A stretch of DNA of 64,000 nt, from positions 62,001 to 126,000 of the forward strand of contig NZ_SZTO01000005.1 of NCBI RefSeq assembly GCF_013369385.1, given 5' to 3'. The DNA comes from Vibrio sp. 05-20-BW147 (GTDB lineage Bacteria; Pseudomonadota; Gammaproteobacteria; Enterobacterales; Vibrionaceae). How positions within the stretch are numbered: position 1 is the stretch's first letter; every line of letters starts with the position of its first letter. Position numbers and translations under genes: made by a program. The notes beneath the pieces are model-generated. The model worked only from the letters and a program-made list of their open reading frames with translations. It had not been told where the DNA came from and did no database searches. Below, one piece after another: positions 1 to 64,000 of this stretch.

Positions 1-1113
1 CAGGTTGTGGTGTTGACATTTGGCGCCGTGCTGGCTCATTCAATGGGCAACATTGTTCTGATGATTTTGGCGGCGGCCATTCCTTGGTTGGTGCTTCCGT
101 CCTATTTTTCTTCTCATACCGAGGATAGTTCCAGCAAAACCAATGTGGTTGAAAAAAATGCTCAGCAGGGCTGGACGCAAGTGGGGCATTTTTTACAAAC
201 CGCACTTCCGCGAGTAGAACAACCACTAGCGAAACAGAAAAGCGTGATTGAAGCCTCAGTCGAAACGTTGAACGACAGTTTTTTTGGTTTACAGCGCAGT
301 TGTGAAGAACAGAGCCAGATCTCGGAAAAATTGGTGGACGATCTGCTCGCTAACCAAAACAGTGAAAATAGCATTGCACAAGTGATGCCGAGAACCGAAA
401 AGATCATCAACCGTTATATCGATATTTTGATTAATGTGTCGGAGAAGAGTATTTCTGCGGTCCACAGCATCCACGACATGTCAGACAAACTGGACGCGGT
501 GTTTAAGCTGCTCAATCAAGTGCGCGGACTCTCTGATCAAACCAACTTGTTAGCACTGAACGCAGCAATAGAAGCGGCGCGTGCGGGCGAACAAGGACGA
601 GGCTTTGCCGTGGTGGCACAAGAAGTGAGAGATTTATCTGTCAAAGCGGAATCGCTGAACAATCAGATCGAACGCGAAATCAATATTGCCTTGGCGACCG
701 TCAAACAGGCAAACCATACGGTAGGGGAAATGGCTTCGATTGATATGACCGTGGCGATTGAATCCAAAGAAGAAGTGGATGAAATGCTGCGTGGGGTGCA
801 AAAAGTCAACAATATGGTTGAATTGCAAGTGCAGCAAATTCATGAGTTGGGCGCGCAACTGGCGCAGAAAGTGGCTTCTGGGGTTCGTGCGTTGCAATTT
901 GCCGACATTGTGGTTCAGCAGGGCGATTTTGCCACGCAAACGATACTTAATTTGTCGTCACTCCAGCAGTTGATCAAACAGTACGCTGCCAATCAGATCA
1001 GCAGCGAAGAACTGATTGCACAGATTGAGTTGTTAGAGCAGCAAGAGCGTGGCCGCGGCGAAGGCGCTGCCAACCAAGTCAGTATTGATGAAGGTGAAGT
1101 AGAGCTGTTTTAA
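1..1113 (+). CDS. Methyl-accepting chemotaxis-like protein, 5' end cut by window edge
   Basis: The reading frame is open to base 1, so the true start lies upstream. The visible part begins with a hydrophobic membrane segment (about 30 residues). A helical cytoplasmic region follows, with the chemoreceptor signalling tip around residues 172-210 ([20 protein letters not shown], then [12 protein letters not shown]). No HAMP domain is visible in this part. The family relays ligand signals to CheA/CheW. It lies 38 bp before the STAS gene on the same strand, so it may feed the partner-switching proteins rather than flagellar chemotaxis; that link is inferred from position only. Confidence 0.85.
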
Positions 1114-1151
1114 AAAGAAAACATGCAGATATGGGCTAGGGGAAGGCAAAT

Positions 1152-1451
1152 ATGTCAGTGATGAAAGAAGTCGATAACGCAAAAAACACGGTCACCTTAG
1201 CAATCGAAGGGGCCTTTGGATTTAACTTGGTGCAAGAGTTTAGAAACGCCTACAGCCCACATCTCAATAGTCAGTTTATTATCGACCTACGTAAAGTAGA
1301 CTACATTGACAGCGCTGGCTTAGGTATGTTGCTCAACATGCAAAAACATCTCAACAGCGCCGATGGCCGAATTAAGATCATCAATACCTTGCCACAAGTG
1401 CGCAAAATTTTGTTGATCAGCCGTTTCGATAAAAAATTTCAGATTGAATAG
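1152..1451 (+). CDS. STAS-domain anti-sigma factor antagonist
   Basis: A 99-residue single STAS domain. The conserved motif DSAGLG places the phosphorylatable serine at residue 54, as in SpoIIAA/RsbV-type anti-anti-sigma proteins and the CrsA/HsbA proteins of gammaproteobacteria. Such proteins bind a partner kinase or anti-sigma factor when dephosphorylated. The start is supported by a strong purine-rich ribosome site (GGGGAAGG). The stop is 14 bp before the response-regulator gene, which carries both a phosphatase and a kinase-like domain and is the obvious partner. Confidence 0.85.
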   Translation: MSVMKEVDNAKNTVTLAIEGAFGFNLVQEFRNAYSPHLNSQFIIDLRKVDYIDSAGLGMLLNMQKHLNSADGRIKIINTLPQVRKILLISRFDKKFQIE

Positions 1452-1465
1452 AGAGCGGGTCGGGT

Positions 1466-3142
1466 ATGAAGATTTATATCGTAGATGATTCTCCCAGCAA
1501 TATCGAAGTGTGTAAGATGATGCTTGGCGATCTCGATGCCCGAATCAGCACCTTTAACAGTGGCCTGAATGTCATCTCAGCACTGCAAGAAGTCAATGAG
1601 CTGCCAGATGTGATTGTGCTGGATGTGATGATGCCGGAGTTGGATGGTTTTCAAACCGCGCAAATCATACGTGAAGCCTTTCCAAATCGGCATATTGCCA
1701 TCATTTTTCTCACCGCTTTGGATGACCAAGAGTCGTTTGGTAAATGCTTGGCGTTCGGTGATGATTTTATCCCTAAGCCCGTTCAGAGAAATGTACTGTT
1801 AGCCAAAGTACGGGCACACGTACGTATTGCCAAAATGTACAACGAAATGGCGCAGCAGCGTTTAGAGTTGAGTCATTTTCATGAACAAGTTCGTTACGAC
1901 TACACCATTGCCGAAAGCATCTTCGCCAATCTTAAACAGGAAATGGATAGCTGCTTGGAAAGTGTCTCCGGCGTGGACTATTTTTCCTCTCCTTCGACCG
2001 TGTTTAACGGTGATTTAATCATTGTCGCAAGGCGGCCTCATGGTGGCATTTATGCCATGATTGCTGATGCCACAGGACATGGTTTGCCAGCCGCTATATC
2101 TGCCATACCTGCTACACGCGCATTTAACTCTATGGCCGCGAAAGGCATGGCGCTTGGTGAGATTGTTAGCGAGATCAACAGTGCTTTGGTGAAATTTTTG
2201 CCGATGGGGATGATGTTGGCGGCGAGCTTGTTTGAAATCAGTGGTAACGGCCGTAACATTCGCTGGTGGGGTGGCGGCCTACCCGATGCGTTTTTGATTA
2301 ATCACGATGGTAGTGTTGCCGAGCGGTTGACGTCTACTCACATGCCTCTTGGCGTGTTAGAAGAGCGAGAGTTTGATGCGAGTGTAATCAGCTTTGAGTT
2401 GTTAGATGGGCAATCGATCATCACTTACACCGATGGGGTGACCGAGTCGCCCAACGAAGAGGGAGAGCAATTTGGTGAAATGCGCTTACTGCGCGTCATC
2501 GAAAACGATCCCTTCGATGCGATTAAGGCACTGCAAAAAGCCGTGGCGGCGTTCTCTTGTCGTCAGCGCCATGATGACTTATCGATATTGACCCTAAGGT
2601 GTCCAGTATTGTCAAGTTCACCCGAGTGCGCTCATGGCCCATGTGAAAGCGAACTGTTGTCGCAACTACCCATCACAAGTCGCTTATCCCTCAATAAACC
2701 TCAAATCGCTTCTCACCATCTGTTACCCGACTTGCGTGAAGTATTGAAAGGCATGGTCAGTGGTGGCCCGCATCTCGACCTCATCTGCTCAGTGTTGTCT
2801 GAGCTTTTGGCGAATGCCATAGACCATGGGTTACTTGAGCTAGATTCGAAGCTCAAAGAAGACGCTGATGGATTCTTTGTCTACTACCAAGCGCGAGAAC
2901 AGAAACTCGAAGAACTCGCCGAAGACGCTAACCTGATGATCGAGTTTGGCTACCAGCCAGAAAGCGCTTTACTAGCTATAATAATAGAGCATAACGGAGT
3001 AGGGTTTGATTACAGTAATCCGGTGCAAAACGTTCAAGAGAGTCAACTGCACGGTCGAGGACGAATTCTGCTCAATGAACTCTGTAAATCAGTTTCTTAC
3101 AGTAATGGTGGTAAGTGCGTCATGGCAACCTACCAACTGTAA
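1466..3142 (+). CDS. Response regulator with PP2C-type phosphatase and serine-kinase-like ATPase domain (CrsR/HsbR-like)
   Basis: 558 residues with three domains. The receiver domain (1-120) has acidic residues near the N-terminus and phosphoacceptor D53 in VLDVMMPE. A SpoIIE/PP2C phosphatase (about 170-370) shows metal-binding NGDLI and DATGHG motifs. A C-terminal HATPase-like domain (about 410-555) has an N-box (ELLANAIDHG) and a glycine box (HNGVGFD). This architecture matches Shewanella CrsR and Pseudomonas HsbR, which control the phosphorylation of a STAS partner. The STAS protein just upstream is therefore the likely substrate. The downstream sigma factor or effector is not in the window. 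Confidence 0.85.
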   Translation: MKIYIVDDSPSNIEVCKMMLGDLDARISTFNSGLNVISALQEVNELPDVIVLDVMMPELDGFQTAQIIREAFPNRHIAIIFLTALDDQESFGKCLAFGDDFIPKPVQRNVLLAKVRAHVRIAKMYNEMAQQRLELSHFHEQVRYDYTIAESIFANLKQEMDSCLESVSGVDYFSSPSTVFNGDLIIVARRPHGGIYAMIADATGHGLPAAISAIPATRAFNSMAAKGMALGEIVSEINSALVKFLPMGMMLAASLFEISGNGRNIRWWGGGLPDAFLINHDGSVAERLTSTHMPLGVLEEREFDASVISFELLDGQSIITYTDGVTESPNEEGEQFGEMRLLRVIENDPFDAIKALQKAVAAFSCRQRHDDLSILTLRCPVLSSSPECAHGPCESELLSQLPITSRLSLNKPQIASHHLLPDLREVLKGMVSGGPHLDLICSVLSELLANAIDHGLLELDSKLKEDADGFFVYYQAREQKLEELAEDANLMIEFGYQPESALLAIIIEHNGVGFDYSNPVQNVQESQLHGRGRILLNELCKSVSYSNGGKCVMATYQL

Positions 3143-3362
3143 ACGACGAAAGAGGTAGTTCGGCTAAGCTTTTCGCACCAATTTACAGTGTAAAAGTAAT
3201 GCCAAAAAAGAGTCTAATCGTCACAAATTTGGCGTAAATTACAACGTGTTGCGCTTTAGTGATGTGAGCCTGATTATTCTCTTTTGCTGATGTTCACTCA
3301 ATCGTTAATTAGTTAGACTGGTTCAAGAATTGATATTTTAGTTGTAGTAAGCGACCGTCTAT

Positions 3363-5036
3363 ATGTGGAAACTTTGCCTTTCATGGAATGAAAAGAAGAC
3401 CGAGATCACCGCCAAACTGCCAGCCGCAGATTTGGGTAGTGAGCTCGTCAGAAAAGAACTGGATGCTGAACTTGTCGAAATGGAAGCGAAAGCACTGTTT
3501 CTTGATGACTCTGAAGTGGTTCGTTTCCTTAACTGTGCTCGTGAACGTAAGTCGGAAGCGTATGACGGCATCGTGATCGCTAAGCGCCTCAACGCGCAGC
3601 TTGAAGTGGAACTGACGGACAACGACATGTTAGCCAGCATGAAAGTCACTGGGGCATATGGTGGACGAGGTTTACGCGGCAACGAAATTATTCACGCACT
3701 GGCGCAAGCAAGAGTCACCAAAGGCATCAATAAGCTGGCGTTGAAAAAAGTGTTGGTGGTGAGTAACCAACTTAAAGCAGGCGAAGAATTTATTCAGCCC
3801 GTGGCACAAGGCAAACAGCCCATAAAAGGTAAAGACGCACAGTTCATTCCGCTGGTTGAAGACATCAGCAAACGCGTGCTGAAACCAGAAAAAGGCAAAT
3901 CCGCGAACGCCAAAATCGATATGCGTAACCTCGGGGCTACCATCACGGTGGATAAAGGCGATGAAGTGATGCGCCGTGAACCTGCAACAAAGGGTACTCC
4001 TGGCTTTACCGTTCAAGGCAAAATTATTCCACCTCAAGCAGGCAAAGACGCGGTGCTTAAACCGGGCAAAGGCACTGAAATTGCGGCTTACGACCCCAAC
4101 CTATTGATTGCTAGCCAATCAGGTATGCCGCTGATTAAAGATAAAACCATCGAAGTGGACAGCGCACTCTGTTTAAACAACGTGGGCGTTGGCACTGGAC
4201 ACATTAAATTCAAAGGTAATGTGGTGATCTCGGGGGATATCGAAGCTGGCATGATGGTGCGTGCCACTGGTTCCATCACCGTGGGTGGCTTTATCGAATC
4301 GGCTGATGTCCAAGCGCAAGGTGACATTGAAGTGGGTAAAGGCATTATCGGCCACACGGTCAGCGATGGAGAGCCACGCAGTTGCTCGGTCAAAACCAAA
4401 GGTAAGATTGTCGCCAACTATGCGCAGTTTAGTGAATTGCAAGCGGGCGGTAACATTGAACTGGCGGTGCACTCATTCAACAACGAGATCCGTTGTGGCC
4501 ACGATTTGTTGGTGATCGACGCCAATGAAAGAAACGGCACCCTCAGTGGTGGTGTGGCCAAAGTCGGCGGCAAAGTGCGTTGTGTTCAGCTGGGTGTGGA
4601 AGGGGATACCGCGACCAAAGTGGAGGCCTTTGCCCGTTTTGGCGCCTACAAAGACAAGCTCGCTTCGCTCAAAGAGCAGTACAAAATTGCCCAAGAAGAG
4701 ACGATGGATGTGATCCGCCGTGAGCTTGAATTTAAGAAAACCCCCAAATCGCAGCGTGAAGAGGGCATGGAAGAGCGTATCGCGCAGATGAAAGCAGAAA
4801 ACAACGCTCAGCTTGAATCGGTGAAAGGTCAACTGGAAACGGTGGATGCTGAGTTCAACGCCTTGCTGGCACTCAACACGGTTGAAGCAACAGAAAAAGT
4901 CTTTACCCGCGTCACCGTCCAGTTTGGCGATGAACAAGTGCTGACCAAGCGCACCCACGGCGGCAGCATCTTTAGCTTCAACCAATACGAAATCAAAGTC
5001 TCCTCAACCCTAGAAGAAGAGGACGTCGCAGTGTAG
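3363..5036 (+). CDS. FapA-family protein (DUF342)
   Basis: 557 residues matching the FapA/DUF342 family. There is an N-terminal alpha/beta region, a central glycine-rich repetitive stretch typical of a right-handed beta-helix (about 170-400), and a charged coiled coil near 420-500. V. vulnificus has a FapA protein linked to flagellar pole localisation and EIIA-Glc, but several paralogs exist and I cannot say which this is, so no symbol is given. It has no signal peptide or membrane segment. The ribosome site before the ATG is poor, so the start is less certain than the family. A perfect 11-bp hairpin follows the stop. Confidence 0.8.
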   Translation: MWKLCLSWNEKKTEITAKLPAADLGSELVRKELDAELVEMEAKALFLDDSEVVRFLNCARERKSEAYDGIVIAKRLNAQLEVELTDNDMLASMKVTGAYGGRGLRGNEIIHALAQARVTKGINKLALKKVLVVSNQLKAGEEFIQPVAQGKQPIKGKDAQFIPLVEDISKRVLKPEKGKSANAKIDMRNLGATITVDKGDEVMRREPATKGTPGFTVQGKIIPPQAGKDAVLKPGKGTEIAAYDPNLLIASQSGMPLIKDKTIEVDSALCLNNVGVGTGHIKFKGNVVISGDIEAGMMVRATGSITVGGFIESADVQAQGDIEVGKGIIGHTVSDGEPRSCSVKTKGKIVANYAQFSELQAGGNIELAVHSFNNEIRCGHDLLVIDANERNGTLSGGVAKVGGKVRCVQLGVEGDTATKVEAFARFGAYKDKLASLKEQYKIAQEETMDVIRRELEFKKTPKSQREEGMEERIAQMKAENNAQLESVKGQLETVDAEFNALLALNTVEATEKVFTRVTVQFGDEQVLTKRTHGGSIFSFNQYEIKVSSTLEEEDVAV

Positions 5037-5044
5037 CGATGTGC

Positions 5045-5085
5045 GAGCGAGTTGACGACTTCTCAACTCGCTCTGTTCCTGTTCG
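5045..5085 (+). terminator. Hairpin terminator after the FapA-family gene
   Basis: A perfect 11-bp stem, GAGCGAGTTGA at 5045-5055 pairing with 5063-5073, with a 7-base loop and a moderately T-rich tail. It lies directly after the stop at 5036. Confidence 0.6.
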
Positions 5086-5288
5086 TCTTATTTCTATCCA
5101 GCATCTCTTATGATCGCACTGACGCTAGCCATTCGTGATGACTATACACCACTTCCGACCTTCTGATTTGCCAACGGACCATCAAACGTTTGTGCTCAAA
5201 TCGCAACATTAACAAATCTTAATGTATCGTTAAGACTGACTAAATATGTGTTGGATTAAACTATAACCTATTAATCTAAAACGTTTTT

Positions 5289-5343
5289 CGGTTTACCCCC
5301 TAAACCGACATGGCTCGCATTAGTCACGCGAGCCTTATTTTTT
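5289..5343 (+). terminator. Tandem hairpins ending in an intrinsic terminator, possible end of a short RNA
   Basis: A hairpin CGGTTTA/TAAACCG (about 5289-5307) is followed at once by GGCTCGC/GCGAGCC (about 5312-5334) and a T-rich tail. The FapA gene upstream already has its own terminator 210 bp earlier, so this one may close a separate short transcript from the 5090-5290 interval. No convincing ORF is seen in that interval. It could also simply insulate the downstream two-component operon. Confidence 0.5.
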
Positions 5344-5404
5344 TATCTTAAAATCAGAGCCCTATTCGATATGATACTTGTCATACATGACTATGGGGGT
5401 TGAT

Positions 5405-6079
5405 GTGAAAATACTCATCATTGAAGACGATAAAACCACGCGAGAGTTTGTCGCAAAGGGTTTGCAAGAGCACGGATACCGTGTTGATACGGCAGAAGAT
5501 GGTAAGAAAGGTTTGATGATGGCGATCAGCAGCGATTATCAACTGATCGTCCTCGATCGCATGCTCCCTTATCTTGATGGCATGAAAGTGTTGTCGGCCA
5601 TTCGAGCGACAGACAGCCACATCCCCGTGCTGATTCTCAGTGCGATGGACAGCATTGAAGATCGCGTGGATGGTTTGCAAGCGGGCAGTGATGACTATCT
5701 GATCAAACCTTTTGCTTTGGCCGAGTTGATTGCACGTGTGGATATTCTGATCAATCGAATTTACCGCTCTTCGCCCCCTTCGCATACCCTGAGTTATGAC
5801 TGTTTGACGGTCGACCTAAAAGCGCACAAGTTCATTTGTAACGAGAAAGAATTGCTGCTTCAGCCCAAAGAATTTCAACTGATTCAATACTTTATTGAGC
5901 ACAATGAGCAAGTTGTCTCTCGCATGCGCTTATTTGAGAACATTTGGAGTTATCACTTCGACCCCAAAACAAATGTGATCGATGTGCATATCGCAAACTT
6001 AAGGCGGAAGCTGGAAGAGGCGGGTTGCCCTGAATTGCTTCATACGGTGAGAGGGTCAGGGTATGTCCTTCGCCGATAA
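5405..6079 (+). CDS. OmpR-family DNA-binding response regulator
   Basis: About 224 residues from the GTG at 5405, which places the canonical VKILIIEDD start at the N-terminus. An in-frame ATG at 5378 would add nine unusual residues. Receiver domain with acidic pocket and phosphoacceptor in LIVLDRMLPY, lysine in the LIKPF motif, then a winged-helix DNA-binding domain ending LLHTVRGSGYVLRR. The 3' end overlaps the histidine-kinase start by 17 bp, so the two are a coupled pair. The stimulus cannot be read from sequence. Confidence 0.9.
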   Translation: MKILIIEDDKTTREFVAKGLQEHGYRVDTAEDGKKGLMMAISSDYQLIVLDRMLPYLDGMKVLSAIRATDSHIPVLILSAMDSIEDRVDGLQAGSDDYLIKPFALAELIARVDILINRIYRSSPPSHTLSYDCLTVDLKAHKFICNEKELLLQPKEFQLIQYFIEHNEQVVSRMRLFENIWSYHFDPKTNVIDVHIANLRRKLEEAGCPELLHTVRGSGYVLRR

Positions 6080-7352
6080 CTACACACTGACGCGCTCTTC
6101 TGTCTTCAAAACCTTGATTGGGATTTTTCTTCTGGTGGCGGTGGCAAACACCATTGTGATTCGCCAGCTCTACGTCGATTCCGATGCCTTTCATCGACAG
6201 CAACTGATCAAGCAGCTCAACGATGAAATACTCGAGTTCGATTTTGCGGCAAAGCTGGGCAAAGAAAACGTAGAGGCATTACTGCAAGCGAAGCAAACTT
6301 CCGAGACACTTTTCTATTATCGTTTAGTGGGGTCGCAGGACCCGATACTCAAAACTCACTATTATCCGATTGCTGCACTGCCAAGTGAAAAAACCAATAT
6401 CCTACTCGGCGATGGTTTTCGGCTCGAAATTGGCGTGAATTCAGGGGTGCTTGAAGCGCATCGTAATTCGCTCGCGCCGATCGTCTTTTCTGGCATTATC
6501 CTTCCGGTGGCGGTGATGCTTAGTACTGCACTGTTCTTTTCCACGTTAATCTTAAAGCGGCTAGAAAAAGTCAATCACGCCATGAACCGAGTCTTGTGTG
6601 GTGAGCGGTCAGTGAAGCTTGCGGTTTCTACTAAAGATGATGAGTTTGACATCTTGGCCATTCACCTCAACTACATGATTGAACAGATGGCGACCAATGA
6701 AACCACGCTTAAATCACTCACCGTTGGTTTGGCGCACGATATGCGAACACCAATGGCACGGCTCAAACTGCGCCTAGAAGAAGTGCTGGCGCAAAATGAT
6801 TTAACCGATGCCCAGCAGCTGCAGTTCTCCGCTTGTCACGATGAGTTGGAACTTATCTTGTCCTTATTTAACAGTATGTTAGAGATAGCCAAGATCAATA
6901 GTGGCCAAATAAGTATGAACAGCGAGCCACTCGAGCTAGGCAGCATAGTGAAAGATGCCATCGAGTTTATCGCGCCACTGTCAGAGCTAAAGCATCAGTC
7001 CCTCACCTTTAGGCAAGATCAGCCCTGTACCATCGCTGGCGATCGCTCGCTGCTGTTTCGTGCGGTGTTTAATGTGGTCGAAAATGCGGTGAAATACACC
7101 CCTGAGCATGGGAGCATCGAGGTGGTGGTCGATCATTTTGGCGTCGTGGTGGCGGATTCGGGGATTGGCATTGCAGAACAAGAGAAGCCTTACGTTTGCC
7201 GACCCATGTATCGCGCAGACAAAAGCCGTACAGAGCAAGGTAATGGCTTAGGACTCGCATTGGTTGAGGCGGTGCTTAGCAAGCATCAAGCGCGGCTAAT
7301 TCTGCGCGATAATCATCCCGGTTTAAGAGCTCGGCTCTATTTCGCCCATTAA
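6063..7352 (+). CDS. Two-component sensor histidine kinase
   Basis: 429 residues. Two membrane segments (about 15-35 and 138-160) flank a periplasmic loop of about 100 residues. A HAMP-like linker, an H-box (VGLAHDMRTPMARLKLRL), an N-box (NVVENAVKYTP), a G1 box (VADSGIGI) and a G2 box (GNGLGLALVEAVL) follow. It is the cognate kinase of the overlapping OmpR-type regulator. One atypical point: the F-box region reads KPYVCRPMYRAD rather than the usual IFERFYR-like sequence. The ligand is unknown. Confidence 0.9.
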   Translation: MSFADNYTLTRSSVFKTLIGIFLLVAVANTIVIRQLYVDSDAFHRQQLIKQLNDEILEFDFAAKLGKENVEALLQAKQTSETLFYYRLVGSQDPILKTHYYPIAALPSEKTNILLGDGFRLEIGVNSGVLEAHRNSLAPIVFSGIILPVAVMLSTALFFSTLILKRLEKVNHAMNRVLCGERSVKLAVSTKDDEFDILAIHLNYMIEQMATNETTLKSLTVGLAHDMRTPMARLKLRLEEVLAQNDLTDAQQLQFSACHDELELILSLFNSMLEIAKINSGQISMNSEPLELGSIVKDAIEFIAPLSELKHQSLTFRQDQPCTIAGDRSLLFRAVFNVVENAVKYTPEHGSIEVVVDHFGVVVADSGIGIAEQEKPYVCRPMYRADKSRTEQGNGLGLALVEAVLSKHQARLILRDNHPGLRARLYFAH

Positions 7353-7376
7353 AAAGACCTAGCGAGGCTAGGTCTT
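7350..7376 (-). terminator. Intrinsic terminator of nagE
   Basis: A perfect 9-bp stem, AAGACCTAG (7354-7362) with CTAGGTCTT (7368-7376). Read on the minus strand it is followed by a run of T. It sits between the convergent kinase and nagE stops. Confidence 0.75.
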
Positions 7377-7396
7377 GACCTGGTTGCTCACTGGTT

Positions 7397-8878
7397 TTAG
7401 TGGCTAGGCACGACGACTTGTGACAGGTCCTGATTGGTCGGAATTTGCTTCATCGCATGAGCAATCTCTTCCGCCTCTGTCCCCACTATTACTTGCAGAT
7501 TGTGCTCGCCCATTCTAACCACGCCCATTGCGCCAATCGCTTTTAGCGTCGCTTCATCGGTTTTGCTCAAATCTTTAATGCTTAAACGCAGTCGTGTGAT
7601 GCATGAATCAATCGACGTGAGATTGCCGTGACCGCCTAACGCTTTAAGGTATTGAGCCGCTTTTTCACTGGTGTTCACCACCACTGTTTCTGTGGGATCG
7701 GCCTCCTCGCGACCGGGTGTTTTCAGATCAAACTTGAGGATGGCAAAGCGGAACACGCTGTAGTAAATCACCGCAAAAACCAGCCCTTGAACAATCAACA
7801 TGTATGGCTTCATGGCGAGGGGCAGGTTGGACGACAAAATAAAGTCAATCAAACCGCCACTGAAGGTAAAACCGGCGATCCACTGCATGCTTGCGGCGAT
7901 GTAGAGCGAAAGTGCCGCCAACAAGGCGTGAATCACATAAAGCACTGGAGCAACAAACATAAAGGCAAACTCGATTGGCTCGGTCACGCCAGTCAAGATG
8001 GCAGTCAGTGCCGATGCGCCTAAAATACCGCCGACTTTTTTCTTGTTTTCGGGTTTCGCGCAGTGGTACATGGCCAAGCATGCCGCTGGTAAGCCATAAC
8101 CCATGAATGGGAAGAAACCACCTTGATAAATACCCGTAACGCCAAGCTCTCCGGTGCCAGACCAGAACTTTGAGATATCATTGATGCCAACAAGGTCAAA
8201 AATAAAGACTTGATTGAGAGCGTGATGCAAACCGATTGGAATCAAAAGGCGGTTGAAGAAACCATAGATGCCGGCACCCACGGCACCAAGGTCGGAAACC
8301 GCTACCCCAAAATCGACCAATGCGCCATACACCACAGGCCAAACGTACACCATCACCAAGCTGATGGAGATGGCGGAAAGTGACGTAACGATTGGCACAA
8401 AACGTCGCCCACCGAAAAAGCCCAGCGCCGTCGGCAATTTAATGGTGTGGAAGCGGTTGTACAGTGTTGCCGCCACGATACCCATCATAATGCCAGTAAA
8501 GGCACTCACCGCCGCTTTTGAGGCGACAACTTGAGAGGCTGGCATTTGCTCCACGGGTACGCCTGTGATTTGCGAAATCACCGCCACGTTACCGACGATC
8601 ATTTCAACAATTAGCAGCCCAAGTAACCCAGAGAGCGCTGCCGCACCGTTGTTATCTTTGGCAAGGCCATAGGCAACCCCAGCAGCAAACAACCATGCTT
8701 GGTTGTCCATAATGCCCTTGCCGCCGTACACCAGAATGGTAGCCAGCGCACTGTTCGCGCCCCAGCCCGCAGGATCGATGGCGTAACCAAGGCCAAGCAT
8801 TAACCCCCCGGCTGGTAATACCGCTATTGGCACCATCAGCGCCTTACCCACTTTTTGTAGATACCCTAATATATTCAC
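7397..8878 (-). CDS. nagE: PTS N-acetylglucosamine-specific EIICB
   Basis: 493 residues. The membrane EIIC domain (about 1-370) begins MNILGYLQKVGKALMVPIAV and contains the conserved GVTEPIEFAFMF substrate-site motif. A C-terminal EIIB domain carries the phospho-cysteine motif SIDSCITRLRL. There is no EIIA domain, unlike E. coli NagE, so phosphate must come from a separate EIIA (usually the glucose EIIA); this is the common form in Vibrio. It imports and phosphorylates GlcNAc to GlcNAc-6-P. An AAGGGG ribosome site precedes the ATG. GlcNAc is the main chitin product in marine vibrios. Confidence 0.88.
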   Translation of the reverse strand: MNILGYLQKVGKALMVPIAVLPAGGLMLGLGYAIDPAGWGANSALATILVYGGKGIMDNQAWLFAAGVAYGLAKDNNGAAALSGLLGLLIVEMIVGNVAVISQITGVPVEQMPASQVVASKAAVSAFTGIMMGIVAATLYNRFHTIKLPTALGFFGGRRFVPIVTSLSAISISLVMVYVWPVVYGALVDFGVAVSDLGAVGAGIYGFFNRLLIPIGLHHALNQVFIFDLVGINDISKFWSGTGELGVTGIYQGGFFPFMGYGLPAACLAMYHCAKPENKKKVGGILGASALTAILTGVTEPIEFAFMFVAPVLYVIHALLAALSLYIAASMQWIAGFTFSGGLIDFILSSNLPLAMKPYMLIVQGLVFAVIYYSVFRFAILKFDLKTPGREEADPTETVVVNTSEKAAQYLKALGGHGNLTSIDSCITRLRLSIKDLSKTDEATLKAIGAMGVVRMGEHNLQVIVGTEAEEIAHAMKQIPTNQDLSQVVVPSH

Positions 8879-9118
8879 TGTGTTTCCCCTTTGGTTTTCC
8901 GTTATGGCCTAAGAGTAACCACAGTGAGATTAAGGCGAAGTGGAGTGCAGATTAAGAATTGTTAATGAAGTGGTGGGGAGATGAGTTGGAAGCGGACTCG
9001 CTGGAGCGTTTTGAGTGGTATCTCCATTTCACAGTGTCAACTTTGACTCAAAAACACGCTTTTGCAGCGGAAAAAAGTTTGCGGTAACGTGTTTGACCAG
9101 TGAATAAGGAGTCAACGT

Positions 9119-9733
9119 TTGAGACAGTTTTTTATTTTACGACATGGGCAAACCCAGTTTAATGCCGAGCAAAAATTACAAGGGCACTGTAATTCACCTT
9201 TAACGGAAAAAGGTCAGCGCCAAGCCTTGAGTGTGGGCCGAGTGTTGCAAGCCCATCTTGAGTCAGGCTCATATCGCGTCTATTCCAGTTCGTTGGGTCG
9301 AGCGTTGCAAACGGCAGAGATTGTTTGTCAGCAGCTAGGTTATGCAGCCGACGAGATCATCGTCGATGAGCGATTAAAAGAGTTTTCGTTAGGAGATTGG
9401 GAGCAAAAAACCTTGCCCGAGTTGCAAGCGATGCTACCGGATCTTCTTGATGAGGCAGATTGGTATCTGCAAGCGCCCAGCGGTGAGCGTTATGAGCAAG
9501 TACAACAACGTTTATCACAATGGTTGGACACGTTGCCAGAAACAGGACGCTTTGTGGTCGTGAGCCATGGTTTAACAGGCATTGTGCTGCGAGGTATGTT
9601 ACTGGGATTGGACTACCAGCAAGTATGGCAACAAGATCTGCCTCAAGATGCGTTTTTCAAGATCGAGAAGGGTCAGGTTGAACGTGTTGATTGCCCACTT
9701 GTCGCTCTTGAGACGTTAGCGATGTCTGCTTAG
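9119..9733 (+). CDS. Histidine phosphatase family protein (phosphoglycerate-mutase-like)
   Basis: 204 residues starting at a TTG preceded by a good AAGGAG ribosome site. The catalytic RHG motif is at the N-terminus (FILRHGQTQFNAEQ), with the second histidine in VVSHG near residue 144. The family removes phosphate from small phosphoesters. This clade, close to CobC/GpmB-like phosphatases, is broad, so the substrate is not assigned. It appears monocistronic, with a strong terminator after the stop. Confidence 0.82.
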   Translation: MRQFFILRHGQTQFNAEQKLQGHCNSPLTEKGQRQALSVGRVLQAHLESGSYRVYSSSLGRALQTAEIVCQQLGYAADEIIVDERLKEFSLGDWEQKTLPELQAMLPDLLDEADWYLQAPSGERYEQVQQRLSQWLDTLPETGRFVVVSHGLTGIVLRGMLLGLDYQQVWQQDLPQDAFFKIEKGQVERVDCPLVALETLAMSA

Positions 9734-9756
9734 TGCGTGACACAGGCTTCAGCAAT

Positions 9757-9797
9757 CACCAACCAAAGCCCATGGCTCTGGTTGGTGTTTTTTATGT
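9757..9797 (+). terminator. Intrinsic terminator after the histidine phosphatase gene
   Basis: Stem CACCAACCA (9757-9765) with TGGTTGGTG (9779-9787) followed by six T. It lies between the converging phosphatase and porin genes. Confidence 0.85.
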
Positions 9798-9833
9798 GGT
9801 GATATTACATCAAACTTAAGCTATGTCAGTTGC

Positions 9834-10898
9834 TTACAGCTCGTAACGTAAGCCGAAGTGGTAGTAGCTTTCATCGGCATGCGCTCCCCCAAAGGAAGTT
9901 TCTAGGCCGCTGTTGTTGCCGCGTTCGCCGTTGCGATCCACATAGCTGGTGTAAATGGAAGAGCGAGCGGTCAGCTTGTATTGCACTTCTAAGGTGGTAT
10001 CGCTCAGTTCTAGCTCGTCGCCGCCACTGTTTTGCAATGAGCGATAACCCGCACGCAGCGCCCATTTGTCGCTCAGGTTATACACCGCCGTCAGCTCCGT
10101 CACTTTATCGGTACTGGTTTGTGCGTAGAAGCCTTGCAGTTCATCTTCAGAATAGAGCGCCCCGAGCATCACATCACCCAAGTAATAACGTGTGCCGACA
10201 CCCCAAAAAGTGTAATCGGTGTCGTTGCCTTCACGTGCGTTACCTTTGTTTTTCTGCATCGCCACCACTGGCGCTAGGCGGCCAAAGTCCCCCATGTCGA
10301 TGGTGTAACGCAGCGCGGCGTTGTAGCCGTAATCGAGCTCGGAAGTGTTGTTGCCCAGAATGTAAGCGGCAGAAACATCAAGATTGCCGAACTGATTTTG
10401 GTATTGCAATGTACCGTCTTGACGGAAAACCTGAGTGGCGGTTTTGTCCACTTTGTTGGCTTGGCGCGCCATCGAGACATCGGAAGAAGCAAACACATCG
10501 CCAATGTCAGTGAACATGATCAAGCCCGACGAGACTCGGCCACCCGTGATACGGCCATACTCTTTGGCATCAATCCCCGCCCACACATAACGCGCAGTCA
10601 GAGCCGGTTTGTCGTTCACTTGGTTGGCGTATTCTGCCGCGCCAACTTGATACTGCGCCATGCCGATCACCGACGCATGCTCGTTGATGGTTTGCGAACC
10701 ACTCAAGCCAATACGGCCATCAAACTCGCCCTTGCCATCGCCATGCGTATTGTTTTTATTGGTGATGTTGAAGCCCAAACGAGAATAGAGATCGACCGTT
10801 GAGCCATCCTCTGCTTGATAAATTTCTGCCGCTAAAACGGTGTTGGAGATAAATGCCGCAGGAAGTAGCACAGAGAGAAGCGTTTTTTTCATTTTCAT
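9834..10898 (-). CDS. General outer-membrane porin
   Basis: About 354 residues from the ATG at 10898, chosen because GAGG lies just upstream and the protein then starts with a clean signal peptide (KMKKTLLSVLLPAAFISNT, cleavage after VLAA). The mature part is rich in alternating beta-strands and ends with aromatic FGLRYEL, an acceptable barrel end. It is similar to OmpU/OmpC-type Gram-negative porins. It lies 160 bp downstream of murP on the same strand, so it could contribute to entry of muropeptide sugars, though it has room for its own promoter. Confidence 0.82.
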   Translation of the reverse strand: MKMKKTLLSVLLPAAFISNTVLAAEIYQAEDGSTVDLYSRLGFNITNKNNTHGDGKGEFDGRIGLSGSQTINEHASVIGMAQYQVGAAEYANQVNDKPALTARYVWAGIDAKEYGRITGGRVSSGLIMFTDIGDVFASSDVSMARQANKVDKTATQVFRQDGTLQYQNQFGNLDVSAAYILGNNTSELDYGYNAALRYTIDMGDFGRLAPVVAMQKNKGNAREGNDTDYTFWGVGTRYYLGDVMLGALYSEDELQGFYAQTSTDKVTELTAVYNLSDKWALRAGYRSLQNSGGDELELSDTTLEVQYKLTARSSIYTSYVDRNGERGNNSGLETSFGGAHADESYYHFGLRYEL

Positions 10899-10999
10899 AA
10901 CCTCAATGAGATGGGAAGTTTTCCGTTTTTCAGACACAGCAGCGCCCCTTCCGATGGTTCGAAATCTTAAAAGCGGTGTCTGTAGGGTTGGGTTAAGGA

Positions 11000-11024
11000 G
11001 TGCGCCCTTGAGTGCTCAAAGGCG
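11000..11024. repeat. Near-perfect inverted repeat between murP and the porin gene
   Basis: GCGCCCTTGAG and CTCAAAGGCGC abut around a 2-base centre, giving an 11-bp dyad with one wobble position. There is no T-run on either side, so it is not a standard terminator. It may be an operator or an mRNA-stabilising hairpin. Confidence 0.45.
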
Positions 11025-11057
11025 CGGCCAGTTCATTCCTATAGGGGGAAGAATGAA

Positions 11058-12518
11058 TTAGCTTAAATCGACGTCTTTGCTGCCAAAGAAGTAAGTGGCG
11101 AGGAAGCCGACCACGTAGGAGATGAGCAGGCCAACCACGAAGACCGCCATGCCTGCGAAGATGCCGCTGTGCGATGTCATCAGTGGGATCGCCACGATAC
11201 CAGAAGGGCCAAACACGGTATTCAAACCGACAGGTAAGCCAAGATAGGAAACCAAGCCGATGAAGAAGCCACCCGCCGCGCCACCGATACAGGCCGTCAC
11301 AAACGGTTTGACGCGTGGTAGGGTGACGCCGTAAATCAGTGGCTCACCGATGCCGAGAATGCCCGGAATGATCGCCCCTTTCACTTGCGTGCGCAGCACC
11401 GCGTCTTTCTTCGCTTTGAAATACAGTGCCAGTGAAGCCCCCACTTGGCCGCCGCCCGCCATCGCCAAAATAGGGAACAGTGAGTTAAAACCTTGTGCTT
11501 CCATCAGCGCAAAATAGACAGGCACAAAGCCTTGGTGGATACCAAACACCACCGAAATCAAAAACAGACCAGCAAGAATCGCCGCGCCCAGCGGGTTGTC
11601 GTTGAGGTTCAAGAACAGCCAAGACATGCCTTTGAACAGCTCACCGCCGATAGGCATGATCACCACAAACGTGACCACACCCATGATCAGCAGCGTGACC
11701 ACTGAGGTAAGAATCATGTCGAGATCATCGGGCATGTATTCACGCACTTTGCGCTCTACTTGCGCACCAATGATCGCCGCCAGCAGCACGCCGATAATGT
11801 TGCCTCGCGGGTCAATGGTGTAGCCAAAGAACTCACTCATGCCCGAGTAAATGCCAGAGGTCGCATCAGGGTTGTAGCCCAGTACAAAGAGTGACGCGAG
11901 AATGGCGCCGTTCACGCCAGAGCCACCAAAGGCTTGCTGCGCGTTGTAACCAATCAAGATGCTCAGGAAGGCAAACAGCCCTTTGCCAAACACTTTCATG
12001 TAGGCGATCAGATCGAGCATAAATTGGCTTGGGGTTTGTTCCAGCACGAACATTTGTTCAAGCAGCGTAGCAAAACCAAGCAGCAAACCAGCGGCAATAA
12101 AACCGGGGATCAGCGGGGTGAAAATGGTGGCAAACTTGCTCAAAAAGCGTTGCACCGCGCTGGTCTGTTTGCTCTTCATCTGCTTTTTCTGCTCAGCGGC
12201 AACGCTGGAGAGATCGTTCGTATCGCTGGCCATGGCCTGTTCTTGCACATCGCCATTGATGACACTTTCAATCAGCTTGTTCATCAGTTCCGCCGCTTGC
12301 TGCGCTTTGCCGGGGCCAAGGATGATTTGAAATTGCTCATCGCTTTCCACCACGCCCATGACGCCGGGGATCTGCTTAATCACGGCTTGATCCGCTACGC
12401 CATTGTTGGCCAGCGTCAAGCGAAGTCGGGTCATGCAGTTGCCACATTTGCTGACATTTCTGCTGCCACCCACCGCAGCCAGCAGCTGCGAGATCATTGT
12501 TTGGGTTATCTTTGCCAT
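11058..12518 (-). CDS. murP: PTS N-acetylmuramic acid EIIBC
   Basis: 486 residues. The N-terminal EIIB domain has the phospho-cysteine motif GNCMTRLRL at C28. A linker and a multi-spanning EIIC domain (about 120-480) follow. It takes up N-acetylmuramic acid as the 6-phosphate, substrate of the MurQ etherase encoded 25 bp upstream on the same strand. It has no EIIA domain, as in E. coli MurP, which uses the glucose EIIA. Assignment rests on family features together with the adjacent murQ and murR. Confidence 0.88.
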
Positions 12519-12543
12519 AACGGTCTCCTTGAAACCTCAATGG

Positions 12544-13455
12544 TTACTTGTCGTTCAGCGCAGCGCGGATAAAACCGTTGTGCTGCTGTAATTTTGTTTT
12601 AGCTTGCTCGGCATCCAGGCCAGAAAGAATCATTAAAATCGCGGTTTTGCAGTGGCGATCGCATGCTTTGAGCGCTTCTTCTGCTTCTTCTGCGCACACG
12701 CCAGTGGCTTCCACCACGATGTTGGTTTGGCGTTGGATCAGCTTGGCGTTGGTCGCTTCCACATCCACCATCAAGTTGCCAAACACTTTGCCACTGCGGA
12801 TCATCGCGCCAGAGGTCAGCATGTTGAGCACCAGTTTTTGCGCCGTGCCTGCTTTCATGCGAGAAGAGCCTGTTACCACTTCTGGGCCCACCACGGGCAA
12901 AATGGCGATTTGTGCCGCATCGGCCATTGGGCAAACCGGATTACAGGCGATCGACACCGTTGTTGCGCCAATTAAGGTTGCGTATTCCAAACCGCCCAAC
13001 ACATAAGGTGTGCGTCCGCTTGCGGCAATGCCGACCACCACATCGTTGGCTGTTAGGTTGAGTGATTTGAGATCGTTTTGTGCTAGCTCTCGGTTGTCTT
13101 CGGCATTTTCCACCGCTTTTAGAATGGCGGTGTGGCCACCGGCAATCAGGCCAACCACGAGCTCTGCTGGAGTGCCGTAAGTGGGTGGGCACTCACTGGC
13201 ATCAAGAATGCCTAAGCGACCCGAGGTACCTGCGCCCATGTAAATTAAACGGCCACCGTGGGCAAACGCATGCGTGATGGCATCCACCGCTTGGGCGATG
13301 TGCGGCAAAACCGCTTCTACCGCCAGCGCGACTTTCTGATCTTCTTGATTGATGACTCTGAGCATCTCGACGGTGGACAGGGTATCAATCTCTGCACTGG
13401 CTGGGTTGCGGCTTTCTGTAACCAAACGGCTTAAATCAATTTTCATGACGGACAT
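12544..13455 (-). CDS. murQ: N-acetylmuramic acid 6-phosphate etherase
   Basis: 303 residues. The SIS sugar-phosphate-binding fold shows the glycine-rich motif [20 protein letters not shown] (about 75-95) characteristic of MurQ. It cleaves the D-lactyl ether of MurNAc-6-P to give GlcNAc-6-P and lactate in the cytoplasm, part of peptidoglycan-sugar recycling. It is first in the murQ-murP operon and divergent from the regulator murR. The shared upstream region has a CRP-like site and repeated TGGAATAA elements. Confidence 0.92.
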
Positions 13456-13493
13456 TTCTCGATAATAGGTTTTGAACTGAGGGCGATTCTATG

Positions 13494-13672
13494 GAATAAA
13501 ATATTCAGTTTTGGTGATAAAAATCACACTTAAGGTTATTCTTTAGGCAGATGAACTCTGGAATAATGGGTCTAAGCAAAGCGCTAAAATAACCGTAATT
13601 GAAAGAAAAGTTGCTTTTAATTAGTGGGTTGCTGCTTTCGGTTTTTATTTCTTGTTTGGAATAATTTATTTA
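13494..13672. promoter_or_regulatory. murQ/murR divergent control region with CRP-like site and TGGAATAA repeats
   Basis: GGTGA-N6-TCACA at 13513-13528 is one base from the CRP half-site pattern. TGGAATAA occurs three times (near 13494, 13559 and 13657). The first copy is part of the dyad GAATA-AAA-TATTC. These repeats are candidate MurR operators; this is inferred from their position only. Confidence 0.55.
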
Positions 13673-13692
13673 AACTTTTTTGAGGTTTTACT

Positions 13693-14541
13693 GTGTCTGT
13701 TATCAATAAAATCGTCGCAAGGCGAACTCAGTTGTCGCAAAGTGGCCGAGTGATTGGCGATTGGATTGTAGAAAATGCTGAAAAAGCGGCGCAATTGACC
13801 AGTCAAGAGCTGGCAGAGCAGGCACAAGTGAGCCAATCGAGTATCGTCAAGTTTACTCAGCGACTCGGCTTTAAAGGTTACAGCGCGTTTAAGCTCGCCC
13901 TGACGGAAGAAATTGGCCGCAAACAAGCGATGCAGGCCACGCCGTTGCACAGCGATATTCTGGCCGATGATCCGCTGGCGGTGATTGCGCAAAAGCTGAT
14001 TAAAGCCAAAACCGACGCGATGTTTCAAACCACCAATGCGCTCTCTTATGAAGCGTGCCATCAGGCGGTGCAGTGGTTGAGTGAGGCAAGGCGCGTGCAG
14101 ATCGTCGGTATTGGGGGTTCTGCGCTAACGGCGAAAGACCTCAGTTATAAGCTGCTTAAATTGGGCATCACCACCTTGGCCGAGCAAGACAGCCATGTGC
14201 AGATCGCGGTGGCGCGCACTTTGAGCGAACAAGATGTGCAAATTGCCATTTCATTCTCAGGAGAGCGCAAAGAGATCTTGGTGGCGGCCGAAGCAGCCAA
14301 AGAGCAGGGGGCGAAAGTGATTGCGCTCAGCTCACCGAAAAAAAGCCGGTTGCGCCAAATTGCCGATATGACCTTCGACACCATCGCCGATGAAACCGAG
14401 CATCGCAGCTCGGCGATTGCCTCACGCAGCGCGCAAAACGTCATCACCGATTTGCTGTTTATCATTCTGGTGCAACTGCGTGATGAGAGCGCCAGGCAGA
14501 TGATCAGTGACATCTCCTTTGACATTCGGCAGATTTTGTAG
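13693..14541 (+). CDS. murR: MurR/RpiR-family transcriptional regulator
   Basis: 282 residues from a GTG start with TGAGG upstream. An N-terminal RpiR helix-turn-helix (about 1-77; ELAEQAQVSQSSIVKFTQRL is the recognition region) is followed by a C-terminal SIS domain (about 125-260) that binds phosphosugars. In E. coli MurR is a repressor released by MurNAc-6-P. The divergent arrangement with murQ-murP supports the same job here. Confidence 0.87.
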   Translation: MSVINKIVARRTQLSQSGRVIGDWIVENAEKAAQLTSQELAEQAQVSQSSIVKFTQRLGFKGYSAFKLALTEEIGRKQAMQATPLHSDILADDPLAVIAQKLIKAKTDAMFQTTNALSYEACHQAVQWLSEARRVQIVGIGGSALTAKDLSYKLLKLGITTLAEQDSHVQIAVARTLSEQDVQIAISFSGERKEILVAAEAAKEQGAKVIALSSPKKSRLRQIADMTFDTIADETEHRSSAIASRSAQNVITDLLFIILVQLRDESARQMISDISFDIRQIL

Positions 14542-14560
14542 CGAAGGCTCTCTGCTTGCT

Positions 14561-14593
14561 TAGGGGATGAGTAGGCGAACTACTCCCCTTTTT
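14561..14593 (+). terminator. Terminator of murR
   Basis: A GGGG...GAGTAG / CTACTCCCC stem followed by TTTTT, overlapping the stop codon of the convergent amidohydrolase gene. Confidence 0.65.
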
Positions 14594-16256
14594 GTGAGTA
14601 GACAAGCTCGCCTTGTAAAAAGGTCATTAAGATCTCGCTTCGTTTAATTTCGTCAATCGGCAACTGGGTGATGTTGTCAGATAAAATCACCAAATCGGCG
14701 TATTTTCCTACGCGTATCGAACCGGTGATATCATCGAGCCCTAAACTCTTAGCCGCATTGATGGTGTAAGCCTCAATCGCGTGGTTGATGTTGGGTAAGC
14801 CGGTGTTGCCCATCGTTAAGCTGTTGGCAATGCCAACCAAGGGATTGATATCGTGAACATTCCAATCACTGCTTAATGTGACGTTGGCACCTGAGGTAAA
14901 CAGCGCGTTGAGATTCATTAAGGCTTTGGTTCGTTTTAGACCTAGAAACGCTTCTGCCCATTGATGATCGTGGTAGGCGACGTAATCGGAACCCACTTGA
15001 AAATCTGCCGTGACATTGAGCTTCTTAAATCGCGGAATATCTTTCTGATCCACCAGTTCAACATGGGTTAATGTGTAGGCGTGAGTTGAGTTTTGCTGGC
15101 GTATCTGTTCTATCGCATTTAACGATTCACGCACCGCGCCGTCACCAATCGCATGAATGTGCGCGCCATAGCCTATTGCACTTAACGCACTGAGCCACTG
15201 TGGCATTGCTTGAGGCGCTATGTAATTGAGGCCGTAGGGCGCATCCGACAAGTAAGATTGTAGGTAAGGGGCAAGAAGCTTGGCGGTACCATTGACCAAG
15301 ATGCCGTCACTGTACATTTTTACCTGATCGACGATGAGCCGTTGCTCCCTATCTTGGGATTGAATGCCTTTTAGGTAGGCTAATTGTGTTTCCATGCTGT
15401 CGGTGGGGTATATCCAAGGGCGCAGCGAAACTCGCGCCGTGAGGTCACCATTTTGTTGGGCTTCTTTCCACACTTCATACCAACCGAGTTTCCAGTACAG
15501 TCGTCCATCACCTATGGTGGTGATGCCATGCGCTGCCGCTTCCGCTAAGCCAGACATTAGCCCTTGATAGCTGCGCTCAAACTTATCATTCAGGCTGTTC
15601 CAAGCGCGCTCCATCACGAGATCGCCAGCATTATCCAGCAAGATACCATTGAGTTCTCCAGTGATGGGATCTTTGAGGTATTTTCCGCCTTGTGGCTCGG
15701 GGCTGTGCTGGGTGATCCCCGCCAGTTTGAGAGCCTGAGAGTTCACCCACATCGAGTGAGAGGTCTGCTCCATCAAAATGACTGGGCGATTAGGAAAAAT
15801 CTGATCAAGCGCTTGCAGGGGTGTTTGTTCGTTTTCTTCTGCAAGTAGAGCGTCAATAGAGAAGCCGTAGCCAATTAGCCACGAACTGCCGGGATTGTGC
15901 CGCTTGCACTGTTTTAATTGGCGTATACTGTTTTCTAGGTCAGCGTTGGCATTGAGTTCACAATCACCGCCTACTTCAGAGGCCGCTTCAAACACATGAT
16001 TATGATTGTCGATAAAGCCGGGCATGACATAAGCCTGATGCAGGTCGATTTTTTCCGTCTGAGCGTCAATAAACCTTTGTAACTGTTGCTGTTTGCCTAT
16101 CGCAATTATTTTACCCTGCGCGATGGCGATGCTGTCAGCTTGTGGATGACCATAAACTTCAGCGTTGATCAATAGCGTCTCTGCTGGCGATGACGCCAAG
16201 GTCGAGAAAGAGAGAATCACACTAATCGCGGCTGCATGGCGTGAGAAAGAGGGCAT
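14580..16256 (-). CDS. Exported amidohydrolase (YtcJ-like, metal-dependent)
   Basis: 558 residues with an N-terminal signal peptide (hydrophobic stretch to about residue 27). The amidohydrolase-3 fold has the metal-binding motif GFIDNHNHV, further histidines in HIHAIGDGAV and THVELVD, and the aspartate in LSSDWNVHD. The family hydrolyses amide or related bonds in varied small molecules; relatives are annotated 'exoenzyme regulatory protein AepA', a label with little functional meaning. The start is supported by a GGAG ribosome site. It is a single gene converging on murR. Substrate unknown. Confidence 0.8.
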   Translation of the reverse strand: MPSFSRHAAAISVILSFSTLASSPAETLLINAEVYGHPQADSIAIAQGKIIAIGKQQQLQRFIDAQTEKIDLHQAYVMPGFIDNHNHVFEAASEVGGDCELNANADLENSIRQLKQCKRHNPGSSWLIGYGFSIDALLAEENEQTPLQALDQIFPNRPVILMEQTSHSMWVNSQALKLAGITQHSPEPQGGKYLKDPITGELNGILLDNAGDLVMERAWNSLNDKFERSYQGLMSGLAEAAAHGITTIGDGRLYWKLGWYEVWKEAQQNGDLTARVSLRPWIYPTDSMETQLAYLKGIQSQDREQRLIVDQVKMYSDGILVNGTAKLLAPYLQSYLSDAPYGLNYIAPQAMPQWLSALSAIGYGAHIHAIGDGAVRESLNAIEQIRQQNSTHAYTLTHVELVDQKDIPRFKKLNVTADFQVGSDYVAYHDHQWAEAFLGLKRTKALMNLNALFTSGANVTLSSDWNVHDINPLVGIANSLTMGNTGLPNINHAIEAYTINAAKSLGLDDITGSIRVGKYADLVILSDNITQLPIDEIKRSEILMTFLQGELVYSQKGE

Positions 16257-16499
16257 GGAAATTCTCCAAACGGTGTTGTTGCTATCCCTGTCTTACTTGA
16301 CGTGGTCGCGCGGTTGGCTAGGTTCGTTCAACTTCGCGCAATCTGACGGCCTTCTTAAGTCGTGGGTATAGTATGGAAAAGATTTGCGGAAGAGTCTAAA
16401 AGCATTCGTTTGGCATGCGAAGTCGGGGTGTTGAGAAAAAGGAGCCTGCGCGCTTTTTGGCTCGCTTTCTCCTTGCGAGACCCGACAATAACTCCTATC

Positions 16500-17747
16500 A
16501 TGACGCGGTTTTTCTCTTCTTTGGATGCTTTTATGCTCAAATCGTCTCTTTCGCCTTCCTCTTCCAATCTGGTTCTTAGCATTCTTGATTTGGTTTTGAA
16601 TGAAGGTTCGCCTCTGGATAGAGCCTATTCTCGCCACTTCTCTGAGTTGAATTTGATCAGCGCAGAGCAAGCACGTATTACCATGGTGACCGGCGATGTG
16701 CTGCGCCGCCTCAACCTATACTGCTTTTTGGCCGATATCGATGCGTCGAACATCAGCCGCGAGAGCATGCGTTTGATTCACATTTGGCATAAATTCCACG
16801 GCTTAGCTCTGCCAAAAACCAATTACGCAGAAGCGATTGAAGACGATTTTTTCCAAGCAAAAATGGAAGAAGCCAAAGCGCAACCCGCCCTGTGGGATGG
16901 TTGTCCTGAGTGGCTTGATGTGTTGGGTGAGCGAGAGCTTGGTGAACTTTGGGCAGCAGAGCGTAGCGCACTGGCGAAACCGGCTAAGCGTTACTTACGC
17001 GTTAACTTGCTCAAGTGTGACCGTGATGATCTCGCCAAACGTTTGAACAAAGAAGGCGTGAGCACCGTGCCTGTTGAGGGTGTGGAAAGTGCGCTGGAAG
17101 TGACGTCAAACTCGGCCCTATTTAAGACGCAATCTTTTGCCGACGGTTGGTTTGAGCAGCAAGATGCTGGCTCGCAAAAAGTCGCGGCGGCATTGGACGT
17201 CAAACCGGGCATGCGCGTGATCGATGCGTGTGCGGGCGCAGGGGGCAAAACCTTGCACTTGGCCGCGATGATGGCAGGTAAAGGCCGTTTGCTGGCGATG
17301 GATGTTGAAGAGTGGAAGCTGAACAACCTCAAAGAGCGCGCGCGTCGTGCTGGTGCACATAACGTCGAAACCCGTTTGATCACCAGCAGCAAGACCATCA
17401 AGCGTTTGAAGCTGTCGGCGGATCGCGTGTTGCTCGATGTGCCGTGTTCAGGCCTTGGCGTTCTCAAACGTAACCCAGATGCCAAATGGCGTGACACCGA
17501 AGAGCGTTTGCCAGTATTGATGGAGCTGCAAGCCCACATTTTGGCTAGCTACAGCCGTATGGTGAAAGTGGGTGGCATGTTGGTTTACGCGACGTGCTCC
17601 ATCATGCCGTGTGAAAACCGTGGTCAGGTGGATGCGTTCTTAGCGGCGAACCCGCATTTCCGTTTGATCGATGATGAAAACATCACCCCAGCCAACTCAG
17701 GTTTTGATGGCTTCTACTTAGCGCGTTTAGAGCGCATCGCAGAATAA
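16500..17747 (+). CDS. RsmB/NOP-family RNA (cytosine-5) methyltransferase
   Basis: About 415 residues from the ATG at 16500. The frame is open upstream to 16362, but that part reads through low-quality sequence. An alternative ATG is at 16533. A Rossmann-type SAM-binding motif (VIDACAGAGGKTLHLA), a DVPCSGLG motif with the release cysteine, and the catalytic cysteine in YATCSIMPCEN identify an m5C methyltransferase of the RsmB/RsmF/Sun family. The usual E. coli rsmB neighbours (fmt, def, trkA) are absent, so this is a paralog and the exact RNA target is not assigned. Confidence 0.83.
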   Translation: MTRFFSSLDAFMLKSSLSPSSSNLVLSILDLVLNEGSPLDRAYSRHFSELNLISAEQARITMVTGDVLRRLNLYCFLADIDASNISRESMRLIHIWHKFHGLALPKTNYAEAIEDDFFQAKMEEAKAQPALWDGCPEWLDVLGERELGELWAAERSALAKPAKRYLRVNLLKCDRDDLAKRLNKEGVSTVPVEGVESALEVTSNSALFKTQSFADGWFEQQDAGSQKVAAALDVKPGMRVIDACAGAGGKTLHLAAMMAGKGRLLAMDVEEWKLNNLKERARRAGAHNVETRLITSSKTIKRLKLSADRVLLDVPCSGLGVLKRNPDAKWRDTEERLPVLMELQAHILASYSRMVKVGGMLVYATCSIMPCENRGQVDAFLAANPHFRLIDDENITPANSGFDGFYLARLERIAE

Positions 17748-17772
17748 TCTAGCGATTTTCCCACCTTAAAAA

Positions 17773-17800
17773 AGCCAGAATCGATATTCTGGCTTTTTTT
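17773..17800. terminator. Bidirectional-looking terminator after the methyltransferase
   Basis: A perfect 9-bp stem AGCCAGAAT-CGAT-ATTCTGGCT with A6 before and T7 after it. It serves the plus-strand methyltransferase. Confidence 0.88.
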
Positions 17801-17997
17801 ATTGGAACGAGCGAAGCGCCTGTGGCGAAGCTTGATCAGCTGAATGAATGGTAACAGCCTGCTTACGTCGCCATTGCGCAAAGCGTGACTGGGCACCCGA
17901 CTCTTCTCTTTAGGGCGAGATTCTCCTCATTTCAGGAGGGGAAATGTGCGATAGTGCGCAGCAGAAAATGCTCGTTGTGAACGTTGGAAGATACGAA

Positions 17998-18564
17998 ATG
18001 AATAGAACTGAAAAGCAAAAAATGTTGGCTGGAGAACCTTACAATGCGTGGGATGAAGAGCTGTATGGGCTGCGAATTGAGTGTCGTAAAACCTTGCAGC
18101 GATTGAACAATGCGATCCCTGATAGCACCGAATGGCGAGAAGCCATCGACCAGTTGATCCCCCAATCGCAAGGTGCCTATCTTGAACCGCCGTTTCGTTG
18201 TGACTACGGCGAAAACATCACTTTGGGCAAAAACTTCTACGCCAACTTTAACTGCGTGGTGTTGGACGTTGCTCCTGTGGTGATTGGCGATAATGTGCTG
18301 TTTGCCCCCAACGTGCAAATATACACGGCGGGTCATCCGCTGGACGTAAAAAGCCGCGTGGAAGAGGGCATTGAGTTTGGCACGCCGATTACCATTGGCA
18401 ACAATGTGTGGCTCGGTGGCGGCGTGATTGTTTGCCCAGGCGTGACGATTGGCGATAACAGCGTCATCGGCGCAGGCTCGGTGGTCACCAAAGATGTGCC
18501 TGCCAATGTGGTTGCGGCGGGCAATCCGTGTCGTGTGATTCGGACGTTGGACGCCACGATTTAA
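17998..18564 (+). CDS. maa: Maltose/galactoside O-acetyltransferase family protein
   Basis: 188 residues from the ATG at 17998, with GGAAG upstream. An N-terminal acetyltransferase cap (MNRTEKQKMLAGEPYNAWDE) and left-handed beta-helix hexapeptide repeats follow. The catalytic histidine lies in YTAGHPLD and the C-terminus is AAGNPCRVIR. It transfers acetyl from acetyl-CoA to sugars such as maltose or glucose, and is cytoplasmic. An in-frame ATG at 17944 would add 18 residues unlike the family. Confidence 0.85.
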   Translation: MNRTEKQKMLAGEPYNAWDEELYGLRIECRKTLQRLNNAIPDSTEWREAIDQLIPQSQGAYLEPPFRCDYGENITLGKNFYANFNCVVLDVAPVVIGDNVLFAPNVQIYTAGHPLDVKSRVEEGIEFGTPITIGNNVWLGGGVIVCPGVTIGDNSVIGAGSVVTKDVPANVVAAGNPCRVIRTLDATI

Positions 18565-18581
18565 TAAACAACTTTTGTTGG

Positions 18582-18602
18582 TTGATAAAAAATTTTTATC
18601 AA
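18582..18602. repeat. AT-rich perfect inverted repeat upstream of groES
   Basis: Ten-base arms TTGATAAAAA and TTTTTATCAA around one central A, located 9 bp before the -35 element of the heat-shock promoter. It could be a weak terminator for maa or a binding site for a regulator of groES2. Confidence 0.5.
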
Positions 18603-18610
18603 AATTCTCC

Positions 18611-18638
18611 CTTGAACTCTCTCTAACTGACCCTATTT
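18611..18638 (+). promoter_or_regulatory. Sigma32 heat-shock promoter of groES-groEL
   Basis: CTTGAA at 18611-18616, a 14-base spacer, then CCCTATTT at 18631-18638. This closely matches the RpoH consensus (CTTGAA, N13-14, CCCCATnT). It lies about 90 bp before the groES ATG. Confidence 0.8.
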
Positions 18639-18730
18639 TTTTCTGCGAGAGCGCTGGATAGCCTCTCGCCAGAATTTGATCTATCAACCTGTCTTTTATC
18701 TTTTTGAGAATTAAGTAGGAGGCAATCTCA

Positions 18731-19021
18731 ATGAACATTCGTCCTTTAAATGACAAGCTGATTGTTGAACGACAAGAAGTGGAAAACAAATCTGAAGGGG
18801 GAATCGTTTTAACCTCTCAATCGGTTAAAAAATCCAATCGCGGCAAAGTGATCGCCGCTGGCCTAGGTAAACGTCTTGAAAATGGTGAACGCGCATCGAT
18901 GGAAGTCAAAGTCGGTGATGTGGTGATTTTTAATGACGGCTATGGCGTGAAAACAGAAAAAATGGATGGGAAAGAGTACTTGATCCTGTCTGAATCTGAT
19001 GTGTTAGCCATCGTTGAGTAA
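18731..19021 (+). CDS. groES: Co-chaperonin GroES, second copy
   Basis: 96 residues, the full GroES length. The start [18 protein letters not shown] and the mobile loop ([17 protein letters not shown]) are intact. It forms the heptameric lid of GroEL. The gene is 34 bp before groEL and downstream of a sigma32 promoter. The sequence is more divergent than the housekeeping Vibrio GroES (for example [19 protein letters not shown]), consistent with the second groESL set that vibrios carry on the smaller chromosome. Confidence 0.93.
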
Positions 19022-19040
19022 TGCATTTTAGTTGTGGTGA

Positions 19041-20654
<1,614 letters not shown>

Positions 20655-20660
20655 TGAGAC

Positions 20661-20684
20661 TTTGGCGGGCAAACGCCCGCCAAA
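20661..20684 (+). other. GC-rich hairpin after groEL
   Basis: Perfect 10-bp stem TTTGGCGGGC-AAAC-GCCCGCCAAA with no T-run after it. It may stabilise the groESL message or act as a leaky terminator before the small ORF. Confidence 0.6.
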
Positions 20685-20702
20685 TTGGATGAGGTTGATG
20701 TT

Positions 20703-20915
20703 ATGACACGTTTGCCATCATTGTCGTTTTCAGTGCGTGAGACGGGAAAAGCTTGCTCAAATACCGATTGGCCAAGTGTGATCTGTTTTCCCAGCGTCAC
20801 TAAAGGTTATCCGGAGTTTTCTATTAAGAAGGGGCTAGCAAAACCAGTCAGAGTGGTGGTGTTCACCATTGATGTCTCTCAACTGATGCGAGCTGGTGAA
20901 CGCGTTATCCATTAA
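20703..20915 (+). CDS. Small hypothetical protein downstream of groEL
   Basis: 70 residues from the ATG at 20703, preceded by GAGG. No recognised domain, no signal peptide and no membrane segment. It is followed immediately by a strong intrinsic terminator (stem 20954-20972), which suggests it is the last gene of the groES-groEL transcript. The sequence is not obviously a shadow of another ORF. Moderate doubt remains about whether it is translated. Confidence 0.45.
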   Translation: MTRLPSLSFSVRETGKACSNTDWPSVICFPSVTKGYPEFSIKKGLAKPVRVVVFTIDVSQLMRAGERVIH

Positions 20916-20953
20916 CGCCTCTCTTGGTTCTCTGTGTTTCCCCTCTCTTTTTT

Positions 20954-20978
20954 GGCCGCAAACCACGCGGCCTTTTTT
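20954..20978 (+). terminator. Intrinsic terminator of the groESL2 region
   Basis: GGCCGC (20954-20959) pairs with GCGGCC (20967-20972) and is followed by six T. Confidence 0.8.
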
Positions 20979-20982
20979 ATTC

Positions 20983-21537
20983 TCACAAACGCGTTACCCA
21001 GTGTGCAACGCGTTCGCCAAGGTATTGAGCGGTAGCTAAATCGCTCGGGTGCGCTTGGCCTTTCATACCTTGTGCCACGACACCACTTTGTTGTCCAAGT
21101 CGGTTTAACCCTTGCGGACTAAAGCCGCCTGCCACATCTAAGTTGACCCACAACATACCGTGTTGGCCTGCGAGGGTGGTTAAGTATTGAAGGGTGCTGG
21201 ATTGGTCACCGTTGTAACCCCCACCGCTGGTAAACCCTGCTGCCAGTTTATTGGCCCAGCGTTGATCGGCCCAGAATTCGCTACTGGCATCGGCAAAGGC
21301 TTTAAATTGGGCGGAAACGCCACCCATGTAGGTTGGCGAGCCAAAGATAATCGCGTCGCAGCTAAGGAGCGCTTCAAACAGTTCTGGGTGTTCAAAACGA
21401 CCTTCAATAATAGCGGCCCCCTCAATGCGGTGTTCGACGACCTGCACATCTTGCGCGTGAATGCCTGCGATGATGGCTTGAGCGAGTTGGTGGGTGATGT
21501 CGGTTTTGCTGAAATAAACAACGGCGATTTTCTTCAA
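20983..21537 (-). CDS. Flavodoxin-like NAD(P)H:quinone oxidoreductase family protein
   Basis: 184 residues with a flavodoxin fold. The N-terminal phosphate-binding loop (VVYFSKTDITHQLAQ) and the GSPTYMGGVSAQFKAF segment that contacts FMN resemble WrbA and related NADPH-dependent FMN reductases. It probably reduces quinones or other electrophiles in the cytosol. The WrbA motif GGGYNGDQSSTLQ is loosely present (GGGSHGGQE-like in true WrbA), so it is left as a family call. It is monocistronic. Confidence 0.78.
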   Translation of the reverse strand: MKKIAVVYFSKTDITHQLAQAIIAGIHAQDVQVVEHRIEGAAIIEGRFEHPELFEALLSCDAIIFGSPTYMGGVSAQFKAFADASSEFWADQRWANKLAAGFTSGGGYNGDQSSTLQYLTTLAGQHGMLWVNLDVAGGFSPQGLNRLGQQSGVVAQGMKGQAHPSDLATAQYLGERVAHWVTRL

Positions 21538-21644
21538 AATATGCTCCTTAGTCGCGGATATTCATGGCTTGCTATGTTCAAGTGGCGCAAGGTTAATTCC
21601 TCAAGTTAACTTGAGGTCAAGAGGCGGGAGCGAATTTTTGCAGA

Positions 21645-21681
21645 TAAAAAAACGCCCTGAACAGGTTCTGGTCAGGGCGTT
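21645..21681 (-). terminator. Terminator of the Lap-type secretion operon
   Basis: AACGCCCTGA (21651-21660) pairs with TCAGGGCGTT (21672-21681). On the minus strand the stem is followed by about seven T. It lies just after the LapB-like stop. Confidence 0.85.
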
Positions 21682-21702
21682 GGTAGTGAGAGGGAGTGAT
21701 GG

Positions 21703-23817
21703 TTAGCTGACTGCGCGAACTTTGCCTTGTTTGAGATCACTCAGCACTTGCGCTTTTGGACCATCGGCAATCACGCTGCCTTTTTCCATCACGATTACGC
21801 GGTCGACCACGTCCAGCATCGAGGTTTTATGGGTGATCAAAATCAGCGTTTCACTCGGTTTGAGCTGAGAAAGCTGATATTTGATCTGCATTTCAGAGCG
21901 GTTATCCATTGCGCTAGTGGGCTCATCCATCAGCAACACAGGTGGTCTGCCAAGGAAGGCACGAGCGATGGACACCGCTTGACGCTGGCCACCTGAGAGC
22001 ATGGCGCCGCCTTCACCAACTTGGCGCTCTAGGCCAGCAGGATCGGCTTGGGTGAACGTGGTGACCCCAGCGCGGTTTGCAGCATCAAGCACATCACGGT
22101 CATCCACAAGAGGTCGGCCTAAGGTGATGTTTTCGCGAATGGTGCCAAAAAACAGATTGCTGTCTTGCGGTACACAGCCGATGTTGCGGCGGATATCGAC
22201 ATGATGGAGCTGTTGAATGTCGGTATCGTCAATGCGTACGTGCCCGGCGGTGGGTTGATAAAGACCCATGATCAGTCGCTCTAACGTGGTTTTGCCTGAG
22301 CCAATTCTGCCAATGATCGCCACTTTTTCACCTGGGTTGATGGTGATGCTCAAATCACGAATGGAGGCGACGGGGGCATCTGGGTAGTGGAAGGTGACGC
22401 GATCCAGTTCCACTTTGCCTTGCACCATAGGGCGGTGAATGTAGCGTTTGCCTTCTTCCTGCTCGTCGGGCATTTCCATCACTTGGTTAATGATGGTCAT
22501 GGAGGATTTGGCTTGATTATAACGAGTCGAAAGCAGTGAAAGCTGAACCAGTGGACCAATCGCTTTGCCACTGAGCATCGTGGCCGCAATCAAGCCACCC
22601 ATGGTAAGGTCACCGTTCGAAATCAAATAAACGCCTAAAATAATCATCGCCACGTTGGCACTTTGCTGCACAAAACCTGCGGCATTTTGGATGCTGTCGG
22701 TGAGTCGGCGAGTCTTGATGTTCCAGTTAGCCATGTGTGCGACCGCTTCTTCCCAGCGGTATTGGAACTGGCCTTGCGCGCTAAACAGTTTCACGGTTTC
22801 CAAACCTGCTAAGCTCTCAATCAGGTTGGCGTATTTCTGCGATGCCAAGCGTGAACCTTCTTCAATTGAGCGGCGCAGCGGACCTTGGATCAGCGCAGAG
22901 TGAATCATCAAAATCACCACGCCTGCGATCGGCACATACACTAAATCGCCAGCCATCAGCCAGATAAGCAGGAGGAAGAGTAAGGCAAACGGCAAATCAA
23001 TCAGCGCGCTGACGGTGGCCGAGGTAAAGAACTCGCGAATGGATTCAAACTCTTGCAAGTGACGCGCAAATGCTCCGACGGACGTTGGTTTGGATTCCAT
23101 TCGAATGCCCATCACTTTGCTAAACAACTTCGATGAGATGAGAATGTCGGATTTTTTCCCCGCCACATCGATGAAGTAATTGCGCAGCATTTTGAGGATG
23201 AAGTCGAATAGGAAGACGACAAAGATCCCGCTCGCCAACACCCATAGCGTTTCAAACGCGAGGTTCGGCACCACTTTGTCATAGACAATACGGGTAAACA
23301 TCGGCGCGGCGATGGCAAATAAGTTGATCAGGATAGAGGCGATCAGCACATCACGATAGATGTGTTTGGACTGCCATAACGTTGACCAAAACCAGTGCCC
23401 TTCGCGTGTTTTGAGAATCTCTGGTGAGCGTTCATCGTAACGAAACTGCTTTTTCACCAAGAAATAACGCCCAGTGTATTGCTGTTTCAGTTCTTCAAGA
23501 GGGATGAGAACGGGCACCATACCACTTTCGAGCGTAGTGATTTCTGCTTCACCAGCCTCTTTATTGACGCTGTTAAGAACGCAGGAATCACCTCCTTTCA
23601 ATAGTAAAATCGCTGGGAGCACTAACGTGGAGATATCGTCTAACTCGGCACGATTCTCTTTAGCTACCAGTCCGGCACGCTCTGCGGAACGAGGCAGGAG
23701 AAACGGTGTCAGTTTGCCATCCGCCAGCGGAAGCCCATTAATCAGCGCTTCCGGTGAGTTCGCTAAGCCATAATAACGACTGACGTAAATCAGCGAGTTT
23801 AACAATGGATCTTTCAT
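21703..23817 (-). CDS. Type I secretion ABC transporter, LapB-like permease/ATPase
   Basis: 704 residues. The N-terminal C39-like domain (about 1-130) lacks the peptidase cysteine (NSLIYVSRYYG), so it is a docking rather than a cleaving domain, as in RTX exporters. A six-helix membrane domain (about 150-430) follows. The nucleotide-binding domain has Walker A GRIGSGKTT, signature LSGGQRQAVSIAR and Walker B VLLMDEPTS. It works with the HlyD-like adaptor encoded upstream and a TolC-type outer channel to export a large adhesin. It is the last gene of the minus-strand operon. No substrate adhesin is in the window. Confidence 0.88.
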   Translation of the reverse strand: MKDPLLNSLIYVSRYYGLANSPEALINGLPLADGKLTPFLLPRSAERAGLVAKENRAELDDISTLVLPAILLLKGGDSCVLNSVNKEAGEAEITTLESGMVPVLIPLEELKQQYTGRYFLVKKQFRYDERSPEILKTREGHWFWSTLWQSKHIYRDVLIASILINLFAIAAPMFTRIVYDKVVPNLAFETLWVLASGIFVVFLFDFILKMLRNYFIDVAGKKSDILISSKLFSKVMGIRMESKPTSVGAFARHLQEFESIREFFTSATVSALIDLPFALLFLLLIWLMAGDLVYVPIAGVVILMIHSALIQGPLRRSIEEGSRLASQKYANLIESLAGLETVKLFSAQGQFQYRWEEAVAHMANWNIKTRRLTDSIQNAAGFVQQSANVAMIILGVYLISNGDLTMGGLIAATMLSGKAIGPLVQLSLLSTRYNQAKSSMTIINQVMEMPDEQEEGKRYIHRPMVQGKVELDRVTFHYPDAPVASIRDLSITINPGEKVAIIGRIGSGKTTLERLIMGLYQPTAGHVRIDDTDIQQLHHVDIRRNIGCVPQDSNLFFGTIRENITLGRPLVDDRDVLDAANRAGVTTFTQADPAGLERQVGEGGAMLSGGQRQAVSIARAFLGRPPVLLMDEPTSAMDNRSEMQIKYQLSQLKPSETLILITHKTSMLDVVDRVIVMEKGSVIADGPKAQVLSDLKQGKVRAVS

Positions 23818-23829
23818 GAGATAACCTTA

Positions 23830-25749
23830 CTACTCTTTATCTACGATGAAGCCCTGGAATACTTCAACAAAATGCTCTGCTAGGAAATCCAACTGAGTTT
23901 GCGTTTCCACGCGTGAGGCAATGGTGGTAATGCCTAAATTGTGTGCCGCACGCGAAATCGACGTCAGTGTGAACTTCTGTTTTTCGTCGTCCAAATTATG
24001 GGTAAACAAGTAATCCAGTTTTACGTAATTTGGACGATACTCGTTGATGTAATCCAATGAATGGAAGTTACGGCCATAGTTGTCGACACCAAATTCGGCT
24101 CCTGCATTGCGGATAGCATGACACAACAACGCTGTATGGTGAGGCTGCTGAATAAAGCTCTCTTCTGCAATTTCAAAATGGAGCAAATTAGCCACCTCAC
24201 GATTTTTCTCTAAGGTGTTGGTGAGCCAACGAATAAAGCTAGGCTGAGAGAGGCTGCTCTGAGCAATGTTGATCGCAAGTGGCTCGGCGATGATGCCGCC
24301 TTGCAGTTTATCAATCATTGCAGAGATAACGTATTGGTCGAAAATGTGCGTTGCTTCTAGCTGCTCTAGCGCATAAAGGTACTGATTTGCTCGGTAAATG
24401 TGGCCATCTTTCTCAATGCTAGAGAAGACCTCGCGATGGAAGGTGTGTCCACTGCCTGTGTTGGCGGATTGGAAACGGAACTGAATCCATTGATGGTGAA
24501 TCGCTTCTTCCACCAACGCTTTCCATTGCTGTTTACCCATCATGCTGCCTTGGCTATCACTGCCGACAAAGCCGTATTTTTTCTCTGGAGAGGTTTTTGC
24601 TTTGGAAAGGGCGTTGTCCACCATAGAAAGCATTTCTGAGCGCGTTTTACCTTCTTTAATGTAAGCAAGACCGAGTGAGACTTTGGCATCGGCAGTACCG
24701 GTTGGATCGGTATTGAGCATATGTACGCAGTTGACAATGCTGTCGGCGACAATTTTGAGTTCACTTTCATCCATATGTGGGAAGATCAAACCAAACTCAT
24801 CACTGGAAATACGCGCAAGCGTCACGCCGGGAATGGATATCGTACTCTCGAGTTGCTTCGCCAGTTCTGCCACCATACGGTCAGCCGATTGGTAATCTTT
24901 GCTGTCGTACACTTCACCGATGTACTCTGCATTGAGCACCGCCACACCACCCGGTGAGCTTTCAGCAAGCCACTGATCCAATTGGCTAATGTAGTATGAA
25001 CGGTTGCCCAGTTTGGATACTGGGTCAATGTAGGCTTGTTCACGTAGGCGTTGGGCTTCTTTCGCTTGTTCTTTAAAAGAGACTTCAATCTGTGCGGACA
25101 TGCGGTTGATGCCGTCAACCACAGCAATCAGATCTTTGGTATGAGGGCGGTCAAGCGGGTTGCCAAACTTGTTGTTGGCGATGTCGTTCATCTTCTGAAT
25201 AATTGCGGTCAGCGGCTTCAACGAACGTTTTAAGATATACGCGATAGAAATCAAACCAATTAGAAAGACACCAGCAAACGCTGTGAGTAGACGAATTAAG
25301 GCCTTCCAAAGCTGTTCATAGGCCGCGCCTGGGTGACTGACAATTTCGACCTCGGCCAGTTGTAACCAACCACTGGTCACGATGCGCTGATCATGAATGC
25401 GCTGGAATAGGTCAAGTTGACTAAACCAGGTGGGTACAGAAGACGGTTTAATCGGATAAGTACGGATGATTTCTTCACCAGATTCGAGGAAAATCAATCG
25501 AACAACAGAATATGAACTTCCATCGAACAAAGCGTTGATCACGGACTCAACCGCAACACGGTCTTTATCCTTCAGATAAGGCGCAAGAGCCAACCCCACC
25601 GTATTGATGGTGTTATTCATTTCTGAGCGTTGCTGCTGTTCTAAACTGTTCCGAGTCGTATTGAACTCGATGACGAAAACCGATGCCATCAGTATTACGA
25701 AGACAGTTATCATACCAACAACGAGTTGTTTATATAGTGTCATGCTCAT
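23830..25749 (-). CDS. LapD-like inner-membrane c-di-GMP receptor (degenerate GGDEF/EAL)
   Basis: 639 residues. A first membrane helix (about 7-28), a periplasmic LapD/MoxY-type output domain, a second helix (about 150-172), HAMP, then GGDEF and EAL domains. Both catalytic sites are broken: the GGDEF motif reads RISSDEF, the EAL motif is EVF (HREVFSSI), and DDFG is DNYG. This is what LapD needs to be a receptor rather than an enzyme. In the Pseudomonas system c-di-GMP-bound LapD sequesters the protease LapG, whose gene abuts this one (shared base at 25749). Confidence 0.88.
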   Translation of the reverse strand: MSMTLYKQLVVGMITVFVILMASVFVIEFNTTRNSLEQQQRSEMNNTINTVGLALAPYLKDKDRVAVESVINALFDGSSYSVVRLIFLESGEEIIRTYPIKPSSVPTWFSQLDLFQRIHDQRIVTSGWLQLAEVEIVSHPGAAYEQLWKALIRLLTAFAGVFLIGLISIAYILKRSLKPLTAIIQKMNDIANNKFGNPLDRPHTKDLIAVVDGINRMSAQIEVSFKEQAKEAQRLREQAYIDPVSKLGNRSYYISQLDQWLAESSPGGVAVLNAEYIGEVYDSKDYQSADRMVAELAKQLESTISIPGVTLARISSDEFGLIFPHMDESELKIVADSIVNCVHMLNTDPTGTADAKVSLGLAYIKEGKTRSEMLSMVDNALSKAKTSPEKKYGFVGSDSQGSMMGKQQWKALVEEAIHHQWIQFRFQSANTGSGHTFHREVFSSIEKDGHIYRANQYLYALEQLEATHIFDQYVISAMIDKLQGGIIAEPLAINIAQSSLSQPSFIRWLTNTLEKNREVANLLHFEIAEESFIQQPHHTALLCHAIRNAGAEFGVDNYGRNFHSLDYINEYRPNYVKLDYLFTHNLDDEKQKFTLTSISRAAHNLGITTIASRVETQTQLDFLAEHFVEVFQGFIVDKE

Positions 25750-26438
25750 TACTCATCATAATTGATAAGGGGTTTATTCAATTTGAGTGTTTTTTCTCTA
25801 GAACGGAGATCGTTCCAAAGGCTAAGTCGGGATGAATCGCCTGCTAATTGACCGCTGGTATTGGCAGATTTCATCAACCAAAGATTTTTACCGTTAAAGC
25901 TGTAAATCGGCAGTAAGTCTAGACGTTTTGATGCCTGCATAATCTTTGGATTGATGTTATCCAAAATCAGAGGCTCAGAACTGGGTGTTTTATAGTATGC
26001 CAAAACCATATGGAACTGATTGAGTTCTATTGCTTTAACGTATACCAAACGGAGTTTATTATCTGAGACACCCAGTTCGATCAAAGAAAAATACTTGGCA
26101 ATTGTGAAGTCCTCACAGTCGCCCGCATTACTGCCTAAAAATTCTAACGGCGTGGCCCAATAATCTTTCTGCCCCCATAAATCGATATCGTTGACAAAAT
26201 AGAGTTGGTTAAAAAAATCATTAATTCCTTCCAGTTTTTCTTGTTCATCTAATAATTTAAATAAATCAATGTATTCGCGCCAAGTGTTGACACGCTGGCC
26301 AGCGCGTTCACCATAGGTCTTGGTGACGGCATCAATCCATTTTTGCTCGGTGGTATTGAGTGCTTGCGAGTAAAATCCAGTCATGCTTAGCCCCACCAGC
26401 AGTACCCAGTGAACTATAGACTTGAAGCGACGTATCAT
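25749..26438 (-). CDS. LapG-like periplasmic cysteine protease (transglutaminase-like)
   Basis: About 229 residues from the ATG at 26438, which gives a clean signal peptide (MIRRFKSIVHWVLLVGLSMT, cleavage near SQA). The frame runs upstream to 26525, overlapping the adaptor gene, and no candidate start has a good ribosome site, so the start is uncertain. Catalytic triad visible as C in NAGDCEDFTIAKY, H in NQFHMVLAYY and D in LILDNIN. LapG cleaves the N-terminal retention region of a LapA-type adhesin, releasing cells from surfaces, and is Ca2+-dependent. Confidence 0.85.
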   Translation of the reverse strand: MIRRFKSIVHWVLLVGLSMTGFYSQALNTTEQKWIDAVTKTYGERAGQRVNTWREYIDLFKLLDEQEKLEGINDFFNQLYFVNDIDLWGQKDYWATPLEFLGSNAGDCEDFTIAKYFSLIELGVSDNKLRLVYVKAIELNQFHMVLAYYKTPSSEPLILDNINPKIMQASKRLDLLPIYSFNGKNLWLMKSANTSGQLAGDSSRLSLWNDLRSREKTLKLNKPLINYDE

Positions 26439-26469
26439 CCGGAGACACGAGGGATACGCGCTATGGCGT

Positions 26470-27861
26470 TTACTCTTTAAGTGCATTGCTTTGCGCGCTA
26501 AGTATTGGCTTGAGCAAATAATCAAGAACGGTTCGTTTACCGGTAATGATGTCTACCGATGCGGTCATGCCGGGAATAATCGGTAGTTCCGCATCTTGAC
26601 CAAAATTGGTTTTTTCGGTTCGAACTCTCACGATATAAAAACTGTTGCCTTCTTCGTCTTGGGTGGTGTCGGCACTGATGTGCTCCAGCTCACCGTCTAG
26701 CCCACCGTATTTGGTAAAGTCATACGCGGTGAACTTGACCACAGCAGGCAGATTTGGACGTAAAAAAGCAATGTCTTGCGGGGCGATTTTCGCTTCCACC
26801 AACAAGGAATCTTCGGTGGGTACGATCTCAACGATATCCATACCCGGCTGGATAACCCCACCGACGGTGTTAATGTTGAGGGTTTTGATTTTGCCTGTGA
26901 CCGGAGAGACGACAACCGTTCTCTTAACGCGATCACGTAAACCCACGGTGGATTCCACTAACGCAGAGAGTTGATCTTGCGCTTTGTTGAGCTGATCTTG
27001 CTGTTCCGAACGGAATTTGAGTGCCGCATCAATGCGGCTAAGCATCGCTTCTCGAATTGATGACTGAAGCACAGGAATTTTCAGTTCAGTCGAAGTGAGC
27101 TCACGTCGTGTGTCGTTCACTTGGCGCTGCAATTTGAGCAGTTCGATTTTTGGTACGATGCCTTCATCAGCCAGTGGTTGCGTGATTTCCAGCTCTTTTT
27201 TGGCAAATTGATGGCCCTGTCTTAAGTTTTGTACGCGAGCTTGGATTTCGACATAGTCTTGCTGTTTTTGCTTTACTTGTTGAGTAAGTACCGAAATCTG
27301 GTTACGGAGATTGTTGAGATCTTGACGATACTGCGCACGTTGGCGTGCCAGCAGTTCCGGTTGGCTTTGTTCAAGTTCGGTCGGGAAGTTTAATTGGCTG
27401 TAGCGGATCACTACGCTTTTTTCCCATTCCTCATTGCTGAACTCTTCGTCGATTTCCACGCTATCGATGGAAGTGGTGAGCTGGAGCACTGCCGCCATTA
27501 AGTTGGCGACCTGTTGTTCACGTTCACGATAATCTGAGCGAAAACGCGTATCATCAATCAGCAATAACTGTTGGCCTTTTTGCACCAACTGGCCCTCTTT
27601 GACCAAAATTTCTTTCACCAATCCGCCTTCGAGGTTTTGCACGATTTGGATTTGAGAAGAAGGAATCACTTTTCCCTGGCCTACGGTCACTTTGTCGATT
27701 TCAGCCCAAGCGGCCCAACCGATGGCAACGGCAAAAAACAGAACAATCACCCACAACATCAAGCGGGCATTGGTCGGGGTATTGAGAAGCAAAGCGGCGG
27801 TTTTGTCATCTACAAAATCGAGCTCTTCACGACTGAGCTTATTGTAGTTTTCACTGCTCAT
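26470..27861 (-). CDS. HlyD-family type I secretion adaptor, LapC-like
   Basis: 463 residues. A short cytoplasmic N-terminus, a single membrane anchor (about 33-52), a split biotinyl/lipoyl domain (VTVGQGKVIPSSQIQIVQNL and VVSPVTGKIKTLNINTVGGV) and a long coiled coil (about 140-300). It bridges the inner-membrane ABC transporter to the outer-membrane TolC-type channel. First gene of the operon. The next gene's ORF overlaps its 3' end, supporting translational coupling. Confidence 0.9.
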   Translation of the reverse strand: MSSENYNKLSREELDFVDDKTAALLLNTPTNARLMLWVIVLFFAVAIGWAAWAEIDKVTVGQGKVIPSSQIQIVQNLEGGLVKEILVKEGQLVQKGQQLLLIDDTRFRSDYREREQQVANLMAAVLQLTTSIDSVEIDEEFSNEEWEKSVVIRYSQLNFPTELEQSQPELLARQRAQYRQDLNNLRNQISVLTQQVKQKQQDYVEIQARVQNLRQGHQFAKKELEITQPLADEGIVPKIELLKLQRQVNDTRRELTSTELKIPVLQSSIREAMLSRIDAALKFRSEQQDQLNKAQDQLSALVESTVGLRDRVKRTVVVSPVTGKIKTLNINTVGGVIQPGMDIVEIVPTEDSLLVEAKIAPQDIAFLRPNLPAVVKFTAYDFTKYGGLDGELEHISADTTQDEEGNSFYIVRVRTEKTNFGQDAELPIIPGMTASVDIITGKRTVLDYLLKPILSAQSNALKE

Positions 27862-27962
27862 GCACTGTCCTTGTTTGAATATGGTTCGTTGTTATCATTT
27901 TGATTCTAAGCTCAGTTTAGGTAAATGTTAAAACGATGTAATAGTTGTTGGCGTCGAACATG

Positions 27963-29192
27963 TTACTGATCTTTAAACTGAGATTTATCTAACTGATGCT
28001 TTTTGAGTTTATCATACAGGGTTTTACGTGATACCTGTAACTCTTGTTGTACCTCTTTTAAGCGTCCGCCATGCCGTTTTAGCGCATCAAACAGCAAGGT
28101 ATATTCAAAGTAATCCAGTCGTTGTGTCATGGTTTGCGCCTGAGCTTGCTGCAGTTCATTGACATCTGCCGACAGGAATTGTGGTGATTTGAGTGCGCGC
28201 AACTCGGCAAACTGGCGCAGCTGGCGAATGTTCTCTGGCCAGGTTTGTTGCTGCACGGTTTCCAGCTCTTCGGCGGTAATGCGCGGTGGCTGAACTTGGT
28301 AGCGGCTACAGGCATTGCGCACGAAGTGTTTGTACAGGGCTGGGATGTCGTTTTTGCGTTGATCGAGTGTGGGCAATACGACTTTCTGCACTTCACCCTG
28401 TAGCGCATGCGGCAAAGCAACTGTTGCACATACCAGTTTGCCGCTACCGAGTGGCGTTTCCAATAATGTTTGCCACTGCTTCGGTTTGAGCACTTCGGCA
28501 TCATGGATAAACAGAGTGTCGTTGGCATGCTGTGCGAGCAACTCAGCCAATCTATTCACCATCTCTTCTGGTGAAAGATCGCTAAAGTAGAAACCGGAAA
28601 TAGGAACCAGTTCGCCTTCGTTGCGGTTATGAATATCATAGAAAAACTGAGCACATAGCCGTTTGCCTGTGCCTTTGTCACCAAGCAAAATTAACGGTCG
28701 ATCGGTTTGAGCGCTAATCAAGGCACGACGAATCTGCACCATCGCTTGAGAGTGGCCAATCAGTTTTGAGCCGGCATGGGTCTGCATATCGAGCTCTTTT
28801 TTCAGCCAGATGTTTTCTTGTAGCAAGGCGAGTTTGTCTTCGGCATTGCGAATGGCTTTCATCAAGCTATCGGTGGTAAATGGTTTTTCGAGGAAATCGT
28901 ACGCACCTTCTTTCATCGCTGTTACCGCTGTTTTGACATCACCATAGCCGGTCAGCACGATGACCTGAAAATGAGGATTGCGAGAACGCAGCTCTTTAAG
29001 AAAAACTAAGCCATTCATCACCGGCATATGGATGTCAGTAACCACAATGGCGGCATGTTGTGTATCAATTTGCTTGAGCGCTTCGACTGCGTTGGGATAG
29101 CAAATAACGTCGATCCCTTCGATCATCAGCGCTTGGCTGACGGAGTCTCGGATATGGGGTTCGTCATCGATAAAGTAAATACGGTTTTTCAT
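27963..29192 (-). CDS. DctD-like NtrC-family response regulator without GAFTGA
   Basis: 409 residues. Receiver domain (1-120, phosphoacceptor in VVTDIHMPVMNG), a reduced AAA+ domain (about 140-320) and a Fis-type DNA-binding domain at the C-terminus (QQELQVSRKTLYDKLKKHQL). The Walker A reads GDKGTGKR, and the region that should hold the sigma54-contacting GAFTGA loop reads FYFSDLSPEEM, so it is absent. It probably does not activate sigma54 promoters; it may act as a repressor or sigma70-type regulator. Its start overlaps the stop of the sensor kinase gene by 4 bp. Confidence 0.85.
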   Translation of the reverse strand: MKNRIYFIDDEPHIRDSVSQALMIEGIDVICYPNAVEALKQIDTQHAAIVVTDIHMPVMNGLVFLKELRSRNPHFQVIVLTGYGDVKTAVTAMKEGAYDFLEKPFTTDSLMKAIRNAEDKLALLQENIWLKKELDMQTHAGSKLIGHSQAMVQIRRALISAQTDRPLILLGDKGTGKRLCAQFFYDIHNRNEGELVPISGFYFSDLSPEEMVNRLAELLAQHANDTLFIHDAEVLKPKQWQTLLETPLGSGKLVCATVALPHALQGEVQKVVLPTLDQRKNDIPALYKHFVRNACSRYQVQPPRITAEELETVQQQTWPENIRQLRQFAELRALKSPQFLSADVNELQQAQAQTMTQRLDYFEYTLLFDALKRHGGRLKEVQQELQVSRKTLYDKLKKHQLDKSQFKDQ

Positions 29193-31003
29193 AATCTATC
29201 TTGTGTAGCGAGAGCACTTGGTGAGAGTGTGGGCAAGGAGAGCGTAAAACGCATTCCTGATGGTGATAGGTTTTCTGCCGTAAGCTGCCCTTGGTAACTT
29301 TCTATGATGCGTTTGGAAATGGTTAAACCAAGCCCAAGACCTTCTGGCTTGGTGGTAAAAAACGGGTCGAAAAGATGTGCCAGCTTGGTTGCCTCAATCC
29401 CTGGGCCGTTGTCGCTGACAATCAACTGGCAAGCATCATGCTCAATGGCACATTCAATCATGATTTGGCCATCGGCTTGTCCTTCCAAGGCTTGTATCGC
29501 GTTGTGGATGAGGTTGATCAGCACTTGCTCAAGCTCGATATGGTGAATATTGGCGGCGAGCGAAGGTGAAATGGTCGCGATTTTTAACGTCACGCCCGAT
29601 TTGATCAGTTTATTACTGAGGATACGCGTTGCGTTGTGCACGGCGTCATGCAAATTCGCGTAATAGTGACGTTCATCCGGGGTCGATTTACGGGTGAATA
29701 TTTTCAGGCGCGCAATCACTTCGCTGATGGTTTCATTGAGTTGCAGCATTTGTTGCAAGTTGTGCTCAACCAGCTGATGTTTTTCCATCGACATCAGCTT
29801 CAAGCTGTTTTCGGTGTAGGTGCGCAGCGCCGCCAGCGGTTGATTGATTTCATGATTAATGCTGGCAGAAAGCTCGCCAAGCAGTGCCAACTTCACCGCT
29901 TGGGTCAGTTCTTGTTGGGTTTGTTTGAGCTCTTGCTGCGTCTTTTCATATTGAATAATGGTTTGTTGCAGGCGTTGGTTGCTCTCGCTGAGCACTTCAG
30001 TACGCTGTTTGACTTTGGATTCTAACTGCTTGTTAAGCAGTGCCAACTGACGTTTGTTGTTGAGTGTTTGCTGCCAAGCAAAGGCGATCAAACTGAGTAA
30101 GCTAAATATCAGCACAAAAATCACATCGGCCTGAAGTACCGCGATTAAACGTTGTTGATGTGGTGCGAGCGTGACCACACGGAAACCTCGGGCATTACTT
30201 GCCGCAAGATAGACTTGGTGAAGCGGCATCATCAGTTCGTTGACTGAACTCTCGCTCAGCGTGGGTAATTGGATGGAAGGGTGAGATTTAGGGGCGCTTA
30301 CGCCATATTGTTGGTTTCGTACCATCGCCTCAACTTGCTCTGATTCGATGGGCGCTAACGCCGTATAACGCCACGCAGCATTGTTGCTTAAGAAGACCAC
30401 ATTGTTTTGATCGAGCACCATAATGTCGGCTCTTTCAGGCGCGATGCTGTTTTCCAGTTCTTCTAAACTCACTTTGACCGTAATGACACCGGCGATGTGC
30501 TCGCCAATCCAAATCGGAGCGGAGTAAAAATAGCCGCGTTTATTGGAGCGAATGCCGAGTGCGACGTAACGAGCGATTTGACCGTTCATTGCGTCGATAA
30601 AATAGGGACGGAAAGAGAAATTTTCCCCAACAAAGGTATCGTCTTGCTGATAGTTACTTGAGCCCAACACAACCCCATTTTGATCATGTAAATAGATAGT
30701 GTCTGCTAAGGTTTGTTTTGACCATTCCTCAAGCAGTACGTTTAAACGTTGGCGCTCTTCTGGGTGGCTTAAGTATGTGAGCAGACGTGGGTCATGGCTG
30801 AGTAGGTTGGGAATTTGTTCAAATTTGGCCAGTTCTAACCCCAGTTGTTGGTTAGCTCGCTCGGCATAGTTTTGTAAAATGGCGCGCCACTTTTTCTCTT
30901 GATAGTGGGAGGCTGATAAATGTGTCATGGTGAGGCCAATACTGCCGAAGACAAGCAAAAAAAGAAAAAAACGGTAGCCAGACCAACGGGTATTCAACGA
31001 CAC
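29189..31003 (-). CDS. DctB-like sensor histidine kinase
   Basis: 604 residues. Helix 1 at about 9-28, a large periplasmic double-Cache sensing domain (about 35-285) and helix 2 near 290-312. A coiled coil follows, then the H-box (LGELSASINHEINQPLAALR), N-box (LINLIHNAIQAL), G1 (VSDNGPGI) and G2 (GLGLGLTISKRI). DctB-family kinases usually sense C4-dicarboxylates or related anions, but no transporter gene is adjacent. It pairs with the overlapping DctD-like regulator. Its place next to the Lap-type operon suggests it may control adhesin export. Confidence 0.87.
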   Translation of the reverse strand: MSLNTRWSGYRFFLFLLVFGSIGLTMTHLSASHYQEKKWRAILQNYAERANQQLGLELAKFEQIPNLLSHDPRLLTYLSHPEERQRLNVLLEEWSKQTLADTIYLHDQNGVVLGSSNYQQDDTFVGENFSFRPYFIDAMNGQIARYVALGIRSNKRGYFYSAPIWIGEHIAGVITVKVSLEELENSIAPERADIMVLDQNNVVFLSNNAAWRYTALAPIESEQVEAMVRNQQYGVSAPKSHPSIQLPTLSESSVNELMMPLHQVYLAASNARGFRVVTLAPHQQRLIAVLQADVIFVLIFSLLSLIAFAWQQTLNNKRQLALLNKQLESKVKQRTEVLSESNQRLQQTIIQYEKTQQELKQTQQELTQAVKLALLGELSASINHEINQPLAALRTYTENSLKLMSMEKHQLVEHNLQQMLQLNETISEVIARLKIFTRKSTPDERHYYANLHDAVHNATRILSNKLIKSGVTLKIATISPSLAANIHHIELEQVLINLIHNAIQALEGQADGQIMIECAIEHDACQLIVSDNGPGIEATKLAHLFDPFFTTKPEGLGLGLTISKRIIESYQGQLTAENLSPSGMRFTLSLPTLSPSALATQDRL

Positions 31004-31214
31004 ACAATGCCTTTATATAAATTTGGAATGAGACGTTACTTTACCAGTGGTATAAAAAAGATAAACCTAACCGCGACTACAACGCGAAATTGATCTGAGT
31101 TTTGCTGGCTAAAGGTGATTTTGAGTGTGCACACGGTATGGCTTTATGGTTTCTAGGCTTGAGTTTGCGGACATTCGGGCGCACAATCGGCAAAAATTCT
31201 GTGAAGGAGTGAAG

Positions 31215-31850
31215 ATGGAACTTGCTGATATTCGTCGTGAATACACCAAAGGTGGTTTGCGTCGTAAAGACTTAAAAAGCGATCCAATTGATCAATTTAA
31301 CTTTTGGCTAGAGCAAGCGATCAAGGCGAATTTGAGTGATCCAACCGCGATGACGGTTGCCACAGTAGATAAAGATGGCATGCCTTTCCAACGTATCGTT
31401 TTGCTGAAAAACGTCGATAAAGATGGCTTTGTGTTTTACACCAATCTGGGCAGCCGTAAAGCGCAGCACTTAGAGCACAACAGCAAGATCAGCCTTCATT
31501 TTCCTTGGCACCCGCTTGAGCGCCAAGTACACATCACTGGCGTGGCAGAAAAACTGACCGCAATGGAAAACATGAAGTATTTTACTTCCCGTCCGAAAGA
31601 GAGCCAACTTGCGGCAATGGCTAGCCGTCAGAGCAGCCGAATTTCCGCTCGTGGCGTACTTGAAGGTAAGTTTCTTGAGCTAAAACAGAAGTTTGCCAAT
31701 GGTGAAATTCCCGTGCCGAGCTTCTGGGGTGGATTCCGCGTCAAACCACAAAGCATTGAATTTTGGCAAGGTGGCGAGCATCGCCTGCACGACCGTTTCC
31801 TTTACAGTCAAGAACAAGGCGAGTGGCACATTGATCGCCTTGCGCCTTAA
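31215..31850 (+). CDS. pdxH: Pyridoxamine 5'-phosphate oxidase
   Basis: 211 residues from the ATG at 31215, which has an AAGGAG site at ideal spacing; the frame is open to 31125 but upstream residues are not family-like. FMN-binding split-barrel fold with motifs [32 protein letters not shown] and the C-terminal [13 protein letters not shown] plus WHIDRLAP. It oxidises PNP/PMP to pyridoxal 5'-phosphate with oxygen. Length and ends match the E. coli enzyme. It stands alone. Confidence 0.95.
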
Positions 31851-31892
31851 GCGCTATTTGCACGTTAAGCTTGCACGGTTAGCGCCATTCTG

Positions 31893-31922
31893 ATGGCGAT
31901 CATTCACTTAAATGATCGCCAT
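31893..31922. repeat. Perfect 12-bp inverted repeat across the vqmA stop codon
   Basis: ATGGCGATCATT (31893-31904) and AATGATCGCCAT (31911-31922) around a 6-base loop. The last codons and stop of vqmA lie inside. No T-run is adjacent on either strand. It may end the convergent pdxH and vqmA transcripts without a U-tract. Confidence 0.55.
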
Positions 31923-32640
31923 TGAGCACCACAGAAAGCTGAGTTTTCAGTAAGCTTTCTGGGATCAAAGATCCAAATCCTGCTTCTAACGCCTTATCAA
32001 TCAACTCATTTTTGCTGTTTGCCGCGAACTTGGTGCGCAGCCTTGCCACGTGACCTTCGACGGTTTTAATCGAAATCCCCATGATGTTGGCGATGTATTG
32101 CGGTTTGCGTCCATAAAGCAGCAGAAACAGCGTTTCTTGCTCGCGGGCGGTGAGATCTTGCATCGAGAGAGTGGCGTCATCAAAACGGAAGGAAGGCTGA
32201 TTCCCATCGGTGATCCCCGTTGCGCGGCATATCCAGTAGCCTACCTCTAATACCGCGGTGTCGGTGAGCTCTTGACCATAAAAAATCGTCCCTTGCACTT
32301 CACCGCTGTCGTTGTACCAAGGAGACTTGGTAAAAATATGTGCGCGCCAGCGGCCATCTGGGTAAGGATGAATATCGAGAATTTTCAGCGTTCGTTCACT
32401 TTCCATCACATATTGATCTTGTCGCTGAAACTCGGCTGCGCATTCTACCGTTGGGCTCGGCATATCGAAATCGGTGAGACCAATACAATCTTCAGGGCGA
32501 CGATGTCCAACCAGCCAAGCATAATCTTGGTTAGCGTAACGAAAGACTGAGTGGCGATCTTTACAGCCCCAACAGCCCGGAAGTTGGTTAAAAAGGGAAA
32601 ACTCGACATTGCTCAAATCATTAGACACCGTGTAACTCAC
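31900..32640 (-). CDS. vqmA: Quorum-sensing transcription factor VqmA
   Basis: 246 residues from a GTG start. An N-terminal PAS domain (PGCWGCKDRHSVFRYANQDY, DCIGLTDFDMPSPT, DIHPYPDGRWRAHIFTKSPW) is followed by a C-terminal LuxR-type helix-turn-helix (LTAREQETLFLLLYGRKPQY, then MGISIKTVEGHVARL). Length and motifs match V. cholerae VqmA, the cytoplasmic receptor for the autoinducer DPO. VqmA activates the sRNA gene vqmR, and a matching sRNA with a VqmA palindrome lies directly upstream here. The ribosome site before the GTG is weak. Confidence 0.9.
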   Translation of the reverse strand: MSYTVSNDLSNVEFSLFNQLPGCWGCKDRHSVFRYANQDYAWLVGHRRPEDCIGLTDFDMPSPTVECAAEFQRQDQYVMESERTLKILDIHPYPDGRWRAHIFTKSPWYNDSGEVQGTIFYGQELTDTAVLEVGYWICRATGITDGNQPSFRFDDATLSMQDLTAREQETLFLLLYGRKPQYIANIMGISIKTVEGHVARLRTKFAANSKNELIDKALEAGFGSLIPESLLKTQLSVVLNGDHLSE

Positions 32641-32776
32641 CTATATCGCTCAGTGGTAACCTGAAAATATGCATGTAATTTGTATGCAATTCTTTGTTTT
32701 TGGCTAAATTATTACTCGAAATTGGTTTTTTCTACCAAGTTTATTTGTTTTGATAGTAGGTAAAACGGAGCGATAG

Positions 32777-32918
32777 AAAAAAGGCCAGCCTGAAGAGGGC
32801 TGGCAATACAAGATATTCATCTTGTCGACGTGTAGAAGAGGTTCTAAATCACATAGCGAGGGTCTGCTACGTCAATTTAGAGGCATCATAGGACACCTAG
32901 AGTAGGCAACGTATACTT
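32777..32918 (-). ncRNA. vqmR: VqmR-like Hfq-type small RNA
   Basis: No ORF. On the minus strand the 3' end has two adjacent hairpins: ACAAGAT-GAAT-ATCTTGT (32808-32825), then a GC-rich stem (32784-32804) followed by T6, a textbook Hfq-sRNA terminator. The VqmA palindrome lies about 50 bp upstream of the estimated 5' end. A transcript of about 140 nt directly upstream of vqmA matches the vqmR-vqmA layout and VqmR length in V. cholerae. The 5' end is estimated from a TTATAT-like -10 near 32930. Confidence 0.75.
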
Positions 32919-32965
32919 GCTGCGGACTCATATAAGCACTCTATGAGAAATCCATGTGCTGTAAA

Positions 32966-32983
32966 AGGAGGGAAAACCCTCTA
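32966..32983. promoter_or_regulatory. VqmA-binding palindrome in the vqmR promoter
   Basis: The 18-bp sequence AGGAGGGAAAACCCTCTA contains GAGGG-N4-CCCTC and closely resembles the published V. cholerae site AGGGGGGATTTCCCCCCT in the vqmR promoter. Its distance to the predicted sRNA start fits a class of activator sites just upstream of the -35. Confidence 0.7.
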
Positions 32984-33122
32984 TTTATTAAGGATATTGC
33001 TCCGTTTGCCCATGATTTCATTCGTAGTACATAGGCCGTAGGATGGCATTACATGATCATCGTTCCGGAACAATGATCAACGGCGATGTGCAAAAGATCT
33101 TTATGCTGCTTCTCAGTTTGAC

Positions 33123-33150
33123 TTGCATGCGAGTTGAGGTGAGGTATCAT
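33123..33150 (+). promoter_or_regulatory. Likely sigma70 promoter of the AraC regulator
   Basis: TTGCAT (33123-33128), a 16-bp spacer, then TATCAT (33145-33150), about 30 bp before the ATG at 33181. This supports the shorter protein start. Confidence 0.45.
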
Positions 33151-33180
33151 TCTCTAGTCCTTGGTATACAACGCATCACT

Positions 33181-33999
33181 ATGACCGAAACCGATAAGCC
33201 TCAGCCCGAGATCATTGCTAGTTTGAAGCTGCCCAAGCCGGCAGAGTTGGTCACTTTGCCTTCTTATATGGATTGCCATGATCATCATTACACGCAAATC
33301 GTGATTGGTTTGAAGGGGCAAGCCGAGTTTGAGGTGCGAGGGCAAGGAAACTTGGTCGGACCGGGGCAAGGGTGCGTCGTTACGGCGTGTTCAGACCATG
33401 CTTTTGGCGGCGTGATTGGTCAATCGGATATTCTGGTGTTGAACATGCCGATACCGAGTGACGATGATCCGCTGCTGCTGCAAAAAATCAATCAAATTGA
33501 AAAATCTCACCTTTATTTTCAATTGGATGCGCAAATTCAAAAGCTGATCCAGATGTTGGTACACGAGATGCAATCCAATCCGGAAGATCTGCTGTTGAGT
33601 CGCGCGTGCAACGATACGGTGATGGCGCTGCTTCAGCGTCATATATCGGCATTTGAAACGCCAAGAAAAGAGTCGCGTTTTGATCTCGAAGCGATTGATC
33701 GCTATATCGAAAAGCACTTAAGCCATAAGATCAGCGTGGCGCAGCTTGCTGGCAGTGTCTTTCTTGGTGAAAGTCATTTTCATAGCTTGTTTAAAGAACA
33801 AATGGGCATTACACCGCACCAATATGTGCTCGGTAAGCGCATCGACATGGCCAAAGACCTGATTGAAAAAGGCACCTTGAGCTTGGGGCAAATTGCCGAG
33901 CTGACCGGTTTTTCTGGCCAAAGTACCTTTACCCACTCCTTTGCTCGTTTGCAGGGCATCTCTCCTTCTCAGTACAAAAAGCAATTTGGCGTTAAATAA
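33181..33999 (+). CDS. AraC-family transcriptional regulator
   Basis: 272 residues from the ATG at 33181; the frame is open to 33043 but a promoter-like element lies inside that extension and 272 residues is the usual size. An N-terminal cupin-like sensing domain (about 20-140, with MDCHDHHYTQIVIGLKG) is followed by two helix-turn-helix motifs (HKISVAQLAGSVFLGESHFH and LGQIAELTGFSGQSTFTHSF). It lies 183 bp upstream of putA on the same strand and is a plausible activator of proline catabolism; position is the only evidence for that target. Confidence 0.85.
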   Translation: MTETDKPQPEIIASLKLPKPAELVTLPSYMDCHDHHYTQIVIGLKGQAEFEVRGQGNLVGPGQGCVVTACSDHAFGGVIGQSDILVLNMPIPSDDDPLLLQKINQIEKSHLYFQLDAQIQKLIQMLVHEMQSNPEDLLLSRACNDTVMALLQRHISAFETPRKESRFDLEAIDRYIEKHLSHKISVAQLAGSVFLGESHFHSLFKEQMGITPHQYVLGKRIDMAKDLIEKGTLSLGQIAELTGFSGQSTFTHSFARLQGISPSQYKKQFGVK

Positions 34000-34182
34000 G
34001 TTACTTTTTGCGATACAATATTTTGCTTAAATTCGTGTGATCATGTAGTTGTTTTGTTAAAAAAGCGAGTTTTTAGCAAAAAGCTCGGAGTTTTTGACAA
34101 GTATTCTTCTCGGCCTCAAAATACACTGCCTGCCATTGTGTAGCCCCGAAGCGGTTTTCGGGGATGAGATTGAGGAAAACGC

Positions 34183-37100
34183 ATGTTTACAGCAACAGAT
34201 GTGTTGAAGCCGGAGTTTGTCGCGCAGCCGCTCGACAAGCTATGGGCATTGATCTCCCCATTGTATATGGTGGATGAATCTCAATGGCTTGGGCAGCTCT
34301 TGCCACTGGCTACCCCTTCAGCGGAAGAAAAACAAACGATCGCGACTCGAACGACTCAACTAATTGAAGCGATTCGTGCCGACAAGAAGTCGATCCAACT
34401 GATCGATGCTCTGTTGTTGGAGTACAGCCTAGACACACACGAAGGTATCTTGCTGATGTGTTTGGCAGAAGCGCTGATGCGTATTCCGGATGCGGCCACG
34501 GCTGACGCTCTGATCAAAGATAAGATGAGCGTGGCAGATTGGAAATCGCATCTTAAAAATTCTGAATCTGTGTTTGTCAACGCCTCGACATGGGGCCTCA
34601 TGCTGACAGGTAAAGTGGTGGGCTTGGGTGATGATGAAACGCAAAGCGCCAGTCAAGCGCTTAATCGCTTAGTGAACAAGCTTTCTGAGCCAGTGATCCG
34701 CAAAGCCATGTATCAGGCAATGAAGATCATGGGTCATCAGTTCGTTCGTGGTCGCACCATCGAAGAGGCGCAGAAAAATGGCCGCCCGATGCGTGATAAA
34801 GGCTTCACTTACTCTTTTGACATGCTGGGTGAAGCGGCGCTGACCACCGCGGATGCCAATAAATACTTCAAAGATTATTTGATGGCGATTGAGGCGGTGG
34901 GCCGTGAAACGTATGGTAATGACACCAGCCCCGCGCCGTCGGTATCGATCAAACTCTCTGCCTTGCATCCTCGTTATGAAGTGGCTAATGAACACCGCGT
35001 GATGAGCGAGCTGTTTGACACCTTGGCACAACTGCTGAAACGCGCTGTCGAGCTAGACGTTGCGATTACCATTGATGCGGAAGAAGCCGACCGCCTAGAG
35101 CTCTCTCTCAAACTGTTTGAAAAACTCTACCGCAGTGAAACGGTCAAAGGTTGGGGTAAGTTTGGTCTGGTGGTGCAAGCGTATTCCAAACGTGCTCTGC
35201 CGGTGTTGGTGTGGCTCAATGCACTTGCTAAAGAGCAAGGCGATTTGATCCCGCTGCGTTTGGTGAAAGGCGCGTATTGGGACAGCGAAGTGAAGTGGTC
35301 TCAGCAGCGCGGTTACGATAACTACCCGGTTTACACTCGCAAAGAAGCCACCGATGTGGCGTACTTAGCGTGTGCTCGCTTCCTATTAAGCGATGACGTG
35401 CGCGGCAACATCTTCCCGCAATTTGCTAGCCATAACGCGCAAACCGTTTCCTCGATCGCCACCATGGCGACTCACAGCGACTACGAGTTCCAACGTCTGC
35501 ATGGCATGGGTGATTCACTCTATAACCATGTGATGGAGCAGTATCGTCAGCCAGTACGAATTTACGCGCCAGTGGGCAGCCACAAAGATTTGCTGCCATA
35601 CCTAGTGCGTCGTCTGCTGGAAAACGGTGCCAACAGCTCGTTTGTACACCGTTTGGTCGATGCGCGCTGCCCAGTGGCAGAGCTCACCAAACACCCAGTA
35701 GAAGCGCTGACCTCATTTGAAACCCTGAACAATACCAAGATCCCATTGCCAGCGGCGATTTTCCCTGAACGTAAAAACTCCTATGGCGTTAACGTGGATA
35801 TCGAAAGTGAAGCCAAGCCGTTTGAAGCACAGGTCGAGTCCTTCTTGAGCAAGCAGTGGCTAGCTGGCCCGATCATCAACGGCGCATCGCTGGCCGAAAG
35901 CATGATCAAGGACGGTCAAGCGGAAAGTGTCACAGCGCCGTATGATCGTCGTATCCAAGTGGGGCAAATTGCGTTTGCTAACCTTGACCATGTTTCCCAA
36001 GCGATCGACATCGCACAAGCGGCTTTTGCCGATTGGAATCGCACACCGTTGGTGGAGAAAGCGCGTTGCCTAGACAACCTCGCTGACTTGATGGAAGCCA
36101 ACTTGGCTGAGCTGGTGGCACTTTGTCACCAAGAGGCGGGCAAGACACTGCATGACAGTATTGATGAAGTGCGTGAAGCGGTCGATTTCTGTCGTTACTA
36201 CGCCAAACAAGCGCAAAATCTGCAACCTTTTGAGTTAGAAGGCTTTGATGGCGTGAAACGCATTGCCAGCCGTGAAGGTTTGGGGGTGTTCGTCTGCATT
36301 AGCCCGTGGAACTTCCCACTGGCGATTTTCCTTGGTCAAGTGACCGCGGCGCTCGTGGCGGGCAACACGGTCGTAGCGAAACCAGCGGAACAAACCAGTT
36401 TGATCGCGGTACGTGCGGTAGAACTCATGCTACAAGCGGGTTTCCCGGCAGGCGTTGTTCAACTGATCCCTGGTCGTGGTGCGGATATTGGCTCGGCGCT
36501 CACCTCTCACCCTGCCATTGCGGGTGTGGCGTTTACTGGCTCCACCGCCACGGCGCAACGCATCAACGTGACCTTGGCACAACGTGAAGCCAAACCGGTG
36601 CCGTTTATCGCCGAAACCGGTGGTCAAAATGCGATGATCGTGGATAGTACTGCGCTGCCAGAGCAGGTGGTGCGTGATGTGATCCGCTCTGCCTTCGCTT
36701 CTGCAGGTCAACGCTGTTCAGCACTGCGTGTGCTGTTTGTTCAGCAAGACATTGCCGACCGAGTGATTGGCTTGATCCAAGGAGCAATGAATGAACTGAG
36801 TGTTGGTGTGCCGCATCTACACAAAACCGATGTGGGGCCAGTGATTGACGCGCGCGCGAAAGAAAAGCTGCTGCAGCATATCGAGCAGATGAACCAAACT
36901 CAGAAACCGATTGCGCAACTGACACTGGCGGACGATTGTCAGCATGGTGATTTTGTTGCACCAACGGCATTTGAAATCTCAGGCATCGACGTGCTTAAAG
37001 AAGAGCAGTTTGGCCCGATCCTGCACATTGTGCGTTTCAAAGCGTCTGAACTGACTCGCGTGGTGGAACAAATCAACCAAACGGGCTTTGGTTTGACCAT

Positions 37101-37314
37101 GGGTATTCACAGTCGTAACGAAACCACCTACCGCTGGATCGAAAAACACGCACGAGTGGGGAACTGCTACATCAACCGCGACCAAGTGGGTGCGGTGGTT
37201 GGCGTGCAGCCATTCGGTGGTCAGGGCTTATCGGGGACCGGGCCAAAAGCAGGTGGTCCACACTACTTGTACCGCTTTACCCAAGTGCAATTTAACCAGA
37301 CTGAGAACGCATAA
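34183..37314 (+). CDS. putA: Bifunctional proline dehydrogenase / glutamate-semialdehyde dehydrogenase
   Basis: 1043 residues. The FAD-binding proline dehydrogenase barrel (about 180-470; LKLFEKLYRSETVKGWGKFG, RLVKGAYWD, FASHNAQTV) is followed by an aldehyde dehydrogenase domain (about 540-1035) with glutamate in IAETGGQNA and catalytic cysteine in SAGQRCSALR. It oxidises proline to glutamate. There is no N-terminal ribbon-helix-helix repressor domain as in E. coli (1320 residues), so put control must come from another protein. TGAGGA precedes the ATG. First gene of an operon with the ALDH-like gene and putP. Confidence 0.95.
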   Translation: MFTATDVLKPEFVAQPLDKLWALISPLYMVDESQWLGQLLPLATPSAEEKQTIATRTTQLIEAIRADKKSIQLIDALLLEYSLDTHEGILLMCLAEALMRIPDAATADALIKDKMSVADWKSHLKNSESVFVNASTWGLMLTGKVVGLGDDETQSASQALNRLVNKLSEPVIRKAMYQAMKIMGHQFVRGRTIEEAQKNGRPMRDKGFTYSFDMLGEAALTTADANKYFKDYLMAIEAVGRETYGNDTSPAPSVSIKLSALHPRYEVANEHRVMSELFDTLAQLLKRAVELDVAITIDAEEADRLELSLKLFEKLYRSETVKGWGKFGLVVQAYSKRALPVLVWLNALAKEQGDLIPLRLVKGAYWDSEVKWSQQRGYDNYPVYTRKEATDVAYLACARFLLSDDVRGNIFPQFASHNAQTVSSIATMATHSDYEFQRLHGMGDSLYNHVMEQYRQPVRIYAPVGSHKDLLPYLVRRLLENGANSSFVHRLVDARCPVAELTKHPVEALTSFETLNNTKIPLPAAIFPERKNSYGVNVDIESEAKPFEAQVESFLSKQWLAGPIINGASLAESMIKDGQAESVTAPYDRRIQVGQIAFANLDHVSQAIDIAQAAFADWNRTPLVEKARCLDNLADLMEANLAELVALCHQEAGKTLHDSIDEVREAVDFCRYYAKQAQNLQPFELEGFDGVKRIASREGLGVFVCISPWNFPLAIFLGQVTAALVAGNTVVAKPAEQTSLIAVRAVELMLQAGFPAGVVQLIPGRGADIGSALTSHPAIAGVAFTGSTATAQRINVTLAQREAKPVPFIAETGGQNAMIVDSTALPEQVVRDVIRSAFASAGQRCSALRVLFVQQDIADRVIGLIQGAMNELSVGVPHLHKTDVGPVIDARAKEKLLQHIEQMNQTQKPIAQLTLADDCQHGDFVAPTAFEISGIDVLKEEQFGPILHIVRFKASELTRVVEQINQTGFGLTMGIHSRNETTYRWIEKHARVGNCYINRDQVGAVVGVQPFGGQGLSGTGPKAGGPHYLYRFTQVQFNQTENA

Positions 37315-37325
37315 GGAGCAACATC

Positions 37326-38033
37326 ATGGTTCATCAAGTGACGAGTTTTTCGGATGCTTTCTCAGCATGGGAACAGTGGAATCTAACCAATTTTGATTAC
37401 AAATGTGAGCACTTGCTTGCATTTAAAGCCGCTCTGGATGGGAAGCATGCGCTGGTTGCCAAGGTGGTGTCTTACCACTTGCAACAAGCCTCTTCGCTAT
37501 TGGCTGACGCCCACCTTTTGGTTGGGCCTACCGGAGAAACCAACGAGTTGTACACCGCGGGCCGTGGGGTGGCGCTGGTGATCGTTGAAAACGAGCAAAG
37601 CGATTCAGAGCAAGCTCTGTACAACGCTTTTGCTTTAGTGACCTGCGCGCTGATCGCTGGTAACAGCGTCCTCGTTTGCAGTGATAACTCAGAGTTCAAC
37701 GGCTTGCTCAGCAGCGCCCTTGAACAGACGCATTTCCCTTCCAACCTAGTACAAATGGTCGCCTACGATGCGGTTTTACAGCTCATCGACCGTGATGTAC
37801 GCAGTGTCGGTTACGTGGGTAATGCGCAGGTTGAGCATGATCTCAATCTACAATTGGCCAAACGTAACGGTGCTATCGTTGGTTTGGTTTCTGCAACGGA
37901 TCAAACAGGCGCTCTGCTTGCTCATGATCCGCATCTCTCGCTGCGCTTTATTACCGAGCGTACGCGAACCATAAATATTACCGCAGTGGGTGGTAACGCA
38001 ACTCTACTCGAGTTGGGGAACGATACTCACTAA
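37326..38033 (+). CDS. ALDH-superfamily-like protein of the put operon
   Basis: 235 residues, 11 bp after putA. The sequence looks like a partial aldehyde-dehydrogenase Rossmann domain (LYTAGRGVALVIVENEQ, then CALIAGNSVLVCSDNSEF, which parallels the ALDH pattern ALVAGNTVVAKPAE in PutA) but has no catalytic cysteine or glutamate. It resembles the C-terminal ALDH-like domain of long (type B/C) PutA proteins, here as a separate gene. In long PutAs that domain shapes the substrate channel, so it may bind PutA. Often mislabelled as a P5C dehydrogenase. Confidence 0.75.
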   Translation: MVHQVTSFSDAFSAWEQWNLTNFDYKCEHLLAFKAALDGKHALVAKVVSYHLQQASSLLADAHLLVGPTGETNELYTAGRGVALVIVENEQSDSEQALYNAFALVTCALIAGNSVLVCSDNSEFNGLLSSALEQTHFPSNLVQMVAYDAVLQLIDRDVRSVGYVGNAQVEHDLNLQLAKRNGAIVGLVSATDQTGALLAHDPHLSLRFITERTRTINITAVGGNATLLELGNDTH

Positions 38034-38042
38034 CCTTTCCAT

Positions 38043-38067
38043 GCTCCCCCACGCCGTTTGGGGGAGC
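38043..38067 (+). other. Intercistronic hairpin before putP
   Basis: Perfect 9-bp GC-rich stem GCTCCCCCA / TGGGGGAGC with a 7-base loop and no T-run, 36 bp before the putP ATG. It is likely to protect or differentially stabilise putP versus putA mRNA. Confidence 0.6.
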
Positions 38068-38102
38068 CAAGGAAGGATTATTATTCTAATGAGGACTATC
38101 TA

Positions 38103-39596
38103 ATGATAGAGAGTAGCTTCGCTATTACGGGCACTTTTATTGCCTATTTACTTCTTATGGTGGCTATTGGGCTTTATGCCTACAAAAAGACATCCAGCTC
38201 AAGTGACTATTTCTTGGGTGGTCGTAGCTTAGGTCCATGGCCAGCGGCGCTGTCTGCTGGGGCATCGGACATGAGTGGTTGGTTGTTGCTGGGCCTACCT
38301 GGTTACGCTTACGCCGCGGGTATCGAGTCGTTCTGGCTTGCTGGTGGTTTGTTGGTGGGTACTTGGGCAAACTGGCTAGTCAGTGCCAAGCGTCTTCGTA
38401 CTTACAGTATTCAAACAGATGCGCTTACTTTGCCTGAATTCTTGTCACGTCGTTTCGATGACAAATCAAAACTGATTCAGACAATTTCTGCTTTCTTCAT
38501 TCTGTTGTTCTTCCTTTTCTATACCAGCTCAGGCTTGGTTGCAGGGGGCAAACTGTTTGAAACTGTGTTTGGTCTTGATTACAGCACCGCGGTGATCATC
38601 GGTACCCTGTGTGTGGTTTCGTACACCTTGTTTGGTGGTTTCCTCGCGGTATCGTGGACAGATTTAGTGCAAGGCCTGTTGATGGCGGCGGCGTTGATGA
38701 TTGTTCCTATTGCTGTAATGGAAGGGGGCTTTGGCCAACTGACGACCGACATGCACAACATTAACCCAGAGCTACTGACGCTATGGAACGATGCCAAAGG
38801 TGAGCCACTCAGTGCGATCGCGATTATTTCACTGGTTGCTTGGGGTCTTGGTTATTTTGGTCAGCCACATATTTTGGCGCGTTTTAAAGCCTCTCGTACT
38901 AACCGTGAGTTGGGTACGGCTCGTCGCATTGCAGTGAGTTGGACTGCGCTATCGATGGCGGGTGCGATTCTGGTTGGTTTGGTTGGCCTTGTATGGGTTA
39001 ACGGTCACCCAGGGACTGAGCTTGGTGATGGTGAAAAAATCTTCATGTTGCTAGTGAACAGTGTGTTCCACCCTGTTATTGCCGGTATCTTACTAGCGGC
39101 GATTCTAGCTGCGGTCATGAGTACTGCGGACTCTCAACTGTTGGTTTCGTCTTCAGCATTAGCGGAAGATTTTTACAAGCAAGTGATCAAGCAAGACGCA
39201 AGCTCTCAGGAAATTGTCACAGTCGGCCGTATTGGTGTGGTGGTGATTTCCATCATTGCTCTTGTCCTTGCCATGACACCAGATAGCTCGGTATTGGGCC
39301 TTGTTTCTTACGCATGGGCTGGTTTTGGTGCTGCCTTCGGTCCTGCCGTTGTGCTAAGCCTTTACTGGAAAGGGATGAACCGCAACGGCGCACTGGCGGG
39401 TATCCTGATTGGTGGCATTACTATCGTGGTTTGGAAACAGCTGACTGGCGGTTGGTTCGACGTGTACGAAATCGTACCGGGAATCATCTTCTCAACCATC
39501 GCGATTATTGCGGTCAGCAAGCTAACCGGTGGTGCAGATAAGGCTGTTCTAGAGCAGCACCAAGAGTTTGAGAAAAAGTTGGTTGAGTTGGATTAA
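38103..39596 (+). CDS. putP: Sodium/proline symporter
   Basis: 497 residues from the ATG at 38103 (GAGGA upstream); an in-frame ATG at 38058 adds a non-family extension that overlaps the hairpin. About 13 membrane helices of the sodium:solute symporter fold, with signature segments SDYFLGGRSLGPWPAALSAG near the N-terminus and AAILAAVMSTADSQLLVSSS in the middle (sodium site). Imports proline with Na+ for PutA. Last gene of the put operon, followed by a strong terminator. Confidence 0.95.
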   Translation: MIESSFAITGTFIAYLLLMVAIGLYAYKKTSSSSDYFLGGRSLGPWPAALSAGASDMSGWLLLGLPGYAYAAGIESFWLAGGLLVGTWANWLVSAKRLRTYSIQTDALTLPEFLSRRFDDKSKLIQTISAFFILLFFLFYTSSGLVAGGKLFETVFGLDYSTAVIIGTLCVVSYTLFGGFLAVSWTDLVQGLLMAAALMIVPIAVMEGGFGQLTTDMHNINPELLTLWNDAKGEPLSAIAIISLVAWGLGYFGQPHILARFKASRTNRELGTARRIAVSWTALSMAGAILVGLVGLVWVNGHPGTELGDGEKIFMLLVNSVFHPVIAGILLAAILAAVMSTADSQLLVSSSALAEDFYKQVIKQDASSQEIVTVGRIGVVVISIIALVLAMTPDSSVLGLVSYAWAGFGAAFGPAVVLSLYWKGMNRNGALAGILIGGITIVVWKQLTGGWFDVYEIVPGIIFSTIAIIAVSKLTGGADKAVLEQHQEFEKKLVELD

Positions 39597-39656
39597 TCTC
39601 ATGGTTGATTGAAGCCAAAGGTTGATACTTCCTTTCGATTTACATTGTAAATAGTG

Positions 39657-39696
39657 AACCCCCATCTGCTTAGGCTGATGGGGGTTTGTCTTTTTA
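39657..39696 (+). terminator. Terminator of the put operon
   Basis: AACCCCCATC (39657-39666) pairs with GATGGGGGTT (39677-39686), followed by a T-rich tail. The rest of the 39597-39923 interval shows no gene. Confidence 0.88.
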
Positions 39697-39923
39697 CTAA
39701 CAAGTAAAATTTTTTCCTTGCTCTAACATAAAAGCAAAAAAGTCCTTTATGCTAGCCTCCAATCCGCAGGGCGTTGATCGATAGCGATCGCAATTTATTG
39801 ATGTGTAGAAGCAATTTTTTGAATCTAAAGCACAAAAATGAAAAGGCGCTTTTTGTGTGGGGAATTTATTTGGTCAAAATGTGTCAATTGTCATTAGCAG
39901 CATCGTACATCAGGGGAAGGGTC

Positions 39924-40172
39924 ATGCCACAAATCTATTGCTCAGCGTGTAAAAAAACAACCGCACACAAAGTCGTTATGCGTCGTTGTCAGGTAGAGCA
40001 GAGTGATACGTTTGCAAGTCGGCTACAAAGTTTTACCCAACTGATGACCAAGTTTGTTTCTGGTGACCACTATTATCAAATGGAACCACAGCATTTCTGC
40101 CGCTACTGTAATACGCATAATACAGCAACGGTGAAATCCCTTTCTCCGAGAATGGTTCAGCCAATCAGCTAG
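39924..40172 (+). CDS. Small zinc-ribbon-like protein
   Basis: 82 residues from the ATG at 39924, which has GGGGAAGG upstream; the frame is open to 39774 but the upstream part is poorly coded. Two cysteine pairs (YCSACKK near residues 5-8 and FCRYCNTH near 60) look like a zinc ribbon. No membrane segment. Function unknown; zinc-ribbon proteins of this size often bind nucleic acids or act as modules in larger complexes. Confidence 0.65.
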   Translation: MPQIYCSACKKTTAHKVVMRRCQVEQSDTFASRLQSFTQLMTKFVSGDHYYQMEPQHFCRYCNTHNTATVKSLSPRMVQPIS

Positions 40173-40181
40173 GCAGGCCGA

Positions 40182-40346
40182 TTACGCCAGTTCGCTATCA
40201 ACCTCACTGGCATCGTCGTTGACTTCAACAGGCCAGCCATACGCTTGGTACTCTTTTTCTAATGCTTTTGCTACGTCGGTGGATACGTGCAGTGTGGTCC
40301 ATTCGCCAATCGCGAAAGGTTGGTATTTAATCATGACGGTTTGCAT
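40182..40346 (-). CDS. Small acidic hypothetical protein
   Basis: 54 residues from the ATG at 40346, chosen for the AGGAG site 6 bp upstream; the open frame continues to 40520 but lacks another good start. Acidic C-terminus (VNDDASEVDSELA). No recognised domain. It converges on the zinc-ribbon gene with only 9 bp between stops. Confidence 0.5.
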   Translation of the reverse strand: MQTVMIKYQPFAIGEWTTLHVSTDVAKALEKEYQAYGWPVEVNDDASEVDSELA

Positions 40347-40711
40347 GCTTTCTCCTGTGTTCAATCGAAGTGAGTTGTCGGCAGAAACTGACGAGCAAAG
40401 TAGATTGACAGCAGCTTGAGTTGTTATAAATATCGCTGCGCAAAAACGATATGGGAATATCATTCTGTATAGTGCATTATGATTCATATCGCTCCCCTGC
40501 ATTATCTCCGTTTGGAACAAAGACTCTTTTCTTTCTGGCTCATTAAATTCATCATGAAGTTCAATAAGTGCCAGTAAAATAAGAAAAAAATCTTATTTAA
40601 TAAGGAAAAATATGTTTGCTGAATGAGTGACTACATCTCATTAAACTCTCAGCTATTGATGGCATACTGGGTTAACCAGTACACTGACAAAAAACAAGAA
40701 AGGGATGAAAG
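40347..40711. promoter_or_regulatory. Control region upstream of the Lrp-type regulator
   Basis: No gene seen on either strand. It contains the AT-rich dyad CTTATT-T-AATAAG near 40591-40603 and the dyad TACTGG-GTTAA-CCAGTA at 40665-40681, the latter 30 bp before the regulator's ATG. Both are candidate autoregulatory operators. Confidence 0.4.
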
Positions 40712-41206
40712 ATGTCAGCTTACCCGTTGGATCGTATCGATCTGCAAATCTTACGCATCTTGCACTTAAAAGGCCGTTTACCTGTGGTGGAACTGGCTAA
40801 GCAGGTCAACTTGACCACCTCACCGTGTTCTGAGCGAGTCAAACGTTTAGAGAAAGAAGGGTACATCAAGGGGTATCACGCTGAACTCAATGCCGAAAAG
40901 TTGGGCTTGGATGTCCAGGTGTTTATTCATATTCGTCTTGATCAAACCAGCTTTTCCATCTTTGAAAAGTTTGCCAAAGCTGTCGCCGATATGCCGGAGA
41001 TTGAGGAGTGTTACTCATTGTCGGGCGATTTTGACACCATGATCAAAGTGCGTGTCAAAAGCATGAAGGCGTATCAAGAGTTTATGTCGAGCAAGCTAGG
41101 GACTCTGCCGGGGGTGATTCAAACGCGCAGCGAAGTGGTGATTGAGGAGCACAAAACGGGCTTTGGTGTGAACCCAGAGTTGTTGTCGACCTTGTACCAA
41201 AAGTAA
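40712..41206 (+). CDS. Lrp/AsnC-family transcriptional regulator
   Basis: 164 residues. N-terminal helix-turn-helix (LDRIDLQILRILHLKGRLPV, then CSERVKRLEKEGYIKGY) and a C-terminal RAM effector domain (EECYSLSGDFDTMIKVRV) that binds amino acids. AAGAAAGGGATG ribosome context supports the start. It is close to, but not in, the put operon; Lrp-type PutR regulators are known in other proteobacteria, so proline control is possible but unproven. A bidirectional terminator (41269-41293) follows. Confidence 0.88.
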   Translation: MSAYPLDRIDLQILRILHLKGRLPVVELAKQVNLTTSPCSERVKRLEKEGYIKGYHAELNAEKLGLDVQVFIHIRLDQTSFSIFEKFAKAVADMPEIEECYSLSGDFDTMIKVRVKSMKAYQEFMSSKLGTLPGVIQTRSEVVIEEHKTGFGVNPELLSTLYQK

Positions 41207-41268
41207 CGCGACAGATCAGCGGTGCGGGACATACCCCAGCGAGGGGGCAAGTCAGCGCCAAAATAGAA

Positions 41269-41293
41269 GAGGGAAGCACTGGGCTTCCCTCTG
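41269..41293. terminator. Shared terminator of the Lrp-type and DUF445 genes
   Basis: Perfect 10-bp stem AGAGGGAAGC / GCTTCCCTCT between converging genes, with T-rich sequence on both sides. Confidence 0.65.
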
Positions 41294-41315
41294 TTGTTTC
41301 TGCAGCGGTCAGTGG

Positions 41316-42020
41316 CTAAGCAACGACGGAAGTGATGACACCAATCAGGCCGCCAAACACGCCACCCCAAACCACAAGCCAACCTAAATGCTGTTTGATC
41401 ATCTTCTGTACCATCTCTTTCACCAACTTAGGCGTCAGTTCGTTGAGACGCTGATCAATGATGTTTTCAATGTTTTGTTGGATCTCTTCCATCATCGCGG
41501 GCGCTTCCAGTTCTTCTTTCAATGCCTGCTTGATGGTGTCGCTGTGGCTGAGATCCACCATGGCTTGCTGCATCTTCTCGACAAACGGTTGCTTGAGGGG
41601 AATCAAGGCTTCTGTGCCGCCAAACATCGCCAACATGCCACCAAATTGCGATTGGGCGATCACATCAACCAGCGAGTCGAACGTTGGGTTGAAATCGACT
41701 TTGGCAATGATGGGCTCAAGATTGAAGCTCTTGCCACCGGCCATCTCTTTGCTGAGAAACTTATCGATGTTCTCGCGGGTAAAAAATTGCTCCATCATTA
41801 GGTTTTTGATCGCCGCTTTAAACTCTTCAAAGCGCGCAGGAATCACACCCGAGCCGTATAACCCCGGCACTTTTTCAAACAGCATATGAATCGCTAGCCA
41901 GTTGGTAATGGCGCCAGAGAAGGCAAACAAGCCAGCATAAAGAAGGTAGTCGTTTTTCAGCGCGAAACCTGCTGCCAAAGCCGCTAAGGCAATCACGTTG
42001 GTCAATAAGCTTTTGTTCAT
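41316..42020 (-). CDS. DUF445-family membrane protein
   Basis: 234 residues. Hydrophobic segments at both ends (about 5-38 and 205-232) with a helical amphipathic middle. The motif AITNWLAIHMLFEKV near residue 40 is typical of DUF445 (YheB/YjiN-like) proteins. The function of the family is not established. It appears monocistronic. Confidence 0.75.
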   Translation of the reverse strand: MNKSLLTNVIALAALAAGFALKNDYLLYAGLFAFSGAITNWLAIHMLFEKVPGLYGSGVIPARFEEFKAAIKNLMMEQFFTRENIDKFLSKEMAGGKSFNLEPIIAKVDFNPTFDSLVDVIAQSQFGGMLAMFGGTEALIPLKQPFVEKMQQAMVDLSHSDTIKQALKEELEAPAMMEEIQQNIENIIDQRLNELTPKLVKEMVQKMIKQHLGWLVVWGGVFGGLIGVITSVVA

Positions 42021-42137
42021 TTTATCGTGTTCGTTTTTATCGTTGGTTATTCGGATGGCGGAATTCTAATCCTAATTGGTGCTCGGGGCTACAGGGAGTG
42101 GCAGTTGTGCTAAAACGAGTAGTTCAAAACGTGATAG

Positions 42138-42172
42138 AGAAAGAGCCCGATGTTTGCATCGGGCTCTTTGGT
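42138..42172 (-). terminator. Terminator of the sulfatase operon
   Basis: A perfect 13-bp stem (42140-42152 with 42157-42169) with a 4-base loop, located just after the stop of the second sulfatase gene on the minus strand. Confidence 0.75.
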
Positions 42173-42185
42173 TTAGTGCGGTTAT

Positions 42186-43652
42186 TTAACGTGTACACGG
42201 AGCCGTGATATGACGCTCCAGCGCCGCGGCGAACTCGGTGACTTTCTCTGGATAGAGTTCGGCAAGGTTATTTAACTGCCCCAAATCATCGTGCAAATCG
42301 TACAACTGAGGGCGAGAGAGGTTGCCTTTTTCATTGCCAGTGTACTGGCAGATGAAGTCGTCATCATGTGGCGGGATATAGGCATAACGTTGGTCTCGGA
42401 AGACTTTCTTATATTGCATGCCTTCCAGCACCATTTCGCGGCGTCCTTGGTGTTCTTTGCCCAGTAAGGTCTCGAGTAGCGGTTGGCTATCGGGTGCTTC
42501 CTGCTCTTGCAACTCAATGCCGGTAAGCTGCGCAAAGCAGTGGTAGAGGTCCACTTGGTTGAACAGGGCGTCCGTTTCTCCATCGACAATGCCATTGGGC
42601 CAACGCACGATAAACGGCACCCGAGTCCCGCCTTCAAACAGGCTGTATTTGCCACCACGCAACGGCCCTGCCATGCGGTGCTCGCCATTGAGTTCTACCG
42701 CTTGGTCTTTGTAACCGTCGTTGAGCACGGGTCCGTTGTCACTGGAGAAAATCACCAACGTGTTCTCTTTGAGTCCGAGCTGCTCTAGTTTGTCGAGCAC
42801 TTGGCCAATGCACCAATCCATTTCGACAATCACATCGCCACGCACACCGTGAGGGGTAACGCCACGAAAGCGTGGGTTAGGTATGCGAGGCACATGCGGC
42901 TGATGCAGTGCGTAGTAAAGGAAAAAGGGCTGATGTTGGTGTTGTTCGATAAACGCCATGGCTTTTTGCGCGAACTCTTCCCCCATGGTTTCATCGTTCC
43001 AAATGGCGGACTGCCCACCACGCATATGACCGATACGGCTGACCCCATTGATGATGGTGCCATCGTGGCCGTGATCGTACATCACATCCAACAGTTCAGG
43101 GTTATGGCGGCCATTGGGGACATCGGCAAAGGCGTGCTCCCAATCGTATGTCACTTCAATCGGATCGGTAGGGTCTAAGTTTTCCACCTGACGATTGTGG
43201 ATGTAAACGCAAGGTACGCGGTCATTGGTGGCGGCCATGATGAATGAATCATCAAAACCGACATCATTTGGCGTGCCTTGAATTTCTTGATTGAAATCGA
43301 GATCGCCATTGCCGAGTCCTAAGTGCCATTTGCCGACGATCCCCGTGCGATAGCCAGCTTTTTGGAACATCTTAGGCATAGTGGCATCAGAAATGGTGAT
43401 GATCTGCGGTGCATCACCGGGCAGCACGGCTGCCTTCGGATTGCGCCATGGGTAAGAGCCCGTGAGCAAGCTATAACGAGAAGGAGTACAAGTCGCAGCA
43501 GTGGCGTAGCCTTGATGAAACATCAGCCCTTCTTGGGCCAACTTATCGAGGTTGGGGGTTGGGATGTCGTTGGCGCCGTAGCAACTCAAGTCGCCAAAGC
43601 CAAGGTCATCGGCGTAGAGAATGATAACGTTTGGGGGCGTGTGGTCTGTCAT
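42186..43652 (-). CDS. Sulfatase (arylsulfatase A type), cytoplasmic
   Basis: 488 residues of the alkaline-phosphatase-like sulfatase fold. Metal-binding ADDLG at residues 14-18, the formylglycine cysteine C55 in CTPSR followed by LLTGSYPW, KWHLG, and the late metal site SSDNG. Removes sulfate esters after the cysteine is oxidised to formylglycine. No signal peptide (MTDHTPPNVIILY), so it acts in the cytosol, unusual for bacterial sulfatases. Its ATG overlaps the stop of the upstream sulfatase by 4 bp (ATGA), showing translational coupling. Confidence 0.9.
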   Translation of the reverse strand: MTDHTPPNVIILYADDLGFGDLSCYGANDIPTPNLDKLAQEGLMFHQGYATAATCTPSRYSLLTGSYPWRNPKAAVLPGDAPQIITISDATMPKMFQKAGYRTGIVGKWHLGLGNGDLDFNQEIQGTPNDVGFDDSFIMAATNDRVPCVYIHNRQVENLDPTDPIEVTYDWEHAFADVPNGRHNPELLDVMYDHGHDGTIINGVSRIGHMRGGQSAIWNDETMGEEFAQKAMAFIEQHQHQPFFLYYALHQPHVPRIPNPRFRGVTPHGVRGDVIVEMDWCIGQVLDKLEQLGLKENTLVIFSSDNGPVLNDGYKDQAVELNGEHRMAGPLRGGKYSLFEGGTRVPFIVRWPNGIVDGETDALFNQVDLYHCFAQLTGIELQEQEAPDSQPLLETLLGKEHQGRREMVLEGMQYKKVFRDQRYAYIPPHDDDFICQYTGNEKGNLSRPQLYDLHDDLGQLNNLAELYPEKVTEFAAALERHITAPCTR

Positions 43653-45142
43653 GAAAATTCCTTATTGATGCCAACCTGAGTAAACAAATCATAGGGAAGA
43701 AGGTGAGCAAGCACTTGCTCCTCTGCCCACGGATCATCCACTCGAACCAGTTCTTGAGCCAGGGCGTGCAGTAAGCGACGCACGACAGGATCATTCGGGT
43801 CAAAGTGGCGGTTGTTGGTTTGATAGGGGTCTGTTTGATTGTCGAAAAATTGGCTCTCGCTGAGTTGACCAAAGGCGTCAATGTGCAGCGCCAACGAGTA
43901 ACGCTCGGTTTTTATCCCTCGCGAGACGGCAAAGTAATCGCGGATCTTGCCATCCGCGCAGGGTGGGCTATCGATGTTTTTTAAATAGAGGGCGCAAGTT
44001 GGGCCTACCGCGATAGAGGGGGAGCGAAACACCTCTGCTAGGTTGCGACCGTGAATGTCATCGGGGCACAAATCGCTTAGACCCATCAATCCCAATACGG
44101 TGGGCATGATGTCTGCGCTGCTCAAAAACGCAGGGTGTTGCTGCGCTTGGTTTTGCATTGCGTCTTTCAGTAAAAAGGGGACACAGAGGGATTCGTTATA
44201 AATGCTGTTTTTGGCATCGGTCACGCCATGACTACACAAGGTTTCACCGTGATCACTGGTAAAGACCACAATGGTGTTCTCCCATTCGCCCAGCGTTTGT
44301 AATGTGTCGACCAAGCGACCAAACTCTTGGTCGACGCCCGTCACGTTGGCGAAATAGAACGGGGCACTTTGCGCTTTTTCCATGTGATGGTCGGCGTTGT
44401 CTCGCGTGAGCAACGACGTTAAAGGCTGATCGCAGTAACGCTGCCAATCCGCTTCACGGCAATCATGCAAACTCGAGTATGGGCTGTGTGGCGGGTTCAT
44501 CGACACAAACAAAGCAAAGGGCTGATCTGGGCGTTGCTGTTGATGACGCGTGAGAAACTCAATCGCTTTGTCGGTTTCATGTTCTGCCGACCACTTGCGC
44601 GGTTCATGGCGCTGCCCATTGGTGTCGTAGTAGTGCGGATTGCAATGTTGATCGAACGTGCCATAGCCATACCACTCATCAATGCCGTGGCGACGGTTTG
44701 GCTCGGTGTAGGAGTCCCACGCGGGGCGTTTGCTATCGACATACTGCCCAGGATTGGCAGGGTCGTTTTCCGTTGGCCAATCAAGGTGCCACTTTCCAAT
44801 GTAGCCTAGATAGTATCCGGCATCGCTGAGCACATCGGTAAAGCAGCGTGCCTTTTCCGGTAGTTGGGAGGCAACACGATCGGAATGGCAGTTGAGCGGC
44901 ACTCCGCTTTTTGACGGAAACTGGCCGGTGAATAAACTGCCGCGATGAGGGCTGCAAACTGGGCAGTTACTGACGGCATTGCTGAGCAAGGTGGCTTGCT
45001 CGGCAAAGTGGTCTAGGTTGGGTGTCAACACGGGGTCGCCCTTGCCTGGCAGCAGCGATTGATAGTGTGGGTCTTGCCATATGCCAAGGGACATCAGCCG
45101 AAACTGATCAGGAAAAACATAGAGTAAGTTCGGTTTTTTCAT
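43649..45142 (-). CDS. Sulfatase with CSPHR active site, cytoplasmic
   Basis: 497 residues. Formylglycine motif C63-S-P-H-R with SLFTG following, PDQFR metal-site start, and TSDHGE late metal site. No signal peptide (MKKPNLLYVFPDQ). First gene of a two-sulfatase operon, divergent from the sulfatase-maturase gene. The 160-bp shared promoter region carries two palindromic operator boxes. Substrate is inferred to be a sulfated oligosaccharide from the surrounding genes; the subfamily is not determined here. Confidence 0.9.
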   Translation of the reverse strand: MKKPNLLYVFPDQFRLMSLGIWQDPHYQSLLPGKGDPVLTPNLDHFAEQATLLSNAVSNCPVCSPHRGSLFTGQFPSKSGVPLNCHSDRVASQLPEKARCFTDVLSDAGYYLGYIGKWHLDWPTENDPANPGQYVDSKRPAWDSYTEPNRRHGIDEWYGYGTFDQHCNPHYYDTNGQRHEPRKWSAEHETDKAIEFLTRHQQQRPDQPFALFVSMNPPHSPYSSLHDCREADWQRYCDQPLTSLLTRDNADHHMEKAQSAPFYFANVTGVDQEFGRLVDTLQTLGEWENTIVVFTSDHGETLCSHGVTDAKNSIYNESLCVPFLLKDAMQNQAQQHPAFLSSADIMPTVLGLMGLSDLCPDDIHGRNLAEVFRSPSIAVGPTCALYLKNIDSPPCADGKIRDYFAVSRGIKTERYSLALHIDAFGQLSESQFFDNQTDPYQTNNRHFDPNDPVVRRLLHALAQELVRVDDPWAEEQVLAHLLPYDLFTQVGINKEFS

Positions 45143-45191
45143 GGTGGTTTAGGGGCCATATTATGCACTTTCTATATGGGCATTTATTATA

Positions 45192-45254
45192 TTGAAATGA
45201 TGTTTCAAAAACCTGTCATCGATCACAGTGATAATAAAATAAAAAGATGTTTTA
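45192..45254. promoter_or_regulatory. KdgR-like operator boxes, sulfatase/maturase divergent promoter
   Basis: Two boxes of the form TGAAA-N5-TTTCA: TTGAAATGATGTTTCAA (45192-45208, perfect 6-bp arms) and TAAAAAGATGTTTTA (45240-45254). Both end the spacer in G. They lie between the two divergent starts. Confidence 0.65.
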
Positions 45255-45303
45255 AAAAAAATAAGTAAAATTAACAAAGTTACTTACTTGTTGAGATAGG
45301 CGA

Positions 45304-46515
45304 ATGCAACCAGCACACATCCCCGTTACCAAGCCACGAGCAAAACGCCCGTTCCATGTTCTTGCCAAACCGATTGGTCCGGTTTGCAATCTCGATTGCG
45401 ATTACTGCTTTTACCTAGACAAAACCGAGTATTACCCGCAAACCAAGCGCTTTGACATGAGTGATGACGCTTTGGAAGCGCACATCAAAAGTTACATTGA
45501 AAGTCAGCCTGCGGGGTGTGTTGAAGTGACTTTTGGTTGGCAAGGCGGTGAGCCGACGCTCAGAGGCGTCGAATTCTATCAACGCGCGGTGGCGTTGCAG
45601 CGCAAACACGCGCGGGCAGGCATGCAGATCGTCAATACCTTACAAACCAATGGGATACTGCTGGATGATCAGTGGGGAGAGTTTCTTCGTCGCCACCACT
45701 TTTTGGTGGGCATTAGCCTTGATGGGGATAAAGAGCTGCATGACCACTATCGCAAAACACGCAGTGGCAAAGGCTCTTATGATCAGGTGGTGCGCGGCTT
45801 GCGGGTGTTGCAAAAGCATCAAGTCGAATTCAATGTGCTGACGGTGGTGCAAAACCACAATGGTGCGGATGGCAAAAGGGTCTACCAGCACTTAAAAGCA
45901 TTGGGCGCACGTTTTATTCAGTTCATTCCTATTGTCGAGCCGGTCAAAGGTGAGGGGGTCTCCTCACGCAGCGTTTCCCCCGAGCAATTTGGTCAATTCA
46001 TGATTGATGTGTTTGAAACTTGGCGTCAGCACGACATGGGGGAAGTGTTTGTCAGTCATTTTGACAACGCTTTGGGCATGCAACTGGGTATGCCTTCATC
46101 CATTTGTGTGCATGCACCGCAATGTGGCGACAACCTGGTGATTGAACACAACGGCGATGCGTATAGTTGCGATCACTTCGTCTACCCTGAATTTAAGCTG
46201 GGCAATGTGCGTGAGCGAGACTATCCCGACTTGATTGAAACCCCCATTCAGCAGCAGTTTTCTCTGCGCAAACCCATGGGAAGCCAACTGCATTGCCAAG
46301 GGTGCAGCCAGCGTCATTTGTGTCATGGGGCTTGCCCAGCTCAACGCATCGATGACAATGGCGAGCTGTCGTTAACGGCGAAACACTACCTCTGTGCCGG
46401 GTATTTTGCCTTTTTTTCGCATATCCAGCCTTACCTTCGCGCAATGGGAGAGTGCCTGCGTCGTCAATTGCCCGCTTCCGCTTACCGTCAGTTTTTGCGC
46501 CAGAGTGAACAATGA
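45304..46515 (+). CDS. Anaerobic sulfatase-maturating radical SAM enzyme
   Basis: 403 residues. The radical SAM cluster motif is C28-N-L-D-C32-D-Y-C35-F, and the GGEP motif follows (FGWQGGEPTL). The C-terminal SPASM region has further cysteines (CVHAPQCGDN, YSCDH, CQGCSQRHLCHGAC) for two auxiliary iron-sulfur clusters. It oxidises the sulfatase active-site cysteine (or serine) to formylglycine without oxygen. All three sulfatases here have the cysteine form. Divergent from the sulfatase operon and sharing its operators. Confidence 0.93.
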   Translation: MQPAHIPVTKPRAKRPFHVLAKPIGPVCNLDCDYCFYLDKTEYYPQTKRFDMSDDALEAHIKSYIESQPAGCVEVTFGWQGGEPTLRGVEFYQRAVALQRKHARAGMQIVNTLQTNGILLDDQWGEFLRRHHFLVGISLDGDKELHDHYRKTRSGKGSYDQVVRGLRVLQKHQVEFNVLTVVQNHNGADGKRVYQHLKALGARFIQFIPIVEPVKGEGVSSRSVSPEQFGQFMIDVFETWRQHDMGEVFVSHFDNALGMQLGMPSSICVHAPQCGDNLVIEHNGDAYSCDHFVYPEFKLGNVRERDYPDLIETPIQQQFSLRKPMGSQLHCQGCSQRHLCHGACPAQRIDDNGELSLTAKHYLCAGYFAFFSHIQPYLRAMGECLRRQLPASAYRQFLRQSEQ

Positions 46516-46537
46516 TGCCACTCTGGCTTAGCGGTGA

Positions 46538-47998
46538 CTAAATCACCGCCTTCATGCGATAAAACCACGTGCACAACGGATCGTGGTAGCGTTGCATTTC
46601 CGCATACATGGCCTCAATCATCGATTGTTTGATTTCGCCATAGTTTGGATCATCAATCAGATTGTGCATCTCCTGCGGATCGTGGCGCAGATGATACAAC
46701 TCACTGCGGCCGCTGGCATTAAACACCAGTTTGTACTCTTTGGTGCGCCACATGCGCTGTGGGTAGGGAGTGAAGTGGCCATTTTGCTGAGCAAGAATGC
46801 CCTCACGAGCGGGCACGCTTTGCCCTGCTTGCTGGCGTAAGATCGGCAGCAGTGATTGGCCATCGAAACTCTCCGGCACCTTAGCGCTGGCGATGTCGGC
46901 ATAAGTGGCGGTGAGATCGTGCAGGTAAACCAAATCATCATAGTGAGCGCCCATCTGGCTTGCATTGGGGTCTTTGATGATCAGCGGCACGCGATAGGTT
47001 TGATCAAACATAAACTCGCCTTTTTCGATCATCCGATGTGCACCCATCGCGTCACCATGATCGGCGGAGATGGACAAAAACAGCCCATCGTAGAGATCGT
47101 GTTGTTTAAGGAAGTCGAGCAATTGGCCAATGGCGTCGTCAATCAGCGTAATGTACCCCCAATATTTGCAGACAATGTGTCGCCAGATTTCTTCGTCTAG
47201 GCTCCATACTCCCCACATTTTGGCAATGTTTTGGTAGTGCTCCGGTTTGCCAATCAAAGGATGGTAGAAGCTTTCATCAAATATCACTTGCTCAGGTTGG
47301 TACATTGAAAAGTAGGGCTCTGGGATGATGCAAGGCGTGTGCGGGCCCCAGAAATTCATCCATAAGGTGAAGGACTGATTTTGCTGCAGACACTTCTCAA
47401 TGTGGCTGATGGCTTCATCCACCAAAAAATACGGAATCGACGCTTCAACGGGGGCGTGGAGCAAACCATAGAACTCTTGGATTTTCAGATTGGGGTTGTT
47501 GCCGAAGGTGCAGTCGCTGACTTTGGGAAGGGCAAACCCTTTCTCTTGTAGCCATTCTTGGTAACGGTTGCCGTTGAGTGGCACGCTATCAAAGGCCAGA
47601 TTTTGGTAAACACCGCTACCAGGGTAGGCATAGCCATCAAAATTGTGACCAACGAAACCGTATTCTTGCGGCAGTTTTTGATGGCCGATGTGCCATTTAC
47701 CTATGTAAATGTGCTGGTGGTTGGGCAACTCGCTGATCAGGTTAGCGTCCTCAAGCGGCACGTCACATTTGTCGCCCTCTTTATCCGAGTTACACATCAC
47801 GCCGTGGTGAGAAGGCATCTTGCCTGTGAATAAAGAGGTTCTTGACGGCGTGCAGACAGAAGAGGCGCAAAACGCTTGTTCAAAGCGCGCCCCCGCCGCG
47901 GCAATGCTATCCATATTGGGGGTTTTGACCACAGGATGACCATAACAGCCAAGCATATCCGCTCGGGTCTGGTCCATAAGCAATAGAGCAAAATTCAT
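46538..47998 (-). CDS. Third sulfatase, cytoplasmic
   Basis: 486 residues. DQTRADMLG metal-binding start, formylglycine cysteine C49 in CTPSR followed by LFTGKMPSH, KWHIG, and SADHGD late metal site. No signal peptide (MNFALLLMDQ). It is convergent with the maturase gene and divergent from the DUF2264 gene, with three operator boxes in the shared upstream region. It is only distantly similar to the other two sulfatases, suggesting they remove different sulfate groups from one substrate. Confidence 0.9.
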   Translation of the reverse strand: MNFALLLMDQTRADMLGCYGHPVVKTPNMDSIAAAGARFEQAFCASSVCTPSRTSLFTGKMPSHHGVMCNSDKEGDKCDVPLEDANLISELPNHQHIYIGKWHIGHQKLPQEYGFVGHNFDGYAYPGSGVYQNLAFDSVPLNGNRYQEWLQEKGFALPKVSDCTFGNNPNLKIQEFYGLLHAPVEASIPYFLVDEAISHIEKCLQQNQSFTLWMNFWGPHTPCIIPEPYFSMYQPEQVIFDESFYHPLIGKPEHYQNIAKMWGVWSLDEEIWRHIVCKYWGYITLIDDAIGQLLDFLKQHDLYDGLFLSISADHGDAMGAHRMIEKGEFMFDQTYRVPLIIKDPNASQMGAHYDDLVYLHDLTATYADIASAKVPESFDGQSLLPILRQQAGQSVPAREGILAQQNGHFTPYPQRMWRTKEYKLVFNASGRSELYHLRHDPQEMHNLIDDPNYGEIKQSMIEAMYAEMQRYHDPLCTWFYRMKAVI

Positions 47999-48015
47999 AC
48001 ATAACTTCCATTAAA

Positions 48016-48136
48016 TGAAATGATGGTTCAATTATATTGTCGAATCTTATCGATTTTTGTGAACTATGTATGCATTGAATATAAAAAATGAAACAGAGTT
48101 TTGATCTTCATATCATAAATATAAAAAAGCGTTTCA
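48016..48136. promoter_or_regulatory. Three KdgR-like operator boxes, sulfatase/DUF2264 divergent promoter
   Basis: TGAAATGATGGTTCA (48016-48030), TGAAACAGAGTTTTG (48089-48103) and TAAAAAAGCGTTTCA (48122-48136) share the TGAAA-N5-TTTCA layout of the boxes found elsewhere in the island. Confidence 0.6.
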
Positions 48137-48198
48137 ATAATTAGTGGTGATGAGTTCTAATTGCCACATTGATGAAATTATTGATAAGTGAGTAGCCC

Positions 48199-49920
48199 GT
48201 GGCCATCAGCCTCAATCAATTGGTGAAGCAGGATGTGAGATTTAGCTGTCGAGCAGAAACGCTGCAACTGTTGAATGAAATTGTGCAGCGTCAACTTCCG
48301 GTATTAACCGAGCAGAGTGGTGATCTTCCTACGCACAACAGTGCCGCGCATTACCCGACCGAAGTGGCGAAGCTAGAGCACCTTTGTCGGTTACTATGGG
48401 GCGCGGCTCCTGCAACGCATGAGCTCAACCAAGCGCATCACACCTTACGTCAGATGGTGGTGGCGGGTTGCGATCCAGATTCAGAACACTATTGGCAGCA
48501 GCCGAAAAACTACGATCAACGTGTGGTGGAAATGGCCTCCATTGCCGTTGCGCTGGTGGATGCAAAGGAATGCTATTGGCTGCCTCTTTCTTCACAAGAA
48601 AAGCAGCACTTGGTGAATTGGCTGCGTGCGGTGACGGATTTACAACTCCCTCCGAACAACTGGCGTTGGTTTCGTATTCTTATCCTCAGTGCCTTGCAGC
48701 AATTGGGCGAGCAGATTAACGAGCAAGTGCTGGCCGATGATCTCGCCTTTGTCGATGCGCTCTATCTCGATGATGGTTGGTATCAAGATGGCGAAGGCGG
48801 TGCGCTCGATTATTACAATCCGTTTGCTTTTCAACTTTATGCATTGGTGTATGTGCGTTGGCAGCAAGGCGAAGGTGATTTGTGCCAACGTTTGTTGGCG
48901 CGTGCGGTGGCGTTTTCCCATGGCTACCAGTATTGGTTTGGTGATGACGGACAGCCGCTATGCTATGGCCGCTCGCTCAACTACCGTTTTGCAGGCGCCG
49001 CGTTTTGGGCAGAGCTTGCCCGACACGATCACCCTGACATGGATATTGTGACCGCCAAAAACTACTGGATGCAAACCATGCGCTGGTGGGCAAAGCAACC
49101 GATTTGCGATCAACAAGCGCAATTGTTGCCCGGTTTTGCTTACCCGAATCTCTTAAGCAGTGAGTTTTACACCAGTTATGCATCACCGATGCTGGCGCTC
49201 AAAGCCTTTAATGCCCTCAATCTTGCGGAAGAGCACCCGTTTTGGCGTGCAACTGAACAGCCTTTGGCTAGTGAGCTGCCAGCGACTTGGATTGGTGAAC
49301 ACCATCAAATGGTGCGACGCCAAGGCTGTTATCTGCTGACCAACGCAGCTCCAGCCAATGAGCTGCGCCACTGTGAAGACAAATACAGCAAGTTCGCTTA
49401 TAGCTCGTTGCATGGCTTGTGTGTCGAATCAACCCGTTGGCTCGATCAAGGTTGGGCGGGTGACAACATCGTCGCATTTGCCCATCCGCAGACGGGGCAA
49501 TGGTTTAGCCGTAACCGCAACACTGACAGTTATCGAGATGGCGATGCCTTGGTCTCGCTGTGGCAACCATTTGAAGGTTGCGTGGTGAAAACACGTCAAC
49601 GGTTTTCGGATCAAGGTGAGTTGCGTAGCCACGAGATCACCACCGACATTGAACTGAATTTTGTCATGACGGGGCACGCGGTGGATTGCTGGTCGGCGTG
49701 GTTTAGCCATCAGGTGATTCAACCGGCGAAGGTGAGCTCAGAGCGATTGTTCAGTGAACTGATTTTATTACAAGGTGAAGGACAAACGCGCGTTTACCCA
49801 TGTGCGCCGAACACCAATTTGCTTTATCCCCACGCCAGCGTTCCTGCCATCACAGGGCGTATCGAACCCGGTACGCACCAGTATGTGATTGCGGTGAATG
49901 CAGGCAAATGGCCTCGCTAA
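48199..49920 (+). CDS. DUF2264-family protein, likely cytoplasmic glycoside hydrolase
   Basis: 573 residues from a GTG start. The N-terminal two-thirds is an alpha-helical region (about 1-390; DGWYQDGEGGALDYYNPFAF and FGDDGQPLCYGRSLNYRFAG are the conserved acidic/aromatic motifs), likely an (alpha/alpha)6 barrel. A beta-rich C-terminal part follows. Matches DUF2264. I recall members grouped with exo-beta-glucuronidase-type hydrolases but cannot confirm it here. No signal peptide. Its place among sulfatases and an importer suggests it trims imported uronate-containing oligosaccharides. Confidence 0.75.
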   Translation: MAISLNQLVKQDVRFSCRAETLQLLNEIVQRQLPVLTEQSGDLPTHNSAAHYPTEVAKLEHLCRLLWGAAPATHELNQAHHTLRQMVVAGCDPDSEHYWQQPKNYDQRVVEMASIAVALVDAKECYWLPLSSQEKQHLVNWLRAVTDLQLPPNNWRWFRILILSALQQLGEQINEQVLADDLAFVDALYLDDGWYQDGEGGALDYYNPFAFQLYALVYVRWQQGEGDLCQRLLARAVAFSHGYQYWFGDDGQPLCYGRSLNYRFAGAAFWAELARHDHPDMDIVTAKNYWMQTMRWWAKQPICDQQAQLLPGFAYPNLLSSEFYTSYASPMLALKAFNALNLAEEHPFWRATEQPLASELPATWIGEHHQMVRRQGCYLLTNAAPANELRHCEDKYSKFAYSSLHGLCVESTRWLDQGWAGDNIVAFAHPQTGQWFSRNRNTDSYRDGDALVSLWQPFEGCVVKTRQRFSDQGELRSHEITTDIELNFVMTGHAVDCWSAWFSHQVIQPAKVSSERLFSELILLQGEGQTRVYPCAPNTNLLYPHASVPAITGRIEPGTHQYVIAVNAGKWPR

Positions 49921-49987
49921 GCTGGAAGGTTTATGCGAAGCAGAAAAATTTTACCCATAATTTGTAAATCACATCAGGGAGTGACTG

Positions 49988-51907
49988 ATGAACTATAAGA
50001 ATAGCTTACCTCTACTTGGCAAAGTCGCAATCGCTGTGGCTGCGTCTATTTCTTTCTCAACTTGGGCTGATACCTACAATGAAGCCCCACAGTTAAAAGA
50101 GCTCGTTGCGGCTGGAAAATTACCGCCAGTGATCGAACGTTTACCGGAAAATCCGCTAGTGGTTGAACCGTTTGAATCGGTGGGGCAATACGGCGGCACG
50201 CTGAACTTGGTCGGTAAAGTGGTCGACAACGGTCACCGCGCGCGCACCATCGCTTACGACAACCTATTTAATTTCGATGTTTACTATTCAAAAGTGGTGC
50301 CAAACCTAGCCACTGGATTTACTTCCAATGAGGCAAATACCGAATACACCATTACTTTGCGCAAAGGGGTGAAATGGTCTGACGGCACGCCATTTACCGC
50401 AGAGGACATTGCGTTTTACATCAATGACATTGTGGGTGACCCAGAGCACGCAGGTAACCGTCCACTGGCTCTACCGACTCATGATGCCGCGAAAGCGGAA
50501 GTGCTAGACAAGCACACCGTGAAAATCACCTTGGCCAAACCAAATGGTTTGTTTATTCGCAGCTTGGCGACCGTGGATAGCGAAAGCTTTACCGCCTATC
50601 CAAAGCACTACTGTGAACAGTTCATTCCAAAGTTCAATCCGAAAGCGGCAGAAATGGCCAAAGCCGAAGGCTTTGATTCTTGGCGTCAGTACGCGTCGAC
50701 CAAATGTAATGCCCACTACTTCATCGAGCATTACAACAACGTTGATCGCCCTGTCTTGACAGCATGGAAAGTGAAAGTGGCACCGGGTCCAAACGCGAGT
50801 TTTGCCGAGTTTGAGCGTAACCCGTATTACTGGCAAGTCGATACCGAAGGTAACCAATTGCCTTACCTAGACAGCGTTCGCTGGCGTTACAGTGAAGACC
50901 AAGAAGAGATGGTGCTGCGTGCCGCTGCCGGTGAAGCGGACTTCCAACATCGTCACATTGGTCAGCCAAGTTACCGCCCAATGCTGATCGACAACGAGAA
51001 GAAGAGTGGTTACACCTATGAGTTCCGCCCAAACACACGAAGCACGGAACTGGCGATTGCGCTAAACCAAACGGTCAAAGATCCGGTGAAACGTGAACTG
51101 TTCCAAAGCAAAGATTTCCGTGTTGCGCTTTCTCATGCGATTGATCGTGAAGAGATCAGTGAAACCGTCTTCTCGGGTGCGGTTGGGCCACATCAAGCGG
51201 CACCGATTGAAATCTCGCCATTTTTCGATGAAGAGATGGCCACGCAGTACACGGAGTTTGATCTCGCAAAAGCCAATAAGTTGTTGGACTCGCTGGGCCT
51301 GACGCAACGCGACAAAGAAGGCTACCGTTTAATGAAAAATGGTGAACGTCTGCGCGTTGAAGCGGTATCGAAGACCAACGATAAAGGCGTGTTGGCCGAT
51401 TCACTGGAACTGGTGAAGAAGCAGTGGAAAGCGGTAGGTGTGTTCTTGGACATTCGCGTTCTGGAAATCAACCATGTCACCAACATTCGTTTAACCAACG
51501 ACTTCGACATGATCCCAATTGTCGGTGATGGTGGTGTGGGCATCATTGATGAAGCGCGTCACTACATGCCGTTTAGCCCAGAATCGACCTGGGGTTTAGG
51601 CTACTACTTGTGGGCTTCAGAGCCGGGCAATGAATTTGCTGTAGAGCCACCTGCGCATGTGAAGAAGCAGTTGGAGCTGTGGAACAAGATTCAAAATACT
51701 TCTTCGCAAGAAGCGCAGTTTAAGTATATGGACGAGATCCTCGACATCGCGAAAGAGCACTTCTACGTGATTGGTACAGTAGAAGCGCTGCCGGTAGGCG
51801 TGGTGGTGAACAACAAGCTGCAGAACGTGCCAGAAAACATGCCTCAGTCTTGGACTTTCCCAACCCCTGGGCCAATGCGCATGAGTCAGCTTTGGAAACA
51901 GCAGTAA
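49988..51907 (+). CDS. ABC transporter substrate-binding protein, family 5
   Basis: 639 residues with a signal peptide (hydrophobic to about residue 27, cleavage after TWA). The peptide/oligosaccharide-binding family 5 pattern is visible (YTITLRKGVKWSDGTPFTAE, then FRVALSHAIDREEI). Family members bind peptides, but a large subset binds plant or host oligosaccharides. It follows the DUF2264 gene by 67 bp on the same strand and is closed by a terminator at 51939-51963. Its permeases lie 940 bp downstream. Ligand is inferred to be a sulfated oligosaccharide. Confidence 0.88.
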   Translation: MNYKNSLPLLGKVAIAVAASISFSTWADTYNEAPQLKELVAAGKLPPVIERLPENPLVVEPFESVGQYGGTLNLVGKVVDNGHRARTIAYDNLFNFDVYYSKVVPNLATGFTSNEANTEYTITLRKGVKWSDGTPFTAEDIAFYINDIVGDPEHAGNRPLALPTHDAAKAEVLDKHTVKITLAKPNGLFIRSLATVDSESFTAYPKHYCEQFIPKFNPKAAEMAKAEGFDSWRQYASTKCNAHYFIEHYNNVDRPVLTAWKVKVAPGPNASFAEFERNPYYWQVDTEGNQLPYLDSVRWRYSEDQEEMVLRAAAGEADFQHRHIGQPSYRPMLIDNEKKSGYTYEFRPNTRSTELAIALNQTVKDPVKRELFQSKDFRVALSHAIDREEISETVFSGAVGPHQAAPIEISPFFDEEMATQYTEFDLAKANKLLDSLGLTQRDKEGYRLMKNGERLRVEAVSKTNDKGVLADSLELVKKQWKAVGVFLDIRVLEINHVTNIRLTNDFDMIPIVGDGGVGIIDEARHYMPFSPESTWGLGYYLWASEPGNEFAVEPPAHVKKQLELWNKIQNTSSQEAQFKYMDEILDIAKEHFYVIGTVEALPVGVVVNNKLQNVPENMPQSWTFPTPGPMRMSQLWKQQ

Positions 51908-51938
51908 TCCACGGCGAGTTTCTATAACGCAATATTGT

Positions 51939-51975
51939 CAGGCCCAGCGCTCAATGCTGGGCCTTATTTTATTTC
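51939..51975 (+). terminator. Terminator after the substrate-binding protein gene
   Basis: AGGCCCAGC (51939-51947) with GCTGGGCCT (51955-51963) followed by TATTTTATTT. It separates the binding-protein transcript from the permease operon. Confidence 0.85.
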
Positions 51976-52467
51976 TCTAAATAAGGCATCAATGGGAAAT
52001 ATAAGGCTAAACTTGCAAGATAGTTCGCGTTAATTTTATTTAACCACCTGAATTTTAATTGTTTCTAGCCAAGAGTAACAACGGCTTCTAGGTAACTTGG
52101 TGAGGGCGAACTCGTCATCGGATTCGTTATTTCCCTTCGTTGTGATCGTTTTTAAGTCATTTCGTCACTGGGCCGAGATGGAGCTGAATATTTGTCGAAT
52201 GATTGCGCACATCACGATGCGAAATAGGACGATAAAACAAGCAGATATTTACGACACCTTCAGGGCCGCGCAACGCCTTCTAGGCCTCTTTACTGGTCAA
52301 ATTGATCCACGCTCGATTGACTCACTTCCTCCTGCTGGAGAGCGTTGCCGAGGCTCGCTCTTTTCATCGACTTTGGCACTAAGGCCTTTTTCGAAAAGGT
52401 CTGAGCGTATGTTCGATTTGTGACGAATTAGAGTCATTTGACTAACACGTTACTGCATCGTTTACCC

Positions 52468-52576
52468 CCATTTGATTTTTTTCACCCATTGGTGGCGGTC
52501 TTCTTCAGTTTTTTCCAGCGATACGCTAAGCAATTTGCGGGCAAATGGCGTGGCAACTTTAATTATCTGTAAGGTG
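52468..52576 (-). pseudogene. Orphan C-terminal coding remnant in the binding-protein/permease gap
   Basis: On the minus strand an open stretch of about 35 codons without a start ends at a TAA. It reads as a charged protein C-terminus (ATPFARKLLSVSLEKTEEDR, then HQWVKKIKWG). Vibrio-like codons inside otherwise AT-rich sequence suggest the tail of a deleted gene. The remaining 51976-52660 interval has no gene I can support; a 108-codon ORF at 52097 is not protein-like. Confidence 0.3.
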
Positions 52577-52665
52577 AATGGTTAATTAAAAGTAAATTTG
52601 CAATGCGAATAATTTGGCTTCGATCACGCTTCAACGCTTTGGTGATGATCTTGTTATCATAAAAC

Positions 52666-52680
52666 TGAAAAAGCGTTTTA
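52666..52680 (+). promoter_or_regulatory. KdgR-like operator box upstream of the ABC permease operon
   Basis: TGAAAAAGCGTTTTA has the same TGAAA-N5-TTTYR layout and terminal spacer G as the other island boxes. It lies 168 bp before the first permease ATG. Confidence 0.55.
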
Positions 52681-52847
52681 AAAATAACTAACGATGCGTT
52701 CTAATAAAAATGAATATAGGGTTGAGTTATTAAATTGGTTGCACTTAAGCAGTTTTGGTAACCAATTTTCTTCACTTAACAATGAAGGTTTCGACCTTCA
52801 TCAACCATTGTAAATATTCCGAATAGGATTGGGATTAAGGAACAACA

Positions 52848-53855
52848 ATGAGCAGTTTTTTTCTGTTTATAGGTAAGCGTTTGATGTCGATACTGGTGAC
52901 ATTATTTGCCGTATCTATCGTTATTTTTGCGGTGATCGATTTGCCGCCGGGGGATTTTGCTTCGTCCAAAATCGCGGAGTTACAGTCAATGGGCCAAACC
53001 GTCGACCCACAAATGATTTATACCCTGCGTGAAATGTATGGTTTGGATAAACCACTGCTTGAACGTTATTTCGACTGGGTTGGCGGCTTACTGACGGGGG
53101 ATTTAGGCATCTCTCTCACCAACAATCAACCTGTGTGGGAAACCATTGAACCACGCATTTGGCCAACGGTCGCTCTTGCCGCAGCGGTGTTCCTCTTCCA
53201 GTTCTTGATTGCCATTCCTATCGGTATGTATTCCGCGCTACGCCAATACTCTTGGGGTGACTATGTGGCGACGATTTTTGGTTTTATCGGCATGGCGACG
53301 CCCAACTTTGTGATTGCGATTCTGGCGCTGCTGATCGGTTACTACAGCTTTGATACGGTGGTTTCAGGACTCTACTCCGAAGAGTTTCTAGATCAGCCGA
53401 TGTCGTGGGCCAAATTCCTCGATGCGGCATCTCGCAGCTGGATTTATATCTTGGTAGTGGGCACGGCGGGCCTTGCAGGCATCATCCGTATCATGCGCGC
53501 CAACTTGCTCGATGAGCTGAAAAAGCCTTATGTGAAAACCGCGCGAGCGAAAGGGCAAACCGAAGCCAAATTGATCATGAAGTACCCAGTGCGCATCGCC
53601 ATTTTGCCGATTGTTTCCACCATTGGTTGGATGCTGCCAGCCCTGCTAGGTGCGGACATCATCGTCAGCCAAGTCATGAACATTCCCACTTTAGGTCCAC
53701 TGATGCTTTCCGCATTGCGGGCTCAAGATATGTATGTCGCGGGGGATGTCCTGCTCATCATGTCCATTCTCACCATTATTGGTACCTTGATTTCAGACCT
53801 ATTGCTCTACTGGGTTGATCCCCGTGTGCGTGTTGGTGTAGCGAAGGAGTTTTAG
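52848..53855 (+). CDS. ABC transporter permease (DppB/OppB type)
   Basis: 335 residues, six membrane helices. An N-terminal helix (about 8-32) is followed by the large loop typical of OppB-type permeases. The EAA loop that contacts the ATPase reads YVKTARAKGQTEAKLIMKYP. Its stop is 2 bp before the next permease gene. Together with that permease it forms the membrane channel of the family-5 importer. Confidence 0.9.
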   Translation: MSSFFLFIGKRLMSILVTLFAVSIVIFAVIDLPPGDFASSKIAELQSMGQTVDPQMIYTLREMYGLDKPLLERYFDWVGGLLTGDLGISLTNNQPVWETIEPRIWPTVALAAAVFLFQFLIAIPIGMYSALRQYSWGDYVATIFGFIGMATPNFVIAILALLIGYYSFDTVVSGLYSEEFLDQPMSWAKFLDAASRSWIYILVVGTAGLAGIIRIMRANLLDELKKPYVKTARAKGQTEAKLIMKYPVRIAILPIVSTIGWMLPALLGADIIVSQVMNIPTLGPLMLSALRAQDMYVAGDVLLIMSILTIIGTLISDLLLYWVDPRVRVGVAKEF

Positions 53856-53857
53856 TC

Positions 53858-55018
53858 ATGACGACACAAGCAATTCATCTATTTAATCGACTGTTTGGTC
53901 GCAAAAAAGCCACGCTTGATTTAGCCACCGCGACCCAATGGCAGCTCATCGGACTCAAAATGCGTCAGCATAAACTGGCGTGGTACAGCATGTGGTTCCT
54001 CGTGTGGGTTTACTTTATTGCCATTTTTGCTGAGTTTTTTGCTCCGTTTGATCCCAGTGATAACTGGCGCCGTTACACCTATGCGCCACCACAAGCGGTG
54101 AGCTTGATTGAATCCACGGAGGATGGATGGCGTTGGGCGCCACACCTTGAGTTTTATAACAGCAAAACCGATCCACGCACGTTAAAACGTCACTACACCC
54201 TAAATGAGAACAAAAAAGTGTATTTCTCCTTTTTCGGTGAGACTGAGCGTTACTACTTGCTGGGCTTTATCCCAATGAATCGCAAGTTTGTGGTGCCACA
54301 TGATCCGAAGCAGCCATTTTTTGTGCTCGGCTCTGACCGAATGGGGCGCGATATGTTGTCTCGCCTGATTTATGGGGCGCGCATTTCTCTCTCGGTCGGT
54401 TTGATGGGGGTATTCACCACCTTTGTGCTCGGCATTGTCATTGGCGGTGTCTCTGGTTATTTCGGAGGGGCGATCGATAACTTCATTCAGCGCAGTATCG
54501 AGTTTATGAAGTCCATTCCAACCTTGCCTTTGTGGATGGCCCTTTCTGCCTCATTGCCAGCGGAATGGAGTTCTCTCACCAAGTATTTCTTGATCACCAT
54601 TATTTTAGGTTTGGTTTCTTGGCCGGACATGGCGCGAGTGGTGCGCAGCCGCTTTATGTCATTGCGCAGCGAAGAGTACGTCGCGGCTGCGTGGCTCGAT
54701 GGCAACACGCCGTTTGAAATCATCCGCCGTTACATGGTGCCGAACTTCCTGAGCCACATTATTGCGGTGGTGACGCTGGCGATTCCAGCGATGATTCTGG
54801 GTGAAACCGCACTGAGCTTCCTCGGTCTTGGTTTACAAGCGCCGATGGTGAGTTGGGGCGTACTGCTGCAAGAAGCGCAAAACATTCGCGCATTGGCAGA
54901 AGCGGCTTGGCTGTTGATTCCCGCCGCGGCGGTGATTGTGGTGATTTTGGCAATGAACTTTGTGGGCGATGGTTTACGTGATGCTTGTGACCCATACCAC
55001 GATCAGGGAGCGAAATAA
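53858..55018 (+). CDS. ABC transporter permease (DppC/OppC type) with long N-terminal insertion
   Basis: 386 residues, longer than the usual 280-300. A first helix near 43-65 is followed by a periplasmic insertion of about 90 residues with many aromatic and charged residues (for example RYTYAPPQAVSLI), then SDRMGRDMLSRLIYGARISL and five further helices. The EAA loop reads YVAAAWLDGNTPFEIIRRYM. The insertion resembles YejE-type permeases. Partner of the preceding permease. Confidence 0.9.
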   Translation: MTTQAIHLFNRLFGRKKATLDLATATQWQLIGLKMRQHKLAWYSMWFLVWVYFIAIFAEFFAPFDPSDNWRRYTYAPPQAVSLIESTEDGWRWAPHLEFYNSKTDPRTLKRHYTLNENKKVYFSFFGETERYYLLGFIPMNRKFVVPHDPKQPFFVLGSDRMGRDMLSRLIYGARISLSVGLMGVFTTFVLGIVIGGVSGYFGGAIDNFIQRSIEFMKSIPTLPLWMALSASLPAEWSSLTKYFLITIILGLVSWPDMARVVRSRFMSLRSEEYVAAAWLDGNTPFEIIRRYMVPNFLSHIIAVVTLAIPAMILGETALSFLGLGLQAPMVSWGVLLQEAQNIRALAEAAWLLIPAAAVIVVILAMNFVGDGLRDACDPYHDQGAK

Positions 55019-55020
55019 TA

Positions 55021-56724
55021 ATGAAACAACGCATTCTTCAAGTAAAAGATCTCAACGTAAGCTTCCCGACCAGTACGGAACATTTTCACGCGGTTAAAGG
55101 GGTCAGTTTTGACCTCTATCGCGGCGAAACATTGTCGGTCATTGGTGAGTCAGGTTCTGGCAAATCGGTGACGTCGTCCGCCATCATGCAGCTGTTGGAC
55201 AAACCGGGGCGTATTGATTCGGGTGAAATCCTTTACCATAACGAGCAAGGGCAGATCATCGACATCGCGCAAATGGATCCGCGCAGTAAAGAGATGCGCT
55301 ACATGCGCTGCTTCAACATCTCCTTGGTATCGCAAGAACCGATGGCGGCGCTCAGCCCAGTGCATACTGTGGGCGACCAAATTAAAGAAGTGCTCTGCTT
55401 GGTTGAGCCGAACATCACCAAAGCGCAAGCACATTCACGCACGTTGGAGCTGCTGACTCAAGTGCAAATGCCAGAGCCGGAAAGTTTGATCAACAAATAC
55501 TCGTTTGAACTCTCTGGGGGGCAGCGTCAACGTGTGGTGATTGCCATGGCGATTGCCTCTAATCCAGATATCTTGATTGCCGATGAGCCAACCACGGCGC
55601 TGGATGTGACCACGCAGGCGGAGATTCTCGACCTGTTTGCCGCGCTACAACAGCAATTTGGCATGGCGATTTTGTTCATTACCCACGACTTGGGTGTCGT
55701 GGCACAGATTTCCGATCGCGTCGCGGTGATGGAAAAAGGGATATTGGTCGAATGTGGCGAGGTACGGCAGATTTTTGAGAACCCTCAACACCCCTACACG
55801 TGTAAGTTAATGGAAGCAACGCGCGCTTTGGAAAAACCGTCCAAAGTGAAAGTGCCGTTTGCGCTGGATGTCAACAATCCGCCTCGTCCGATTCTAGATT
55901 TGAATGGCGTGAGTAAGATTTTTGAAAAACCGGCAAAAATGTTCCAGAAAAAGCGGTTTATGACGGCGGTCGATAACGCCTGCTTAACCCTTTACCCTGG
56001 GGAATCTTTAGGCATCGTGGGCGAATCGGGTTCCGGCAAAAGTACCTTGGGTCGTGCGATTTTGGGCATGTCACCTGCGAGTAAGGGCTCGATTCAATAC
56101 GTAGACGAAGTGTCTGGACGCGAAATTGAACTGTCTAACTACAAGCGTCAGAAACGCGATCCTTTGTTTGCCGATCTGCGTTTAATTTTCCAAGACCCAT
56201 GGTCGTCGTTGAACCCGCGCATGACAGTGTTTGACATCATTGAAGAGCCACTACTTAAGCTACGCACGGAAATGAACAAAACACAGCGTGAAGAAAGAGT
56301 GCGCAACATCATGAAATGGGTAGGGCTTCCGCCAGAATTCTCCAGTCGCTACCCGCATGCTTTCTCAGGCGGTCAGCGTCAGCGTATCGTGATTGCACGC
56401 GCTTTGGTCACCATTCCTAAAGTGGTGATTGCCGATGAAGCGACCGCAGCACTCGATGTGTCGCTGCGTTCTCAGGTGTTGGATCTGCTGATTGAATTCC
56501 AAAATACCTATGGCACGGCGTTTATCCTCATCACTCACGACATCGCAACCGTGAAATATTTCTGTGACCGCGTGTTGGTGCTGCAACATGGTCATATTGT
56601 TGAGCAGGGAAGCGTTGAGCAGGTCATTTTCAACCCGCAGCAAGCCTACACCAAGCAGCTCATTGCCGCGGTGCCAGTTGCAGAGCTCCCACCGGAGGAA
56701 GCAGCGGCAAAAAAGATTGCATAG
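55021..56724 (+). CDS. ABC transporter ATP-binding protein, two fused nucleotide-binding domains
   Basis: 567 residues with two complete ATPase domains. Domain 1 (about 5-270): Walker [11 protein letters not shown], signature [14 protein letters not shown], Walker [10 protein letters not shown]. Domain 2 (about 285-550): Walker [12 protein letters not shown], signature [14 protein letters not shown], Walker [10 protein letters not shown]. Each has the C-terminal extension of Opp/Dpp ATPases. Energises the family-5 importer. It starts 2 bp after the permease stop. The second Walker B has Ala in place of Pro, a harmless variant. Confidence 0.92.
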
Positions 56725-56757
56725 CTCCTTGTTAATCATGGGGTGACACCTACAAAC

Positions 56758-56787
56758 AGCCTCCTGTCACCCAGGAGGCTTTTTTTG
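56758..56787 (+). terminator. Terminator of the ABC permease/ATPase operon
   Basis: AGCCTCCTG (56758-56766) pairs with CAGGAGGCT (56772-56780), followed by seven T. Confidence 0.9.
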
Positions 56788-56815
56788 TCTAAGCAAAACG
56801 AAAAGGACCTAAATC

Positions 56816-58765
56816 ATGGGGAAGAATACCTCGATCATTCAGCGCATTCAGTGGCTGGTTGTGTTGTTGACTCTGGTTTTGATTTCACTTTCTGGCTTGT
56901 CGATTTGGCAGGGCCAACAGCTCATCCATCAATTAGATCACATTTCTGACAACACCATGCGACAGATGCAAACGCAAGCGGAGGCACTCAGTGTCGTGAG
57001 TAATGTGGAGAACCGTATTCTCTCAGTGCCAACGGCTCAGAGTGATCAGCTGGATAGGCTTGCCGCGGAGATCGAGCAAGAGATGTCCTGGTTGCGGCAA
57101 AGCGGTTTTGTCCAATCGCTCAATGCCAATACAGACGAGCTGAACAGCCAAACAGCAGGCTTACTTGAGCTGGCGCAATTGGGCACCAGTTTGCGAGTGC
57201 AGTTGGAGAAAAAACGTCAGGTGAATCAACTCACTGTGACCAAGGTGAAGCGAAAAATTTACGCATTGGCCGTCAGCTCTGATGATATGAACACCACGAT
57301 GTTGGCGGACAGTTTGAGTAGCGAAATAGATGGGTTGGACTTTAATACCAATCGAGCACTCACCAGTCATCAACCGACAGAGATTGAAAAACTGCAAGAA
57401 AAGAATCGCGCTTTGGCGGTATCGATTCGAGCCAAAAGCGAACAACTGAAAGCCCGCAGTCGTCAATACGGCCAAAGTGACCTGGAGCGAGTTGAGAAAG
57501 TGTTAGTGGATGCATTTGAGCCATCCGGTGTGGTACACGAACACCTCACTGTTATTAAAAATCAGCAACTCGTTCAGCAACAAGCACAGCAGCTAGCGAT
57601 GCGCTTAGCCCATTTGGGGGAGACACTGGAAATCGTGAATCGACAGTTACTGGAAGAAGTGGCGTTCATGGTTGAAGCCACACAAGCGGATCAATCCCGC
57701 TATCACATGCAGCTTGTCGGCTTTGTGCTGATTGTTGGTGGCGTCAGCGCCGTGATGGCAGTGAATGTATCAAACACACTCAAACGTAGCCTGCGGTTAC
57801 TGATTGGTACGATTCAGCGGATGGCGGAGAGTGATCTGACCCAATCGGTGCCCAACTCATTGCCTGCTGAGTTTGGCCGATTAGCCCGCCATTTAGAGCA
57901 GTTGCGTCAGTCTCAGCTGGCGATGATTGACACCCTGACCCACAGTTCGACGAAATTAAACCAAGTCATCCAACAGAATGGCCAGCGAACTTCAGGCCTA
58001 ACTCAGGCGTTGCAACAGCAAGCCGAGCGAACAGCGAGCGTCGTTCATCACACACATCAACTCACGCAGTTTATTGGCGATATTGATGATGAAAGTGAAT
58101 CCGGAGCACGTCAGGCGACACTAGCAAGCCAAGAAGCGTATAACGGTTCTTTGAACGTCAATGAAAATATTGAGCGTCATTTGGCGTTAGAACACAAACT
58201 GCAATTGGCGGTAGAGACCATGCATCGTCTAAAGCAGAGTGCCGCACAGATAAATTTAGCGATGAAATTTATTGATGAAGTCGCCCAGCAAACCAACTTG
58301 TTGGCGTTAAACGCGGCAATTGAATCCGCGAGGGCAGGCGCGCATGGGCGTGGGTTTGCGGTGGTGTCCGATGAAGTGAGAACCTTAGCCGAGCGCACCT
58401 CTGGCTCGGTGGTGGAAGTGCGAGATATTATCGATGTGCTTCATCATGACGTAGACACCGCGGTGGTGCAGATAGAACATTGTAATCGAGAGATGCAGGA
58501 TTCGATGAACAGTGCCAAACAGGCCGTTGAATCGGTCAACCGTGTGAAAACGTGCCTAGATCTGAGCAGTCAAACTGCGCAATCCATCTCAGCAGCAACG
58601 AAGCAGCAGCGCAGCCTCACGCGGCAAATCGCGGCGAAAATTGCCGAAATTCAAAGCGATTCACAGACCAACTTAGACCAAATTAGCCATTTGGTCACCG
58701 CAGGAAACGAGTTGCAAACCATGGCTGCTCAGCAGCAAAAATTGGTCGCTCAATACGTTGTGTGA
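56816..58765 (+). CDS. Methyl-accepting chemotaxis protein
   Basis: 649 residues. Helix 1 at about 10-33, a periplasmic helical sensing domain of about 260 residues, helix 2 near 300-322, HAMP (about 323-375), and a signalling domain with the conserved tip ([20 protein letters not shown], then [20 protein letters not shown]). A membrane chemoreceptor. Its place between the importer and the porin suggests it guides cells toward the same substrate, possibly through the binding protein. No CheB/CheR pentapeptide tail is seen at the C-terminus. Confidence 0.9.
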
Positions 58766-58829
58766 AAAGGCTTAACGGCAAGCTAAGCTTCATCTCCTTG
58801 TTACTTCAAATAGCACAATAGCAAAATAT

Positions 58830-58860
58830 CAAAGGGGCGCAATCTTGCCCCTTTGTTGTT
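58830..58860. terminator. Hairpin between the chemoreceptor and the HPP remnant
   Basis: CAAAGGGGC (58830-58838) with GCCCCTTTG (58847-58855) and TTGTT following on the plus strand. Confidence 0.6.
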
Positions 58861-58873
58861 ACTTTCTCGTCGA

Positions 58874-59179
58874 CTAAGCGTAGGTTTTGGGGGATTTTTG
58901 CATTCCCTTGCCGATCACGACTCTGATCACTGCTCCAAGTAGAACCGGAGTCAGTAAAAAGTCCCAATTTTGCCCTGTCATCATAATCAGCAACGGATTC
59001 GCACCCGCACGTGGGTGCGTAGTTTTCGTCAGCAGCATTGCTGAGACGGCGAGGCCGCTCGCGAGCGCCAAGCTTACGGGGTTCCCCCCTGTCTAGTAAG
59101 CAAAAAATAGCCCAACAAACGCGGTGATGGCGCAATGCATAAACATCTTCAATCGACTGCAACGATGAAGCACAAACGG
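58874..59179 (-). pseudogene. HPP-family membrane protein remnant
   Basis: Reading the minus strand in one frame from about 59179 gives CSRLKMFMHCAITAFVGLFF, an in-frame TAG at 59093-59095, then TGGNPVSLALASGLAVSAML and a C-terminal membrane segment (LLTPVLLGAVIRVVIGKG). This is the C-terminal half of an HPP-family protein, but the HPPAGA motif reads HPRAGA, a stop interrupts the frame, and the N-terminal half is missing because the porin terminator begins there. The family includes nitrite-transport-like membrane proteins. Clearly inactive. Confidence 0.7.
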
Positions 59180-59187
59180 ATACGATG

Positions 59188-59213
59188 AAAAAAAGCCCGG
59201 CGTTGAGCCGGGC
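59188..59213 (-). terminator. Terminator of the OprD-type porin gene
   Basis: GCCCGGC (59195-59201) with GCCGGGC (59207-59213). On the minus strand it is followed by seven T. Confidence 0.85.
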
Positions 59214-59239
59214 AAAATACAGTGGAATGAGAGGTTAAA

Positions 59240-60664
59240 TTATTTGAGTTTTACGCTGTATGAAATCAGCACTTTTGTATCGTTACGATCCGCTTTGTGT
59301 ACGATGTCGTCGCCACGGAATTTGCTGCGGAAGGTGCGAATATTTAGGCCTTCCAATGCGCCATCCATGAACTTGTAGCCGATGTTCCAATCGAAAGAAT
59401 GCATAGAGCCATCGTACTCTTTCTCGGTTAAGCTTGAGCGAACATTGGTACCGTAGTTACCACCGATACCCGCGGTCAGCTCTGGCAGATCCCAGCTGGC
59501 AAAGTTGTAGTTCAGTGCCAATTTAACCGCTTTGGTGCCATCTACGCTGTAGTCTTCTAGGCCTGAGGTGGTTTGCTGGAAGTTACGGTTATCCGAGTTA
59601 GCCCACGGGGTGAGGCGGAAGTTGTAACCTACTTCTTGACCACCGGTGTCGGTGCTGCTGACGCCCGCAATCCAAGTAAAGCCGCCGTGCTTGATGTTGG
59701 CGCCAAGGCCTAGGTAGCTTTGCGCTTCTTCTCTGTTTAGTTTATAGCTCGTCGTTAGCTCATTCTTTTCGAGAATTGAACCGTGGTAAAATGCGCTTAA
59801 GCCCACTTTGGCCAAACCAAGATCGAAATCGTATTTCCCTAAAGCTTGCCAGTTTTGGCGGAAGTCTTTACCCACACCGTAACCGACGTCAATTTGGCCT
59901 TGATCGAACTTATAGATCGCACCCAGCGTTTGGATGTGGTCTATCGCTGTGTTGGTGGTGTCAGCACCTTTCACTTGGTTTTGATGCCCTTTGGTGGTCA
60001 ACGGCAAAAACTCTTTGCGCCAATCGTTTTTAAACTGATCTGCAATTGCGTAGCCGACAACCAAGTTACCAAAATGTGCTTTGGCTTCTAGGCCGCGATA
60101 AGCGTGTGGGTTTAGGCCCCAGCTAGAGCGGATGGTACCAATGTTGATTTGGGTGTAACCACCACGCAGAGCAAGGCCAACATCGTCGTTACCAAACTTC
60201 GCTTTCAGTGCGGCAACAGAAACAGCGGCATAAGATTTGTCACATGCTTGGCCATTGTAAGCTGGGTTATTAGCACATTCGTGATCGCGGTAAAGGATTT
60301 CCGACATGCCCGTGGTGTTGCCAATTTGCAAGTTGGTGTTCGCCCAGATATCCAGACCGATGGTGTCTTTGAAGTAGCCTGATTTGTAGTCCCACGCCAG
60401 TTGTAGAGTTTGGTTTTCAATTTGTGGCGACCATTCACCCGTGGTCATGTTTTTCTGTTCGCGGTCACGAATGTATAGAAATGAGTGTAGACGAGAGGTC
60501 GAACCGTCGTAAAACGCCTGTTTGGCTTCAGCGGCTAGGTCAACCGCCGCGACACTCTGGTTACGAACATCGTTTGGGTCGACATCATTGGCGAAAACAG
60601 TACCGGAAGTTAGGGCGGCCAGTACAGCGGTAGAGATCAGAGATAGATTGATTCTATGTTGCAT
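59240..60664 (-). CDS. OprD-family outer-membrane porin
   Basis: About 474 residues from the ATG at 60664; two other in-frame ATGs (60670 and 60679) are possible. Signal peptide (MQHRINLSLISTAVLAAL, cleavage after VFA), then a beta-barrel with OprD-type sequence (FLYIRDREQKNMTTGEWSPQ, LRGGYTQINIGTIRSSWGLN). The sequence ends SYSVKLK, without a terminal aromatic. OprD porins take up amino acids or oligosaccharides. An operator box lies about 80 bp upstream, placing it in the sulfatase regulon as the outer-membrane entry route. Confidence 0.83.
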   Translation of the reverse strand: MQHRINLSLISTAVLAALTSGTVFANDVDPNDVRNQSVAAVDLAAEAKQAFYDGSTSRLHSFLYIRDREQKNMTTGEWSPQIENQTLQLAWDYKSGYFKDTIGLDIWANTNLQIGNTTGMSEILYRDHECANNPAYNGQACDKSYAAVSVAALKAKFGNDDVGLALRGGYTQINIGTIRSSWGLNPHAYRGLEAKAHFGNLVVGYAIADQFKNDWRKEFLPLTTKGHQNQVKGADTTNTAIDHIQTLGAIYKFDQGQIDVGYGVGKDFRQNWQALGKYDFDLGLAKVGLSAFYHGSILEKNELTTSYKLNREEAQSYLGLGANIKHGGFTWIAGVSSTDTGGQEVGYNFRLTPWANSDNRNFQQTTSGLEDYSVDGTKAVKLALNYNFASWDLPELTAGIGGNYGTNVRSSLTEKEYDGSMHSFDWNIGYKFMDGALEGLNIRTFRSKFRGDDIVHKADRNDTKVLISYSVKLK

Positions 60665-60742
60665 ATCCATATATTCCATTTTTGTGTATAGGAGAATTCT
60701 ATTTGCGATGTGAATATTATTGATATTTGTGATTATTTAAAC

Positions 60743-60757
60743 TGAAACATCGTTTTG
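60743..60757 (-). promoter_or_regulatory. KdgR-like operator box upstream of the OprD porin
   Basis: TGAAACATCGTTTTG matches the island box layout (TGAAA, five-base spacer ending in G, TTTYR). Confidence 0.55.
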
Positions 60758-61038
60758 TGTTTTAAAAACCGGATGTTCATCAAAAATAAAAGATTATTGT
60801 GATTTCCGTTTATGCTCTCTGTTTCTTATGGTTTTTTCTGTCTTAAATTAAAAAATTGAGCAAGGATAAATAGGGAGATAAGACGACTTTGTTGTGCGGT
60901 TCGTTTAAATACAGTGATTCATCTGTAGGTAGGGTTATCTGTTGGAAGTGATTTTTTGATGAATTTGGATTTTTGTTAAGTTTTTGATTTTTATTTTGTT
61001 TGTTGGTTTTGTTGAGGGTGTGGAAAAGAGAAAGAATA

Positions 61039-61060
61039 AGAGCCCCATAAGGGGCTCTTA
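61039..61060 (-). terminator. Minus-strand terminator with no intact gene upstream
   Basis: AAGAGCCCC-TTAT-GGGGCTCTT followed on the minus strand by a T-rich tail. It lies about 34 bp beyond the stop of an open stretch at 61094-61273 that has no start codon. Confidence 0.7.
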
Positions 61061-61093
61061 AAGATTGCAAACAATATCTAGGAAAACTGTCAG

Positions 61094-61340
61094 CTATATC
61101 CAATTTTCACTAATAACTACTTTCATAGGGCCAATATCAATGAAAATTCGCGTGGAGTTGTCGACGATTTTATTTGCAAATTTTGAATAGAGTGATTGCT
61201 CTTTTATGTTTCTACTGTCACGTCTAAATAATCGATATGCAATACCTTTTAATGAATAGTGTGATTGTATCTTTTATTTTATTGATGAATGCTTCTGCTC
61301 TGGCTTCAATTAATCTGTGCAGTAATCTCTCAAATTTTGA
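61094..61340 (-). pseudogene. Possible frameshifted gene remnant on the minus strand
   Basis: About 59 codons without an N-terminal start read as a plausible C-terminus (SKFANKIVDNSTRIFIDIG, then VVISENWI) ending at a TAG (61094-61096), directly before a terminator. A second frame just upstream (near 61245-61340) reads ERLLHRLIEARAEAFINKIK and would join it after a frameshift. The AT-rich composition makes chance openness possible. No family recognised. Confidence 0.3.
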
Positions 61341-61376
61341 CCGATGCTAGCATTCACTTACCCATTTAATCCATTT

Positions 61377-61447
61377 TGAAATGATGTTTTATAATCAAAA
61401 TCACATAATTCAAATCAATTAATCATTAAAAATGAAAAGATGTTTCG
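61377..61447. promoter_or_regulatory. Two KdgR-like operator boxes
   Basis: TGAAATGATGTTTTA (61377-61391) and TGAAAAGATGTTTCG (61433-61447). They lie 55-120 bp before the orphan C-terminus at 61500 and about 340 bp before the SulP gene. Confidence 0.6.
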
Positions 61448-61499
61448 TTTCTATTGATTGGTTTGGCTTGGTTGTTTATAGTTCTGGCATTCACGCTGT

Positions 61500-61625
61500 T
61501 TATGTGTGCCTTTTCGATTGAATAGCGGCTACTTCAACGTGTTGGGGTATGTGAACAAAGTAAGCCAACGTCGTGGTGGAAAGCGCCATGACAGCGGTTT
61601 TGACGTGAAAATTAACCACTTTTAA
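61500..61625 (+). pseudogene. Orphan C-terminal remnant, possibly of an outer-membrane beta-barrel
   Basis: An open frame of about 41 codons with no start codon and good Vibrio codon use (NSGYFNVLGYVNKVSQRRGG, then GFDVKINHF) stops at TAA 61623-61625. The C-terminal alternating hydrophobic pattern ending in Phe fits an outer-membrane protein end. It begins about 50 bp after the operator pair, as if most of a regulon gene had been deleted. Confidence 0.4.
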
Positions 61626-61706
61626 GCATGCCTCTGCTACCTGCTAAGCAACGCAATGACGGTGTTTTGTGAGGACCAACCAATGGTAGCAGAGGCCGCT
61701 GCTTAA
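61622..61706 (+). repeat. Long interrupted inverted repeat in the SulP leader
   Basis: TTAAGCA (61622-61628) and GCCTCTGCTACC (61630-61641) pair with GGTAGCAGAGGC (61685-61696) and TGCTTAA (61700-61706), enclosing a 43-base loop. Nineteen base pairs in all. It ends 78 bp before the SulP ATG and could be a leader RNA structure or a mobile-element scar. Confidence 0.6.
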
Positions 61707-61784
61707 CCGTTGGCAAGCGCGTTACCCCACCAGTGCGCGCTTTCATCTTCCTTTTTGAAATCGACAGTTGTTAGAGGAATAGTG

Positions 61785-63416
61785 ATGCGCGCTGTGAAAC
61801 ACCGCCAACTATCGCTGCTTTTTCCCTTTTTAAAGTGGTTACCAAAGGTCAACGCTCAATCGTTGCAAGCCGATTTTTGGGCTGGCCTGACTGGGGCGAT
61901 TATTGTTCTGCCGCAAGGCATTGCTTATGCGATGATTGCAGGATTGCCTGCTGAGTTTGGCTTGTACACCGCCATCATTCCGGCGATTTTGGCCTCATTG
62001 TTTGGTTCTTCCCATCATCTTATTTCTGGCCCAACGGCGGCACTTTCGGTGATTGTTTTTACCACGGTTAGCCAGTTCGCAGAGCCGAGCACACCGCTTT
62101 ATATCCAGCTCTGTTTCACCTTGACCCTATGCGCAGGCGTTATTCAATTGCTGTTTGGTTTGCTGCGTTTTGGCGCAGTGGTGAATTTTGTGTCCCATTC
62201 GGTGGTGCTGGGTTTTACCGCTGGGGCGGCGATTGTGATTGGCGTGAGCCAGTTAAAACACGTACTGGGTTTGCAGTACAGTTCTGGCGAAACCGCGATT
62301 GAAAACTTGCTGCTGCTGGGGAGTAATGTTGTTCACTTTGATGCCAAAGAGCTGTCAGTCGGTATGGTCACCATCGTGGTGTGCGTAATGTGCAAACGAA
62401 TCTGGCCGAAGCTCCCCCATATGCTACTAGCGACACTAGCCTCAATGGCTTTTGCCTTGTGGATGAATCACGCAGGATACCCAGTTTTGATGGTGAGCGA
62501 GGTGAGCAGCCGTTCTCTCAGCCTCTCCTCGCCATTTGCTGGATTGAGCCATGTTGAACCCATGCTAGGAGGGATTGTCGCGGTGGCGATGCTCGGTTTA
62601 GTCGAAGCGATTTCAATCAGCCGCTCAGTCGCGCTCAAATCACGTCAACCACTGGACAGCAACCAAGAGTTTGTTGGTCAAGGTCTCTCCAATATTGTGG
62701 GATCGTTTTTCTCTTGTTACGTCTCTTCCGGTTCGTTTACGCGTAGTGGCGTTAACTACAGCAGTGGCGCGAAAACACCATTAGCGGCGGTATTTGCTGC
62801 GCTTTTATTGTTGGTGATCATGCTGCTGTTTGCCCCTTATGCAGCCTACATTCCCATCGCGGGGATGGGCGGCTTACTCTTGGTGGTTGCCTGGTATTTA
62901 GTCGATGTTCACCACATTACCACCATCGTCAAACACGACAAAAAGGAAGCGGTGGTATTGATTGCCACCTGTTTGGCGGCGCTGTTTCTTCATCTTGAAC
63001 TCTCCATCTATGTCGGCGTTGGCGCTTCGCTGTTTTTTTATCTACGTAAAACCTCGCGCCCAGCGATTGAACGGCTGAGTCATGATGAGCTGAACCTTGA
63101 ACAGCAGGACGACATTGCGGTAATCCGTATTAATGGCTCGATATTTTTTGGCTGCGTGCAATATCTTCATCAAGAGATGCAGAACGTCAGTGCTAAGCAT
63201 CTGATTATTCTCGGCCGAGGCATCAACTTTATTGATCACCTTGGGGTGCAAATGCTTGAAGACTATGTTTCTACCAGCGGTCGAACTGTCTATTTTTGTC
63301 GCTTTAAAGCCAACGCCAAAGCGTCCCTGCTAAAGGGGGCATCATCGGTTCGAGAAGAACATTTTTCCGAACGATTGACGCCGCTGTTAAATCAAATTTG
63401 TAAGAGGTCATTATGA
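61785..63416 (+). CDS. SulP-family anion transporter with C-terminal STAS domain
   Basis: 543 residues from the ATG at 61785 (AGAGGA upstream); the frame is open to 61710 but that extension is not family-like. SulP signature GLTGAIIVLPQGIAYAMIAG near the N-terminus, about 12-14 membrane helices, then a STAS domain from about residue 440 (IAVIRINGSIFFG, LIILGRGINFIDHLGVQ). Transports sulfate, bicarbonate or other anions; in a desulfation cluster it may handle sulfate released in the cytosol. Its TGA overlaps the galE ATG (ATGA). Confidence 0.9.
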   Translation: MRAVKHRQLSLLFPFLKWLPKVNAQSLQADFWAGLTGAIIVLPQGIAYAMIAGLPAEFGLYTAIIPAILASLFGSSHHLISGPTAALSVIVFTTVSQFAEPSTPLYIQLCFTLTLCAGVIQLLFGLLRFGAVVNFVSHSVVLGFTAGAAIVIGVSQLKHVLGLQYSSGETAIENLLLLGSNVVHFDAKELSVGMVTIVVCVMCKRIWPKLPHMLLATLASMAFALWMNHAGYPVLMVSEVSSRSLSLSSPFAGLSHVEPMLGGIVAVAMLGLVEAISISRSVALKSRQPLDSNQEFVGQGLSNIVGSFFSCYVSSGSFTRSGVNYSSGAKTPLAAVFAALLLLVIMLLFAPYAAYIPIAGMGGLLLVVAWYLVDVHHITTIVKHDKKEAVVLIATCLAALFLHLELSIYVGVGASLFFYLRKTSRPAIERLSHDELNLEQQDDIAVIRINGSIFFGCVQYLHQEMQNVSAKHLIILGRGINFIDHLGVQMLEDYVSTSGRTVYFCRFKANAKASLLKGASSVREEHFSERLTPLLNQICKRSL

Positions 63417-64000
63417 AAGTACTTGTGACGGGGGGCTGTGGCTACATTGGCAGTCACGCTTGTGTCGCTTTGGTCCGCGCGGGGCATCAGCCGATCGTGC
63501 TGGATAACTTCAGCAACAGCCACCCCAATGTGGTGGCACGAATCGAAACGTTGATTGGTCAACCGTTGGTGGTGTATCAGGGCGACATTCGTGACCGACT
63601 GGTGCTGGATGCTATTTTTGATCAACACGAGATTGGCGCCGTGATGCATTTTGCTGGCTTAAAAGCGGTCGGGGAGTCGGTCGAAAAACCGCTGGAGTAT
63701 TACGACAACAACCTGACCGGGACGTTGAACTTGCTTGCCGCGATGCGTGTGGCGCATGTTCATCGGTTGATTTTCAGCTCATCGGCCACCGTTTATGGCG
63801 ACCCCAAAACCGTGCCCATTACGGAGGCGGCCCCAACGGGTGCCACCACCAATCCTTACGGCACCAGCAAACATATGGTGGAACGCTGCTTAAGCGATTT
63901 TTCCGCCGCCAACCCCGACTGGAGCATTACCTTACTGCGCTATTTTAACCCTATCGGTGCGCACCCCAGCGGCTTGATTGGCGAAGACCCGAGCGGCATA
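63413..64000 (+). CDS. galE: UDP-glucose 4-epimerase, 3' end cut by window edge
   Basis: The first 196 codons are visible. NAD-binding Rossmann motif GGCGYIGSHA at residues 7-16, the FAGLKAVGES segment, catalytic SSATVYG and the YGTSK motif (Tyr and Lys of the active site), then LLRYFNPIGAHPSG. All are diagnostic of GalE. Interconverts UDP-Glc/UDP-Gal, and in many bacteria UDP-GlcNAc/UDP-GalNAc. The start overlaps the SulP stop by 4 bp, implying co-transcription, so it may be part of the island's sugar pathway. Confidence 0.92.
   Translation, partial: MKVLVTGGCGYIGSHACVALVRAGHQPIVLDNFSNSHPNVVARIETLIGQPLVVYQGDIRDRLVLDAIFDQHEIGAVMHFAGLKAVGESVEKPLEYYDNNLTGTLNLLAAMRVAHVHRLIFSSSATVYGDPKTVPITEAAPTGATTNPYGTSKHMVERCLSDFSAANPDWSITLLRYFNPIGAHPSGLIGEDPSGI

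Follow-up and report, generated by a model that had tools for sequence, protein, structure and literature searches.

The window examined here, a stretch of 64,000 nucleotides from Vibrio sp. 05-20-BW147, contains a cluster with the gene order putA, a small gene and putP (Table 1). The first-pass annotation had placed an ALDH-like open reading frame between putA and putP, and we found this frame with exactly the boundaries, strand and length listed in Table 1. The small gene begins 11 bp past the putA stop codon and is an open reading frame in its own right, with its own start and its own ribosome-binding site, and its product is excluded from the PutA polypeptide. A search of the whole 4.47-Mb genome recovered both putA and the small gene as single copies. 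The AraC-family regulator directly upstream of putA can be set beside pruR, which adjoins the put operon in Vibrio (PMC3858670), and the Lrp/AsnC-family regulator downstream of putP beside the activation of R. capsulatus putA by a regulator of that family (PMC5293562). The gap between the small gene and putP holds a strong hairpin that is possibly a processing or attenuation element. A perfect stem of at least 7 bp was seen behind the small gene in 28 of 80 relatives, its sequence differing among those inspected, and on this count a conserved hairpin at this position is unsupported.

Table 1. Features of the putA, small gene and putP region, with coordinates counted from the first letter of the window.
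Feature	Position	Strand	Basis
AraC-family regulator, directly upstream of putA	33043-33999	same as putA	
putA, 1043 aa, PRODH + ALDH	34183..37314	+	Pfam/NCBIfam and motif positions
PutA flap loop, ~residues 681-695, FELEGFDGVKR where type A PutAs have GPTGExN	36223..36267	+	alignment, motif counts
PutA C-terminus, residues 1033-1043 after ...GPHYLYRF, short, variable, lidless tail	37279..37311	+	
Shine-Dalgarno sequence AAGGAG, overlapping the putA stop codon	37313..37318	+	sequence
Small gene, putative stand-alone ALDH-like lid subunit, 235 aa, ATG start	37326..38033	+	ORF list; homologues at split putA loci
Flap-loop motif GPTGETNELY, small protein residues 67-76	37524..37553	+	mostly invariant or nearly invariant in alignment
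C-terminal lid motif RFITERTRTINITAVGGNATLLELG, small protein residues 207-231	37944..38018	+	most conserved 26-residue stretch
GC-rich hairpin GCTCCCCCA-loop-TGGGGGAGC in the small gene/putP gap, without a T-run	38043-38067		
putP, sodium/proline symporter, third gene of the cluster	38103..39596	+	NCBIfam TIGR02121 8e-219, ORF end, start codon
Lrp/AsnC-family regulator, downstream of putP	40712-41206		

The oligomerization domains of ALDH enzymes are formed by a hairpin that precedes PWNFP and by a C-terminal strand. In published structures, the C-terminus of PutA acts as a lid over the substrate tunnel; in dimers of short PutAs the oligomerization domain of the partner covers this tunnel (PMC5786444), and the C-terminal domain of RcPutA is reported to contribute to ALDH activity and channelling (PMC5293562). 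The PutA encoded in the window matches Pfam Pro_dh and Aldedh, lacks the extra C-terminal domain and has its catalytic motifs intact (PWNFP at residue 708, ETGGQN at 811 and Cys845). This PutA had been called the short form at first, which holds for its length and for the missing extra domain; however, ordinary short PutAs keep their own lid and, one variant among 46 apart, the flap motif. Set against type A PutAs, it has the ~1000 residues of PRODH and ALDH, but neither a lid of its own nor GPTGExN. It ends in ...GPHYLYRFTQVQFNQTENA, where the lid motif is absent. The predicted structural model of this PutA was poor (mean pLDDT 62.7) and was therefore set aside.

A family profile of 25 homologues of the small protein aligns with the C-terminal domain of SmPutA (5kf6) over one colinear stretch (residues 1072-1235, E 7.6e-15). 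With type A PutA the same profile aligns over two stretches, the Rossmann part of the ALDH domain (residues 612-770) and the C-terminal tail (968-998), at E about 1e-32, and the catalytic domain that lies between these two matches (~200 residues) is missing from the small protein. These alignments put the resemblance well beyond chance, and the colinear match to 5kf6 bears out, at the level of sequence, the likeness that had been noted earlier between this protein and the ALDH-like, non-catalytic domain at the C-terminus of long PutAs. As judged from the profile matches, the small protein is an ALDH Rossmann domain without its catalytic part, joined to the C-terminal tail. The small protein ends in ...RFITERTRTINITAVGGNATLLELGNDTH; its lid corresponds in the alignment to the tail of type A PutA, and it falls inside the match to the end of SmPutA.

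No significant Pfam domain, Aldedh included, was found in the small protein, and a match to TraB_PrgY_gumN (E 0.056, under the cut-off) was taken as chance. NCBIfam PutA models match it at 8e-15 and 8e-13, with bit scores far under their cut-offs (53.7 vs 747 for PRK11904 and 13.6 vs 485.2 for TIGR01238). PWNF, GQxC and ExGGxN were each found in none of the 34 small proteins of the order-level sample described below; the PutAs encoded beside them keep PWNF in 32 of 34 cases, GQxC in all 34 and ExGGxN in 32. An AlphaFold model of the small protein (mean pLDDT 77.5) is made up of three helices, one hairpin and strands that alternate with helices in Rossmann fashion, and the structures that match it best are chains of type A PutA (Foldseek E 3e-9; VIA-align Z 22.1, rmsd 2.6 over 203 residues). 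By this model, the ordered part of the small protein has the Rossmann fold of ALDH enzymes; no C-terminal domain of a type B/C PutA appears among the structure matches listed, and the flap and the lid are modelled at low confidence.

The flap and the lid are also where constraint is concentrated. Mean majority identity in the 25-row alignment is 0.94 over the lid (residues 206-231), 0.87 over the flap region (66-82) and 0.52 over the rest, and no other 26-residue stretch of the protein outscores the lid. The pLDDT of the isolated model falls to about 50 at the flap and to 28-36 in the blocks over residues 211-235, and across 24 blocks conservation and pLDDT are negatively correlated (Spearman -0.66, p 4.5e-4, adjacent blocks not being independent). 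A lid that is strongly constrained yet does not fold alone points to a partner, and in the model this conserved yet disordered segment resembles what a partner-binding surface would look like. Part of the low lid pLDDT could come from the shallow alignment (43 sequences).

To place these motifs across PutAs, we used an evenly drawn sample of the order (138 genomes) with PutA as the query, in which 104 genomes had PutA and 108 matches were obtained. After two contig-end fragments were left out, the sample comprised the window's PutA and 105 fetched sequences (106 in total), one of which (the fetched PutA L238) is truncated, leaving 105 PutAs with a complete C-terminus. Among these, 38 are type A: they are short, carry a lid themselves and have no small gene. 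Another 33 are long and bear the lid where the extra domain ends, and the other 34 are short and lidless, each adjoining a small gene that carries the lid. The lid is thus in PutA in 71 of 105 cases and in the adjacent small gene in 34, with no case of both or neither. When the same 138 genomes were searched with the small-protein family, the same 34 free-standing genes were returned together with one contig-edge fragment, and no others among the matches listed.

We added 17 class-level and 4 phylum-level PutAs, which are not an unbiased test because they were picked from matches to the small-protein profile. Across the 126 PutAs parsed in this way, the lid is in cis in 89 and in trans in 37, with neither in 0 and both in 0, and the small gene adjoins putA in all 37 parsed split pairs; a further two from the class level, which escaped the parser, are type A and carry both motifs in cis. 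Of the 80 named-match loci, for which the small protein was the criterion of selection, 78 gave a complete PutA, and all 78 of these PutAs are without both motifs beside a small ORF that has both. An apparent frame change inside the lid was seen in one small protein from outside the order sample (L037).

The flap motif follows the same pattern. It was scored as GPTGExN, with TGEx[ND] or SGESN as the relaxed form. In the catalytic loop before PWNFP it occurs in 45 of 46 type A PutAs (the lone variant reads TGQKD), in 0 of 43 long PutAs and in 0 of 37 split PutAs, and all 46 parsed type A PutAs have their own lid. All 43 long PutAs have it in the extra C-terminal domain, and in all 37 split pairs the small protein has it, such that every one of the 37 small proteins bears both lid and flap under the relaxed patterns. 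The patterns were drawn up after the sequences had been seen and were then relaxed; with the strict first flap pattern, the order sample gives 32 of 38 type A, 29 of 33 long and 31 of 32 split cases. On a 57-row tree of PutA cores the flap trait changes 7 times, and in all 57 rows it agrees with whether an extra module, fused or free-standing, is present. Sequences inside one clade are not independent of each other, and only five independent pairs fall on well-supported branches (sign test p 0.0625), so that the phylogenetic statistics alone are modest. Overall, in the samples examined, every PutA is accompanied by one lid and, bar one variant, by one flap motif, in cis or in trans. A one-lid rule of this kind is not stated in the accessible parts of the PutA literature cited here.

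Both tunnel-sealing motifs are present in the small protein and both are lost from PutA in 37 of 37 pairs, which lends strong indirect support to a channel-closing role. On this sequence evidence we consider it probable that the small protein is a catalytically dead, separate subunit of PutA, a false dimer partner that closes the tunnel in trans. On the ALDH (GSALDH) module of PutA it would take the position that a second PutA protomer would otherwise hold, probably at a 1:1 stoichiometry of PutA to small protein. The GPTGExN flap of the small protein would support the ALDH module of PutA, its C-terminal lid peptide would cover the tunnel that carries P5C/glutamate semialdehyde from PRODH to the ALDH site, and its own Rossmann fold would serve as the scaffold. 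We infer this binding, its stoichiometry and the closure of the tunnel, and with them an influence of the small protein on channelling and flux, from homology, the loss of the catalytic motifs, the complementarity of motifs with PutA, gene order and conservation. Because the lid is a separate protein, it might also be that PutA is switched between a sealed, channelling form and an open, P5C-releasing form by the supply or the binding of the small subunit. We regard such a switch as doubtful; if it were true, this would be the first known metabolic tunnel whose cover can be removed under regulation.

The small protein could instead bind PutA mainly for regulation (membrane docking, redox or proline sensing, stability) and not for sealing. 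This would fit a proposal that the C-terminal domain of long PutAs takes part in functional switching, and a SAXS-based model that places this domain close to the PRODH site (PMC5293562). However, the parts that PutA has lost and the small protein has kept are the flap and the lid, and the lid covers the tunnel in solved PutAs; type A PutAs, which are non-switching according to PMC5293562, have the lid (46/46) and the flap (45/46) as well. A mainly regulatory role is therefore unlikely, and tunnel closure in trans by a separate subunit remains our preferred reading.

Matches to the small protein, either free-standing or within PutA, occur in 68 of 80 genomes (the window's own, 48 of the same genus and 31 of the same order). 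The best 80 named matches come from Vibrio, one unclassified Vibrionaceae MAG, one Vibrionales isolate and two Motilimonas. In a class sample of 369 genomes, the only matching frame below 400 aa, among the matches listed, is that of the window's own genome, and in a phylum sample of 299 genomes at least 11 have the free-standing form, three of them outside the order among the matches listed (G605, G663 and G678). Second, very divergent pairs of a split PutA and a small protein were observed in three genomes of family f13 (L232, L234 and L213, in G468, G449 and G487, respectively), and in G487 the divergent split PutA is the only PutA found. The ALDH domain of the L232 and L234 PutAs is without PWNF and ExGGxN, and the aldehyde-oxidising half of these two proteins may be inactive. 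At two V. mytili loci (L057 and L081), putA is apparently in two reading frames near residue 700, as a result of either a real frameshift or an assembly error.

The colinearity of the small protein with the C-terminal domain of long PutAs might suggest that the small gene was simply split off from a long (type B/C) PutA by fission. A similar end also occurs in fused form: in a genome of another class (G754), a PutA of 1291 aa (L260) has a covalent C-terminal domain that matches the small-protein profile at 5.3e-44, above all other long PutAs among the matches listed (next best 6.1e-32). However, the core of this protein groups with long PutAs, whereas most split PutA cores group with the order's own type A PutAs, close to G070 (support 100 and 99 in two trees). 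Forcing the main split cores into either of the two long clades tested, that of the order's long PutAs and that of the enterobacterial type, was rejected in quick trees under a simple model (AU p 1e-7 and 2e-34). In addition, two split PutAs from outside the order (L261 and L262) end in RFATEQDL and RFAIEQDL, apparently the stump of a type A tail, which also speaks against fission. Simple fission is thus very unlikely as the origin of the small gene.

Other features of the trees bear on how the split arrangement may have come about. In free quick trees, the two sampled second pairs of f13 (L213 and L232) stand apart from the other split sequences, beside a long-branched type A PutA (L237). All split pairs as one clade were not rejected (p 0.79), and the tree constrained in this way was 22.6 log units better than the free search. 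A domain tree places the small protein closer to the ALDH domains of type A PutAs than to the C-terminal domains of most long ones, on long branches and with weak support (88-90). The small protein may derive from a duplicated type A ALDH domain or from the C-terminal domain of a long PutA whose gene was transferred to a type A PutA.

Since its catalytic half is absent and its identity to distant homologues is about 33-37% overall, the small protein could be taken for a functionless, decaying remnant of a long PutA or of a duplicated putA. The small gene is under purifying selection (dN/dS 0.07-0.17 against five of six relatives, dS being saturated against the sixth), stays next to putA in all 37 split pairs parsed and preserves two nearly invariant motifs, and its loss would leave PutA lidless, all of which makes decay highly improbable. 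The name of the gene in V. campbellii (PMC3858670) and the similarity of its product to PutA ALDH domains might imply that the small protein is a true P5C/glutamate-semialdehyde dehydrogenase (PutC) that works by itself. This is almost certainly not the case, given that the absence of PWNF, GQxC and ExGGxN from 34 small proteins argues against a working dehydrogenase, that the catalytic domain is missing, that scores lie far under the family cut-offs with no Pfam Aldedh match, and that PutA already has an intact ALDH domain.

As a presumed separate subunit of PutA, the small protein can be compared with three known systems. Like the C-terminal domain of type B/C PutAs, an ALDH-superfamily domain of unknown function (SmPutA 5kf6; R. 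capsulatus, E. coli), it is non-catalytic and has TGExN and then the lid in the same order, and the two probably share a Rossmann-type fold; unlike that domain, it is a separate gene product, encoded beside a PutA whose core groups with type A. With the ALDH (GSALDH) module of type A PutA (Bradyrhizobium 3haz/6bsn), which is the closest solved structure in both sequence and fold among the matches listed, it shares both motifs, but it is without the catalytic domain of ~200 residues and without the catalytic motifs. We read the split arrangement as a third solution to covering the tunnel, with the cover provided by the other protomer in type A, by an attached domain in type B/C and by a separate subunit here. 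Finally, the small gene is apparently the same as putC of the Vibrio putBCP operon, which occupies the gap between the PutA gene and putP (PMC3858670), a correspondence based on gene order and name. In V. campbellii, putB, putC and putP were all down-regulated together in a mutant, and putC is described there as a P5C dehydrogenase (PMC3858670), whereas the sequences analyzed here are without the catalytic domain for that activity.

We found no separate PutA lid subunit in the open-licence literature searched. For the PutA structures that the cited papers describe, the cover of the tunnel belongs to a PutA chain, so that experiments on its role have to truncate or mutate the enzyme. PutA serves as a model of substrate channelling, and since the cover is apparently a separate protein in the split arrangement, it can be omitted, titrated or mutated while the enzyme itself is left untouched. 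The gene is common to many Vibrio genomes and has been treated as a P5C dehydrogenase in at least one study; on the reading preferred here, it would need a new name.
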